The notes under the pieces were generated by a model. The model was not told the DNA's origin, did no database searches, and saw only the letters and a list, made by a program, of their open reading frames with translations. The position numbers and the translations under genes are program-made. From Phialocephala subalpina (lineage: Eukaryota > Ascomycota > Leotiomycetes > Helotiales > Mollisiaceae), in NCBI GenBank assembly GCA_900073065.1, contig FJOG01000026.1, forward strand, positions 18,617 through 82,616: a stretch of DNA of 64,000 nt, read 5' to 3'. Of the stretch, positions 1-64,000 are shown one piece after another; positions within the stretch are counted from its first letter, which is position 1; each line of letters begins with the position of its first letter.

Positions 1-2034
1 CGGGGGGCCTGGGCTTACGCCTTCTGTTTGTCCGGCCGTCGCATAACAATCTTCCTCAAGGTCAGTGACTTTTTGAGTTCCTCTTGCAAATACGGCGACT
101 CGCCGAATCCTCCAACGAGGAAAACATTCTGGTGAATTCTAGTGAGCTTCGAAATCTTTGGCGGCGCTAGGTATTAGACCATCTTACCTTGACCCGGTTT
201 TTCGTCCTCTCCACCTGCTGAATCTGACCCTGGATCAGCTCAACAACTCTGTCTATACACGGATCAAACATCTGTTTCATCTCGTCACTGGAGATAGTCA
301 GCTTGGCAATTCACTTGATCACAGACTACACATGGCCACGTACTGGGTGATCTTCAAATTCCCCTGTGTTATCCTGCCAGCAATGTTCAATGCGTTTAGT
401 GGGTTTGGCAGGTCGAAGTGTATTTCGTTCGCCTTGTTTGAAAATAGTCGCTTTTTCTCGTCGAATCTCTTGACCACCTGCCTCATATACCTCCCTTCCA
501 TAGTATGAGCCCCAATTTGCTGCCCTGCGCTCCGAGGGTCAAGTATACGATAATGTCGATCACCAACAATCCTGTTCAGCCACCGTTTAAAGTTTTGGTC
601 AATGTAAGAAGACCCGCACTTTGCACCTACATGTTGAATCAGTACAGCCTTGCCCACCGAGTGTTGAGATCATTTACTCGTTGCTATTGTGATCTCCTCG
701 AGCTCTAGCGTCGGCTCTAGCTGTGTGACCTTGTAAGAGACGCAATCCTGTAGAGCATTTGTTAGACGAGAGCTCAGGGAGAGTTGAGAGCTCGAATTTT
801 ACTCACCACCGTACCACCGCCAGCATCGCACAACACAAAACATTCGCCTAACTATTATATGTCAGCAAACAGGCTGGGTCCAGGGGTAAAGGCTGTCCCA
901 GTGACTGTCCGTAGCTGAACCAACTCTTGGCATACAGTTCCTATCGAAACCAGGGACATGCTATTTGACATTGCATAAGAAGCGAGAAATGGTGGCTCAA
1001 GAGCGGCCAACCGGTGAATGACAGAAGTCACAAAACATACCTTGAGAAACTCTGTCTTCTTGTCCTCCTTTAGATGGCGAGCAGTGTAGATTGCAGCCGC
1101 CTCCGGCTCAGTGACCATGATGATATCAGTCAGGTTGGGAAATGTCTGTTCGTTGAACCCTGCCTTTTTGATGGCCCGGAGTGTGGAATTTTTGGCTCGA
1201 TATGACCATTTCTGTAAGAATTTAGTGTTATGATCGTGAAACGTCGGCCCGGGGAAAGTGCTCATACCACTGGCACAGTGATAACGATGTCGACCGCTAT
1301 CTTCGATCTGAGATGGGTGCCAAGGAATTCGAAAGAATCATTGAGATATTGAAACACTTTTGTCAGGTAGTCGGTTACAATCTCCTCAGGATCTTTCCAG
1401 GTATATTCGGGATAACCTCGAGACTTCTTGACGTTCTCGAAGTCCAGATTACATGTCCCCTCCAAAACTTGCAGAATGAGTTCGAGTTCGTCTACTTTGT
1501 TATCTTGCACATCTAGCTCCATCTTTGTATTAACCATAGTAACCGCATCTTCACTGATACTGGCGCCCCATTGTTGATCCAGAGGATTACTTGATGGCGA
1601 GTAAGAGTAGACGCTTGGGATCTTGCTACTGAGTTTCATTTGCGGGCCCCAATCTTCTACCACTTCCAGGTCATCGAGACTGGCATAGTCTGACCTTGGG
1701 GCAGCAAATGCCACGCCTGTTGAGGACTAGGTCAGCATTTTCCGGTACAAGGGAAGAATAACCTACCGGTGAACGTCGTTCCATAGTCAACGGCAATGAC
1801 CAATCGACTAGATCCAACACTAGATCCAACATCCTGAGACGCATTCTGATAGGATACTTTGGGCGACATCTCCGACATAGAATCATCCGCTTCATCGCCC
1901 TCTAGAAGGTTATCATTGAGATAATCATTGGAGCGGTCGAGGAGGTTTCCCTGCAGTGCTGAAGGTTTCGCTTTTAGAGAAGGCTTTCTGACGCTTGATC
2001 CACTCGAGGTGGTCGACGAACGCCGTGAAGTCAT
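1..2034 (-). CDS. Hsp70-like actin-fold ATPase, 3' part outside the window
   Basis: This encodes a divergent cytosolic Hsp70-type chaperone or ATPase of the kind amplified in filamentous fungi. The clear exons are 2034-1767, 1716-1268, 1211-1041, 851-807, 747-678 and one beginning at 626; their reading phases join in frame. After a Ser-rich N-terminus come the first phosphate-binding loop (VAVDYGTTFTG, split by intron 1), the TEPEAAA segment, the second phosphate loop (CDAGGGTV, on the 45-nt exon 4) and, near the left edge, the adenosine-type motif VGGFGESPYL. The boundaries left of about 330 are less certain, because the frame there needs introns I could not place firmly. The last visible codons appear to run into another donor near position 15. 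No canonical substrate-binding domain is visible. The start was chosen at the first ATG that gives a continuous Ser-rich leader. Confidence 0.85.
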
Positions 2035-2556
2035 GGCTACCTGCGGATGGGATGTCGTGTTGAACGTCCAAAAATTGCTGAAAATCGTGCCTCCGGTGAA
2101 AATAAGATCGAGGAGTAATTTCACAGAAAGACTCTTGCAGTGTTTTGATCGGGAATCTTCAGCCTCGCGTCTACGGGTGATAATATGATGCAAGACGCAA
2201 ATTCCGAGCCCCCAGGGTCTGTTGGGCATTTTGGTTAAGCCGCGACTCTACCTTGAATAATCCATTGGTGGTGCAGCGTCAGGCGACAAAATGTGGCTGC
2301 AGGAAGGCAAACAGGCATTCGAGGCGCAGTGCGTCAAACTATCGAGCGCCTCGCTATCTGAAGTTAACCCCACGTCCCGATCGAATCGACAGCCTCATCT
2401 TGCAAGACGATTTTTTGTTTTCTGTCACCCTCGTAACTTGTCGATGCCGCGGCTCTACACTGGCAGAATTAGCAACAGTCGCCATGGTGTACGCATAGTC
2501 TCAATGAAGGATATTTGCGGCATTGTGACAACCTCACGACAGGTAACTTTGGGACA
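2035..2556. other. Divergent intergenic region
   Basis: This 522-nt stretch separates the Hsp70-like gene (minus strand) from the coiled-coil gene (plus strand) and must hold both promoters. Short open frames cross it, but none has a convincing start or a recognisable product. I see no clear TATA box. Confidence 0.5.
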
Positions 2557-4870
2557 ATGGTTTGGCCGGGTAAAGGAAAGGAGAAGGCCAAGAAGAAGAA
2601 GGACCTGGAGGAGTTGGAAGAAGAAGTGACGAAGTACAAAGGAGCCCTGAAATTTATTCACGATACCATACTATCCGATGCAGTCAGGTCTCGCGAGGAG
2701 TCGTTCAAATTCGACGGCGAGGGTTGGCACCTCAGTGCCTATGATCGCAGTACGGATGGTACAAAAGCGTTGGTTCGGGTGCTTGTTGACCAGCTCGTGA
2801 AGCAAATTGATAGTGCAAATTGGTGGGCGCACGATTACTTTGTACTTGAGAAAGAGCACGACAACTTGGTGTTTCAGACGCAGGGAGGGGACGTGGAAGC
2901 TATCCAAAGGCACCGGACAAAGAGAGCCGGGGCGAAGGAGATCGCGAGAGACAGAATTAAGGACTTAGAGAACCGACTTGGCCAAGCCTACATCGAAATT
3001 GCCAGCTATGAGGCGGAGAAGGACCGACTCCTGACGCGCAATAGTGTGCTACAGGGGGAGCATGATCGCGACATGCAATTATTCGCCGATGACTGCGAGA
3101 AGCGAAGAATTGCAATGCAAAGAAGCCATGACCAGGAAAAACAGGCACTCGAGCCTCGGATCAAGAGAAGAGTTCTGGACGAGTATGCATCTGAGAGGAA
3201 GGCGACAGAGGATAGGCATATCGGTGAAATGAAAAAGCTGAGGACCAAGTACGACATTGAGATGGACAGCCTCAAAGCCGAGTTGGCCATCATTGGTACT
3301 AGACACGAGGGAGAAATTGCCAGGCTCAGGGAGGATCACAAAGGGAAGAAAGCGGAGCTGAAACAACAGCTGGCAAATGAAATATCTCAGCATGAATCGG
3401 AAGTGCGCGATATGGAACAGCAGCATAGCTCTACCATACAACAAATGGATCAAGCGCGTGAGGTTGAGCTCCAACGCAAGCAGCAAGACCACGAAGCCAA
3501 GATCAGGACGATGACGCAGGAACAAGAATCCGCGAGAAGCCAGTGGATTCAGACCGAGTCAAGATTGATACGAGACCACAATTCCCAAATGAAAACATTG
3601 CGGAAAGAGCACGAGGATGCAGTTGATCACATATTAAAGGAGCACAAAGCCGAGTGCCGGACAATGAACGACCAGATTGCCAAGATGAAGAAAGACCACG
3701 CTGCAGAACTGTTACTGCGGAAGAGTGAGTTCGACGAGGAGAAAGTGGAGCTGCTCCAGCAACATGCGGACGAGAAGAAGCAGATAGAAAAGGACCGCGA
3801 TGCGTACAGCGCCGCCTTGCTGGAGCGAGACAAAGCCCGCGACAAGGTAACGGGCGACAAATTCGAGGAACTGAAGGATGTCGAGATCAAAGCCAAATAT
3901 CAGGAGCTGAAAGATGCGGTAGAAAAGCTAGCACGCCTCGACTGGAGGAGCGACCAGGCACAGCCATTGCGGCGTCTCTTTCCTGCGCAAAGTGACACTC
4001 TGATGAGGCAGATTTTGCAGGATAGCATTTGGGTTGTCCTCCATAAACACATATTCTGCAGTCCATTCCGCATCCTAGGGGAGGAAGGCCAGCGGCTCGA
4101 GACGCAGTGGAATAAAGAATACGGAAAGGGTTTGTGCCCTCTTTCAATCACCTTGCCTGCTAAGGACGGGATTTTGGCCGATCACTAGTTTGAGTCTCGA
4201 TTCGCTCTTGTGCTGACATCAGCAGATTCTGCATTCGATAACGGGAGTTACATCTGGCCAAAGCCGGAAGTTGAGACTGAGCGGTGGCGTTATACGTAAG
4301 TCGCCCCTTTTTGTCAAATCTCCCAAATCTTTGACATGGGATGGAATTACTTCTAGACCAGTGCACCGTGCCATCCTCCGCGAGACATGCATCTTCCCCA
4401 TGACCAAAACAACCAAAGTAGTGACTGACTGCGTTACGAGGAGTAGTACGGTCAAGGAATGTCGTTCCGCTTTACGAAAACCAGCGTCTCAGTGGGATCC
4501 CCGAGCAAAACTGAAAAAGGACTTCGCAGATGCGTTAGAGAAACTCAAAACAGAGCTTGCGGAGACATTGAGCGAGGTTACCGACAAGAGTGATAAGCAA
4601 GCTGTCAAGGAAGTGACAATGAAGGCTACGAACATGTGGCTCGAATTTGGGATGCAGCGCTTCCGACTTCTTGTGGTTGTGCAGGATTCCAAGTTCGAAT
4701 CGATTGAGGACAGAGTCCGGAGGTCGCAAGAAGATGTGCTGGAGCTCGTGCTTGTCCCGGGATTGAAGAGTTTCGGGAACTCAAAGGGCCAAGATCTGCA
4801 AGCTGAAGAGACAATTGGGGATTTTAGGGGCGACGTCATCAAGATCAAGGGACCACCGCGGCGTGGGTGA
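2557..4870 (+). CDS. 719-aa coiled-coil protein of unknown function
   Basis: Three exons (2557-4129, 4223-4295, 4357-4870) total 2160 nt. I do not recognise the family. The N-terminus is Lys/Glu-rich (MVWPGKGKEKAKKKKDL), followed by a short globular-looking stretch (about residues 35-100) with several Trp and Phe. Residues 110-450 are an almost unbroken Glu/Lys/Gln/Arg heptad-like region expected to form a long coiled coil. The C-terminal 190 residues look globular. Intron 1 ends in a tandem AGCAG acceptor, so exon 2 may start at 4223 or 4226 without a frame change. Intron 2 has a GTAAGT donor and TTCTAG acceptor. Stopping at the TAG that ends the first exon's open frame would give 543 aa, but the spliced model extends smoothly and I prefer it. 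The role could be scaffolding or cytoskeletal; that is inference from composition alone. Confidence 0.7.
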
Positions 4871-7155
4871 GCCAAGGATCCAAAAGTATACATAAATTGA
4901 TGTTAAACGGATTGTTCCTTGACGATGCAGCCAAATTTGAAAGTATCAGGCGAACTACGTACTAACGCCATTTCAAGTGTCATCAAAGACTGAAGGGATG
5001 GGTTAGAGGGCTATAGATCTGTCAGTCTGGAAAGGCTTCTCAGCATTTAGGTGATCAATACACCAAAGAGATCATGCATCCATTCCTGCTTCGTATCCAC
5101 CCATTACTTGTTCGTCTTTGATCTTTGCGTTCCAAGGCTTTACGTGTGCTTTAGAGTGAGATCTAGGTAGATGACTATCTCTCGCGCAAATTCGGGCGGT
5201 ACCCTTCATTTGACCCACCCTCTCTTGTTGTGCTAGTAAAAGGCGGCACACCAAGTCCTAAACCTCACGGAGTATTGAAAATTGATCATCGGATCGAGTT
5301 TTCTGTCACTGGGCGAAGGGAGCAGATTGAACTCTCGTCTCTTCATTGAACGATTCTCGGGGATCGTCGCAAAGTACGTAAGATTATGAGATATTATATC
5401 GCTCTCATTCCCACTCTCCGAAAAGCGATATGTGGATTTTATTCGACATCGCAAGCCACCTTCGTGTCCACTTGGAAAGTTTAGATTTGAAGTGGAAAGG
5501 TCATCTAGGAGTTTGTGGTGGTACACGCCCACGTCGTGCGAGAACTCGTAGGATAGGAAGCCAAAAACATCAGAAAATCCAGAACAAACCAAAATATGCG
5601 CACGAGAACAGTATTGGAGGTTTATTTACCACCGGTAAGGCTTCGCTGAAAGTCCCCAGCCGACTGCAAAAAGCCCACAATCTGGTATCAAGACCCCGCG
5701 TAGTTCTGTACAGTACACTCCCCTTCGCCAAAGAATGAGTCGATCAAAGAAGAGTACCTAGGATATTGACCAGGAAAGCTGGGGTATCAAGTGCCAGCTT
5801 TCAATGACATCCGAAAAATCGCGAATACAGAAGTTATAGAAGACGGTATAACATCAATTCCTCCACTTCCATGAATTCGAGACGGGCAAACGTGCATATA
5901 ACTTGCAAAGACCTACAATCAAATCCCAATAAAGAACACACAAGGCTGAAGTTGACTCGTGTCGAGCATCATAACCTTACTCGCACGTGCAGCCAACCTC
6001 TCGACTGAGGTGAACTGCGGCAAGGCCCGGGCATCGAGGCAGACCTGAATTAGGGAATTGCCGCTGCAGAGCAGGCTTCAAGCGACCAAATCGAGATCTT
6101 GAAAACTGCGATGTGCAACAAGAAATATGGGGCCGGTGTCAGGATGGATGCATCTTATTTGCATGACGGCTTCCAGGTTGGGAGCCAGCGGGAAGATCGT
6201 GTCGTGTCCTGCGGTGTCCTGACGGGACTGAAGGGTTCGATCACGAGGCTTGACCACAGCCGTCCAAAGTTTGGCCTTTTTGTGAGCGCGCTGTGGTGTG
6301 TGGGTGGCGTGTGGTAGGGTTACTTGTATGTTGTCCCCAAGTACAGTACTGTGCAGTTACAGTAACATCATGAAAGGAGTCGTGTCCGGACCTCGTCTCC
6401 CCCTTTAACCTTAGTCGACTGCAGGCGGGCTCGTCTTCTCTTCTCTTCTCTTCTCCTTCTCGTCTCAGCCTCGCCCAAGTTGATCGGTCGATTCAAATTT
6501 CATTCCTCATCGAACCACACCATGGCCACAATGCGGAGCCAGGGATGGCGTCCTCCCCTTGACTTGGGGTGACAGCAGCATGACATCACCGAACGGCTCT
6601 GGACATTGCTGACATAACCTTAACTCGTCTCTGGGCTGCGGTGGCGGTTTCTCGGAAGGCTCACCTTATTCTCCGATCTCCTCGACCTTCGAGATCTTTC
6701 AAAGCTCACATTGTGTCGTGATACTCATGCTACTGTACTGCAGCCATCGTCGAAGGAAAGGTCGAGCGCTGCTTTTGTGGTGTGAGACGCCGACACATGG
6801 GGGGGATCACGTTACTTCGTATGACGTGAAGCAGCATCGGGGGTCCGTCCGTTCCCAGACTGGCGGCTATGCACACATCGACCAGCGGCGCCAATAGCAC
6901 TCCTTCGATCACCAGGGATCCTTTTTTCCTCAGCCAGGGGTCCCGCGATCGCAAAACATCGTCACTTCAACGTCTCGAGATGGCCAAAATTTGGCTGGAG
7001 GAAGGGCTCGCAGCGCCCACAGTGCCCACTCGACGGTTTAAGGTTAAGGGACCAGTCGGACCCTGCCGAACAGCTGCACCAGTGAGTCCAGGCCTGCCTT
7101 TTTCCCCGCCGTGATGCAATATTTGGAATGCGATCGAGGTCAGATTCAACCTCCA

Positions 7156-7166
7156 GATCCTCGATC
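7156..7166 (+). promoter_or_regulatory. Candidate light-response element upstream of frq
   Basis: GATCCTCGATC fits the paired GATN-type consensus (GATNC...CGATN) reported for White Collar complex sites in Neurospora. More GATC/CGATC words lie nearby (7131, 7163). Such words are common by chance, so this is only a candidate. Confidence 0.2.
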
Positions 7167-7387
7167 GCCAACCAAATCGCGAAGGAAAACGGGGTGCGCA
7201 GAGGTGAGGAAGAGAGAAGGGTCCACGCACACGCCATGGGTCTCCTTCGTCTGTAACTCCTCACTTCTGTTCCTTTCTAACCTTCTTGTCAACTTCAATT
7301 GTCTGTTCTTCAAGCTTTTTTCTATTTGTATGTCCTTCAGTGATTGGACATCAACATCAACATCGTCATCTTGATCGAGATTCAACA

Positions 7388-7506
7388 ATGCCACCCCACG
7401 CCGAATACCCAGCGTATACCCAACTTACTGCCTACTTCTGAAATGAGCAGAAGGAACCTCTAGGACGACGAATGCCATGAGTTCGCCCACAGCAGAATAT
7501 TCTTAA
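7388..7506 (+). promoter_or_regulatory. Cluster of short upstream ORFs in the frq leader
   Basis: Four short ATG-to-stop frames precede the frq start. They lie at 7388-7441 (17 codons), 7443-7463 (6 codons), 7472-7480 (2 codons) and 7477-7506 (9 codons, overlapping the previous one). A fifth at 7330-7374 (14 codons) would count if the transcript starts far enough upstream. Neurospora frq also has upstream ORFs in its leader, so a translational control role is plausible. Whether an intron removes them is not visible. Confidence 0.45.
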
Positions 7507-7525
7507 CAACACCCGGCACGAAAAG

Positions 7526-10500
7526 ATGCTTGCATCTTCGACCAAGCAGCAACAACCGACAGCCACACATCCGCGCCGACTCCCTGCGCACTTGTCGGTC
7601 AGCTTGCGCCATGAGGGCCCTCCGACTGCAAGTCCTGCAGAAATAGGAAATGCAGACACCACAGTTGGAATGGCATCGGGAGCGTCTCCAGCCCGACAAG
7701 AATCCGAGGAGAGCGGCAAGTCAGGCGAATCGAATGTGGAAAAGTGGTTTGATCATTCCAATGGCCGGCCTGAGACGGGGTACAACCCGAACTTCGAAGA
7801 TAGTAAGTTCATGGTCGGCAAAATTATAAAGAGAGGTTGAGTTGCTGACAGTGGCGTGATTGCAGATGAACCGCCTTTCTTCCTCCCCCACAATAGCTCC
7901 AGCACGTCCAACAACGATGTGCCAGCATCGAGATTGACGAGGCAACCTATGCCTGGGATACTGCAGCCAGCTACCAATACTAGCAGCGCAGATGATTTCA
8001 GAAGTGTCATCGATGACCTTACAATTGAGAATAAGAAGTTGAAGGAACGATTGAGGAGATTTGAGAGATTACAGCCTCCTCATTTGGAGAAGGATAAAAT
8101 GTTCGAATTAAAGATTCACAGTTTATCTTCTCGTAAGAGAAGGGAGTTAGAGGATCTATTGAGGGACTTTGCCTCGAGTGCTGAAGAATCACTAGACGGA
8201 GAGACTAAGCGTTCACCGAACGACCGGCCACTCTACCCCTCGCTCAATCTGCATCTTTCCAATTCCACCCTCAACGCAAAACACACACCGTCGTCATCGA
8301 CATCGAACTCTCGTCCAAACGATTCAGCATATGCCTCGATGTCGATTTCGGGACCAACCTCGACATCGGCTCCGAATCAACTTCCTCTGGAGAAAGCAGA
8401 CGGCCGGCAACCACGAGTGGGCAAGGAGCAGAAGATACACTCTTTCTTGCACAACATACCGGAAGGTCTGCTGCCAAAGCATTCTCCTGTCATGACCGAA
8501 CGGCAGAAGAAGAAGCTCGTTGTGCAACGTCTAGAGCAACTGTTTACTGGACGAAGAGGCGCAAAGGCGGACGAGCATAGCCAACCGTTTCAGCAGCAAG
8601 AAGTTTCCAAGTCCGCAGCTAGAGCCGATGACGCTGCAAGAAATGGGCCGCCGGAGGAGGAGGGTGCTCGAGAGGCACATATTCTTCCAATGGATATCGA
8701 TACTGACGGCGGAAAGCTATCGAAGTTGTCAAGGAATTCGAGCGGTTCAACAATAGGGTCGCGAAGAATGATTTCTGATTCTTCTGATGAGCAATCTCCG
8801 GAGCGACTAAGCCCGAAGCAAAGACCCACAAGGCCATTGGACCTGGACCCGGACCGAGCACAGATTCCGTCGGAGAACGTTGCTTACATTCGTCATCTTG
8901 GTCTCTCCACCCCTCAACTTGTTACCGAAGATTCCGCGGATGTAGCTGCTGATGCTGATGGATGGATCTATCTGAACCTGCTTATCAACATGGCTCAGCT
9001 CCATATCATCAATGTTACCCCCGAATTTGTCCGATCAGCACTGTCTGTCGTGAGTGAGAAGTTCCAGCTCTCACGAGATGGGAAGAAGGTGAGATGGCGA
9101 GGAGGTTCGGAAGGAACCCGGTTGAGCAGTGACAGTGGTGCAAGCAGTGTCCGGAATCGGTCTAACGGTGATGAAGATCATGGAAACAGGAAGAGACGCA
9201 AAGTCGAAGTTGGCAGATTCGCATCAGCGCCTGTTGAAGTGGACAATTCTGATATACCCATGAAGAGTTCCAGGTCATCCAGTTCCTTCCATTACAAGCC
9301 CCTTTTTCATCATCAGAATTCGTCATCAGCGGGCGTGATGTCCACGGATGAAAGCGACTCTCCTTTCGGGTCTGGACCAGAACTGGATAGCAGTTCGAGA
9401 AAACTCTCCCGTGGCGCAAACGCGTGGAGTAGGGCGTCTGGCTCCGGTGGGAAGAGGCGGAGACGCCAGGACGAAGGACCAATTGTTTTCTATAACGGCG
9501 CTAAATTCTGCATCGATCTATCTGGAGACCGATCGAACATCATAACCCCTCTCCACATTTCCGATATTGGAAAGGATGGATACAGCAACCAAGCCACCGT
9601 TGCACTCGGTGCTCGTGAGTCAGCTCCTACCTTTGCACGAACCACATCTGGCTCTTTTCTACCATTCCGGCCCTTCAAGGATTATTCGAAGAGTAATGAC
9701 CCCTTTTTGACCGAAGAAACTCGACCAAAAACACCAGAACTTTTCGAGGATGAGTCGGAGGAAGAACAATTTGTCAACGAGACACCCCGTGGATCTAGCC
9801 ATGTTCAATTACAACGTTTCGAAGCTACCGGCCTGGGTGGAATCCAGCCAGCAGACCATTTCGCGGTCCAGGTGCATACTCGGCGCAGAAAGTCAGGTAG
9901 AGTCGAACGCTCGAAGCTCTCCCGATTTTCGAGATTGTCATCCCCGGGTAAGACTCCAAGGAAGTTCCTGCACGGCATCCCCAAGGAGTCCATCGATTAT
10001 TTCCATGACAAATCCCCGGAAGAGACAATCGCAGATCGACTTGCGGCATGGCCTGGGTGTTCATCAACACCTCGCAACACAATTGTGCCTGTCGACAAGC
10101 TCCCAGTTAAGACGGAAATCTTATCAACTAGATATGTCAATCTAGCGCCCTCTCAGCTTCCCCCACCTTTCGGCTGGGACGTGTCTACAAACTCATCTGA
10201 TGGCGATTCTGATAGCGATTCTGATAGCGACCGCTCGTCGGCAGGAATCTCTCATCTTCGCTGCGATAGACCATTCTTAAACGTATCTCGCAATAGAATG
10301 AAAGACCCCAATGATCTCGACCTTGCGGATGCTAGTGACGAGGAGGACGTTTCTGGATCTGATACAGATAGCAACATCGACATGCTCGCACAAGCAAGAC
10401 AACTTGAACCTGATGTGGTCTTGGAACAAGAACGAGAGTTTGCAATGGAGGTTGATGAAGACAGGAGGCGAGCAGGCAGTGCACTGGCGAGGAGCAGTGT

Positions 10501-10558
10501 AGCGACAGTAGACGATGAAAGTGGATATTCGAGTGCCGCGAGCGTCGCAGGTGAATAG
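7526..10558 (+). CDS. frq: Circadian clock protein FREQUENCY
   Basis: FRQ is the negative element of the fungal circadian oscillator. It pairs with the FRH helicase and casein kinase 1 and inhibits the White Collar complex. Exons 7526-7802 and 7866-10558 encode 989 aa, the length I recall for the long Neurospora form. The N-terminus has the conserved HPRR.PAHLSVSL and SPARQESEESGKSGES blocks. The intron joins them to NEPPFFL. The dimerising coiled coil lies at about 138-162 (TIENKKLKERLRRFERL). The conserved central block (DGWIYLNLLINMAQLHIINV) is at about 455-520, matching the kinase-binding region, and a second block (RRRQDEGPIVFYNG) is at about 620-650. The C-terminus is acidic with repeated Asp-Ser. 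Basic KRRKVE and RRRKSGR segments could act as nuclear localisation signals. Ser/Pro-rich stretches suit phosphorylation-driven turnover. Confidence 0.95.
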
Positions 10559-11315
10559 ACATGGCTGCTCGAACACGATATGAAAGGAACAAAAGTCAGA
10601 GTGGGTGGTGTGTTTAAGTCAGCGAAGCATTGGGATGTGATGGATTTAGCGCAGCGTTGGATAAGTGTGCATAGAAGGCGTTTTGGGTATCATCTATCAG
10701 CATGGTGTACATGAGCGAACGGGTTGACTTTGGATGTGATGAGGTTGATAGGTTCTTGATATCTACATTTCAAATGTAGATGACTTCTATCACTGGAAGG
10801 CTTCTCTATCCAGTTTACTTGGTGTGTGACAAGCTGAGCGCAAGTTTTAGCAAGAGACATATGAGTATGTGGGTGATTTAAATACAGGCGGAGGAGCTTG
10901 TCATAAGTAGAAGTGCAACTTGCGATGGATTCTGGATTCTGGAGACTTGGAAGAGTGGGATTGTCTGTATGCGGGTACGGCAGTTGTCAGTTCACCTCCA
11001 CGGAACTCTCATCCCACCTACGGAGCCGAGACTACCAATTGTCCTGCACAATCGTCGATCAAAACGGGCATGGGCCATGGACCATGGCGAAGATCAGAGA
11101 TAAGATGGATGAGTAGTGCTTTGACAAGTTGACAAGATGAATACTGTCGACGTCTTTCCCACTATAGAAGTGGGGGTTCGAGATCTCGGTACACACATTC
11201 ATATATCGAGACCGAAAGGCTTCGAATGGAGCAAAAGTGGATAGTATAAAGGCATTATCAGTATGCAGGTCTTACTCCTCATCGTCATCATCATTTAACT
11301 AACACTCACATCAAA
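10559..11315. other. Intergenic region
   Basis: This 757-nt stretch lies between frq and the P450. The final 90 nt contain a TATA-like TAGTATAAAGG (about 11241) and a CATCATCATC-rich leader before the P450 start. Nothing else is recognised. Confidence 0.5.
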
Positions 11316-12924
11316 ATGTCGATGTTTAACCTTTTCCTGTTTCCGTCGCTCCCTCTGATCCTAACCATCTTGGCTGTAGTTTACTATATTCTCCCATATT
11401 TCACGACCTTCCGGTCATTGGCAAGCATTCATGGACCGTGGAGTGCCAAATTCTCCAACATTTGGCTTGGATTATCAACAAGAAATGGCAGAAAATTTGC
11501 TGCCGCGATTGGGCGCATAGGAAATATGGGAAGATTTTCCGTGTTGGGTACAATCATGTATCCATTGCAGACGAGAGGGCATTGCAGACAGTGTACGGGC
11601 ATGGAAATTCCTTCCTGAAAGAGTGCATCGTCCTAACTGCTCGGCCAGTTCTCGTAGACTGACAAATTGCAGTACGTTCTATGAAGCCTTCGTAGTAGGC
11701 ACAACAGGAATGTTCAACACCCGCGACAGAATCGACCACACCCGGAAACGAAAACTCATGGCCCACGCCTTCTCCCTAAAATCAGTCGGCAAATTCGAAC
11801 CATACATGAAATCCAGCCTCGAACGCTGGGTCGCCCAACTGGACCGTAAAACTGCATATCCCACTCAAAACGGACTCCACAAGTTTGATGCCATGCCATG
11901 GTTCAGCTTTCTAGCTTTTGATATCATCGGAGATCTTGCTTTTGGGTCACTTTTTGGCATGGTTAAGAAAGGGAGGGATGAGGTTGAGGCTCAACTTACG
12001 CATGGAGGGCCGGTGACTGTTACGCCTGCTGTTGAGGTCTTGAATCGAAGGGGAGAGGTCTCTTCAGCGCTGGGTTTGCGTCCTGCACTGAGGCCGATCG
12101 CGAAATACTTGCCTGATCCTTTCTTCACTAAAGGTGTTGAAGCAGTCGCAGACCTGAACGGTATTGCCGTCAGATCTGTAGTATCTCGGTTGGGGGAATA
12201 TGAAGGAGAGAAAGAAAAGAAGAGCTGGGACTCGGGACGAAAAGACATTCTGGAACGATTGATCCATGGCAAAGATGCGCATGGGAATAAAATGGACAGG
12301 AGAGAGATTACAGCAGAAGCTTTGACTCAACTCATTACGGGCTCGGATACGATTTCCAAAACTTCTTGCGCGGTCTTCTATTGGATTCTCCATGGAGAAA
12401 GAGCGTGGCCTGGGACGGTACTTCCGAAGCTTCGAGCTGAGCTTGATGCAGCAATCCTCCCAGGAGAAGATGTCGCTTCTTATGTCTCGATCAGGAAGCT
12501 GCCGTTCTTGAAATGTTGTATCGATGAGGGAATGAGACTTCATTCTACCTCAGCCATCAGTCTACCGCGCAGAGTAACCAGTGAAGGAGTCGAGTTCGAT
12601 GGGGTTCGTTTCCCGACCGGCACAGTGCTTTCGGTTCGCTCTTACACCATTCATTATCTCGAAGAGATCTGGGGCCCGGATGTGAACGAGTTCAAGCCAG
12701 ATCGTTGGCTTTCTTTGAATACCAGACAGAAGAGGGCATTGAATCCGTTCAGCTATGGACCTCGCGCTTGTGTTGGACAGAATGTTGCGATCATGGAGCT
12801 GCAGATTATCATTGGCACTGAATTCAGAAGATATGACTTTGAGTTGCACCAGCAGGTTTTGGAGTCGCATGAGGGATTCTCGAAATAACCAAAGGAGTGC
12901 TTTGTTGGTGTCAAGAGACGTTGA
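11316..12924 (+). pseudogene. Cytochrome P450 (CYP53-like benzoate 4-monooxygenase), apparently broken
   Basis: The encoded protein resembles fungal benzoate para-hydroxylases, microsomal P450s that start aromatic acid breakdown. Visible are an N-terminal membrane anchor, the FYEAF...GMFNTRDRIDHTRKRK block, the I-helix TGSDTIS, the K-helix EGMR, PDRW, and the haem loop FSYGPRACVGQN with its Cys ligand. An intron at 11623-11672 joins FLK to the TFYEAF block in frame. Two lesions are visible. Near 11505 the frame shifts as if one base were missing, between the GRKFAA and DWAHRKYGK segments. A TAA at 12886-12888 then interrupts the C-terminus 11 codons before the natural-looking TGA at 12922-12924, where the frame continues as PKECFVGVKRR. 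Sequencing error could explain one lesion but less easily both. Confidence 0.8.
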
Positions 12925-13391
12925 GTCTGGGTTTCATTTGTTATTTGTTGATGGGGCGGACTTCGTTCCGCTATCGTGAGTGAGGGGCTGGAGGTCAGTG
13001 TCCAAGCCTGACTCGTGGATTCTCAGAAAAAGCATTCTCAAATGATCAATCATTCTGTACACACCAAGTTCATAACTGGATCTGCGATATCGGCAAATAA
13101 TGCCATTTTTCTGCTATGAATGTTCGTCTCAACAGGAGCGCTCAAAACTCAAAATTGTTCCCAGGACTCGGCGGCACATTCCGCCCCGCTGCCACATTTC
13201 CGCGCTTCGGCTTCAGAAGGCTATGGGGAAGCCGGGGATAATCTCTTTGCCGGGAACAGACCTGGACTTCGACTCGAACATTGAGCTTCTTCAAACTATG
13301 CTCTCCATTTTCACGACTTGATGATCAATTGCTGAGGATTTCGATTCCATTGACGGCGTTCTGGTGGCCCATTTCCTTCACACAGTACACA
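12925..13391. other. Intergenic region
   Basis: This 467-nt stretch lies between the P450 and the CoA-transferase gene and is presumed to hold the latter's promoter. No other gene is seen. Confidence 0.5.
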
Positions 13392-15040
13392 ATGTCTTCG
13401 ACAGCCTTGTTCCGCACCGCCAGAGCTTATGCTCGGAATAGTACAAAGGTAAGAGGAGCTTCAAGCTTGCTGCACAATACTGACTATGAATAGCAAAACA
13501 TCCTCTTAGCTCGCACATTTGCTTCGACTGCCCGCCGCAATGAAATCAACAAAGTCCTCCCTTCTGCGGCCGAAGCGCTCAAGGATATGAAACCCAACAG
13601 CACAGTACTCTGTGGTGGATTTGGACTCTGCGGGGTTCCCGACACCCTCATTGACGAAGTCATCAACAAGCCAGACATCACCGGTATTACTGCCGTGTCG
13701 AACAATGCTGGGACAGACACTTCGGGGCTGGGGAAGCTATTAAAGACGAAACAGATCAAGAAGATGATTGCTAGCTACATCGGGGAGAACAAGACGTTCG
13801 AGAAGATGTACCTTACTGGCGAAGTCGAATTGGAGTTGACACCACAAGGCACATTGGCAGAGCGGTGTGCAAGTGGTGGAAAAGGCATACCTGCGTTCTA
13901 TACCCCTGCTGCGTTTGGAACCGTGGTCCAGACAGGAGAATTGCCTCTACAGAACAACCCCGACGGCACACCGAAAGTATACTCGTACCCGAAGGATGTC
14001 AAGGTTTTTGATGGAAAGCAGTACCTGCTAGAAGAGAGTATCAAAGGCGACTATGCATTCGTTAAGGCGTACAAGGCGGACAAGCTTGGAAACTGTCAAT
14101 TCAGATTGACAGCCAATAACTTCAATGGTGCTATGGGCAGGAATGCGAAAATGACTATTGTGGAAGCGGAGCATATTGTTGAGCCTGGAGAGATCTCTCC
14201 TGAAGCTGTCCATCTGCCGGGTATCTACGTCAAGCGGGTCATTCAGTCCACGACTCCGAAGAACATCGAGAAATACACATTCGCGAAGGATCCCAATGAC
14301 CCAGAAGCCAAGGCCGCTCTCGGAAGTGGAGATACCGCTGCGAAGAGAGAACGTATTGTGAGGAGAGCAGCGAAGGAATTTAAGAATGGAATGTATGCCA
14401 ACTTGGGAATCGGAATGCCTATGCTTGCTCCTGCGTTCGTCGGCCCTGATGTTGAGGTACAACTGCAATCCGAGAACGGTATTCTTGGTCTCGGTCCTTA
14501 CCCCGTAAAGGGCAAGGAAGACGCTGATCTCATCAATGCTGGCAAGGAGACTGTCACATTGAAGCCTGGGGCAGCTGTCTTTGGCAGTGAGGAGAGTTTC
14601 GGTATGATCAGAAGTGGTCGTGTCAACCTCACGATTTTGGGTGCCATGCAAGTGAGTGGAAACGGAGACTTGGCAAACTGGATGCTGCCAGGGAAGATAA
14701 AAGGCTTTGGTGGTGCGATGGACTTGGTATCAAATCCTGAGATGACAAAGGTTGTGGTTACGATGGAGCATACCGATAAGAAGGGCAACGCGAAGATTGT
14801 CAAGCAGTGTGCTTTCCCATTGACTGGCAAGGCTTGCGTGTCCATGATTATTACGGAACTGGTAAGTTACATTCTAAGAGTTGCTGGTTCGACAGCTAAC
14901 ATATGCAGGGTGTATTTGAGGTGGACTTCGCGACAGGATTGACGTTGACGGAGATTGCTGATGGCGTGACGGTGGATGAGATCAAGAGCAAGACAGAAGC
15001 ACCCTTCAAAGTCGCGGATGATTTGAAGCCAATGTTGTGA
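13392..15040 (+). CDS. Mitochondrial succinyl-CoA:3-ketoacid CoA transferase
   Basis: The enzyme (EC 2.8.3.5) moves CoA from succinyl-CoA to acetoacetate in ketone body use. Exons 13392-13448, 13494-14861 and 14909-15040 all join in phase 0 and encode 518 aa, typical for the family. An Arg/Ser/Thr-rich N-terminus ([16 protein letters not shown]) suits a mitochondrial presequence and spans intron 1. The alpha-type domain opens with [10 protein letters not shown]. The beta-type domain has [10 protein letters not shown] and the catalytic Glu in [10 protein letters not shown] (Glu346 in this model). Alpha and beta parts are fused in one chain, as in eukaryotic SCOT. The last exon supplies the conserved GVFEVDF strand and the ending DDLKPML. 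Intron boundaries are consensus-like (GTAAGA, GTAAGT; TAG, CAG). Confidence 0.95.
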
Positions 15041-15584
15041 TTGTACAAATCTTTTTCTAAAAGGGGGCATTTGGGAGTTAAATAGCATTGGAATTGGAAC
15101 GAACTTTTTGAATCATTCTGCATGGGAACTCCCACTAGTGACTTGATGATTATTGAACATCCTTCGGACATCGGCATGGTCGAAGTTCATTGGCCTTGAT
15201 TCGTGTTTGTGCCCCACAGGACACACTGGAGGGAATTGACCGGGAAAAGCCCCTAACCATTTACCTGAAATATCCCATGAGTATTTTCTCTCACAGTTTC
15301 GGTCAGCAGAAGGGACAATCAAAAGAGCTTGTTCTGACAACAAAAAGCAAGCGAGCCCCCTTGCAACCGGAAGCGAATCCCGCTAATATAGCTAGCTGAT
15401 AGCCGAGATCATCCAACCCTTCGACTTGATAACGACATCACCGCGTCCTACGTACACTTCACATCGTTTCAATCTCCTCCCTATATATCAAACTTCCTAA
15501 GTCTTACCAACATTGTTTCAAACTCTCTTTGCTCGCATACGTCCGCGTTCTCTCCATTTCAGCTGAAGCAATTCGCGATACCCA
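15041..15584. other. Intergenic region
   Basis: This 544-nt stretch lies between the CoA transferase and the 2EXR gene. A TATATATC stretch near 15482 lies about 100 nt before the next start. Nothing else is recognised. Confidence 0.5.
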
Positions 15585-16352
15585 ATGTCCGCCGCCAACA
15601 TGGACAATACATCAACGAACTCAACATCCATCAATGCACCGACATCCACACTCTCAATATTTAAACTCTTTCCTCTCCTCCCTACCGAACTCCGCCTCAA
15701 AATATACGATACGATCCTCTCTCTTCCCTCAACGAACAGCACGAACAATGAACCCCGCCGAATCCTCAAAATATCCTACTCTCCGTCTCTCTCCCACTAC
15801 ATATCTTCCACACCTCCACCCATCTTATTACACCTCTCCCATGAGTCCCGAGCCTACACTCAAACCCACTACACCCCCCTCCTCCTCGGCGCCAACGCCA
15901 AATCGCCAGCCTTCCCAACCAGCATACCCATTTCCTTCACGACCGACACACTATACCTCTCGTCCCTCCACCCCTTCCTCTTCACCCATCTCCACGACAT
16001 CCTATTCCACTTCAGTACCTCTCCTTCTCGACATCTGATACAAGGTCTAGCAGTAGATCTACGATGTTGGTCTGAGCTATGTGAGAATGGCTTTCTGGGC
16101 GTGTTGGCGAGAATGAGGGGATTAAAGGAGGTGTTGCTTGTGGTTGAGTTTGGGAGGGTGGGGAATTTTAGGGGTGAGCTGGGGTTTTTAGAGGTTCCGG
16201 CATGGCGGGGGGATTTGTTTTGGTTGGCAGAGAGGGCGGAGGAGAAGCTTGGGGAGGAGAGGGGGAGGGTGAGGGCTGGTAGGAGTAAGGACGAGGTAGA
16301 GAAGGTGGGAATTAGATGTGTGCTGTTGACGAGGGGTGGCGAGCAGGTTTAG
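15585..16352 (+). CDS. 2EXR domain-containing protein
   Basis: This single-exon gene encodes 255 aa. After a Ser/Thr/Asn-rich leader comes the 2EXR signature, FKLFPLLPTELRLKIYDTIL (residues about 26-45). A later block (ILLHLSHESRAYTQTHYTPL) matches the second conserved part, in which old residents of the family read as 'vcrESR'. The fold and function of 2EXR proteins are unknown; they are abundant in Pezizomycotina, especially Leotiomycetes. The C-terminal third is Arg/Glu/Gly-rich. A diverged piece of the same 3' end lies 1.7 kb downstream (17928-18030). The second ATG, six codons in, is an alternative start. Confidence 0.8.
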   Translation: MSAANMDNTSTNSTSINAPTSTLSIFKLFPLLPTELRLKIYDTILSLPSTNSTNNEPRRILKISYSPSLSHYISSTPPPILLHLSHESRAYTQTHYTPLLLGANAKSPAFPTSIPISFTTDTLYLSSLHPFLFTHLHDILFHFSTSPSRHLIQGLAVDLRCWSELCENGFLGVLARMRGLKEVLLVVEFGRVGNFRGELGFLEVPAWRGDLFWLAERAEEKLGEERGRVRAGRSKDEVEKVGIRCVLLTRGGEQV

Positions 16353-17408
16353 GTCTGGAAGGAGTGCGTGGTACATTGAGATTGATAAAATCGAGGTGAT
16401 AAGGACCAATGCAACGTCGGATGTTGGGTGAAGTCATTAAGTGCTTTCGCGAAGGCATCTGGAGGGTGATTAATGAAAGTCGTCGTATGGATCAGTCTTT
16501 GTCAGCTAATCTGGACCAGATGTACCGAATTAAACCGAGAAATGGAGAGCCTTCCAACGACGATGGCATCTCACGTGTCTTCTTCAGTCTCGACGATAGC
16601 ATTGATATGCGCTTGTATTACGGATCTAGCAGGAATGCAACGCCAACGATCTGAATTCACCACATAGTCGTTACTCCGATGTCGCCTCTGCTGGACTGAG
16701 AGAATTGTGGCACGCATACCCTTCGAACAGGGGGAAGAGAGGCTCGGGATGTCGGGGGAAAGCGGCGCACCGAAAGCTGGCAGCTCGAGGTAGATTGTCC
16801 AGAATAAGAGGGACTTTCGAAGCAACCTTATTTGCCATTTCTCTAGGTCTCCGAACATGACGTGTTGAGATCAGCGCAGAGTTGAACTCTTCTCAAATTG
16901 TTCGAGTCAATGTCCTTCATTTCATTTCATATCACATTAGAGTGTCGCTTTCTTTGGACATCGGGAGAGAGGTCAGCAAAGTGTCTGATTTTCTAATCGT
17001 TGTTTATTGCTTTCAGCGCGAATCTCTGATCCAATGAGACGGTTTCCGACGGAAGAAGTACTTTTAGCCAGTCCCGTTTGGCTCGCGTCGCTTCCTATGC
17101 TTCACCAAAGCTACCCCACGTCCATTTTCAGACAGTACTCTCTTAGCAATGACTTATAAATGCGTATGCAATTAAATTTCAAGCACAGTCAGACCCTGTT
17201 CAAAAATGGCGATGACAGAACGGCAAGCAATATATTGTTACCAAACAATGGCATGCACTGCAGCTACAGGAGGGCTCCTGCAAGAAAGGATTTCAGGCCA
17301 GCACTAATCGTGGCCTTCAAAAGAGCAGAACTCGCCTTCAACAGATCTATCAGCAAGCCTTCACGTCTACGACCAGCCTTTAAGTTCCATCAACACTCCT
17401 TGTTTATC
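16353..17408. other. Intergenic region
   Basis: This stretch of about 1.06 kb holds small open frames on both strands but no recognisable gene. The open frame of the following SnoaL-like gene extends upstream to 17160, but that extension looks unlike the family and may be leader. Confidence 0.4.
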
Positions 17409-17954
17409 ATGTACAAGCATACGAAAAGCCGCCTCGCCCTTGCCCTCACTACAAGGGCTTCAACCGTCGATGCATTCCTCAACCTCCACGACCCAGTCCT
17501 CGGAATCGCACAACAACGACCCTACTGCCCCGCTCGACCCGCCTCTCCCGAATTCCAGCGCGCCGCCCTCTGCTCATTTATCAGCGAGATATTCTTCGAG
17601 CAAAACGGCATCACCACCGCTTTCGAGAACTTCATAAGCCCTGACTACATCCAGCACAGCCTATTCATCCTTAGTGGGCGCAACAACACTCTTTCCCTCC
17701 TTGAGAGCCTCGGAGGTGGTACCTATACCGGAGTTATCATTGCCATTCTTCATGTCATGTTTGATAGTCCGTTCGGAATGATGCATTATAAGTTCCAGGT
17801 GCCTGGTCAGCAGCCCCAGGCGTTTATGCATCTTTGGAGATTTAATGGGACTTGCATTGAGGAGCACCGGGATGTGATTCAGTCTCTGCCGGCGAATGCG
17901 ACGAGCCCAATTGCTCTCTTCCAAAGAAGTGGAGAGTTTGTTTTGGCTGGCTGA
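17409..17954 (+). CDS. SnoaL-like (NTF2-fold) protein with an altered C-terminus
   Basis: Residues 45-170 resemble small fungal SnoaL/NTF2-like proteins: FISEIFFEQNGITTAFENFI, then DYIQHSLFILSGR, a Phe-rich beta strand, and FRFNGTCIEEHRDVIQ-like text (here WRFNGTCIEEHRDVIQ). Family members usually end near NATSPIALF. This frame reads through that point for nine more residues and stops within DNA that matches the end of the 2EXR gene. The natural stop was therefore probably lost when the two sequences joined. The N-terminus is uncertain: the ATG at 17409 gives 181 aa with a weakly hydrophobic leader, while an in-frame ATG at 17160 would give 264 aa. Catalytic activity cannot be inferred. Secretion is possible for the family but no good signal peptide is seen here. 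Confidence 0.55.
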   Translation: MYKHTKSRLALALTTRASTVDAFLNLHDPVLGIAQQRPYCPARPASPEFQRAALCSFISEIFFEQNGITTAFENFISPDYIQHSLFILSGRNNTLSLLESLGGGTYTGVIIAILHVMFDSPFGMMHYKFQVPGQQPQAFMHLWRFNGTCIEEHRDVIQSLPANATSPIALFQRSGEFVLAG

Positions 17955-18030
17955 GAGGACGGAAGAGAAGCATGAGGGGGGAACGGGAGAGCAAAGGCGG
18001 GTTGATAAAGTTGGCTCATGGCTGCAACTA
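17928..18030 (+). pseudogene. Diverged 3' fragment of a 2EXR gene
   Basis: About 100 nt resemble positions 16203-16310 of the intact 2EXR gene. Translated in frame +1 it reads LFWLAERTEEKHEGG, against LFWLAERAEEKLGEE in the intact gene, followed by a RVDKVGSWL / EVEKVGIRC similarity. No other part of the 2EXR gene is seen beside it. It overlaps the last codons of the SnoaL-like frame in a different phase. Confidence 0.6.
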
Positions 18031-18953
18031 TCATCCTGGCCTCGACAGGAGATTTTAAAGCGTTTCTCGATAGTCGAAGCTCATGCCGTTGATAATTTTT
18101 CTTCAGCAGCCGCGCGCACGTGCAGTCCATACGTGGAGATTTTGCCAAGCACGCACGCGCTTCTATTGGGAATGGCAACCAAGGTTCCCGAGACTCACCT
18201 CCCGCATTGCCAAAATCTTGGCGCAGCACAGATTCTGGAACATTTGCTTCTTCTTTGACAATCCTCGAGGCTTGCGTCACTCAATAGCAGACAACACACC
18301 AGGCACGCGAGACACTGTTTCTCTCTGCATCTCTCAATGTTTTGGCGTACAGTCGCAGCCTTCGACATAGCTATGGTACCCAGTCCAGTGTCCAACAAAT
18401 GCCTCTTTCTCGCTCCTGGGCAACACTTGTCCATCTCTCTTGCTTTATATGCCTGGCTATGCTCGTCCAAGCATTCTCAGGCTGTCTTGTTCTAAAGTGG
18501 TTCAAGGAGCCCGTCCGCAACTTGCACTATCATGTCAAGAACTTCATGTTTATCTTATCTTATTTCTATGGCGTTATACGTGGATGGTGTATTTGGGAAG
18601 CACGTGGGCTGTTGTGTGTTCTTCCTTGACTTCAGCTCATTTGCTAGGCGGCCCTAGATGCAGCCAATTCGACCTCCAAAATTGGAGCTAGCCGAATTGG
18701 AAGCCGCCCCGAGGATGATTCCTTCAAATCCGATATCACGCAGCCAAACTCGTCTAGCGCGCGGCTTGAGTATCTAATCTAGATGACAGTAGCTTCTTTA
18801 GATCTTCATAGCTGTGTAGCGAGGCATGCACTCGTACCATGAAGCACAATTGGAGTGACTGAGAAGTCATTTTACATCAATCCAATGTATAAAGACGCGT
18901 GCTTGGCACCTTACCTTCGTCCAGTAGAGATTTGACAGTTACTATCGCCTGCC
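18031..18953. other. Intergenic region
   Basis: This 923-nt stretch holds small open frames on both strands but no recognisable product. A TATAAAG box lies at 18888-18894, about 60 nt before the start of the phosphatase remnant, so that dead gene keeps a promoter-like element. Confidence 0.45.
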
Positions 18954-20460
18954 ATGCGCTCCTTCACCCAACTGCTCGCCGTTGCTACGACTATCACCGG
19001 CGCTTTGGCTCAATTTAACGACGGCTATGAGACTGTTGATACGGCGACAGGTCCGTTGCAGATCCGTCTTGCAGGCCCAATGGCCATGATGGGTAAGTAT
19101 CATACCCCAAGCAGATGACATGCATAGCAATGCTAACAAGCAATCAAATCTTATAGTAGAACACATTTTCGCAACTTAGCAATCCCACCGTCTCCTACGG
19201 CATTAGCCCAAACGCTCTCACCCAGGCCGCTTCCTCCTCCGTTTCTGTCACTAACCCGGCTTCCTTAGCCTACAATAACCACATGAACATCACTAGCCTG
19301 TTATCGTACACGACTTACTACTACCTTCCTTAGTACAGCAATGCTACCACCCCCTACACCTTCACTACAGCGCGTGCAGCTGGTGACCTAACCCCCTACA
19401 CCGTGGGTGTCGTTGTTGACATGGGAACCTTTGGTGCTCTCGGTTTGAGTAATGTGGTGAGCACTGGGGCAGGAAATCCGTTAGCGGTCAACGAGCAAAC
19501 CACCATTGCCGCACTTACGGAGATGATCGACAATTACGAGTTCATGGTCCACGCTAGAGACATCGCATATGCCGACTACTGGCTCAAAGAGGAGATCCAA
19601 AACTATCTTCCGACGACAACAACCGCCCGGGGTTCAGTCGTCTACGAGAGCATCCTGAACGCCTTCTACGATGAGACGGAAGGAATCACAGCTCAGAAGG
19701 CATACATGGTCGCTCCGGCTAATCACGAAGCCAATGCGACAACGGTGGGACGACCAACAAGACGTCGGGCCAGAAGTACACCCAGTCGATCTGCCTGGAC
19801 GGCCAGACAAACTTCACCGGCTATATCAATTGTTGGCGCATGCCCAGCGGTCCCTCGAACGGGCTTGGCAATTTCTGGTGCTCGTACGACTATGGAATGA
19901 CGCATTTTATTCGCATCGATGCTGAGACCGACCTTGGAAATGGTCTAGTCGGTCCAGACGAAGGCAGCCCTGAGTTCGGCGGGCCTTTTGGTAGCTACAA
20001 TCAGCAGATCACCTGGCTCACCAATGACCTGGCATCCGTCAACCGTACCTTGACCCCTTGGATTGTCGTTTTCAGCCACAGGGGCTGGTACTTCGTCTGC
20101 TTCGGGCTCGGTCTGTGCTCCTTGTCAGACGGCTTTTGAGAAATCTCTTCCATACCTACGGCGTGGATTTGTACATCAGCGGGCATGCTCATGTCTATGA
20201 GAGAATTGCTCCTATCTACAACGGGGTCGTCGATCCGAGTGGCCTCAACAACCCCCGCGCGACGCTGTACATTACCAGCGGCGCAGCAGGTCATTACGAT
20301 GGCCTTGATACTTTTATTAAAATCCAACCGCACAGCGTCTATCATGGAGCCTCGGACTATGCTTGAACCACCATATCTTTCGCGAACAGTACGCATATGA
20401 CCATTTCGACGCTGTGGTCTGCGACAACACTGTCTTTGACAATGCAGACCTTTTCAAAAA
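18954..20460 (+). pseudogene. Secreted purple acid phosphatase, decayed
   Basis: This is the remnant of a metallophosphatase that would release phosphate outside the cell. A good signal peptide (MRSFTQLLAVATTITGALA) is followed by PLQIRLAGPM and an intron. All five metal-binding segments can be found, though in different frames: VVDMGTFG, RDIAYADYW (Gly to Arg before the Asp), APANHEAN (family GPGNHEAN), VVFSHRGWY, and SGHAHVYER. Visible damage includes the missing VVSW-type strand after intron 1, a TAG at 19331-19333, a one-base loss near 19736, two frame changes between 20090 and 20150, and another near 20365-20410. A Ser-rich segment follows. Base composition does not stand out by eye. Confidence 0.85.
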
Positions 20461-22251
20461 TCATGCTTTTTCCTTAACGACGACGTCAAGTAGCTCCCCC
20501 TCTAGCAGCTCCACGTCCTTGGCAAGTGCATCTACGAGCATAAATGCCACTCTAACAACAGACACTGCTATTATGACAAGTACTGCTGTTTTCCTTACTT
20601 ACACGAACTTTAATGGTCAAGGCTATTTATTTGTCGTTATCAGTGGCATGGTCTAGGGTGATATCGGGAGCGCAGGGATATGATATAACGCACCTGGCCA
20701 GAATGTAGCCACCTACACTACCGTGTCAGTATACCCCAACGACACCGCCTTCCTTCTGCGGCACGACAGCGTTTACTGCAACATCGGCGGCGATTCTTCC
20801 TTCGGGTGCGCGCTCACCGCATCCAGTAGCGCAACTCTCTTTGGCCAGGCCGTAGACGACAACTTGACCTACAATGGATCACCGGCATTCTATGCCTCGT
20901 CTATGGCCAGTTCTGGTGCTCGACCAATTATATACGCAACACTTTTACTGTATCGATGAACATTGTCTGGGGAGGTACTCGCGTCGCTACTAGTGCCCCG
21001 TTGGCTACCAGCACGTCCGTATCCAGTTCAAGTTCCAGCAGTTCTTGGTTGTCAAGTTCCTACAACTTCAGGCCCGCCAAGCTCGTCATCTACTGCTACA
21101 TCGAGGTTGAGCAGCTCGTCTTCAATCACGACAGATGCTGGTTCATCAACATCATCTACCACAGTACCCAGCACGGGTGGATCTCTCTTTTCTACGAGTA
21201 GTTTGACATCTTCCAGCATCGTTTTGGCAACATCGTCCACAACAGGTTCAGCTACCTTCTCGGCCTGCAATGTCTCTGCCCCCATTACCGTGACCCAAAT
21301 TACGACACAAATTTCTACCTACACCGTCTCTACCAGCCATCCTGTCGACACTACAGAAATTGATTCGGTCATGATGTAAGGAGTTTCGATTCGCCGTTAT
21401 TCTAGCGTCATCCTAATACCAGCCACAGAACTCAACCCACTACGGTAATCTCGGACGCTCCAACAACTATAACATCAGCCATCACAATGTAAGCAGCGTT
21501 AATTAGTCTTGCAAGTTCTTTCTGACCTTATTATAGCACCCAAACTATTACAGCAATACAGGATGACTTCGCCACGGTTGTCCAAATCCCTACCGAGACC
21601 GATGCACTTACTGTGTATGCCATACCCCGCCCCTGCGTGAACCAAAAATGACATTCGCGAGTTTTAAATTGACTTCTTTAGAACCCAAACCACTACCCTG
21701 CCAGCCTCGACTGTGACTTCCATCCAGCCAGCCCCAACGATCACCATTTCCCTGTCAGCTTCAACTGTCACCTCATTCCACCCGCGTCCACGATTTCTCT
21801 GACGATGTAAGTATAATTAGCTGGACTCCGTTTCAGGTGCGATTTTAATCTTGTTTCTAGCATACAAACTGCCAATTTACCAGTTGTAACCTCATACATC
21901 ACATTGCCGGGATTAATATCTACCGGAATCAGCACATCGTATATCACCCTGCCAGCGATCACGCTTACGTCATTCTCCTCCGTTTGCCCCGCTTCCGTTT
22001 ATCAGACCACCTCAGTTATCACTGTGATGGTATCAGATATCTTGACTCAGACTCAGGATGCGTTTACAACTCTCACATCCTTTCAAACAAAGACGGCTCA
22101 TGCTGTTACTCATGCGACTATTCTATCGACGGTTACAAACATTCAAGTCACTCATACAATAGCTGTATCAACGTCTACCAAATTCAAGACTGACGTTGTC
22201 GTAAGTACCGTTACCTCGACCTCAACGAAAGTCAAGATACAAACTGCGTAA
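20461..22251 (+). pseudogene. Ser/Thr-rich extracellular protein with repeated phase-2 exons, decayed
   Basis: This may be the C-terminal continuation of the phosphatase remnant or a separate gene. It starts with a poly-Ser/Thr stretch, then a segment (VYCNIGGDSSFGC) with Cys spacing weakly suggestive of a PAN/Apple-like module. It ends in TVTxIPAxTVT-type repeats (TLPASTVTS, SYITLPAITLTS). From 21375 on, introns follow each other at 21377-21425, 21490-21537, 21616-21680 and 21806-21860 (approximate). All split the same Ile/Val codon and are followed by TQT or IQT. Two inner exons measure 60 and 78 nt; the third measures 125 nt, one short of a multiple of three, which brings in a stop. A stop at 20654-20656 and frame breaks near 20700-20960 are also present. 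Confidence 0.6.
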
Positions 22252-22695
22252 TTGTAGAAGAGGATTTCAGTGGATAGCTTTGGACCAAAACCCGCGTCTG
22301 TTTTGATAGGCCATGTAACTATAACACGCTGTATTCATCGAAAGGGAGCGAGGTGGTATTTCACACCCTATAATCAACTCGAATCACCCGCAAATTTACT
22401 GAGGACGGATGGGGATTTCAGTTTGCGTGCTACGAAGCTCCCTTCTCGTTTATGATAGCATGCTAGCCTTCATTCTGACATCCGACGGCGCGTGTACAAA
22501 GTTCCACGAGCATTCTTGTATCTTCTTCAACCTTTTCCTAGAACCAGGTCAAAATTCGCTGAGAATGTACTAGGACGCTACAGCACTTACCTGCAGCTTC
22601 ACTCTCTTGTCGGGTCTCCATCCATCTTCTATCCGGTTATTGTACGTTGCTGGATACACCTGATTTGACAACTACAAGTCAATGAAAAAAGGGGG
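22252..22695. other. Spacer between convergent remnants
   Basis: On the minus strand, two stretches (about 22680-22591 and 22550-22467) look coding. They are bounded by plausible splice sites (TTGTAG, GTAAGTGC, GGTTCTAG) and could be extra 3' exons of the UstYa-like remnant. I could not link them firmly. Confidence 0.3.
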
Positions 22696-23571
22696 TTAAA
22701 TGCTCGCACTATTAACTTCCTCCAAGTCGACATAATGGATCTCTCTCCCCTCTTCATTCTCAATAGGCCTCCTCTCCCCCATGTCCTTCCCGTCATACAC
22801 CCTCCACCTCTCCGCAAACTGAAAGACTTTGCTATAGTCCCTGCACATATGCGGTGTCTTAGTATCAAACCCAGCCATTGCTCCTCTCTCGCTCCTAGAA
22901 TGCTGCGTGTACTCGAGATTTGTGTCTGCGTGGCAGAGAAGGGCATTTCTCAGGTATTCGAGACAGTGAGCGACATGCCATGGTGTCTTGCCTGAGTCGG
23001 TGATGTTGGGTGCATCGCTATAGGCGAGGAAGCGGAGATTGTTCTTGGTTTGTTAGACGATTTCATGGGAAAGGAAGAGGTGATTTGCCAGGCAATGTAA
23101 TTGGTGAAAGACTGAGATAGAGAGTATTTCTGGACCAAGACTTGGATGCTGGATAAAGCCCAATCCATCTATCATATCAACCTATGTCAAATTCACCTAG
23201 ACTTAGACCACTTACTAGGTGAAAGGTCTCGCCATGCTTGATCGCTTTGTGGTGATGGAAGTGCCGCAAATGTTTCGTTGGCTTCGAAGAAGAAGGGAGA
23301 ATCGCCTAGAGGTCCTGGCCTTTTCAATAAAAGGAAGGCAAATGAAGGGATATTGTGACTTACGAAGAACTTCAATTTGTTGCGCTAAAGATCTCTTCAA
23401 AAGGAGTAATCCAACTACAGTCACAATTCCACACATATACGCCAACGCCAAAGTGCCCCAGATTACGGATTTGCGTCGTGAAGTTGTAACATCGTGCGTC
23501 AGGATGTCTTTGGGGATAGAAGGTTCCTCGTGGCCATAGTTCTCGTGGAGCTTTGAGTATTGTGCATCCAT
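22696..23571 (-). pseudogene. UstYa-like (DUF3328) oxidase with one internal stop
   Basis: UstYa-family proteins are small membrane-anchored oxidases that close rings in fungal RiPPs such as ustiloxin. Exons 23571-23364, 23305-23216 and 23168-22696 join in frame to 257 codons. The N-terminus is cytosolic, followed by a membrane segment (about residues 38-62: VIWGTLALAYMCGIVTVVGL). Then come DSPFFFEANETF and the family blocks: FHQLHCL, HCLEYLRNALLCHADTNLEY and CRDYSKVFQFAERW. The frame is complete except for a TAA at 23055-23053 (codon 138), between the two His/Cys blocks. I found no intron that removes it. A CAA to TAA change would explain it. The gene is divergent from the repeat precursor 0.7 kb away. 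An ATG two codons upstream (23577) is an alternative start. Confidence 0.75.
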
Positions 23572-23577
23572 TCTCAT

Positions 23578-24292
23578 GCATTCTTGAGACAAGAAAGATC
23601 GAGTACTTTCGAAGTCACAACAAATATCTCGAAGAACATGTCTGACTTAGAATCAGCATTCTGTTGCCAACATCCGAGTAGGGAGATAACGCAGTGTCGG
23701 AGCATCTGTGTAAGCATAAAATATGCCTTCCTATTCCATCCTAGTAACGAGGAATCCAGGCTAGCTTGCCGAACTAGCTCGTACCGAACCCTCCTATGAA
23801 AGTCCAACGATTCAATCCCACATCGTGACATCGTCCCCAGGCTTCTCTACCCTCCCCCTCGTCACTGGTCGGCAGGGTTTCGCTCCTCCTATAATGAAAG
23901 CTAATCTTCGATAACAGTCCTCATTTTCGTCGACACATTTGCGTGCTACCTAGGTACTTTTTAGCTGAAGGAGGAAGGTGCTTAAAATTGCAATGCAAAT
24001 CCCATGTAACTGTGAGTGACAGCCTGCACTGGCGATCTGAAATTCACAGCTAACCGGCTTCAGAGCGTTTGCCAGCTGGCTGCTAAGGTCATGCAGAGTG
24101 CCGCGACTGACATGAACTGCCTAAGTCGGGCAAAGTGCAAAAGATGAGACCGATCCCCGTCGAAGAACGCGGCAGCGGAACCAGCACTGGGTTGATATAA
24201 GAAGGTCGAACATCAAGATACAAAAGAAATTCCCAGACCGCAATCGCCACATTCCGATCTTTCTCTTCACCTCAAACCCATACGTTGACATT
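23578..24292. promoter_or_regulatory. Divergent promoter of the UstYa remnant and the repeat precursor
   Basis: This stretch of about 715 nt has no convincing gene. TATAA at 24196-24200 lies 93 nt before the precursor's ATG and is the best core promoter candidate. Shared control of both flanking genes is an inference from their head-to-head layout. Confidence 0.4.
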
Positions 24293-24681
24293 ATGCGTAC
24301 CTCGTTTATCATCGCCTCAATACTGTCAGTGGGTGCTCTCGCTATACCTGTATCCAAAGCCGGTAGGTACTACAACTCTTCTGGGAAATGGCACTGAAGT
24401 GTTACGCAGGCGTAGACGTTGCTGCCAGAGATGAAGATGCCCTCTTCTGGTACAAGACTGGACGCAGTATTGAAGCAAGGGAAGAGGATACCAGTTTTTG
24501 GGTAAGAACCATATCTTCCGGGATGATTGCCGTTGCTGAATTGGACATTCAGTACAAGGTTGCACGCAGTGTCGGGCTGGTGAAGAAGGATGAAGAAGCC
24601 CTATTCTGGTACAAGACGGGTCGCAGTATTGAGAAGAGGGACGAGGATACCCTCTTTTGGTACAAGACTGGCAAGGACTGA
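24293..24681 (+). CDS. Secreted Kex2-type repeat precursor, candidate RiPP (dikaritin-like)
   Basis: Exons 24293-24362, 24410-24501 and 24553-24681 encode 96 aa. Residues 1-17 form a signal peptide (MRTSFIIASILSVGALA). Four repeats follow, each with a Phe-Trp-Tyr-Lys centre at residues 36, 53, 72 and 89, spaced 17, 19 and 17 apart. The centres read FWYKTG, FWYKVA, FWYKTG and FWYKTG. An acidic DEDAL, EEDTS, DEEAL or DEDTL precedes each, and GRSIE follows two of them. The linkers before repeats 3 and 4 are dibasic (KK, KR), as for Kex2; those before repeats 1 and 2 have a single Arg. This is the design of ustiloxin- and asperipin-type precursors, where UstYa proteins cross-link aromatic core residues. 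Two UstYa genes flank it. A peptide pheromone or other Kex2-processed repeat protein is the main alternative. Intron 2 splits FW|YK of repeat 2 and is 51 nt, so retention keeps the frame. Confidence 0.75.
24425..24678 (+). repeat. Four imperfect tandem repeats encoding the FWYK cores
   Basis: The units begin at about 24427, 24478, 24583 and 24634. Unit 2 is interrupted by an intron (24502-24552). Units 1, 3 and 4 share long identical words around TTCTGGTACAAGAC; unit 2 is the most diverged, in both core and linker. Confidence 0.85.
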
Positions 24682-25062
24682 AAAGAGGGACTATGACAAT
24701 CAATATTGTCTTGGGGGAGACTGCAAGAATTCGACCCTTTTCAACATGAAATTGACGAGAGTGTATTTCTTAGGCCAGCGTAAATTGAATACCTGGGAAA
24801 GCTTTGATGAAATGAACGCAGAATTGCGTGCAGAATTGACCTTGCCAACGAAACCGTGATAACGTGCCCCGATGCCCTCGTTACTTCCTATGCAGAAGGA
24901 TCCTCAGCTAGTTGTTTTGCCCCTTGGCGACCTTCTCGAATAAGCTTTACCCGGTCCACTAGCCTGGACGGGCTTGTGGATATGCATTAGCGGCAGATAA
25001 AGAAGCCATAGCCTTTCCCAATCATAGGTATCTTCCAATTCTATAACCAATTCAATATTGTG
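24682..25062. other. Spacer between repeat precursor and UstYa-like gene
   Basis: This 381-nt stretch should contain the 3' end of the precursor transcript and the promoter of the downstream gene. A short plus-strand open frame continues past the precursor stop but has no repeat features. Confidence 0.45.
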
Positions 25063-25871
25063 ATGATGTGGTTGATTCAAGAGAAGTATTCGCGGCTCCC
25101 TAAAGAAAACCGCGACGAGGAAGTCCTGGACAACGAAATAGCGCGACCCCGCAGATTTAACAAGAGCTGGACCACGATTCATTTGACGCTCATAAGTATT
25201 TACACTACTGTCTTTCTGGTCGTGCTATTCAGAGTCCCACAAGCTGCGTGGTCTCAAAAAAAGTACTGTGGGTACATATCACCCTCAACTCGAATGGAAA
25301 AATCTGATCTAAAGCAGCACCAGCAGAATCCGCGGCTCGATATGAAAGGAAGACCTTCCAGGGAGGTATCAATTACACGAGCAACTATCGCGGATACTCT
25401 CGACCGGAGCTCGAAGAAGCGTGGCATAAAATTATCCAGCACACCAACGTGAGAGTGTCAGCCAATGACCTCCGCAAAATCAATCGGACTTCGATCAGAC
25501 TCCAAGAGGGCTCGGGAGACTACCTAGTCAGTCTCGATGTCTTTCATCAGTTGCACTGCCTGAAGTATGTTCGAGACGTGATTCAATTTGGCACGAATGA
25601 AACAGAAAGGTTACCAGAACATCTGGATCACTGCCTGGACTCGATTCGACAGCTCATAATGTGTAAAGCTGATGTGTCGCTCATGACATTTGACTGGAGA
25701 GAAGGATATCGCAAGCCTTGGCCTAATTTCGAGGTCGCGCACGATTGCAGGAATTTCGAAGAGATTGATGAGTGGGCTTCGAGGCATCATGTCGATATGT
25801 TTGAGGAAGGGATGATTGTACATCCGACACTTGGTATGAAATCGGACCCAAAAGTACTATGGTTGAACTAA
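25063..25871 (+). CDS. UstYa-like (DUF3328) RiPP-modifying oxidase
   Basis: Exons 25063-25267 and 25318-25871 encode 252 aa. Residues 1-38 are polar and cytosolic, and about 40-58 form a membrane anchor (TIHLTLISIYTTVFLVVLF). The lumenal domain opens with the family-typical YSPAESAARYE, formed across the intron, then FQGGINYTSNYRG and RPELEEAW. The two diagnostic metal-ligand motifs are present: HQLHC at residues 145-149 and DHCLD with His173, Cys174 and Asp176. The ending is short. The family converts Tyr, Trp or Phe side chains into macrocycle links in dikaritins and cyclochlorotine-type products. Its neighbour is the FWYK repeat precursor on the same strand, 381 nt upstream, which is therefore the probable substrate. 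The start is the first ATG of an ATGATG pair. Confidence 0.88.
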
Positions 25872-26602
25872 CTACAAGTAGGAAATCCGTTCCCTGCTGA
25901 TGAACATGGGCATACAGATATGTCGGGACTCATACCGGGGCTTACTATGGGAGGAATCATTACGCCACCAGTAGTATAGGAGTCTCGGATCATGTTGGCT
26001 CAACAACTTCCTCAAGGGTAAAAGAAAACGTTGGATTTCCACGACCGCTGCCTTGAATCTTGTGTAGAACCAAATGAAACAATAATGGACAAATGAACTG
26101 GAAACAAATCAAGAAAAGAAAGCAAAGACTCCACGAAGCCATAAACTAAACTCAGCCAGAACAAGTCTGCAATGAAACTAATATGCCACCCTTTTGAGGC
26201 AACGCATAAGAAAATGCGGACAGTTTGCTCGTCGTATGCTTTGATAGTAAGGTCTTAAGACGGCGACCAAGCTGATCTCGTGTTTGGTGCAAGAATATAA
26301 GAAGAAGGTTGGGTTGAAAGGAAAGGTAGGAAGATGTTGAAGAGGGCAAGGCTCCAAAGATACGTGCACCCGCGACTACCAGTGCACGTGACAGCGAGCT
26401 TAGGTAAATGCTTTCTACTGACTAAGCTAAACCTTCACGACGCTGACCACGGAGGCCACGGTCTAAGCCTTCAACAGCCTCCCACGCAATGAAAAAGTGC
26501 CCACCGGACCCGGTCCCAACCACTGGCACTTCTCTATCAGAACCGTTGCCCTACGTTAGATCCCTCGGATCTTGTCTATCTCATTAGCCTTGCTAATACC
26601 TT
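25872..26602. other. Intergenic region
   Basis: This 731-nt stretch contains no recognisable gene. The part near 26490-26570 could hold an upstream exon of the small gene that follows (an ATG at 26489 opens 22 codons), but no splice pair kept the frame. Confidence 0.4.
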
Positions 26603-26929
26603 ATGCATGTCGCAGTTACTGCCAAAGGCGAGAAAATCCTCTCTCTGCCAACTCTCGATGCCCGGGCCTATATGGTAGTCAAGCTTCTTCTGGAGTCTTT
26701 CGTGAAAGGAGTTCTCAAAGGTAATCATGCTCAATATACCAAATTCGCCCCTTGGGCCTGGAGCTGCAACGATGCGGAGCTTGCAAAGGTTATGGAGGAG
26801 AAATTCAAGTTGTTCGGGGTCAGAGAGGAGCTGTGTACTGTGCAGTCTGGATCTGAGGGGGTCAACAAGTTGTCTGATGAACTTTGGACTATGATGAGAG
26901 CTCAAATTACTAGAGGATTTTCTCGTTAG
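26603..26929 (+). CDS. Small hypothetical protein, possibly an incomplete gene
   Basis: The 108-aa frame looks coding: it is rich in Lys, Glu and Leu, has balanced composition, and ends in segments such as VMEEKFKLFGVREELCTV. I do not recognise the family with confidence. It lacks a signal peptide and membrane segments. It may be the last exon of a larger gene, or what is left of one, since homologous-looking fungal proteins I vaguely recall are longer. The start chosen is simply the first ATG in the open frame. Confidence 0.35.
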   Translation: MHVAVTAKGEKILSLPTLDARAYMVVKLLLESFVKGVLKGNHAQYTKFAPWAWSCNDAELAKVMEEKFKLFGVREELCTVQSGSEGVNKLSDELWTMMRAQITRGFSR

Positions 26930-27457
26930 GAAGATGCTCGAATCGGTTGGGGTCAATGAAAGAGCGGTGTGTTGGAGCTGCTTTGGAAAGGAATGATGGA
27001 GGTTTGGAGTTTCATGGCGCCTCTGCTATTGTTGTCTCTCAAAATATAGCTCTGCAGAAGTAGTAATTTAATTGTGATTTTTGACTTCTTGAAATAGATT
27101 GTAGCGAAAGGTGTTTGGTAGGACCTGCCTGCAGTGCAAGTTTCTACTGTAGAGACATAGCTCCTGGACTTTGATACAAGATGTGTAGGTATCCGGATGT
27201 TCACAAGATGTGAAATCCACTCAGCCAACAAGAAAACTGGACACCCCCTAACGACTAGCTGTTTACTTTTGCTCTGTCAGACTGCAGCAACACAAAAAGG
27301 ATTTGAGATCTTGTACACTTTCATGATGGATCTTTATGTCATTATATGGCATAAGTGCCGCTATGGACCTTGTTCAGGCTTGGTAGTATACAGTGATGGT
27401 TTCAGAGTGGAAATGGTATGAGAAGACAACAATCGAATCGAACATCTCCAACACAGC
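26930..27457. other. Intergenic region
   Basis: This 528-nt stretch lies between two convergent 3' ends and should hold both terminators. It is AT-rich around 27040-27110. No gene is seen. Confidence 0.5.
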
Positions 27458-28398
27458 TTATGCCTCCACGAAGCCCTTGACATTTTCCAACCATCTCAAA
27501 TACTCCTTCTGCTCCTTCATGTCGATGTAGTCTGGCACGAAGATAGCTAACGCAGTATTGATTCCCCTCTCATCCAAATATCTCTCCAACAGAACCTGCA
27601 GATCCTCATCAAGGTTGCCGAATGGTGGACCGACATACAAGTCTTGTCTCTCGTGGACCTTCTCAGCGGACTTGGCGTGGGCATGGGCGGCATCGGTATA
27701 GTAGTAGACGTTGTCAATGACGACCATGCCATCTTGTACAACACTCTCAACTGCAAGAGCACCCTTTCCCGGCTTCTCAACGATAATGTTGAGTCTCGCT
27801 GGGAAGGATGGTTGTTCCTCCTCTCCCTCAGCACCCTCCTCGCCCTCGATTTGGTCTTCAGGAGCGACCTTGAAGTTCTTTCCCTCGCCTTCGTTGATGC
27901 CGTCCTCATTTTCGTCGGCCATAGCGCGGTCTTGGTAATCGGCTTCGGGGTCGAGGGAATTCAAGTCTGCAATAGAGAAGGTAATCTTGATCCTGAAGTC
28001 TATTAGAAAATCTCAAATAGGGGCATCTCAAAGTCTGCATACTTTTCATCGCCGAATGTTCTCGTCAGAACAACGTCCTCTTGGCCGGGGGTATCAATAA
28101 TTTCGAATGGGCCGTTCTCGAGGTAGTCCTTCACGCTCGTGGGAATGCCTCCGTCCTCCTTCATCTCGTTCTCCATCTGGATCTCTGACTCGAGCTTCGC
28201 AACTAATTCAGCATCACCCTCGCCTTCTGATCTTCTCATTGTTGATGTGGAGAAAGCTGCGACGCATTGTGTTCGTGCTGGTCGCCATGCTGATTGTAAT
28301 AAGGAGACAGGTCGGGCAGATTGTGTTCGGAGGGTTGAAGTGCTCAATCGTGAGATGGTTCTGGGTGCCGCACGGGCGAAGGATCTGATAGAGAACAT
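27458..28398 (-). CDS. Mitochondrial acidic protein MAM33 / p32 family
   Basis: Exons 28398-28043 and 27992-27458 encode 296 aa. The first 50 residues are Arg/Ser/Thr-rich with no acidic residues until the linker (MFSIRSFARAAPRTISRL), a typical matrix presequence. The mature part starts acidic and carries the family's beta-sheet and helical elements: VVLTRTFGDEK joined by the intron to IKITFSIADLN, then a Glu/Gly-rich insertion, VYYYTDAAHAHA, YVGPPFGNLDEDLQ and the C-terminal helix KEYLRWLENVKGFVEA. p32 proteins form doughnut-shaped trimers in the matrix and support respiration and mitoribosome assembly. The intron donor is GTATGC and the acceptor CTTCAG. The length is normal for filamentous fungi. 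Confidence 0.92.
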
Positions 28399-28827
28399 AT
28401 CGAGAGAACGTGATGGGATGATTGAAAGGTGTGGAAAGGAGTTGCGTTGATGGCTTAATACGATGCAGGAAAGCTCGCGCAAGCTTGATGTAACTTTTCT
28501 TTAGCGTAAGGCTCTGAAATTTCTTTAGTGCCGAATAAACGCAAGGCTGAATTTTGTGGAATTTGCATAACTTTTTATCCAAGGTTGTACAATTTTTTGG
28601 GGGGTGAGATGAAAGCTGATATCAAGTAAAATTCAATTACTTCATCGTAGGATGCTAGACTGCAGGTATAAGTTTCTACAGTAAGAAACTTCATCAAAAA
28701 CTCCACAAACATGCAACGCATTTCATGCTCCATAACGCCAAAATGAGGCAAGGTTATCAAGTCAGACCATATTCCCACCCCAACTCCATGTAAAGGCCAA
28801 TGGACACCAGTGCGCATGGCTCGGATG
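28399..28827. other. Intergenic region
   Basis: This 429-nt stretch carries the promoter of the MAM33 gene and the 3' end of the TMA16 gene, which lie in tandem on the minus strand. No other gene is seen. Confidence 0.5.
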
Positions 28828-29519
28828 TCATGACTGTCCTTTCGGAGGAAACTTTGCTTCTCGTGCCTCACCATTGCTGTTCATGCGAACCCATTTTAGA
28901 GTGGCAAGATATGACCATGACCCTTCCCACCTATTGAGTAATACTACATTGGTCTCGTCTGTAAGCTCTGGCAGATCTGCAGAATGTTAGAACCATCCAT
29001 AATGCATAATAGGGGCGTTTAGAGGACTCACAGAACCCATCCTCATATTCCTTTATATCAGCAGCAATTTTAATCCTTAATAGATCCTCTCTTGTACTGG
29101 CAGGTCTTCCTGGACGACGTTCCTTCTTCAGTTGGCTGAACTCTTCGTTATGTTGGTGTACAAAGCTATTTTTTGGTCAGATATGTTCCAACAGTTGTAG
29201 TTCGCAATGCCTACGTCTTGACCAGAGACTGAATTGTGTCCACCTCCAATGGCTTCCCGTCGTTCGCTCGTATAGCTTCCTGGAAGTATGCCGCTCTCTC
29301 CACTTTGATGTGTTAGTATACATTCTCGATGGGGCTATAAATCAACTCACTCAAGGGCCGGTCGTGCTTCTTTCTCAAAGATGCGACTTTCTCCAACTTG
29401 TCGTCTCGATTCGCTGCTCGTCGCAATTTCTGGGAGTCCCTGGAGTTCTCATGGAGGGCGCTGATATTGCCCTTCTTCTTGGCAATCTTCTTGCGGGTTT
29501 TCTCTAAGCTCTTTGGCAT
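28828..29519 (-). CDS. TMA16: Translation machinery-associated protein 16
   Basis: Four exons (29519-29351, 29302-29215, 29165-29032, 28976-28828) encode 179 aa, close to the yeast length. The N-terminus is strongly basic (MPKSLEKTRKKIAKKKGN), followed by ISALHENSRDSQKLRRA and RPL. Exon 2 continues with MERAAYFQEAI and IQSLVKTFVHQHNEEF, exon 3 with KKERRPGRPASTREDLL, and the last exon with LPELTDETNV, a Trp-rich patch and the conserved ending FPPKGQS. Tma16 binds late nuclear pre-60S ribosomal particles. All three introns have recognisable donors (GTGAGT, GTAGGC, GTGAGT) and one has a perfect TACTAAC branch point. The gene is head-to-head with EXO1, 431 nt apart. Confidence 0.9.
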
Positions 29520-29950
29520 GATGTCTGTGGTGGAAAATAATGTCCTGGATTTGAAAGAAGAATGTTCAGAATTGCGGTCTCTTGAATAATTTTTGCTTAT
29601 CGCTGCCTGTGTCTCTATCGATAACCCGCCAGTCGTAGCGTCACCCGCTATCCCCCTAGGGGTAGGGCGTCGGTGGTTGCCAGGTGAGACCCCGACTGGA
29701 CGATTGGGCGCGTCGACGCGACTGCCCTGGTGAATAAATTCCAGGTCTTAATACTCTATGTGCAACCACCGACTCAACGACAACGACGACCAACCTTACA
29801 TTCATTTCTCGCGACAGTCCCCCTCCTGGACCTGTCGCCATCTCCTGCAGCGCTACTAACATATCAAGAGCTTCTTCATCCGTAAATACATGTTTGTCCG
29901 TTGAAGTTTGCTTGCTGTGCTTTCTGCACGCCTTTCCTTTCCACACCACA
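29520..29950. promoter_or_regulatory. Shared TMA16/EXO1 promoter with a CGCG palindrome
   Basis: The 12-nt perfect palindrome CGCGTCGACGCG at 29709-29720 contains two overlapping half sites of the MCB type (ACGCGT-like). A further TCGCGA lies near 29808. MBF-type control would suit the replication and repair gene EXO1. No TATA box is obvious. Confidence 0.35.
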
Positions 29951-32395
29951 ATGGGGATTAATGGTTTGATATCAACCTCTCCTTACCGCCACAACGCGCT
30001 AACAACCTTCCAGGCCTGCTTCCATTATTGAAATCCATTCAAAAGCAATGTAGCCTCAAGAAATTCGAAGGAAAAACCCTGGCAGTGGACGCCTATGGCT
30101 GGCTACACCGTGGCACTGTGTCTTGTGCAATAGACTTGGCAATGGGCAAGCCGACCAAGAAGTATGTGCCGACATACATTGGTATACAAGTAGGAGCTAA
30201 TATCTTGTAGGTTCGTTGACTTCGCAATGCACCGAGTACGAATGTTACAGCACTTCGGCGTCACTCCCTTTCTGATATTCGACGGAGACTACCTGCCCAG
30301 TAAAGCCAAGACGGAAGACGAGCGTAACAAGCGACGGGAGGATAGTAAAAAGGCGGGATTGGAGCTGCTGAATGCCGGAAAGCCATCACAAGCCTACCTG
30401 GAATTCCAAAAGGCCGTTGATGTTACTCCGGAAATGGCTCGACAGCTAATTGACGAGTTGAAGAAGGCCGGAGTACAGTACATTGTGGCGCCATACGAAG
30501 CAGATGCTCAGATGGTCTATCTGGAGAGAAAGGGCATCGTTGACGGCATTCTCTCAGAGGACTCGGATCTACTGGTCTTCGGCGCCAAATGTTTGTTGAC
30601 AAAGCTGGACCAGTATGGAAACTGCATCGAGGTCAACAAGGCGGACTTCTGCGCCTGCAAAGAGATCACTCTGACTGGTTGGTCAGACAAGGAGTTTCGA
30701 CAGATGGCTATCCTCAGTGGTTGTGACTACCTTTCAAGCATTAGCAATATGGGCTTGAAGACGGCTTATCGAATGGTCCGGAAACACAAGACGATCGAGA
30801 AGGTCATTCGTATGCTGCAGTTCGACGGCAAGTTCCTAGTGCCCAAAGGTTACCTCGAGGCTTTTTATCAAGCTGAATTCACCTTCCTTTATCAACGAGT
30901 CTTCTGCCCACAAAAACTTGCGCTCGTCCTCCACACACAACCCGAACAACCAATCGACGAGGACAAGATGCCCTATATTGGAGCGTACGTTGAGCCAGAA
31001 ACTGCTCAAGGCGTTGCAAGAGGAGATCTTAACCCGATGACAAAGCTTCCCATTACCGGGGCTAGAAATAAGGCAGCTGGTCCAATCACACCTTGGTCTT
31101 CAAAATCTCGAACTCAACCCCAGAGATCGGTCTCATCCAACGCTATGAAGAAGAAAGGCAACCCCATCGACGACTTTTTCAAGCCAAAGCGAGAACCTCT
31201 TCGTGAAATGGACCCCAATTGCTTTACACCCTCTCCAAGACAGCAAGAACCCCATGGGCGCATCCAAGGACTCCCGAATCCGATTCTGCTACCCCGGCCA
31301 TACATTGAACGTGTTAATACTGAGCCCCTGTGGCCCCAGTCTGCCCCTCCTCCAGTCCGAAGTCATTCTGTCCGCCAATCTCGAGCCCCGACCATTTCCG
31401 AGCCTCGTCCCCCAAAGCGAACTCGACTTTGTGAAGATATCGACGCTACAAATTCACCAAGTCAAAAGGTTGAACTTCAGTCCAGCCGTTTCTTTAGTTC
31501 ATCTGCCGCCGAACCGAGCCCTACTGTTGCGAGGAAGATTAGGAATAAGCGAAACAGGAAGCAGCAAGACATCAATATCTTCTCGGATGATTCCGTAGAG
31601 GACGCCATGCTCAGCTTGCCAGATGTTTGCACTTCTGTGGGCCAGACACCGACAACAGGAAAGAAGGTCGCCGTCTTCAGAGAGGCTAGTGTTGGTGCCG
31701 AACCAGATGAGACTCCCGTATCCTCAGATAGCCAAGGAACCGTCACGTCTGTTGCCTCCCAAGAATTTGCTACGAGCCTGACATCCTCCATGCGAACTGC
31801 AAGCCCAGAGCAACCACCAACCCCAACCGATTGCAGCTCAGCACCCCATGCTCTGGAAGGTTTGAGAAGCAGATATACTTTCAGTGCAACTCCATCCGGA
31901 CCACCGAAGCAAACCCGCGCCATTCAAAACCTCCCCAACCCCTCATCTATCCCTTCCAAGCAGTCAAAGAGACCACTTGCTATGAAGAGCAATCTACCTG
32001 TACCAAAAGCTTCGAGCATGACTTCCAGAACAATCCCGACGGCTCTCCAACGAATCGGCACGAAGGCAATGAATCGATCTAATCTCCCAATAACACCTCC
32101 TATCACTCCAGTCCTTGCCGCCAAGCCTAGATCTCCTCGTCGCTCTCTATTAAGCAGAATCCCCTTTCCCGAGGTTGCTAGCGAGAGTCCAGCCAAGAAG
32201 ATCGACCCTGCGATGGTTCCACTGCCCATTCCGGACGATGCAGAGAACATAGCGCTGAATACGCCAACGGGCAGCGAGGATCAGATCATCCACGATAGCG
32301 AGGGTGATGACGAGGCGATGTCTTCATACTCAGGACCAGAAGAAGGCACCGCGCAACTTGATCTCGGAAGATTCATGTTCACGGCGTTCACATAA
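29951..32395 (+). CDS. EXO1: Exonuclease 1 (5'-3' DNA exonuclease, mismatch repair and resection)
   Basis: Exons 29951-29963 (13 nt), 30014-30161 and 30211-32395 encode 781 aa. The FEN1/XPG-family nuclease fold starts at MGINGLLPLLKSI, read across the tiny first exon. Active-site segments are VDAYGWLH, FDGDYLPSK, APYEADAQM, SEDSDLLVFG and LSGCDYL, which supply the metal-binding acidic residues. The helix-hairpin-helix region follows to about residue 345. The rest is a long, disordered, Ser/Pro-rich tail with PIDDFFKPKR, which resembles a PCNA- or MutL-contact motif, and an acidic end. Exo1 degrades DNA 5' to 3' in mismatch repair and double-strand break resection in the nucleus. The intron 1 acceptor sits behind a perfect GCTAAC branch site. 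Confidence 0.95.
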
Positions 32396-33758
32396 TGTAT
32401 GACAGCGGAGGAGATACCACAAAAGGTTGTTGTTGTTGTTTGTTGATTTTCATTTTCGGCGTCGAGAGCAACTGGTATATAAATATGTGTTTAAGTCGTT
32501 ATTTACTGTGGGCTTTTATAAATCTGGGTCGAAGGGCTCGGTGTCTGGAGTTTGGAATGGAGTATGGAGGAAGCGTGGAGTGGATGGAGTTGAGGCAATA
32601 CCTTTGATTTTATGCATACGAAGCCTGGGCGGATTACTCTGTAGCTACTGTCATTTTCACAGTGGTAGTGGCTTGCTATTGTCTCTCGGACTCTGAGGCT
32701 CACTAGTGGGAGATGTGGAGCGGGGATGAGTGAGGAAAATGATAAGAGTAGTTTATGAGAAGAAAATGAAGCATAGTATCAAAATTTCATTTGTTGGTGA
32801 TGCTACGTGATGAGGTCACGTTCGTGTGTATGAATGAGAGGTGAAGCTCGACTTAATGTTCTTGCTTCCAATCTATATGTCCAGAGTTTCAATTGAAGAT
32901 CAAGTCCTGCCTTTCAGTGTTGAACCTTTGCAGGCTATGCTCTTCCTATGCCTTGCCCACTAGCAACTTGATCCCGACCTGCCCTTTGCTGTATCAATGG
33001 GATTCATTACTCACAGTCAATGTCACAACCGGGGTCATTGTTCTAGCTCAAAATGCGTCAGGTCAAATAAATGCTCTTCATTTATGACTATCATAAACCA
33101 GTGCAAGTATCAAATCTGTCTACGTTCAACGCCAGCTCCCAGCATGAAAAGCAACCAGTCACACCCAGCAACGCAATAAAGACCATTCTTCATAATGCAT
33201 TTGTTCTCAAAAATCCTATATACTTTGCGCCCCCAATCATCAATCTCAACACCATTCCCTCTGCTCCGTCAAATTATCGCAGCAGTTCTCCAGATGGTAC
33301 AGCCCAGCTCGAATCTGAATTGAGAGGAAGCATGATGAGAGAGTCAATGTCAATATGTGTGTTATGATGCGCCCTTGTCCGTCCGTCCATCCATGTTCCA
33401 AACCCCGTGTCCTCCCTTCCGTCTGTGCATGCAAAAGGAGTCGACCGCTAAACAGAGCAGGAAAGGTAGGGAGTTTGACCGAGAAACCGGAGACGCCAGG
33501 GTGGATGCAGTAGATGATAGGAAACAATGGGAAATTGATGCAGGTGGTGGTACTCTAAGCAATCGATGTTGTGACAACGAACTAAGGTGCTAAGATGTCC
33601 TTTTGGGGATGTCAAATCAGGGCACACCAAGAGATGGGCGACCACTCGATGCTGAGATGTCGATGTTGAAATCCCATTCTCCTGTGAAGAGAAGATCAGT
33701 CAGTCTCTGTCTTGGTGATGAAGAAACAGTGCTGGGTGGCGTATCAAGATCAAGGGGA
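32396..33758. other. Intergenic region
   Basis: This 1.36-kb stretch lies between convergent genes. A GTTGTT run (about 32426-32440) follows the EXO1 stop. Short open frames are scattered on both strands but none resembles a known protein. Confidence 0.5.
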
Positions 33759-35377
33759 TCAATTATTGTTGGACCACTTCCACACACCATTTGCAAGATT
33801 GTCAGCTGTGTCTGCGAGGAGGATGACTCGTCGCTTGTTGCAGTATGAGGTCTTGTCCATGATTTCCACCTTCAACTTGGCATTTGCGAGCTCGTCGACC
33901 GGCTTCTCGAACATTTCTGATAGAGCTTCAACAGCCATTTCCAGATCCTTCTGATTGTCCTCAAACATCTCGGTGAGATTGTTGCGTGCGAGATAGAATG
34001 CGAAAGCATAGGTCCACTTCAGGGTCTGACGGCAAGTCTGCAGAGCATGGGAGGCTGAGTTCAAGTACTGCACTTCAATCCAGGACATGCCAGACGCAGT
34101 TTGTAGTGAGATCATCTTCTTCTCGGTCTTTGTGAAGATGTCCTTGTCGAGCTTCGCAGATTGTTCGTGGTTGGCATATCGGTTGTAGTAGTGTAGGTAT
34201 CTCTCAAGGGAGACTCGAGATTTGGCTTGCGCATCGCGAGCTTCCGAACCACTCTTCTCCTCGAATCTGTTGCAGTTGTACCAGCTGGTGCCGTGCTCTG
34301 ACCACAATCCCATGCACATCCAACAGAACTCGTGCTTGCATTTTCTGCAGGTCATATGGTTGCATCCTCCGTTCTTCTCGATTGTAGAGTTGCACTTGGG
34401 GCATTCCTTCGTATTAGCAGAGATCCAGTTCGCAGTTTCTGAGTCATCAGCACACTTCTTGAGCCACTTCTTAACCAGTTCACAGGGAGCAGGTTGGTGG
34501 TCTGGCAGGGCACATCCAAAACAGAAACGGTGCTTGCAGTCACAGGCAACCGTTGGAACCACCTTGTCAAGATCCTTCTTCTTGATCCCACACTCGATAG
34601 CATTCTGACAATCAGGAGCAGGGCACCATTTCATCTGTTCCTTATCCTCAACATATGTTCTGGTGAGTAACTCGTGGTATCTGTTCTGCAGGTCTGACGT
34701 AACCAGCAAGTCTAGAGATTTGGCATCCAAAATTCGTTTGCACCCATCCTGAGGGCATTGGATCCGGGCAGCCTCCCCTTCTTCCTTGATCTTCTGGTTC
34801 AGGTATTGTCCGTAACAATCCGCGCAGTATCGATGGCCGCACTTCATAGCGAATGACTTAAGCCCAGGCTCATCCTCGCAGCAGATGTCGCACATGAAGC
34901 CAGGAATAACCTCAAGCTTTGGCGGACCGGTCGTACTTGGCCCCAAACCAGCATCCTCAAGAACCTTCTTTGGTCGGTCCATATAGTCCTCGATTAACCG
35001 CTCTTTGTTCCATCGGAAGTGTCTTAGCAAGATCGCAGCGTCCTCTTTTCGAATGTCGAGAATCATATTGACTTCGTCGATGAGGTCATCTTGCTGAGCC
35101 TGAATGTCATCTGGGTGGTAGACCTTGAAGTTCGTATCGAATGTTCTCTTCTCCTTCTTGACTTGTTCCTTCTGGGTGTATCCAAGGTCGGGTTCAGGTT
35201 CGTCGAAACCGAAATCTGTCCCTCGTAGTGATGTCAGCATCTGAGGCATTATGGTACGAGGGGAAACACGGTCGGAAATGGACAGAACTTACCATCTACA
35301 GATCCGTTATCATTATCACTGTCTTCCAAGACGTCTTCCTCCTCGCTGGACATGTTGAAATCATCGTCGGAATCCAT
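33759..35377 (-). CDS. Ariadne-type RBR E3 ubiquitin ligase
   Basis: Exons 35377-35293 and 35215-33759 encode 513 aa. An acidic N-terminus (MDSDDDFNMSSEEEDV) leads to the UBA-like region (about 65-110). RING1 begins at CDICCEDEP with CGHRYCADCY (about 135-185), the IBR at WCPAPDC...CKHRFCFGC (about 205-255), and RING2 at ECPKCNSTIEKNGGCNHMTC (about 295-335). The catalytic Cys of the RING-HECT hybrid mechanism is Cys313, in GGCNHM. The C-terminal helical Ariadne domain (LERYLHYYNRYANHEQSA onward) normally inhibits RING2 until a neddylated cullin binds. The length and order match human HHARI and yeast Hel1. Intron donor GTAAGT; the in-frame ATG inside the intron (35249) would drop the acidic leader. 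Confidence 0.95.
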
Positions 35378-36306
35378 CGTGAGTGGCGTAGGGGGAGATG
35401 TTGCTGCAGCTGCTGAGGCGATCCTCTTGCTTGACCTTTTTGCAGGGTTGGAGGATGGTGCCGCCTCAGCTGCCTTCCTCTTCTTGGTTTGGGAAGAAAT
35501 TGTGTCGACGGTGGGGGGTGCTCGAAGTCGTCAGGAGGGGACGAGATTCAAGGCGCACAAGGCTGTGATTCGTTGGTGTTACGGAGCGTGACTCAGGCCG
35601 TTTGAGGGCGAGAGTGACGGGTCGTCGAGGGAGTGGGAGGTTGTCGCCTTGAGATCTTATAAGGCGCGTCGAGAGGTTGTTGGCGGGAGATATTGTTCGA
35701 AGGCTGGAAGGAAGCAACGAGATTGGGATGTCATCGATCAAGGAGCGGAAGTGCAAGGCGAGAAGAGTAATCAGCACGGGCACAACCGATAAGGTAACGA
35801 ACACGTGAATATAAGCTGCGAAGTCGACCGGACCGTTGCCGGAGAGGCTTTCTATGAGGTCTATGAATCTTCCAAACGTAGGTGTTCCGACGACGGTATT
35901 CCAGTTTTCTTAATTGTTGAGATTCATTTCGATATGGGATGAAAAGATGGTCGTCAATAAAGGTCACGTGCTGCACGTCACATCCCGGGAGAAGTCCGCA
36001 TTGAAAAGGAGCTTAAGCTGCAATCATATTCGGATCTTTTGGCATTGACGTTGTGTCTCCTTTTGTTTTACTCCTGAGTCCACGAAGCACTCCAGCCTGT
36101 CGACCTTGTTCTCCACCTGCATTGACGAAAATACACCCTGTGGTTTTTTTTTTTTTTTTGCAATAAGATAGGAGGGAAGATAGGTTGGATTTCCTCATCA
36201 AAATACCATAGATTCGTACCGTTCACTTCACGATGAACAAAGTATGCGTGATATGCAATTCTTCATTTTTGTACCAGGAAAGCACATCCTCTCAACACAA
36301 CTGGAT
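35378..36306. other. Intergenic region
   Basis: This 929-nt stretch lies upstream of the RBR ligase and downstream of the BNR gene. It contains a run of 16 T (36144-36159), near the presumed 3' end of the BNR transcript. No gene is seen. Confidence 0.5.
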
Positions 36307-37724
36307 CTAACTAGCTACTTTCAGACTCTTTGCTATGTCAATGACACTAACAGTAATCCTGTTATTGCTGGCTGGAGGCAAGTGCCCCCCTCCCATGATC
36401 AACAAATGATCAGTGTTGCACAACACCCTCAAGTGGCGAGTATAAGAAACCCCCTCCGGAGTCGGAACCGTCTTCCAAGCACCTTCAGCTCCCAATGCCT
36501 GATTCGTGAAGATCGGAGTCAAGGAACCAGAGCTGACAAGGATCGTACCATTAACTCCCCCTACTGGTGACCAGGTGATATACGGCGACGAAGTTGGTTG
36601 CGTGCCATCATTTGAAACCAAAGGCAGTCCGACAGAATTGTTGAAGTCGAGAGGATTTTCGTTGATACGGTAGTAAACAGGGAATTGATAGCCATTAGCT
36701 ACAACTGTTGGTCCCCCTCCGTACTCGTAGGTCATCATGTACTTTCCGTTCGGGAGCTTCGTGACGGTAGTCATGCCAGGACGATCGGTGTAAGTTGGAT
36801 AGGCGACATCGTCGACAGGAGCGTCCCAGGTGAGCAGATCTTTCGAGGTCTGGTGGACGAGTTTCTGACCGTGCAGTGGGTCCCGTTGATCGGAATAATA
36901 GGTGATGATATTTCCCTCGTAGTACATCAAGAACGGTTCCCAGATAGCTGGAATGCCATTGTCTGGAATGGCGGCTCCTCCAGAAGCAACACTACCATCT
37001 TGTTAGCAAGCGAAAGCCAAATATTTTGAGACTGCTCCAGAACTGAGAGCTTTCCCCCGGAGTCGGGTTCCTGTACAATATGAGAGCAAATGGCCATCAA
37101 AATAGACTTACTGCGACACAAAATTCCAAGTATATCCTTTGTCTAGACTAGCATAGATGTCGATCTTGGTGTAGTTGAGATCCGTAGGAATCGAGTTGGT
37201 AGCAAGAAGAACTGTTCCTGCTGGGTACTTTCCAACTTTTGTGGGAAGCTGTTTACCCGACATCCTTGAGTCAGTATACTTCTTTCAGACATGTTGGGAG
37301 TTATTCGAGAGTCAAATATCTGCTACTAGTATTGTAGCGAGTAGAACTCTTGAAAAGTGCCAGAAGGGGAAGTGAAGCTCAAGGCAAGTCGACCGACCTC
37401 ATACAAGAAAGGTTGATATCTCAAACCCCAACCATTGACTTGGTCCTGGACTTTGGCAATCTCTTTCCATGTTTCTCCACCATCAACACTCTTGAAAATA
37501 GGGGCATAGACAAGTGGTGGTTCAGGACTGTAGTTCTCCCATGTCGCCAACAGAACTCCGCCTTCGAGTTCAACTGTACGTGCATACAGAACTTGGGGAT
37601 CGGTATAATTGGACGGCGGGACGAAGACAGTGACGTTGGAGAAGGTGGAGAAGGGAGCTAGCTTAGGAGCCGCCACCACCCCTCCCACAAGCAACGAAAC
37701 AAAAGACAAAGCCTGAAGACGCAT
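36307..37724 (-). CDS. Secreted BNR/Asp-box (sialidase-fold) glycoside hydrolase-like protein
   Basis: Exons 37724-37398, 37248-37112 and 36991-36307 encode 382 aa. A signal peptide (MRLQALSFVSLLVGGVVA) is followed by a beta-propeller with Asp-box type repeats such as SVDGGETWKEI and SLDKGYTWNF, then WEPFLMYYEGN, YSDQRDPLHGQKLVHQ and TDRPGMTTVTKLPNGKYMMT. This matches a fungal family often annotated as sialidase-like, close to GH93 exo-arabinanases; the substrate cannot be told from sequence by eye. Intron 1 is long (149 nt) with an unusual GTCGGT donor, chosen because it restores the conserved join FLYE-LPTKVGKYPAGT. Reading straight on would stop at 37328. Intron 2 (118 nt) has GTAAGT and a GCTAAC branch site. 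Confidence 0.82.
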
Positions 37725-38364
37725 GGCTACAAGGAAGACGGTATGAAACAGGTACCGAATGCAACACAACAGAAGCAGGAACAATTCAACTTATACTCAC
37801 CCCAGGATCATCAGATCCTCGTCCCTGACCCCGAGGTACGTTAAAAAGCATCTCACCACGGAGAAATATTCTGATTACCCCGCATATTTGCCATAGAAGG
37901 AAGCCCTGAAGACGGGGCGGCTCCCTGCAAGACTGACATGGCGGTGGAAAAATAATAATCAATCTCCGCACTGCTCCCAGCTCCGGTAAAGTCAGTGTCG
38001 ATGTTGAGGCGCTCCAATGAGGAGAAAGGAGAGCAGCCGCTCCAGTGAAGTGACAGCGGCACTCCACCGGAGCTCTTTCCAGGGTATGGTATGATGCACG
38101 TGATTCTGCCTTCTTCAAAATGAGGAGGGTTGGTGGCTTGGGAAAGATCTGAGATGAGGATCTCAATTATAGAGAGGATGATAGTGATGAGAAGCTGAGA
38201 GAGAAGGGGGGGATGGTGATGGTGATGGTGATGGTGATGGGAGGACGGTCGTCACGCAATACAAACCATGCCGATCCTTCTCAGAAGCGAGAAAGACAAA
38301 ACCTGGGCTCCAGTCACCTTGCATGACCTCTCCTCCCAACAACCACTTTCACACCATCTTCAAA
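37725..38364. other. Divergent intergenic region
   Basis: This 640-nt stretch lies between the BNR gene (minus) and the peroxiredoxin gene (plus). It contains the GGTGAT microsatellite. No gene is seen. Confidence 0.5.
38212..38240 (+). repeat. GGTGAT microsatellite
   Basis: Five near-perfect GGTGAT/GATGGT units lie about 130 nt upstream of the peroxiredoxin start. It is a simple repeat and likely variable between isolates. Confidence 0.85.
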
Positions 38365-39169
38365 ATGGCCTCGATATTCGCCCTTCGCAGAGCTGCTCTT
38401 GCAGCATCACGACCAACGAGATCCTTCCACAGCTCAGCCAGAGCATTCATCAAGGTCGGAGATAAGCTTCCCAACCTCGATGTTTTGGTTGAGAACTCGC
38501 CTGGCAATAAGGTCAATTTGACCGAACTTGTCACAGGCAAGGCTTTGCTTATTGGTGTTCCTGCTGCTTTCAGTACGTCTTCTCGGTGTTCAAATTCACA
38601 AGATCTAAAGTTTTGATGTTCAATGGCAATTGGAAGATTGAGACAGGAGCTGATCACGCGTAATTAGGTCCTTCGTGCTCCAACTCTCATATTCCAGGTT
38701 ATATCAACCACAAGAACCTCAGGTCTGCTGGCGATGTCTTTGTCATTGCTGTCAATGATCCTTTCGTGTATGTGTTTCCCCACTTCCCGGACTTTCTATC
38801 AATTCTAACAAAATTTCCACAGCACCAAAGCTTGGGGAGCTTCGCTTGATCCTACCAGTAGCTCTGGTGTAAGTCATATTACGTCCAGTTTACTTCACAA
38901 GCCGAGAACTTACATAAACAGATCCGCTTCCTAGGTGACCCAACGGCCAAGTACACCGAGGCATTGGATCTTGCATTCGACGGCAGTGCTATCTTCGGTG
39001 GTCCACGAAGCAAGCGTTATGCCCTTGAAATTGAGGATGGCAAGGTTAAGGCCCTGCATGTCGAGCCTGACAACACAGGTCTTGATGGTGAGTCTTCTTC
39101 TTCGGTTTTCGAGAAAATCGTGGACTAACTATGGTTTCAGTGTCTGCCGCTGAGAAGGTCCTTGGTTGA
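38365..39169 (+). CDS. Prx5-type peroxiredoxin, probably mitochondrial
   Basis: Five exons (38365-38572, 38668-38767, 38823-38868, 38922-39087, 39141-39169) encode 182 aa. The N-terminus (MASIFALRRAALAASRPTRS) looks like a mitochondrial targeting sequence. The thioredoxin-like domain has KVNLTELVTGKALLIGVPAAF, then the peroxidatic Cys73 in SPSCSNSHIPGY, created across intron 1, and AVNDPFVTKAWG. I see no other Cys in the mature chain, so this looks like a 1-Cys enzyme whose partner thiol must be external. It would reduce hydrogen peroxide or alkyl peroxides. The Cys context differs slightly from the commoner PGAFTPTCS motif. All four introns keep the frame. Confidence 0.9.
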
Positions 39170-40775
39170 TTAACCTCAACCTAATTAATGGGCGTGAGGT
39201 TGGATGGAGAGCGGCGTGTATGATATGAGAAACAATAGTTGCATTGCATCCACAGGTACACTAAGGTTACCAAGCGTAGAATGAAGGCAGCCATTCATTC
39301 ATATGCCGTGTACCTGTTGGATCCTTGAGGCGAAGATATTCACAATAAGACATCTCGCACTTTCTCATCATTTATCCTCTCGCCTCCCTCTCTCTCTTTG
39401 CTTTTGCTTTGTCCTTTATCTCTTATCCGGTCATCCTCATCTATGTTCTATCCAGCATCCTCAACTGTACCTACACATAGTCCAAGTACCGCTTTAGATT
39501 CGGCTCAAATTAAGCACTATCGGTCCGGCAAGACAATAAAGTTATAATGCACGACAAGGTTTTGTATGAGTCAGGCCAGCACAGTGTTCTTGTAAATCCT
39601 TGCTCTAGATCACAAAAAGCAATGCTCACATATAGAAGGGAAAGAGTATGGTATCCGTGAGGCGCGTAAGTCCCATAAAAACCGCTTCGAGAGGCTACTA
39701 TCGCATACTTCTTTAACCAATGTCCGATCTTCTGTCCTGAATCTTGAGGATTTTGTTACATACATAGGGGCGGCAAGGCCGCCTCCAGCAGGATCTCCGC
39801 CAGGTTTCTTAGGACAATATCCGACTTCCTATCATGACCTTAGAGGTTTGGTTGCACGTCGCAGAATCGGCAGCACGAGAAGACGGGTGGGGCATCTGGC
39901 AGGGCCACCTGCTGGAGGAACTCCGCTGCGATATGCGCTTGTGGTCCCGCCGGATGTCCCGCTGAAGAAGTGCCCGCTCTGCGAGCAATGAACCCTTTTC
40001 AATGTCTGTCAAGCATTGGGAATATGGAAGCTTCCCAGATGTCGGTTGTAGATTCAAAAGTGAGGGCATCAACAGTCTTCCTGAAAGCAAGGAGAGACTA
40101 GAGACTGTTGCCGTCCTGATCTTGGAGAGGGCTTTCAGACCGAATGTCTAAATCATGTCAAGATTTGAACTGCCCTTTCCCTACTCGTAAATGCGATGTT
40201 GATAAGAGAGAAGGTATTGTTAACTCCTGCTTTGGCGATTCAAGGACCACCTTGCAGTATGAATGTTGGTGTACTAAGGGCTAGAGAAAAAAGGGCTCGA
40301 AGAAACGGACAACGCGACTGATAAGCATTGTAATTTTGGACGTGAGACTTCAAGTGTAAAAATAGATCACACAGAAAATAGACATTTATGATCCAAGAAC
40401 CATCCATTCTCTATTTTACGCTATTCCAGTCCGAGCTTGGGTTCTTGTCCCTCAGTAGCCGGATACCCCGTCTTCTGAACTCCATACAGTTTCGCTCCCA
40501 CGACTCCAGTTGCAAGTAAACTCCGTTGCGCCCTGAAGACCAAGCCCATTACGCAACCCCACGCCGGCCTCACCTGAGGTATGCCGCTTGATAATTTTGA
40601 GAATGAAATCCCACTAGATTATACAGTAAATTATGTCCATCAGAAAAGGTACTGTACGCTTTTGCGTTGTTTGAGAACCTCCATACTCAAGCTCACTAGC
40701 TCTAGGTCTCGACTGAACGATAGGGTGAATTTGATACGCAAAGAATGCATTTCGAGCTTGCACAAGCGTCGTTGA
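39170..40775. other. Long intergenic region
   Basis: This 1.6-kb stretch lies between convergent genes. The part at 39765-40000 is visibly richer in G and C than its surroundings and holds an 11-nt inverted repeat (39782-39792 and 39908-39918). I find no convincing protein or tRNA. Confidence 0.5.
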
Positions 40776-42272
40776 TCAAGGCCACATGCACTCATACATG
40801 AACATCCAGTCTCCGTACCAGCTCTCGAATCGACCGACTAAAGTGCTGAACTCGTCTCCCGGTGATTTCCACGCCCTCGATGCAATACCTCCAGTCATAA
40901 GATGCCTCTTGATAGCAATGTTCATGGTGAATGATGAGAACGAGCATCCAGTGAAGTGTGTGCTTTTCTGTAGAACCAAGAAATCGACCAAAGCCTGCTG
41001 ATCCCAGCTCAAATCCGTGAGGCGCTTGAGATCATCTCCCTTCAAGAGGTCGAGCTTCGAAGTCATGTTCATCCCCATCTTAGCATGGGCTTGTTCAGCG
41101 AATCTGTGTCCGTCCGTAGCATTGCCGCAGGCTAGGTATGCGTGCTTGAGACCATTCTTTTGTGCCGCTTCCAAGTATCCTGCCGTCTGTTGGTCGTAAT
41201 TGGGCCAGAATCCCAAAGCGTCGCTCTCGGTCCTAAGATGGACTCCAAGGTATGGGGTATTCAATGTCTCGTATTTCGGGTCCGGCTCGACGCCCACGAA
41301 TTTCGACATCTCGACAATCGTCTTAGCAGCAAGTTCTTGAACATCCTTCCTGATTCTCAGCAGGTCTCCAAATGTTGCTGCGAATTCTGGTCCGTCCCTG
41401 TAGATCGGCCATTCGAAGAATGTCGCCCACTTGAATCTGACCGTAGTAGGTTCCTCCACTGTTGGTATGACTTTCTGGACCTTCAGCCACTCGTCAAATT
41501 TCGGCCGGAACATGTCCAGATGTCGATTGACACCGCGCCCATCGCATCCATCCAAATCAAGATTCAAGTCCTTCGGGTAGAACTCCTTCTTCTCTCTCTT
41601 CTTCTCCGTATTTGGTATATCAGTTGCCTCATCGTAGATCGTCATCTGCGGACAATACGTCTCCATCGCATAGCGGAAATGATCCTCATCGAAGAAATAA
41701 TCGAATGGCTGCAAGCCCGTAGTGAAGATATTCGCCAAATCCGTGTCGCTGCGCCGCTGGATTTTAGGCAGAATAATTCCTGAAGCTCCAGCATCAATTG
41801 CGTATCGAATGCAAGTCAAGATGAAGTTTCGAATGTTTCCAATTCCTCCAGAATTATTGTCGCAGACGAAAATGAGGCCTGGGTGGTAGGTGGTCTCGTT
41901 GCAGGCTCGCGCCAGGGGCCATCCAACGTAGGGACCATTGAAGTCGAAGTCGTGGATGTTGAGCAGCGCTGGCGTAGATGGAGGAGCATCGAGCAGTGAT
42001 TGTGAGAATATTGGTTTATACTCCTCAGTCTCCGTCTGCGAGCCTGTCTTCGAGTCTTTCGAGGGTGTTGTGGCACCTGGCGCAGTGCTCGTTGAATCTG
42101 GCGTCTCCAGTATTCGCGGAGCTCCAAAGGGATTGAGAGGAATCTCCCAGACGAAGTGATTGATCAGAAGGACATTAATCACCAGCGCTGCAAACAGTGG
42201 CCAACGGTACTTGTACCACTTTATTCGCCATACGCCGGTGAGCATTTCGGAGACCAGGCCCTTCTGCACCAT
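40776..42272 (-). CDS. Golgi-type membrane protein, GDP-fucose protein O-fucosyltransferase-like
   Basis: This single-exon gene encodes 498 aa. A short cytosolic N-terminus is followed by one membrane anchor (about residues 24-43: WPLFAALVINVLLINHFVW) and a Ser/Thr-rich stem, giving type II topology. The catalytic-like domain has NNSGGIGNIRNFILTCIRYA, which resembles the N-terminal part of O-fucosyltransferase folds, and GVHLRTESDA at about 340, which matches the GDP-fucose-binding HLR segment. Near the end are FVL-Q-KSTHFTGCSFSSF-type residues typical of such enzymes. In fungi these proteins are widespread and poorly studied, and the acceptor is unknown. Sugar-nucleotide specificity is inferred from the family, not from a verified residue. 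Confidence 0.8.
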   Translation of the reverse strand: MVQKGLVSEMLTGVWRIKWYKYRWPLFAALVINVLLINHFVWEIPLNPFGAPRILETPDSTSTAPGATTPSKDSKTGSQTETEEYKPIFSQSLLDAPPSTPALLNIHDFDFNGPYVGWPLARACNETTYHPGLIFVCDNNSGGIGNIRNFILTCIRYAIDAGASGIILPKIQRRSDTDLANIFTTGLQPFDYFFDEDHFRYAMETYCPQMTIYDEATDIPNTEKKREKKEFYPKDLNLDLDGCDGRGVNRHLDMFRPKFDEWLKVQKVIPTVEEPTTVRFKWATFFEWPIYRDGPEFAATFGDLLRIRKDVQELAAKTIVEMSKFVGVEPDPKYETLNTPYLGVHLRTESDALGFWPNYDQQTAGYLEAAQKNGLKHAYLACGNATDGHRFAEQAHAKMGMNMTSKLDLLKGDDLKRLTDLSWDQQALVDFLVLQKSTHFTGCSFSSFTMNIAIKRHLMTGGIASRAWKSPGDEFSTLVGRFESWYGDWMFMYECMWP

Positions 42273-43462
42273 GGTAGAAGAGGAAAAGGAGGCGCTCGAA
42301 TAACTTTATACGGTAGTGAACGATGTCTCGCGGTAAAGCCAGACGTGAGCAAAAGAAAGGAATGTCGTCGATGCTCGACAGGTGAATGGTGATGTGTTAC
42401 ATTCCAACGCCGCCGAAATATTTGGGTAAGCTCGAGGTGGCTCCAGGAGATATCAGGCTGGGCTGGAACTTTTTGGGTCGTCGCGGAATCGGCACAATTC
42501 AGGCGTTGGAAGCCAAGACCCTGGATCAGCTCAACGCGCTGCACAATTCTATCTTAGTCATGAAAGCATCCAATCAATGTGTGGAGGAAGCGATGATCCA
42601 ACAAGAAGGATTGGGGGAACCGTTCCTTTTACGAGATTACGAGAAGAAGACGAGCTGGGGGCCGATACTGCTAATACTGCTAATACGGTCTGACATCAAG
42701 AATAGGGGTTCGGCACCGAGTGGGAACTTGGGAAGTGAACATCGAGATAATCTCATATCCGTTATGGAGAAGGATGGAGAAGGGACCAGGATTCCCTAGT
42801 CAGGACCGTAAGGCTGCGGACGCTCGAAAGGGGGGAGGTGATCAGCCTCGCCACCGTTACAGCCTCAGTAGCCAAGTGAAGCAAGCTATAGAGCTAGATC
42901 ATTGTTTTTTCACTTCCTTTCAGTTGTTCTCGGTTTTATCAGGTTTCATCCAATATTCCTTCAGCCAGGGGCAATGGGACCAGCGTTTATGAAACAGAGA
43001 CCTGCTTTCTCCAACAGTATGTTCTGGAAACTCAATATGCAAGCCACATATGATGGATGCAGATATATCAAACATCTCACATGCAAGGATACGACGGCGA
43101 TCTGAACACTCCCTCTGGACCAGAGACATATCGATGCAAGGCAGGTTGGGACTCAGGAAAACCGTCCCGATGAGAGTTTGAGAGGGAGGTGCTGCCAATG
43201 TTCCAATTTTGGACAAGAATTCAATTGCTTCCGTCCCGAGTGGGATCGCAGCTCAGCCTCCAAGTAAACCCAAATCAATCGCTACAACGCTGACCAAACT
43301 CCTCTACGCCGCCAAATACCATTCCCAGGTCATGCTTCACTTTTCAATCTCCCAGCAATTTGAACTCCTCCCGCCTCTGTCTTTGACTATCCCCGAACTC
43401 CCCCCTCCGCTTCCTCTCCACCCTCCTACCCCTCTCGACCACCGTCAAGATACTCATCACAG
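42273..43462. other. Intergenic region
   Basis: This 1.19-kb stretch lies between two minus-strand genes. A short CTGCTAATA tandem repeat lies at about 42667-42685. A 137-codon plus-strand open frame (42386-42799) has no features of a real protein. Confidence 0.45.
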
Positions 43463-44398
43463 CTAGCACCTCCCACTCCCCCCCAACCCCCTCATCCCAA
43501 TGCCCTCCCCCCTCCCTCTTCCCCCACTCAAAAACCTCATCATGCCCACCACACCCTTCGGATTCCTCCTCTTATCCCTATCTCCCCCTTCCCCAAGTCC
43601 TGCATATACTGCAACAACATCTCCCGTACTACAACGAAGAAGTTTGAGGCCGCCGGATTCTCGGCCGCGGTCACCGGGACGAAGGAAGGGACCGCTGGTG
43701 TAGCGCCATTCGAAACGCTCGCGGATTGGGGGAGAGGTATGCGGGAGGGTGTGGTGGAATGTGTGTTTTTCTGTACTGAACAACGCCCCCGACGATGGTG
43801 TCAGGGTTTCGGTGTGGAATTTCGTTCTTCTTTCCCTACTAACACTGGATCCCGAACTGCTCGAAGTGGAGTTCGAAGTCGAAGTCGAAGTAGAATTAGA
43901 TCTCGAATGCGGATTCGGGAGCGAGAAATTCACATCAAGTGTTGAGAAGTTCGCAGACACAGCTTTTGGAACAGCGGGGCAGAGAGTGAGTTCCGTATCT
44001 GGAGTAACTTGATGGAATTTCGCATAACTGAGCACGGTATTCGCTTTACTCGGTCCGGAGTGCAGTATCAAATCTGGTCTTCCTATGCTTTCTCCAGAAG
44101 AGCTTTCTCGCTGTACAGTGATGTAGAAGAGGTGCGGTGGAGCAGGAAGAGGTTTGAGATCGTTTGGTGAGGGAGCAGGAGAGGATGGTGAGAGAAGAAT
44201 GTCGGATCTTGAGCGAAAGAATGTGATGTCGCGGGGAAAGCGGGGGTAAGAGGGTTGTGTGGGTTGGTAGATTAGGAGGGGTGAGTGGGGAGTTGAGGTT
44301 GTGCTTGAGCTGATGGTTCTGCTGTGTCGAGAGGAGGAGTGTTCGTCGTCGAAGCCGAGGACTTCTTTCCATTTACTTCCTGCCGTTGATCTCGACAT
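43463..44398 (-). CDS. Hypothetical protein, 311 aa
   Basis: This single-exon gene has a product I do not recognise. The N-terminus is Ser/Thr/Pro-rich. A middle part (DLILHSGPSKANTVLSYAKF, about 110-130) and a later part (RERFEWRYTSGP, about 228-240) look folded. The WRYTSG...LKLLRCSTGDVVAVYA order recalls Tubby-like C-terminal folds of small ascomycete proteins, but this is weak. A Ser-rich linker separates the two blocks. The C-terminus is Gly/Arg-rich. There is no signal peptide or membrane segment. Confidence 0.65.
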   Translation of the reverse strand: MSRSTAGSKWKEVLGFDDEHSSSRHSRTISSSTTSTPHSPLLIYQPTQPSYPRFPRDITFFRSRSDILLSPSSPAPSPNDLKPLPAPPHLFYITVQRESSSGESIGRPDLILHSGPSKANTVLSYAKFHQVTPDTELTLCPAVPKAVSANFSTLDVNFSLPNPHSRSNSTSTSTSNSTSSSSGSSVSRERRTKFHTETLTPSSGALFSTEKHTFHHTLPHTSPPIRERFEWRYTSGPFLRPGDRGRESGGLKLLRCSTGDVVAVYAGLGEGGDRDKRRNPKGVVGMMRFLSGGRGRGEGIGMRGLGGSGRC

Positions 44399-45615
44399 TT
44401 CGAATTCTCGAATTTTTCATCATTCGACAAGAGTAAAGATGAGAAGAGAAATTGTTTATCGTACGAGAAGCAAATGAAATAAAGATAAGGTTTGTCGATC
44501 GGGGTTTATAGAACAAGGTTTCAACATCTGCACCTGCAATCCCCGGCAGTCACAAAGGCTAAATGACACCAGCTCGGACTGAAACACTTGCTTCTGCAAG
44601 GAGAGGAACATTTGGCTTATAGCCTAATTGGCAGAGTTTATGCTATGCGAAATGCACATCAGACGCAACAAACTTTTTGTGGAAGCGGTGGAAACGTGAC
44701 AGGTGACAGAGCATCTGGGGCTCATAGCTTGAAGTTAGGTTGATGCTTGGTAGCGAGTGGCATGGAGGGATCGCTTACAAGGTTTCGGGAAGACAACATA
44801 TACATAAGGAGACGCATTGACCTTTGAACCGTTTGCACTGACGATGTAAGACATTTTCTGGCAGTATGCAAGACATCACTTGATATGTGATATGTTCAAA
44901 CTTGTGTAGGGTTTCATGTGTTGAAAATACCGCATTTTGAGAAGGCACCGAACTTTGGCAGAATCTTAAAGAAAATGACCCAGGAACTCAAATCTGGGGA
45001 TGAGGGAGAATGATTGAGAGTGTCTTAAAATAAGACTTCTCTGCAGTATCAAGAAGCGAGTTCGTGATGGACTGAGAAGTGAGTGTTGAGCGCCGCGTAC
45101 CAGATGCTGCTCACTCTCCCAATATCTGTATCTGAGCCAAAATCTGCAAATGAAGTTGATGACTGCAATTGGTACAGGCAACCCAGTGGCATCAAAAGTG
45201 CTCTGCTCAGTAATGCTGACTACAGTTGAGTCACCAAAAATTGCAGCAGGTGTAGCAAGTCGCGAAACTCTCCGACATTGTTTCCAAGAAACCCATTCCG
45301 ACCCGGAGACTCCTCGCCGAGAAGTGAAGCATTTCGGTTCATGCGCTGCCGAAACTAGTAAACTTTCGGCAGAGGATTGATTTCACGTCGAGCGACGTTG
45401 CGAGCTGTGAGTCTCGGAAAGTACTTTGGAACTGGTAATCTTTAGAATGTCGATAATTATATATGCGTATATGACATGAAATGTTCGCTGAAATTGTCCG
45501 ACTTAGCATCATTCATTATTACCATGAAAAGTCCCAACCTGGTCTTGTATCCTATCATAAGTCTCGTAACTCGTTCCTAATCTCGTTTCTTAACCTGACT
45601 TAGACATACACCTCT
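44399..45615. other. Intergenic region
   Basis: This 1.22-kb stretch lies between two minus-strand genes. I see no coding or structural element that I can support. Confidence 0.5.
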
Positions 45616-48468
45616 CTAACTTCCTCTCCATTGCCCAGGAACAGGAGGCGGAGGACCATAATTTGGCTCGCCCGACGCCCCAGCATTCGGATTCCCCCAC
45701 TGCCACCCTTGATTCACACCTTGCTGCGGAGCAGGTTGATACTGCTGTCCTCCTTGAGCATTCCCATAAATCGGAACAGCGGGCGCGAGAGGAGTAGGTT
45801 GATATCCTTGAGTCTGAGGGTTAGGAGTTGAAGCTCGGTGAGGAGGCGGAGGAGGAAAGTACGATTGTTGAGGTTGAGGCGTCATGGGAGAGGGGGTGTA
45901 GGACATTGGCATTGGACCGTATGAGGCGTGGCGTGCGTGCTGGTATTGTGCTTGTGGTGGTCCGGTAGCTTGAGGACTAAGTGTTGCGAATGAGGGTGTT
46001 GGTGGTGAGACGACATGTTGGTTATGGTTTAGATTTAGTGAGGCTACGGTAGAGATAGAGAATGCGGAGGAGTGCCGGCTGGGAGGATTGGAGTAGTACC
46101 CGCTGTCTTGGTGCTGTAGTGGATGAGGTGGTTTCGGAGGAAGAGCGAAGGCTTGCTGTTGTTGAACTGGAGTGGAAGAGGCTTGCTGAGCAGGTTGGTA
46201 AGTCTGGTAGCCAGCCGTCGCTTGTGGTGGAGACGGAGTTGGGGTGTACGAAATTGGTACTCCTTGACCTTGAGGAGCCATATGTTGTTGTGGACTCATA
46301 GGGATGGATTGTGCACGTTGATTAGGATTGTATGTCTGGTATTGTGTAGCGGGTTGCCGAGGAGGCGGCGTTGGTGTATGAGGTACTGGTACTCCCTGGT
46401 TGTGGATTGGCGCCTGCTGGTGCTGAGCTGTAGGGACGGAGTTTGCTTGAGTAGAAGTATATTGGGTCTGAGTGATATCGGCTTCTTGCGACTGGGCCGT
46501 ATCTCTATTATAAGAAATCGAGATGCCGCCAGTGATGGAAAATCCTGTCTTCACAGGCTCTTGAGTGATCGCTGGTGGATAGGAAGTTTGGGAAGTCTGA
46601 GCAGTTTGGACATTATAAGCAGCCTGTGCGTTCTGAATAGCCTGAGCATTCTGAGCAGGTTGAGGCGGCGGAGGCTGATATTGCTGCTCTTGTGGCCTTG
46701 GTGTCGGTGTCGAAAACGTAGGATATGGTAGCGTGTTTTGAGGTGTTGGAAGCTGTGGAGGCTTCGCGACTTTGAGTGGCGCAGGTTGCTGTATATCCAC
46801 GAACGGATTCAACTTGGGACTGGACGAAGCAGGAGCACTAGCTGCCTCGGTAACCTCAGCTGTCTCAACCTTTGCCTCCTGCTGCTTTCGAGGAGGCTCA
46901 GGTGCATAAGTCTCAGTGGGAAATATCTCTGGAATCTCGGGCGGTCTTGGCTTCTCGTCTTCGTCCTTATCCTCATCCTTGACAGTAACAATCTCGATAT
47001 GTTCGCCCCGTTTCTCAAGTTCCATCTGCAAGATCTTCATTCTCAATAATGCGAGCTCTTCCTCCATAGATAACATTGAGTCATTTCGGGTTGGAGTGGT
47101 TCGTCCTGTCGAGGTTGACATCTCGTAGATAGGGCTACAACAAGAGTTAGCATGCTGAGTGCTAGAAGGGTACTGACGCTGAATGGATACTTACGACTGA
47201 GGCGTAGTCATGGGCGGAGGACCACTGGGTGGGTCTGGCTTCTGTGCCGGCGCTTGAGTGATCAACGGTGGAGGACCTGCCGGCAAGCTTGGCCGGTGGA
47301 TAGGTACATGAGGAGGTGGAGTTGGTGTAGGCAAACTCGATCGATGCTGAGGAGGTGGTGGTACATGCTGTGCGATTGTCGTTTGGGGGGAAGAGTATGC
47401 AGGCGCCGGTGTTGGACAAGGAGATGGATGATACGAGATCGGTGGTTTCTCAGGTGCGTAGTTTGCATTTCCAGTCGGCTGGACAGGGACATGCTGTGGT
47501 TGTTGTTGTGAGCTCTGCTGTTGAACTGGTGGCTTCTCAGGTGGGTAACCTGAAGAATTTACAGGTTGTTGAACTGTAGAGATCGCAGGCTGCTGTTGAT
47601 ATGTAGTCGTCTGCTGAGCTGACGCAAAGTTTTGCTGCTGGGATGTGGATTGGAAAGTGTTGATCTGCAACGCTGCTCCAGCGTAGAATGTGGTTTGTTG
47701 CTGGGTCTGCTGTTGAGCTGTTGACTGCTGCGGTTTCGTATCATACGCAACTGGAATAGGAACATGCTCGTACTTCTGATCTTGTGGAGGGGCAGGCCAG
47801 CCTTGCGGTTGATATGGCGGGGGCCCTGGAAGATTGGTCCCGTTTGGTGACATTGGACTCGCAGGTTGAGGTCCACCACCTTGGACAGATCCAGGAATCT
47901 GAAGTCCAGGTTGATACCCAGACAAGGGAGGTTTGATCCCCTGCGCCGCCGCCTGTTCTTGGGCATATTGGATCTTGAAGTTCTCGTACTGTGCCTGTAG
48001 CTTCGTATTGGCTTTGTTGTGGTGGTGTTTGCCATGTTGATGCTCAAGTAAGGTTCCACCAGCATCCAGGGCTACGTGGGCAGCAGCGTACTCAACACCA
48101 TGTTCAACAACTTGGCCCGCTGCCGCATTTGCAACTGGACCAGCCAGTCCCAAAGTTGCACCACTAATGACTCCCGTAATCGCCATTGGCGCGATGACAT
48201 CTCTTTTGCGAGTATTGTGAGTCGTTCCTCGTGCTTTCAGTCCCGCCTCGATAATCTCTCTCTTCTTTCGAGCATTGTGTATCTTGGGCGCCGAAAATCC
48301 CAATCCCATGAGCGAGACACCGCCTGTAACCGGAGCAAATAAAACCGAAGTAGCTGTGCCTGTCGCTCCTCCAGAAATTTGACGTGTATAGTTCTCCCAT
48401 TCCTTGTGAAGCTGCTCTGTGGTCATGCCATCACATTTCGACTGATAATCTTTGAAATCGAAAGGCAT
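45616..48468 (-). CDS. 930-aa protein with Gly/Ala-rich head and long Pro/Gln-rich tail
   Basis: Two exons, 48468-47195 and 47134-45616, join across a clear intron (GTAAGT donor, GCTAAC branch site, TTGTAG acceptor), so what looks like two adjacent genes is one. Residues 1-150 are ordered: MPFDFKDYQSKCDGMTTEQL, then two hydrophobic Gly/Ala-rich segments (about 33-60 and 93-120) around KIHNARKKREIIEAG, and a His-rich patch (HQHGKHHHNK). The remainder is very low in complexity, with many PPxY-like and QQ-rich stretches. A short Glu/Lys/Leu helix (about 442-465, SMEEELALLRMKILQMELEK) follows the intron. Similar heads occur in other uncharacterised ascomycete proteins. Function is unknown; a membrane-associated or condensate-forming protein is a guess. 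Confidence 0.75.
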
Positions 48469-49958
48469 TGTGAACGAATTCTTGCATCAACTTGATGTCG
48501 GCGAAGATGTGATCGAAGTCGCGATATTGGGACTGTGCAGGGAAACGATGGAAAGTTGAGGGGTACTATGAAATAAAAGGAGGCGAACCCATTGTCTTAA
48601 GAGCCGCCCACCCATGACTCCACGAGGCTCTGCTAGACCTGATTGTCTCCCGAAGCAGTACATCTTGGCAACCCAAATATGCCTCGCCTGGTCTCAATTT
48701 AGACATCGTGGCACGAAGGCTTGATATTGTGTTTCCCTTCCCGTCTTTGTGGCCAATTGAACTAGACGCTCGAGCTGGGGCTGAAGAATCCTGCATGAAG
48801 GCAACTCCAACAGCGGGACGCTGTACTGGGATTGAAGTATCAAAATTATCGACAGATAAGAATGAAGCTTGGTCCAAGCACACTCTACTAGAGCGCATTT
48901 GTCTAAAGTTTTTCAAGTATGACAGAAATGCGAAGAGCTTGTCGTTGTAAGCAAAGTCCTTGTTACCGAGGGGTTCAGCTGGGTGAGCTAGTGTCAGTGC
49001 CAAGCCTATCACCGTGTCGGTGAAGCTTCTTCTGTGCTCACCAATTAGTTTGAACAGATCATGCAGGATCCTCAAAACGCAATTGAAGGTTAGAGGAGTC
49101 TCAAAGCTTGTCTCCGCCTCGGCCAGCACAGATGCAGCACACGTGTATCGTCACTGAAAGCGCTCAAATTGAAACAATTTGACAATGTACGGACCATAAA
49201 ATACATAACATGTTGTTGATGATGTCGGTTCTCGCTGAGAAATCTGTTGGCTTTACTAGATATATTTAATATTATATAGGATTTGCGTGGTAATATTAAG
49301 CAAACGAGAAACAAGAGCGATGGCTTTCAATACAGCCAACGGACCGTGGATTTATGCGATAATTACAGTGGTGATTACTAGACGCTATCTGCCTACTCCA
49401 TGCAAGGACTTGAATCATCAAGTGACCGAAATATTTAGATCAGACAATGGACACATGGGACGAAACACCGAGAGCAAAGTCAAACAAGTAGCAAGACGGA
49501 GATGTGCGCGCTTGAGGCCGGAAGAAACAGCGCATATAAGTAGCACTGGTCTGGTTAAAAGCGTGAGCTCCTATTCTTCGGACTGAATGAGAGCCAAATA
49601 CCATGGAGGTGGTGAAAGAGCCCAATTTATAATCCGGTGGTGAGTGAACATGCGATGGCTGAACGAGGAAGATGAGAATATACTTTCCATGCACCTATTG
49701 TCCAGCTTACCTCTGCTCGACCATGTTTGGATGAGTCCAAAGGTATATGAGTCCCATTATGGAACAACAAGGTTTCTCGGCAATTGGAGTGGAAATTCTT
49801 GTTGGGGTTTTGCGTCGTAATAGAACCCAAGGTCTATTTTGACATCCTCTGCATCCAGTACGCCTGCCTATGCCCTCATTCCGGAACGCCGTGAACGTCG
49901 CAAGCTGTGTGCTATCACGAACGCCGTATGCAAGAGCATTGCAGCTCCGTTCGATGTC
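48469..49958. other. Intergenic region with one doubtful open frame
   Basis: A minus-strand frame of 187 codons (48566-49129) has fairly even composition, including RRSFTDTVIGLALTLAH, but no family I know, and it sits close upstream of the previous gene. It may be a relic. The rest of the region shows nothing recognisable. Confidence 0.3.
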
Positions 49959-50399
49959 TCATTTCTTCCTCAGATCTCGAAACTGGTCCTGCAACTCTTC
50001 CTTGTAATGCTTGACGAATTTCTTCATGTCGAACGAATTTGGTTCTGCATACTAATCAGTTCCTGCTCCATTTACACTATATGACATTGGCATACTGTCT
50101 ATGTGCAGTCCAGTAAAGTCTTCGGGGTCATAGAGCTTCTCGCCACGACGAACCTCCTCGACCTTTCTGTGGACCCTTCGTACGCCTTTATGGAAGATAG
50201 GACTCCGGAGAAGCTGGGAGCGCATTAGAGCGTGCTGCAAGAGCATGCAAAGTCGTGTCGAGGGGAGGGGCAACCATACTCTCTGGATCAACCAAATCTG
50301 GTGGGACAGTCAGAGTCAGTCCGTAAGCGGGCATTCGAACTTGGGGGGAATTGTCTGCCGTAACCTTACCTCCAGCATTCGAATGCCGAGCCACTTCAT
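49959..50399 (-). CDS. Small conserved protein, possibly a mitochondrial MIOREX (Mrx7-like) component
   Basis: Three exons (50399-50370, 50297-50096, 50044-49959) encode 105 aa. The splice sites are consistent: GTAAGG with tandem CTGAC branch sites before CACCAG, then GTATGC with TATGCAG. The first half is hydrophobic and basic (MKWLGIRMLE, then IWLIQRVWLPLP). The core LLRSPIFHKGVRRVHRKVEE and the ending KKFVKHYKEELQDQFRDL resemble small fungal proteins that I recall as relatives of yeast Mrx7, but this recall is unverified. No longer open frame exists here, so the gene is easily missed. The amphipathic N-terminus would suit mitochondrial import. Confidence 0.55.
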
Positions 50400-51244
50400 G
50401 GTGGGATCATAATAATGTCGTGCGAATATTGTATCGCTCGTGAGGCTGCGATATCGATTGCTGATTAATTGTTGATGCGCTGAACAGAACATGCTCTTGA
50501 GGAGGCAAAAAGGGTACGAGTAGAAGTCACGATAAAGCCGGCAGCGCTAGGTTTTTTCGTCGACCCCTGTTCTTCCTCCCGGAGTGGATGCCTCCTTCCC
50601 AAATTCCATGACATCCAAATCTCTTCTCTTTCCCTCCTCCCTCTCCCTTCTTCTCCTTCTCCTTCTCCTTCTCCTCTTCCTCTCTTGCATCTCAACATAC
50701 ATTTGCATCTCTTTCGCTCTCTCCTGCAAACTCTTCCTCCAAGCCCTTCCATACATCTTTTGCATTATTCTGACCTCTTTTGATTGAGTCATTGCCTCTC
50801 TCTCTTGCTGCACGTGCTTTACGCTTCTACGCTTCTACGCTTCTGCATCACCTGCAGCTATCTTGCATCTGCAGGTAGCCAGTAGAAGAAGGCCGCCACT
50901 CTGGTCGAAGAGAATCTGATATCGGATCAATACAGAGCTAGCTTGGTCAATTTCGAACAGTTCAAGACGAGATTCCCGACCTCAGCTTGGGAAAAAGTCA
51001 TCTGACCTTCGTCCGTCGCATTCTATTCACATCCGGCGTTGAACGCAGAATACCCAGGCGAGCGCCAACCTTTCACCTCAAAGTCTATTTCTTCGAACAA
51101 AGCTCGCGCTCTAGGAGTTGCGAACCCGGCAATCTGGACCGACTCAAGGCCTTTAAGAGGCGCCACGAATCGCCCTCACCTACGCCCTCACTAGAGGCTG
51201 AAGATTCGAAACCACGAGGAAGATCACCTGGTTGGCTGAGCAAA
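50400..51244. other. Intergenic region, possibly with an unseen first exon
   Basis: It contains a pyrimidine tract (CTTCTC/CTCCTT repeats, about 50640-50695) and three ACGCTTCT units near 50819-50843. The stretch 51110-51244 is open and looks coding in the frame of the following phosphatase (RLKAFKRRHESPSPTPS) but has no upstream ATG in that frame. It may belong to that gene through an exon I could not place. Confidence 0.45.
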
Positions 51245-52535
51245 ATGCATCGCACTCGATCTACCTCGAAGCGTTCGGCTTCACCTGCCGTCGTCTCCCA
51301 AGACCCAATGCCACAAATTGATGGTTCTTGCTTTGGCAAGCCAGACAAGGCTGAGCAAGTCACCTCCGAGCCCGCACCAAAAGGTCCTCCAGCAATGCCC
51401 TCATTCTTGCAACTGAGTGATATCGGTAAGTCTTCTCCCTTCGTGTTTCTTCATCCACTAACACCATTCTCAAGAACTCCATGACAAGTACGCCGAGCTC
51501 ACCCGTCTTGAGAATGAGCGTCTTGCGGCAGGAAAGGATCCTGACGCCGATGGTCAATGGGCACGCCTTGATCCTGATCCTGTTCTTGACCGATACAATA
51601 ACATCCATCCATGGGCCAACAACCGCATCAAGTTGAACGTACCAGAGGGAGTCAACGATTACATCAATGCCTCACCTGTCACATTGGTCTCCACTTCAAG
51701 CAAACAAAGCACTCTCAAGACTGGTATCCAAGACAAGTACATCTGTATGCAAGGCCCCAAGCGTCAAACCGTTGACCATGTTTGGCATATGGTTTGGCAT
51801 GAGGTGGCCACTCCATACAATTCCTCTCCAGCTGTTATCCTCATGCTCAGCCCAACCCATGCGCCAGCTCCTGATGACCCAAACAGACTGTTCGAGAAGT
51901 GCTACCCATACTACCCACTCGATGAGAACTCTCCTTCTCTGGTCATCAATGAGACTTCGGAGTTGGGTGAAGACTTCAAGGCTGAGGTCAGGTTCGTGTC
52001 CAGAGAGCCAGGCATTGAAGGAACTGCTATTGAGGTTCGCAAGCTGTTGATGACTGTCGAGGGCGAGGATGAGGAGAAGCCCATCTGGCACTATCTGTAT
52101 CCCAACTGGCCTGACTTTGGCGCACTCGAGGAGGAGAACGTTGCTAGCATCTTGGCGTTGATGGAGGTCTCGCGCAAGCAGAATGGCAAGGGCGAAAATC
52201 CTCGTGTTGTCCATTGCAGTGCAGGTGTTGGTCGTACTGGCACTTTCGTCGCTTTGGAGTTCTTGATTGGAGAGTTACAAGGTGGTGCTTGGGAGGGCTG
52301 GGACGAGAGTGACCATGCCACTACGGACCCAATCTATGAAACCGTCAACCAGTTGCGCGAGCAACGGAAGACCATGGTCCAAGCTTATGAGCAGTATGCC
52401 TTCCTTTACGAGGTCTGCAGAAAGGTCTGGGAGGAGAAGTATGGTACTAAGTGCATCGGAGGTGAACACGGCCATGTTGTTCCGCCAGAAGAAGGACGAG
52501 TTAAGACGAACGCCTGCGGCACTGGACCTGATTAG
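51245..52535 (+). CDS. Protein tyrosine phosphatase (classical, PTP1-like)
   Basis: Exons 51245-51425 and 51475-52535 give 413 aa from the first in-frame ATG. The true N-terminus may lie upstream (see the preceding region). After a Ser/Arg/Lys-rich leader comes the classical PTP domain: RYNNIHPWANNRIKL, DYINASPV, YICMQGPKRQT, a WPDFG-type loop (NWPDFGALEE, with the general-acid Asp), and the signature VHCSAGVGRTGTF with nucleophile Cys308 and Arg314. The Q-loop appears as QLREQRKTMVQAYEQYAFLYE. It would remove phosphate from tyrosines on signalling proteins, for example MAP kinases, in the cytosol. The domain is complete and all catalytic residues are present. Confidence 0.92.
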
Positions 52536-54001
52536 AGCGAAGAAGGCTTGCATGATGAATTGAAGGATTGAAGGATTGAAGGATTTGATTACTGAGCATG
52601 GAGTTATGGCGAAGGCAGTCAGAATGATTGTTTCCTTTCTCTTTCTTGTATTAGATCCCTACGTTCCGACGGCTTTGGCTTGTTCTACATCCTACGGCGG
52701 TTTTCATGCATAGATAGATTTCCTCAGCAATGATTGACGAGAGAATGAATGGACGCAGAATACAGAGAGCAAAAGCAGGACCTCGTGACAATATGTGTGT
52801 TTTAGGCCCAAGTTATCTATTCTACGACAGGGTTCAAGGACATTTCAAGAAGGCTGTTGATAGCGAGAATGATTGCGGGAACTAGATAAGTCATTTTGAA
52901 TGCTTGATCTCAACTTGTTGTGGTCGAGAGTCGCAAGCTGGAAGAGTAGTTGACAGCAAGAGGAGGTAAGACGGGTAGAAATAGGAATGTGATCTCGTCG
53001 CGATTCGAGATTCATCAGTACGGAAGACACTGCCATACTGCCAGGCTGAGGTCGAAAGTAATATTGCGTGAATGCCACTCGAACGTGGACAAAGGTGAGG
53101 TTGTTACCTCGTTAGACTTCACGTTACCTGTATCTAAGTCATAACGTTTTAGGCTAGAAAGTCGTCATTTGGAGAAGGACTTTTGTAGGACCCAGGAGAT
53201 CAACTTCGATAATACGAGGCTGTCTTTGCCCTTGCCCAGCGAAAGCTCGCTCAGCATCACTTTCACAAGCAGGACAAATTTGTCAGCGATTTTTAGCACC
53301 TCATCCCATTTACAGCTTGCGGTACTGTACGTGCTACTACCCCGCGCCCTCTCCCATAAGCCCTTATCCGGCCCCTCGGCTTCGCATCTTGACCTCGTCG
53401 CACCTCAACCATCAACAACACCAAAGCTACCTTGCCGATTCAGCATAGGAAGAAGCCTATCGATCGTCGACATCGGCTGCCTGTAGGGGCAGTACCCGAT
53501 GAATATGGGCAAGGGTTGGGTGAGATTATGTTCGTTGTCATGCAGATGCCGGGAGTTGTGCTGAGATGAGAGATGGCTGCGCAGCTCGTAACTCCTAACT
53601 CCTGCTCAAGTCGCGAGACGCCATTTTACTTATCATTCTTGACTGTTTTTCTGCTATACTATACTAGTTGCTTTCTTTTTCCTGTACCCGTCTTAGTACT
53701 GCTTCCCGAGAGGTGGATTGCATCCCGACGCGAACCCTGCAGCATTTCGGGAACACCTGCGGTAGAACCATGGACTTTCTTCTGCTATGCATAGCCTTTG
53801 AATTTGGGGCCAGATGCGAGCTCCTGTACCCCTCCTTGAAGTAGGTGCTATGACTGGGATGGGAAAGTATAAATTTCCGGATCTTTTCCTGTCTTCTGCT
53901 TTGCGTCTTCTCTTTTCTCTGTACTGCACTTCTCCCGAGAATCTACTGTCATCCGAGCTTCACATCCTTCTTCACAGGATATGCAAAATAGTACAGAAAT
54001 C
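52536..54001. other. Intergenic region
   Basis: This 1.47-kb stretch starts with a GAAGGATT triple repeat (about 52560-52584) just after the phosphatase stop. Small open frames follow but none is convincing. A TATAAAT lies at about 53868, 130 nt before the next start. Confidence 0.5.
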
Positions 54002-54814
54002 ATGTCTTCCAAACCAGAATTCGTCATAGTCCCCGGCGCTTGGCACGGCCCCGAATCATTCAAACCCACATCCGACCTCCTCTCCAAAGAAGGCTACACC
54101 TCTCACGGCATCACTCTCCCCTCCGTCGGCGCCAACCCACAAGTCCAATCTTTCACTCCCGACGCTGAAGCCACAAAAGCTGTTCTCGACAAAGTCTTGT
54201 CCTCCGGAAAAGACGTGGTATTGATCTACCATTCATACGGAGGAGTTGTAGGATCTGAAGCTCTGGCTGAATATGTAAAGGAGGGACCGAAACCAGGATG
54301 GGGAAAGGTGAAGAGGCTGGTGTATGTTTGTGCTTTTGCGTTGCCGGAGGGATCGAGTCTTATGGCTGCGTTGCAGTTTAAGCCGTTGCCGTGGTTTATT
54401 CTTGATGTACGTCTCCCCTTCCATCCCTCCCCCCTTCAAAACTCCACAAGTACTAAGACACATCCAAAACAGAAACCAGACATAGTAGAAGCCGCTAACC
54501 CCCAAGAAATCCTTTACAACGACATCTCTCCCCAATCCCTCGTCGACGAACTCATCTCAAAAATACAGACACATTCTTACCCAACATTCTCTTCCCAACT
54601 CACCGTCGCTCCATGGAAGACCATTCCTTCGACTTACATTCTCTGTGAGAAGGACAATGCGATTCCGATATTTGCACAGGAGGGGATGGTTGCGGCTGCA
54701 AAGGCGATGGCGCCGAATGCGTTTGATACGGTGGAGAGGGTTGATGCGTCTCATAGTCCATTTATTAGCCAGCCTGAATGGTTGGCTGAGAAGTTGGTTA
54801 AGGCTGCTCAGTAG
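54002..54814 (+). CDS. Alpha/beta hydrolase (methylesterase-like)
   Basis: Exons 54002-54406 and 54473-54814 encode 248 aa. The fold is clear from the oxyanion strand FVIVPGAWHGPESF at the N-terminus, the nucleophile elbow YHSYGGVVG with Ser78, the acid Asp196 in CEKDNAIP, and His229 in DASHSPF. The compact form without a large cap resembles plant salicylate methylesterase and fungal EstC-like relatives; the substrate is unknown. There is no signal peptide, so it is probably cytosolic. The 66-nt intron has a TACTAAG branch site and is a multiple of three, so unspliced RNA would stay open. An in-frame ATG seven codons upstream (53981) is an alternative start. Confidence 0.88.
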   Translation: MSSKPEFVIVPGAWHGPESFKPTSDLLSKEGYTSHGITLPSVGANPQVQSFTPDAEATKAVLDKVLSSGKDVVLIYHSYGGVVGSEALAEYVKEGPKPGWGKVKRLVYVCAFALPEGSSLMAALQFKPLPWFILDVRLPFHPSPLQNSTSTKTHPKQKPDIVEAANPQEILYNDISPQSLVDELISKIQTHSYPTFSSQLTVAPWKTIPSTYILCEKDNAIPIFAQEGMVAAAKAMAPNAFDTVERVDASHSPFISQPEWLAEKLVKAAQ

Positions 54815-55235
54815 ATACTATGGGAGGCAAAAGGTGGAGGCAGGGAGCACGGCAAGATGGAAGAAAGCACAACAGAAATGTAGAAGGGAGGCAACACAGC
54901 AGGAGGAAAGAGGCAAGAGAGGTGCTTGTGAGACTGTGATGAGAATGAGTTTGTTGCGTTGGCGCCACGAGAACCAGGAATAGCAATACCATTTCCTATT
55001 TCGAAGAAAACAAGTCCTGTGCAACGCGATCGCGATCTTGACCCCTCGCCAATGATGTTCGGAGCAAAACAAGGCTGAAATAGAAAGTCATTAATGCTTC
55101 GTGATATGTTACACAGACATGCGACCCAAACGCCCCAATTCAAAACAAGACACCTCCCAGCAGACCTTCCGCGTTACACAACATCAACATCATGTATCCC
55201 ATCCCTTTCCTACCTCATGTTCATTCGTCCCTTCA
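54815..55235. other. Intergenic region
   Basis: This 421-nt stretch lies between convergent genes and is expected to hold only 3' ends. Nothing else is seen. Confidence 0.5.
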
Positions 55236-58200
55236 TTATGCCGTCCCATGAATGTAATCCCTGTTCTCGATCGTCACGCTTTTCGTCATGTGATTCACTT
55301 TATATACTCCGACGAGACGGGAAGCGAGCTCGAACATGTTGTTGCGTAGCGAGATGACGATGAATTGTGCGTTCTTGGTTCGTTCTTTGATATAGCTTGC
55401 TACGATCGAGACCTGGTTCTATTAGCTTCGGAATTTCGTCTTAAGGATCTATGGACACTTACGTTTCTGAAATCCAAAGCAGCGTCAATCTCGTCCATGA
55501 CGTACAATGGCGTAGGCTTGTAGTGATGCAGAGCAAAGACCAACGCCAAACTACTCAATGTCTTCTCACCACCAGACAAATTGGAAATGTTCTTCCATGA
55601 CTTTTTTGGTGGCATAACACTGAACAGAATTCCTTCCGAGAAAGGATCCAGGGAATCGACAAGCTCAAGCTCGGCATTTCCTCCCATAGTGATCATCTGA
55701 TACATCTCCTTCAGACGAAGAGAGATGGTGCTGAATCCCTCCATAAAGCCTTCGAGACGGAGACGGCGCAGGTCATCGCACCTCTTCTTTGCTGTATCGC
55801 GTTGTGACACAGCACTTTGAAGATCGGCATTTCTCGCAGCGTGCTCCTCCACTCGTCGACGGTACTCGGCCAAGACACCAAGCTCAACGTTCACATTCTG
55901 AGTCTTTTCCTCAAGAGCAGCGATCTCGCTCTTGAGAGTGTCTTTGCTCATGTCTGCGAGTTCGTCCTTGGTATATGTTGGCAGATCTTGTGCCTCGGTC
56001 TCCTCGCCCAGATCGCTAATGTTCTGGAGAGCCAGCTTGCCCAGCTTCTCATGCCAGTACTTCAATCGCTTCTGGTTCTCAACCAAGACTTTCTGGTTCT
56101 CCTCGAGCTTATTGCGCATCTCAATCTCGATCGCGCGGATCTCATTGAGAGCTGCAGTCTTTTCGTCAAGCTCGCTCTTGAGAGTACTTAAATTTGACTT
56201 CTTGGCCTTTAGAGCCTCTTGAGCTTCGTCTACTCTGGCTTGATAACCTTCAGCATTGGCGCTCTGGTTCTTGATGTCCTCCTCCAACGACTCGAGATCA
56301 GAGATGGCCGCCTGCAGTTCTTTCGTGGCCTTGGCATGGTCCTTCTCTTGCTTCGTCTTCGATTTTTCGGCCTTGGCTCTTGTCACTTCGGCTGTGGAGA
56401 TAGCCTCATTGACATTGGCAATTTCCTCCTTTAAAGCATCTACCTTTGCCTTCTGGGTACGAAGTTTATCACCACCGACTTCCATAATCTTGTCCTGCAG
56501 TTCCTTGATCTCCTGCTCGACGCTGGCGGTCTCACCATGCAGCTTCTCAATCTCCTTGTTGAGCTTAGCAATTTCCTTCTCAAGAGATGCCACTCTGCTG
56601 TCATCAGTCTTAGATGGTTGATGCTCCTTGCTCAATTCCTTGATTCGTCGTTGAGCATCTGCCAGGTTCCGAGCTGAGCTTTCGACCTCAAGGCCGATCT
56701 TCTGCATCTTGGTGTCGAGACGAGGTATCTGATCCTTGAGGTCTCGGAGGGAGAACTCCAATTCCTTTTGTCGTTCTTGGAACTTCTGGAAGTCTTGCTC
56801 CAATGCATCTCGGTCCACCTCAAGCTTCGCAACTTGCTCCTTGGAAGTGTCTGCGACGAGCTTGGAAGACATCAGTCCTTTCTTGACAGTATTTCCACCA
56901 CCAGACATTGTACCAGATTTGTCAATGAGCTGACCATCAAGTGTCACGACTCGCCATCTCTTCGCACCATAGGCAATGCGGTTTGCTTGTGCCAAGTCGG
57001 TGGCCACCAGGGTGTTCTGAAGGGAATGGAAGAAGGCAGGTCTGAATTTCTCGTCCTTGGCCTTAATCAAGTCGAACAGACGCGGTACATTCTCAGGAGT
57101 GTCAATCGGTGACAAGTCTTTGCTTCCGAGCTTGTCAAGACACATGAAGTTTCCTCTACCAAGGTTGGTCTTTCGCAAGTACTCAATGCACTGCTGTCCA
57201 CCTTCGACGGTGTCAGTGACGAAGTTGTCGAGTGCTCCGCAAGCGGTTGAAATTGCTATATCATACATCTGGTCGATCGTACCCAGGTTGCCCAACCTTC
57301 CATGGAAACCATCAATACGGCCAGATTCCTTTAGACGCATAAGTCCTGCCAACACATTGCCTTGAGACTGAGTGTTTGAGAGACTCGCACGTGCTTCATC
57401 GGCTTTTTGTCGAGCACCAGAAAGTCGAGACCGAAGTTCGGGTTCGTTCTTGGACAATGAGTTGAGCTCCTTTTCGACCTTGACGGCCTCTTTCTCCAGC
57501 TTCGCCCTATCTGCCTTGCATTGCTCAAGCTCCGCGAGTTTCGCCTCTCGGCCTTCTTCAATACTGGCAATTTTGGCTTCTGTCTCCTCCAGTGCAACAG
57601 CTCCAGCGTTTGCCTTCTCGTGCAAGATGGTAAGTTCACTCTCAGCAACAGCAATAGCTGACTGTTTCTGATTGATCTTCTCGTTCCAGGGTTCGAGTGA
57701 CTTCTGCTTGGCAGCAATTTGGTCGGAAAATGCTTGAGCCTTGCCCTTGAGATTTTCTCGGATGGAGACCAGCTCTTTTTCCTCGGCCTTCATTCGTTTC
57801 TCCATCGCAGCAATTTCCTCAGCCGACTTCTCGATTTCAGCAGTGCATTCCTCGATTGTGGCTTGGGCATCGATCGCTGCTGTCTCGGAGCTGGAAATGG
57901 TCTTCTCCAGCTTCTTTTGTTTGCCTGTGAGGAACTTCCTCTTCTCCTCAAACTTGACGTGTTCCTGGTCGAACTTGGCCATCTCCTTTAGAATCGACTG
58001 CGTTTCTTTCTCGAGTGTCTCGTACTCCTTCTGGCCTTTTTTGTACTGCTTCTCAAGCTGCTTGATACCATCTTCATTGCCCTGGTGTTTCTCGAGCTCG
58101 GCATCAAGCTGAGCTTGCATCTGACCAATTGCCTCCTCAGTGACTGAAATGTTATCACCGCACTCGTTAATGTAGAGTTGATACAAGCCTGATTGCTTTA

Positions 58201-59583
58201 CCGTCAACTCATTCTCATCCTTGATGTATGCCAAGGCCTTGTTCTTCTTGTCCTCCAAGCCATTCTTTTCCCTCTCGACGTGCTGGACACGACCGCTCTT
58301 CTCAACACAGACTTCATTGAGAGTCTCTACTTCCTTTGCCGACTCCTCAATGGGCGTTTTGTATTTGGAAGTGCCGATGATGTCCTCCAAATATTCTAGC
58401 AGGCCATCATCGTGCTCACTGGCGGCTTTTGGCTTCATCTGAGCAATTGACTCGACCTCTCCCTGAAGAATCAGGAATCGTTTGTGATCGAGATCAACGC
58501 CACGGTCTCGAAGCAGAGTGGTGACCACTGTGAAATTCGACTCTTTCCCGTTCAAGTAATACTTGCTAGAGTTGTTCTTGAAGGCACGTCGTGAGATCAC
58601 TAGGTCTGAATTTGGAATGATTTGAGGAGGTCCATTTGACTAGTCAGATGTTAGACGCTGTATCTTCAGAAATATGTGGAGGGCTTTACCTGGTCCATAA
58701 CTTCCTGGAAATGCACTGCCACCTCGCAGTGATCCAAGTCAGGGTGAGTCGCTGAATTGTGAATCAACGCAGATATCTTTCCCTGTCTCATCTTACTGGC
58801 TCTGAATCCAAAGACGAAAAGCAGAGAATCGATCACATTGGACTTTCCGGAGCCGTTGGGGCCAACCACCGAGGAGAAAGAAGCATGGAATGGACCAACT
58901 TCCTGGCGTCCAGCATAACTCTTGAAATTGGTAAGAATCAAGTATGTAATGACAATCCGAGGCTTGGGACCAGTGTCCTCGACTACAGGTGCTGCCATTG
59001 TCCTTGACTTCAACACTATGTCCATGGGCTTTTCCAAGATTGTGTCCATAGCATTGATCGGTTTAACAACCGAGCTCTGAGAGCTTTGGCTGCCGGAAGT
59101 ACTGGGTCGTTCATTGATTGTCAATGTGATGTCTGCGAGTGGAGTGCAATGCTGCTCGGAAGGTTCTGGCGACTGAGAAGCTTGGGGAGTCGGCAATGGC
59201 GGAGCAAGTTCTGGCGTCCCAGAAACACGAGATGCTCGGACAGGCGCGCTCTTCCTCTTCCTTGGTGACGCTTTCTTGGTTGGCGACTCAGGCTCTGGCT
59301 GGACCGTCTGCTCTGGGTCGAACATCTCAGAAGGCTCGATGTTCTCCTTGGCAACGCTTTTCCTCGCTCGGTCTCCAGTTCGCGGGGTTGCTGCAACAGC
59401 ATTCGTAGTTTTCCGTCTCCCAGCAGCTGCCTTTCGTGGACTTTTCTTGGGCGCTGGTGTGAAGTCCTCGCCGCTGTCTTCCTCCATCTTGGGCGTTACT
59501 TGTTCCTCCTCTTCATCAGAATCTACCACAACTTTCCTCCGAGCAGCAGCCCTCCTCGAGGGTCTGATGGGTGATTCGGACAT
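55236..59583 (-). CDS. SMC4: Condensin subunit SMC4
   Basis: Exons 59583-58690, 58639-55463 and 55412-55236, all phase 0, encode 1415 aa, normal for Smc4. A disordered basic/acidic leader (about 200 aa) precedes the N-terminal ATPase half with Walker A GPNGSGKSN at 241-249. QGEVESIAQMKPKA is diagnostic for SMC4 over SMC2. Long coiled coils flank the hinge (GFHGRLGNLGTIDQMYDIAI) in mid-protein. The C-terminal half has the signature LSGGEKTLSSLALVFALH and the Walker B segment YVMDEIDAALDFRN. The last exon adds VSIVASYIKERT and the D-loop/H-loop part ending YIHGTA. It pairs with SMC2 to compact mitotic chromosomes in the nucleus. An ATG 25 codons upstream is a less likely start. Confidence 0.96.
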
Positions 59584-59923
59584 TTGGATGTGAGATGAAA
59601 TTGTAAATTGTTTGTCGTCCGGTGTCAAGCGCGTTCGAGCGCGTTGTGTGAGTAGCACTGAAAGTCTGACACTGAGCTATTGTAAAATTTTCAAAGCAAC
59701 AACACAGCTGATTCCAATTGACGCGTCGAGTAGTTGTTGAAATTGTTTGTCGTCGATTGTCGTTGGCGTTGAGAAGGGTTGTATTGAAGTAAACAATACA
59801 TTCGAAGGTGTAAACACGAAAAGGGCGCTAAGATAGCGATCGATAAGGGCGCGAAATCAGAGCTCCAACTTCACCATCACCACCATTTGACAACACATCA
59901 CAATCTACAAGACAGACGCAAAG
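59584..59923. promoter_or_regulatory. Divergent SMC4/ELYS promoter with an MCB site
   Basis: This 340-nt region separates the two starts. ACGCGT at 59721-59726, inside GACGCGTC, is a perfect MluI cell-cycle box of the kind bound by MBF (Mbp1/Swi6 family). A GCGCG-rich stretch lies at 59630-59643. G1/S control of SMC4 would fit, but one site is weak evidence. Confidence 0.4.
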
Positions 59924-60976
59924 ATGGGTAACATTTTCGATTACCATAACTTCGATGAAGTATTTGAGTTCGACCCCGAATGCGCCTACGATGATGACAC
60001 AATTTCGAGCATCGAGGAGAATCGCAAAGCCATCGAAGGTCTTTTCATTGAACGAGTAATGAAGGCGCTGGGTATCAAGAGACGTGAGCCCTTCCCGTAA
60101 TTCTTCGCGGAATATTGCTTATTCAATCAAAATAGCTGCCAAATTTTACCCTCCTAAATCAAATGGCGACCTCAGAAACCTGCACAAAGCCATCGTCGAA
60201 AGCGGCAGCGCAGACACCCAAAAGATCTCTGTGCTTTACTACCTCCTCCTCGAATTCGACTATCCTACCGGGGCCAGAGATTACTCAACTACCTTGGAGC
60301 AGCGGGCCTTCCTCCCTGCCAAATATCAAATTTACATGAAAGGCCTATGGCATCTCGACCGAAAAGAGTTCGAGGTTTGTTCACTCCCTCCCCACCAAAC
60401 TAACACAAAATTGACAACAATCAGTTAGCACTACAATACCTAACGCACCCCTCCCTAATCCCCACCTTCGCCGATGAAATTCTCGAAGTCCTCGTTCGCC
60501 ATTCCTCCAAAGACCTCTCTCTGGCATTAGTCTACCACCACACCGTCCAGCCAGCACTCACCAGCCGTCCCGCAATCGAGTGCCTGTTCTCCGCCGTCGG
60601 ACGTACCAGCGTTACAGAAGCATTCTACTTCTGTCGCGGACAGCCAGAATACGCCCAACGACACATGTTCGAGATGCTGATCGCCCTGGTCCTGAACAAT
60701 TCTTCGCCTGATACAATTGCGGCACGAAGTGTTGAACTTGTCAACTTACCGTTTACGAAGGAAGAAGAAGGCTGGTTCGAGGATTACTTGTTGAGGGGCG
60801 ATGGGAGGGCGTTAAAGAAGGGGAGGGATACGTTGATGATGAGGAAGATTGGGACGGGGAACTTTGCGGAGTCGTTGTCTTTGAAAGGGACGCATAATAG
60901 GAGTATTGGTGGTTTGGACTGGAATACGCTTTCGAATGCTGTTGAAGATGGCTTGGGTCCTCGGCTGGAGATTTGA
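59924..60976 (+). CDS. ELYS-like nuclear pore protein
   Basis: Exons 59924-60083, 60136-60374 and 60425-60976 encode 316 aa. The protein matches the short fungal ELYS family: an acidic N-terminus (MGNIFDYHNFDEVFEFD), then a helical repeat region with SVLYYLLLEFD, LPAKYQIYMKGLWHLDRKEF, LALQYLTHPSLIPTFADEIL, VYHHTVQPALTS and SVTEAFYFCRGQPE. In animals ELYS recruits the Nup107-160 pore complex to chromatin; the fungal proteins keep only this helical domain and lack the N-terminal propeller. The C-terminus (about 240-316) is a basic tail. The introns are short with recognisable sites (GTGAGC/AATAG, GTTTGT/ATCAG). Confidence 0.88.
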
Positions 60977-61434
60977 GAAATTCGGGCGTGGCATTCGATG
61001 CAATATCCGTAGGCAGAAGGGATGTTCTCAGACTTCGATGTTGATGGTTTATGGCATAGCGGGAGGCGTTCTGGGCGGAGGTCACTTGCAATTCCGCAAA
61101 AGTGTGCTGATTATTGATTTCATTCCGTGTAATAAAAAGCCCCAAATCACGACAGGCATGCTAATATGGCTTATCCGCGAGTCAGAATTCAGTTGGATTT
61201 CTAATCCCCGTTCAATCTCAAGCCCCCATCCCTTTCCTCTTCTGTAGGTAGAGGTCTCTTCCGCAGGCCTGAAAGAGCAGCAAAACCCTACTTTCTTTAT
61301 CTCATGAATGTGTGTACATCTGTCCAGTCAAGCCTTCTGAAATGGCTGTGCTAGTCAAGTTGAAGTGGCCCTTCAAGATCAAACAGAAAGAAGGAAAGAT
61401 GAAGTCGATTGACAAGGTCTTGCTATATACAACA
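60977..61434. other. Intergenic region
   Basis: This 458-nt stretch lies between convergent genes. No gene is seen. Confidence 0.5.
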
Positions 61435-63423
61435 TCACCCGAAATGTGGGAAGTATGTAGCCCAATTCGGCATACTATATAGATCTGGCGGCGAATGAAA
61501 CAAATCCACAAAACATTCCACTACTAAATATGCTCTCGCGAGGCAATACAATAATGTAGCCACAGCCATGATGGAGTATTCAAGTATCCACAAGGTGAGA
61601 AGAATTACGGACCAGAAGGTGGCCCAATGACGAATTAGTGGTGCAAACCGCCCGTGATCACGTTCCCAAGGGGGCGAGGGGGGTGGACGACCACTTCTCG
61701 GTCCTTTGTTGGAGATATTCATAGACCCTTAACTGGACGCAGCAGCGAAATCCAGCAAAGAGAAATGCAAAACTCATGACCACGGTCGTACAAACCTTCC
61801 AAAGAATGTCTTCAGCATGAGTCCGGAAAGGCAGGTTCCAGGCGAGTGCATGTATACCTCCATATGCCACTCCAGCAACGCAAGCCACGGCATACATCAG
61901 GAGAGACGGCCCTGAGTTATCAAACGTATACACAGACTTTGAAGCAGGCCTTGCGCTGTTGAACCAGTCCCGTGCACCACCAAATAAACCTTCAAAGTTG
62001 GAACAACGATGTACCTTCAAGACGTGACGCACATCGTGTGCTCCCGTCGTCCAAACATCATCGAGGATTCTCGGATAGTCTCTGAATATGGGTGCTGCCA
62101 ATTGCCACCGACGAATTTCAATAGCAGACAGTGGCTTCCATGGATGTCTTCCCATCCACACCAGTGGACCATAAGAGTTATAGTATGACAGGCATCTATC
62201 GGCAGAAGCTCCTAGCCGTAGCGATGTCCCAACACCTTCGGGGTCTCTCAAGTAAAGACCGGGATCAAGAGCTTGTTCTCTATCTCCGAGGGTAGTTTCG
62301 GCTTTTCCGAGAGCAGTGGCTATAAAGTCTACCGACATTGGTCCTGGTACAGGTCCATAAGAAAGGGCCTTTTCTCGACATGTGGTAAAACGGCGAGCTT
62401 CGACGTCCCGAGTGTCTTCGTAGTAGTCGTCTGCAGAGAACGATACCATGCACATGTACACAAGCGTCTCTGGATAAAGCTCCCCTGTGATGGTGGTAGG
62501 AAAAGACACGCCAAGTGGCTTATGCCACCATGCAGCAAAGATCAACATAACGCATTTGCAGTGCGCGAAGGCGTTGAGCTGAAACCGTCACTCGTTAAAT
62601 AAGTTTCAGTAGATAGGCACGGGTTACACTTGCCTCTAAAAGGCCAATTGGCAGACTTTGGGCCAATCTTGCAATGCTTTGGGCCATAAACCAAAACACT
62701 TGGAAGCAGACCAGCAATTTCCCAAGGCCGTCTTTTTTACCTTTGTCGTTGATCTCTTCATCTGAAATCTTTTCGGGTAGTTCTGGATGCAGCTCGGACA
62801 ACAATGCCGTGAAAAGTAAAGGACACTAGTGATGGTGCATTTGAGGGGAAGAAACTTCCCTCTGACGGCACGTGTATCAAATGCTAAGCTGCCCATATTG
62901 ATGTAAAATTCTTGCTTTGTGCTGAAACGTTTCTAAAGCCTGTCAGTAGTCTTGGCCACAAAAGATGCGGTAGAGAACCGACCTCACAGCGGCTAGTTGC
63001 GATGTCGTCGCTTCCTAGTTCTGAAGAAGTGTCTTTGTTCATCCCTTCTGGGAACAAGGCGTCTTGATAGTCCCTAGACTCTACATCTTGTTGTACTGCC
63101 TGCGGTATCTGGGCTTGTCCTTTGTGGTCTCGAGTGCTCTCGGACAAGAGTCTCGCCACAGCTCTTGCTTCAATATATTGATACTAAGCCACGACAAGAA
63201 CGAGTTCAGATGCAAGCCATCCGATGACCATCTGTTTGAACTTCCTCAGCATTGGTTTGAGAGTCGAATCTGGTTCCGGGATATTGAGGTGTATTGAAGT
63301 CCAGACACACAGCGAGATCGTGATGAGATATGTCGACAACATACCGAACGTGCCTCGAGTTGTGGGATCTGGTTGCCAGGAGATGGTATTGTTGGAGCTA
63401 TTGTTGCCAAAAATGTTGAACAT
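61435..63423 (-). pseudogene. Multi-pass fungal membrane protein of unknown function, decayed
   Basis: The remnant belongs to a large ascomycete family of multi-spanning proteins without known function. Recognisable family pieces run in order: GRGFV-like start replaced by TTRGTFGMLSTYLITISLCVWTS-type text (the RGTF and CVWTSIHLN parts), WLASELVLVVA, QYIEARAVARLL, FYINMGSLAFDT, DEEINDKGKKDGLGKLLVCF, AAWWHKPLGV and ECFVDLFHSP at the end. Lesions are visible. A TAG stands between LVVA and QYIEAR where Trp is expected (about 63187). An apparent one-base frame change lies near 62810; a 48-nt intron is a weaker alternative. Another frame change lies near 61700 with no usable splice pair. One intron (62579-62633) has a GCAAGT donor, so it is of the GC-AG class. 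Confidence 0.75.
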
Positions 63424-64000
63424 GGTCGTGATGTTTTTTCTGGGACGCAAAATTGCATCGGCTCGCGGTGTGCCTAAAAGCTAATATACTAAAGCACTAG
63501 AACACCTGGAACTTTTAATGGACCTGAACATGTCGAATTAATAGCTGCGGAGAGATTAAGGATGTACCCTGAAACATGTATCAAATGATGCTCCAATTCT
63601 TATTCCAACTTCTCTTTAATGTACTTCGAATCCTAGGATAATTGCAGTTGTACTTTGTGTCGCTCATCTTGCACATTGGGAGAGCAGACATGACCTTGAG
63701 GCAGGACTTGCGTGGAGGGCTGTGCACTTTGTTCAAGCTTCCTCAGTTCCACATCTTGACGTGCGAAAGCAAAGCCAACAAATCAAGTCGAGTTGTACTT
63801 CACTTCCAATCACGATTGGTACATTCTGCTTTGTGGCTGCATACATCGCGGCCGATGACACTGTCATCTCTGGGACTTTGCAGGCAGACGCCTGGTGTGC
63901 AGAAGAAGCGATATAGGACCTGTGACTGTCCAACAGTTTCTGAGACTTTAGAAACGAAACTGATGATGAATTCCAGCAAACTCCGATACTGTAAGGCGCC
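63424..64000. other. Right-end region without a recognised gene
   Basis: This 577-nt stretch lies upstream of the decayed membrane protein gene. Only short open frames occur, and nothing is recognised. Confidence 0.45.

What the first reader, a model, noticed from the sequence alone, without database searches (positions are those of the whole stretch)
22696..25871. Candidate new fungal RiPP locus: FWYK repeat precursor between two UstYa-type genes
A 96-aa secreted precursor has four repeats centred on FWYK(TG/VA), each preceded by an acidic stretch and partly dibasic linkers. It sits between a UstYa-like gene with one internal stop (head-to-head) and an intact UstYa-like gene (same strand). 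Known dikaritin clusters (ustiloxin, phomopsin, asperipin) have this layout, and UstYa proteins cross-link aromatic residues. Adjacent Phe-Trp-Tyr in the core would be unusual chemistry; I do not recall a described product with it.
Basis: partly seen in the sequence, partly recalled or inferred. Interest (0 to 1): 0.92.

Follow-up and report, generated by a model that had tools for sequence, protein, structure and literature searches.

The report
Fungal UstYa RiPP locus, FWYK core
A root-dwelling fungus carries a small gene for a repeated peptide next to genes of the enzyme family that ties such peptides into rings; it is very probably an undescribed member of a known class of fungal ring peptides, with a new core sequence, but no product has been seen.

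Summary
The window is Phialocephala subalpina (inferred from the deposited protein PAC_14093). A three-exon gene (24293-24681) encodes a 96-aa secreted-looking protein with four FWYK repeats. It lies 381 bp from an intact UstYa/DUF3328 gene (PF11807, 168.6 bits) and 715 bp from a divergent UstYa-like gene with one in-frame stop. The intact enzyme has both HxxHC copper motifs, on two adjacent predicted helices. No named relative of the precursor other than PAC_14093 was found, but the genome holds sibling loci: 7 of 33 UstYa loci (flanks partly read) carry short-unit repeat arrays. Four share a Tyr-Lys core (LFWYKTG, TLYKTN, MSFYKE, GFAYK; 18 of 20 units), and the intact UstYa's nearest own-genome relative sits beside one of them. 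I call it an ustiloxin-type (dikaritin-like) RiPP locus: a new member of a known kind. The precursor has two dibasic sites and fails the published KEP rule. Expression, processing and product are untested.

The parts
24293..24681 (+). RiPP-type precursor gene, 96 aa, exons 24293-24362, 24410-24501, 24553-24681 (stop included); signal-peptide-like start, then four FWYK units
   Evidence: identical, apart from a retained intron, to PAC_14093 of Phialocephala subalpina
24363..24409 (+). intron 1 (47 nt), phase 1, just after the signal-peptide-like start
   Evidence: the C112 precursor has a phase-1 intron at the same place (my reading)
24502..24552 (+). intron 2 (51 nt, in frame) splitting the second FW|YK core
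   Evidence: retained in the public model
24445..24456 (+). FWYK core 1 (FWYKTG)
24496..24558 (+). FWYK core 2 (FWYKVA), interrupted by intron 2
24604..24615 (+). FWYK core 3 (FWYKTG)
24655..24666 (+). FWYK core 4 (FWYKTGKD, C-terminal)
25063..25871 (+). intact UstYa/DUF3328 gene, exons 25063-25267 and 25315-25871; N-terminal membrane-span-like stretch; HQLHC and HLDHC motifs
   Evidence: (PF11807, 168.6 bits)
22696..23577 (-). divergent UstYa-like gene, exons 23577-23364, 23314-23216, 23168-22696, with one in-frame stop at 23055-23053; HQLHC before the stop, HVAHC after it

Best explanation
A small ustiloxin-type RiPP locus of the root endophyte Phialocephala subalpina. The precursor enters the secretory pathway by its signal peptide. 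It is cut at basic sites into acidic-leader/core peptides. The copper-type UstYa oxidase encoded at 25063-25871, anchored in the membrane with its HxxHC/HxxHC domain in the lumen, oxidises the FWYK(TG) core, most likely at the conserved Tyr, probably forming a side-chain cross-link. Shown by sequence: gene structures, repeats, signal-like start, domain, motifs, juxtaposition, sibling loci. Inferred from known relatives: processing by a Kex2-like protease, copper chemistry, cross-linking at Tyr. Not shown: expression, product, function, and whether the left gene still contributes (its open frame stops before the second HxxHC motif, so I take it to be inactive in this strain).
For: Precursor structure and repeats beyond chance. 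Among the four units FWYK itself has 0 nonsynonymous and at most 1 synonymous codon change per pair, while the whole units differ by 1 to 8 amino acids. UstYa 381 bp downstream, PF11807 168.6 bits. Each HxxHC motif lies on its own helix (77-95, 101-119) in a model of mean pLDDT 81.4, as described for CctR (PMC12435403, passages). The H, H and C of both motifs are invariant in the 16 aligned sequences, this one included. 7 of 33 UstYa loci in this genome hold short-unit repeat precursors, against none in 55 kb of the window away from the locus (one three-copy 5-mer that I judge spurious). The C112 precursor aligns with this one (33 of 98 identical; 0 of 2000 unit-permuted controls reach the score) and shares its phase-1 intron after the signal-like start. 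The nearest own-genome UstYa (C34, 53% over 70 residues) sits beside a Tyr-Lys precursor; on a tree the two group with four outside proteins (support 90/83, not among the tool's well-supported forks).
Against: Only two dibasic sites, so the published KEP rule, as I apply it, is not met. The left UstYa is interrupted, and the C34 sibling's UstYa looks broken too, so the family may be decaying. No transporter, reductase, peptidase, tyrosinase or methyltransferase domain in any of the 45 window frames of 150 aa or more (one of them inside the spliced UstYa) or in one of 108 aa; smaller exons were not scanned. No expression data were read. No relative of the precursor in a named other species was found, so conservation across species is untested. 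The window precursor's own genome search found C71, not C34, C99 or C112. The links to C34 and C99 rest on motif (C34 also on its UstYa); their alignment scores are reached by 82 and 272 of 2000 controls. C71 and C20, without Tyr-Lys, do better than those (0 and 3 of 2000), so Tyr-Lys is not the only trait by which the precursors might be grouped.
Confidence: 0.78

Rival explanations
1. A linear secreted repeat peptide (pheromone, signal or repellent type) that happens to sit between UstYa genes and is not modified by them.
For: Most KEPs have no DUF3328 gene nearby (22% of 7878 have one). Repeated cores would also suit a linear signal peptide.
Against: UstYa genes on both sides at 381 and 715 bp. 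Same pairing at six other UstYa loci of the genome. No Cys in the precursor; the alpha-pheromone pattern had 0 hits in the genome, so the pheromone gene itself was not located as a positive control.
Confidence: 0.12
2. A decaying remnant of a RiPP cluster: the precursor and one UstYa still have open frames, but the pathway is no longer functional in this strain.
For: Stop in the left UstYa; two of four unit boundaries lack a dibasic site and the second unit has drifted; the C34 sibling's UstYa looks broken by an insert and frame breaks.
Against: Right UstYa intact with all motif residues. FWYK kept in all four units with only synonymous change. Asperipin-2a needs a single UstYa-type enzyme (PMC6514808, passages). 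C99 has similarly irregular boundaries, so they may be normal for this family.
Confidence: 0.3
3. The right UstYa belongs to an unrelated pathway (hydroxylase or halogenase of a non-ribosomal product), and the neighbouring repeat gene is coincidence.
For: DUF3328 enzymes also act in non-ribosomal pathways, as CctR does. A P450 frame lies at 11521-12888.
Against: No synthetase domain among the 46 window frames scanned. The closest own-genome UstYa also neighbours a repeat precursor.
Confidence: 0.05

Closest known systems
Asperipin-2a (Aspergillus flavus)
   Same: Small cluster with one UstYa-type enzyme; core with three adjacent aromatic residues, FYYTGY against FWYKTG
   Different: Core here has one Tyr, not three, so at most one Tyr ether per core; Trp in the middle; no reductase or transporter domain in the window frames scanned
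Epichloecyclins (GigA, Epichloe endophytes)
   Same: Endophyte; precursor with signal sequence and four repeats; Tyr and Lys in the core (passages)
   Different: Described as nonapeptides with an N-terminal Ile, which the core here lacks; GigA is said to carry KR sites, while only one boundary here is KR. GigA itself was not compared.
Ustiloxins and phomopsins (dikaritins)
   Same: Secreted repeat precursor plus UstYa-type enzymes; ustiloxin uses two such enzymes, as the two genes here may once have done
   Different: No tyrosinase, methyltransferase or peptidase domain found in the frames scanned; no N-terminal Tyr to internal Ile layout as described
Kex2-processed repeat proteins (KEPs, Umemura 2020)
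   Same: Signal-like start and repeated units bounded by basic residues
   Different: Two dibasic sites only, so it fails the survey's rule of at least three repeats between KR/KK/RK/RR

Membership tests
Dikaritin / ustiloxin-type RiPP cluster | UstYa/DUF3328 gene as class-defining enzyme | tested here: met
   PF11807, 168.6 bits against a cut-off of 25; definition from PMC12048977 passages
Dikaritin / ustiloxin-type RiPP cluster | Two HxxHC motifs in the enzyme | tested here: met
   HQLHC and HLDHC, H, H and C invariant in the 16 aligned sequences; on two adjacent predicted helices
Dikaritin / ustiloxin-type RiPP cluster | Precursor with signal peptide and repeated cores | tested here: met
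   Hydrophobic N-terminus (no signal-peptide predictor was run); four FWYK units
Dikaritin / ustiloxin-type RiPP cluster | Kex2 sites between repeats | tested here: inconclusive
   KK and KR at two boundaries, single Arg at two
Dikaritin / ustiloxin-type RiPP cluster | Tyrosinase, methyltransferase, transporter or peptidase in the cluster | tested here: not met
   None in 46 window frames scanned. Not all are required: PMC12048977 says functional clusters lacking one or more were reported (passages)
Dikaritin / ustiloxin-type RiPP cluster | Product with a Tyr side-chain ether cross-link | not testable with these tools
   No mass spectrometry data
KEP in the sense of Umemura 2020 | At least three repeats of 8 aa or more between KR/KK/RK/RR | tested here: not met
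   Only two dibasic sites; rule read in section 13
Asperipin-type | Reductase and transporter beside precursor and single UstYa | tested here: not met
   No such domain in 46 window frames scanned
Epichloecyclin | Lysine methylation and Tyr cross-linked ring of the GigA core | not testable with these tools
   No product data; GigA sequence not compared
Ascomycete alpha-pheromone precursor | Repeats with the W-C..P-G-Q-x-C motif (motif recalled) | tested here: not met
   No Cys in the precursor; 0 genome hits for the pattern, so no positive control

The most novel reading that the evidence does not exclude
P. subalpina runs a lineage-specific family of UstYa RiPPs built on a Tyr-Lys core in which the residues before Tyr vary (W, L, F, A just before it). 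The window member makes a Phe-Trp-Tyr macrocycle, for example a 14-membered Tyr-O-Phe-C-beta ring (ring size by my atom count) enclosing Trp, or a Trp-involving cross-link not known to me for UstYa enzymes, from a precursor cut at single-Arg sites that rule-based surveys miss.
Probability: 0.2. Interest if true: 0.62.

Novelty: new member of a known kind. Interest (0 to 1): 0.42.

Why it matters
It adds an undescribed core to the ustiloxin-type RiPPs and a set of sibling loci in one genome, which lets enzyme and core be compared. It also shows a blind spot: with two dibasic sites and a retained intron in the public model, this precursor fails the rule used by the large KEP survey. A 2019 review calls epichloecyclins the first RiPPs found in a mutualistic symbiotic fungus (PMC6514808, passages), so RiPPs of a very common forest-root endophyte would be of ecological interest.

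Tried and rejected
Literature for the core: FWYK/FWYKT/FWYKTG inside words gave 46 papers, 30 listed, none of the 30 titles on fungal peptides; 16 were not listed. Phialocephala subalpina with RiPP: 2 papers, neither on this topic by title and start of abstract; Phialocephala with DUF3328: 2 papers, one of them the KEP survey; dark septate with cyclic peptide and ribosomally synthesized: 2 papers. The genome paper PMC5148876 has 0 occurrences of words beginning RiPP, DUF3328 or ustiloxin in its main text. Supplements could not be read, so I cannot say whether any survey table lists PAC_14093.

Homologues of the precursor: 2 hits at E up to 0.01 among 36 candidates: PAC_14093 and a 54-aa fragment from a 787-base unnamed contig. 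With a tandem-lengthened query, 1 hit (PAC_14093) at E up to 10 among 1792 candidates.

Ring prediction: a Tyr-O-C-beta link to the residue two before Tyr (14 atoms by my count) would fall on Phe here and at C99, but on Thr at C112 and Ser at C34. So that ring is not an obvious common feature of the siblings, and I keep it only as an example in the novel case.

Splicing out the left gene's stop: a 41-nt GT..AG stretch spans it, but 41 is not a multiple of three and its only branch-like motif is at the donor (my reading); rejected.

Solved structures: none by sequence, none by Foldseek at E up to 0.001. The reversed-sequence control was uninformative, since reversing keeps tandem repeats. Control regions elsewhere in the genome were not obtained, so the only negative control is 55 kb of the window. 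Coverage: the flanks of the 33 UstYa loci were read only in part, 23 to 100% of plus/minus 5 kb, so 7 of 33 is a lower bound; the C112 array was found by a later search, not by the scan. The C63 long-unit protein was left out of the 7; ankyrin-type repeats (L049) and a non-coding-looking duplication (L018) flagged by the scan were dropped as not precursor-like.
Full report
What is there. The window is G000:C36:18617-82616 of a 68.1 Mb assembly. The precursor read without splicing intron 2 is letter for letter the deposited protein PAC_14093 of Phialocephala subalpina, so I take the window to be that species, a dark septate root endophyte (listing). The precursor gene has three exons (24293-24362, 24410-24501, 24553-24681) and encodes 96 aa. 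After a hydrophobic start come four units: DEDALFWYKTGRSIEAR, EEDTSFWYKVARSVGLVKK, DEEALFWYKTGRSIEKR and DEDTLFWYKTGKD. None of 20000 shuffles had any 4-mer four times. Intron 2 is 51 nt and in frame, which would explain the 113-aa public model; splicing restores the second FWYK. Within FWYK the codon differences between units are synonymous only (0 or 1 per pair), whereas the 14-15-codon units compared show 1 to 8 amino-acid changes.

Neighbours. The gene at 25063-25871 is an intact UstYa (PF11807, 168.6 bits). It has a membrane-span-like stretch and two HxxHC motifs, whose H, H and C are invariant in the 16 aligned sequences. The model of its second exon (mean pLDDT 81.4) puts each motif on its own helix, 77-95 and 101-119. 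That is the arrangement described for CctR, whose motif pair binds copper, two ions per monomer (PMC12435403, passages). No solved relative was found. The left gene (23577-22696, minus strand) has three exons with GT..AG introns and one in-frame stop at 23055-23053. Its first HxxHC motif lies before the stop and its second after. The piece after the stop scores 53.7 bits to PF11807; the piece before it scores 14.7 bits, under the cut-off. On a tree of 52 rows and 69 columns the two genes fall in different groups, so they are probably not recent duplicates; many forks of that tree are unresolved. Pfam was run on all 45 window frames of 150 aa or more (25308-25871 as part of the spliced UstYa) and one of 108 aa. 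It gave FRQ, a P450, a CoA transferase, 2EXR, MAM33, XPG, an Ariadne-type RING, an O-fucosyltransferase, a tyrosine phosphatase, an alpha/beta hydrolase, SMC and ELYS, but no synthetase, tyrosinase, methyltransferase, peptidase or transporter family.

Siblings in the same genome. PF11807 gives 56 matches in 33 loci when matches within 15 kb are joined. Short-unit repeat precursors lie at 7 of the 33: the window (FWYK); C34 (GMSFYKEKR); C99 (GFAYK); C112 (ATLYKTNKR); C71 (GEDLKGMF); C20 (EEAINWIKRSP) and C43 (YASYDKKKR), both. An eighth, C63, has long units with EKR and is left aside. Flanks were only partly read, so 7 is a lower bound. In 55 kb of the window away from the locus the same scan gave one three-copy 5-mer, which I judge spurious. 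Four precursors share Tyr-Lys in the core: 4 of 4 units in the window, 7 of 7 at C112, 4 of 5 at C34 (one reads His-Lys) and 3 of 4 at C99 (the last ends at Tyr), 18 of 20 in all. Kinship with C112 is supported by an alignment of 33 identities in 98, not reached by any of 2000 unit-permuted controls, and by a phase-1 intron directly after the signal-like start in both (my reading). C71 also exceeds all 2000 controls and C20 all but 3, though neither has Tyr-Lys. C34 and C99 do not stand out (82 and 272 of 2000 reach the score), nor does C43 (1295). The window precursor's own genome search returned only itself and C71 at E up to 10.

Enzyme and precursor together. The own-genome UstYa most like the right gene is at C34 (53% over 70 residues), beside the MSFYK precursor. 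On the tree the two group with P0003 (Usnea florida), P0004, P0005 (Hyaloscypha hepaticicola) and P0006 at 90/83, below the tool's mark for good support. The C112 enzymes (44 and 42% in the C-terminal block) fall in a separate group. The C34 enzyme gene itself looks broken by an insert and frame breaks.

How it most likely works. By analogy with ustiloxin and asperipin-2a (PMC6514808, passages; PMC7329392 sections 7 and 13): secretion, cleavage at basic residues, and oxidation of the core by the UstYa enzyme. The conserved Tyr is the natural site. Lys may belong to the product or to a basic processing site, since the Tyr-Lys of most units is followed after one or two residues by another basic residue (YKTGR, YKVAR, YKTGK, YKEKR, YKTNK, YKTR); the last units at C34, C112 and C99 end without one. 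Expression, cleavage, cross-link and function are not shown.

Known or new. The type is known: 22% of 7878 KEPs have a DUF3328 neighbour, and the repeated sequences are highly diverse. This precursor has two dibasic sites and so fails that survey's rule, and the genome paper has none of the words RiPP, DUF3328 or ustiloxin in its main text. I found no described product with this core (limits stated in Tried and rejected). I file it as a new member of a known kind. The new elements are the core, the Tyr-Lys sibling set, and the irregular processing sites.

Noticed in passing
L040 (G000:C71:312000-321900), 4775-5974 minus: A large repeat precursor: 17 copies of GEDLKGMF in 17-aa units with EKR, ARR or EAR ends, near a UstYa match, a zinc dehydrogenase and an MFS-type frame.
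   Followed up: partly
L024 (C20) about 130-351 minus; L015 (C43) about 3039-3422 plus: Two further short-unit precursors next to UstYa genes: EEAINWIKRSP (11 aa) and ADLSALVDDELYASYDKKKR (20 aa).
   Followed up: partly
L044 (C63:853600-863500), about 6800-7700 plus: Gly/Ser-rich repeat protein with three long units each starting EKRQL, in the same 10 kb as UstYa matches.
   Followed up: no
L041 about 4680-4850 and L043 about 5130 on: A similar sequence (reading QLLVTCSGSNSHSI) lies in or beside two UstYa loci, C34 and C51; perhaps a small mobile element.
   Followed up: no
window 45616-48486 minus: Two Pro/Gln-rich reading frames of 524 and 431 aa in the same frame, separated by a single stop, no Pfam match, with strong GC skew.
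   Followed up: no
P0002 (54 aa, unnamed 787-base contig): A near-identical precursor fragment with one Ser-to-Asn change (DTNFW), so a variant of the gene occurs in another record.
   Followed up: no
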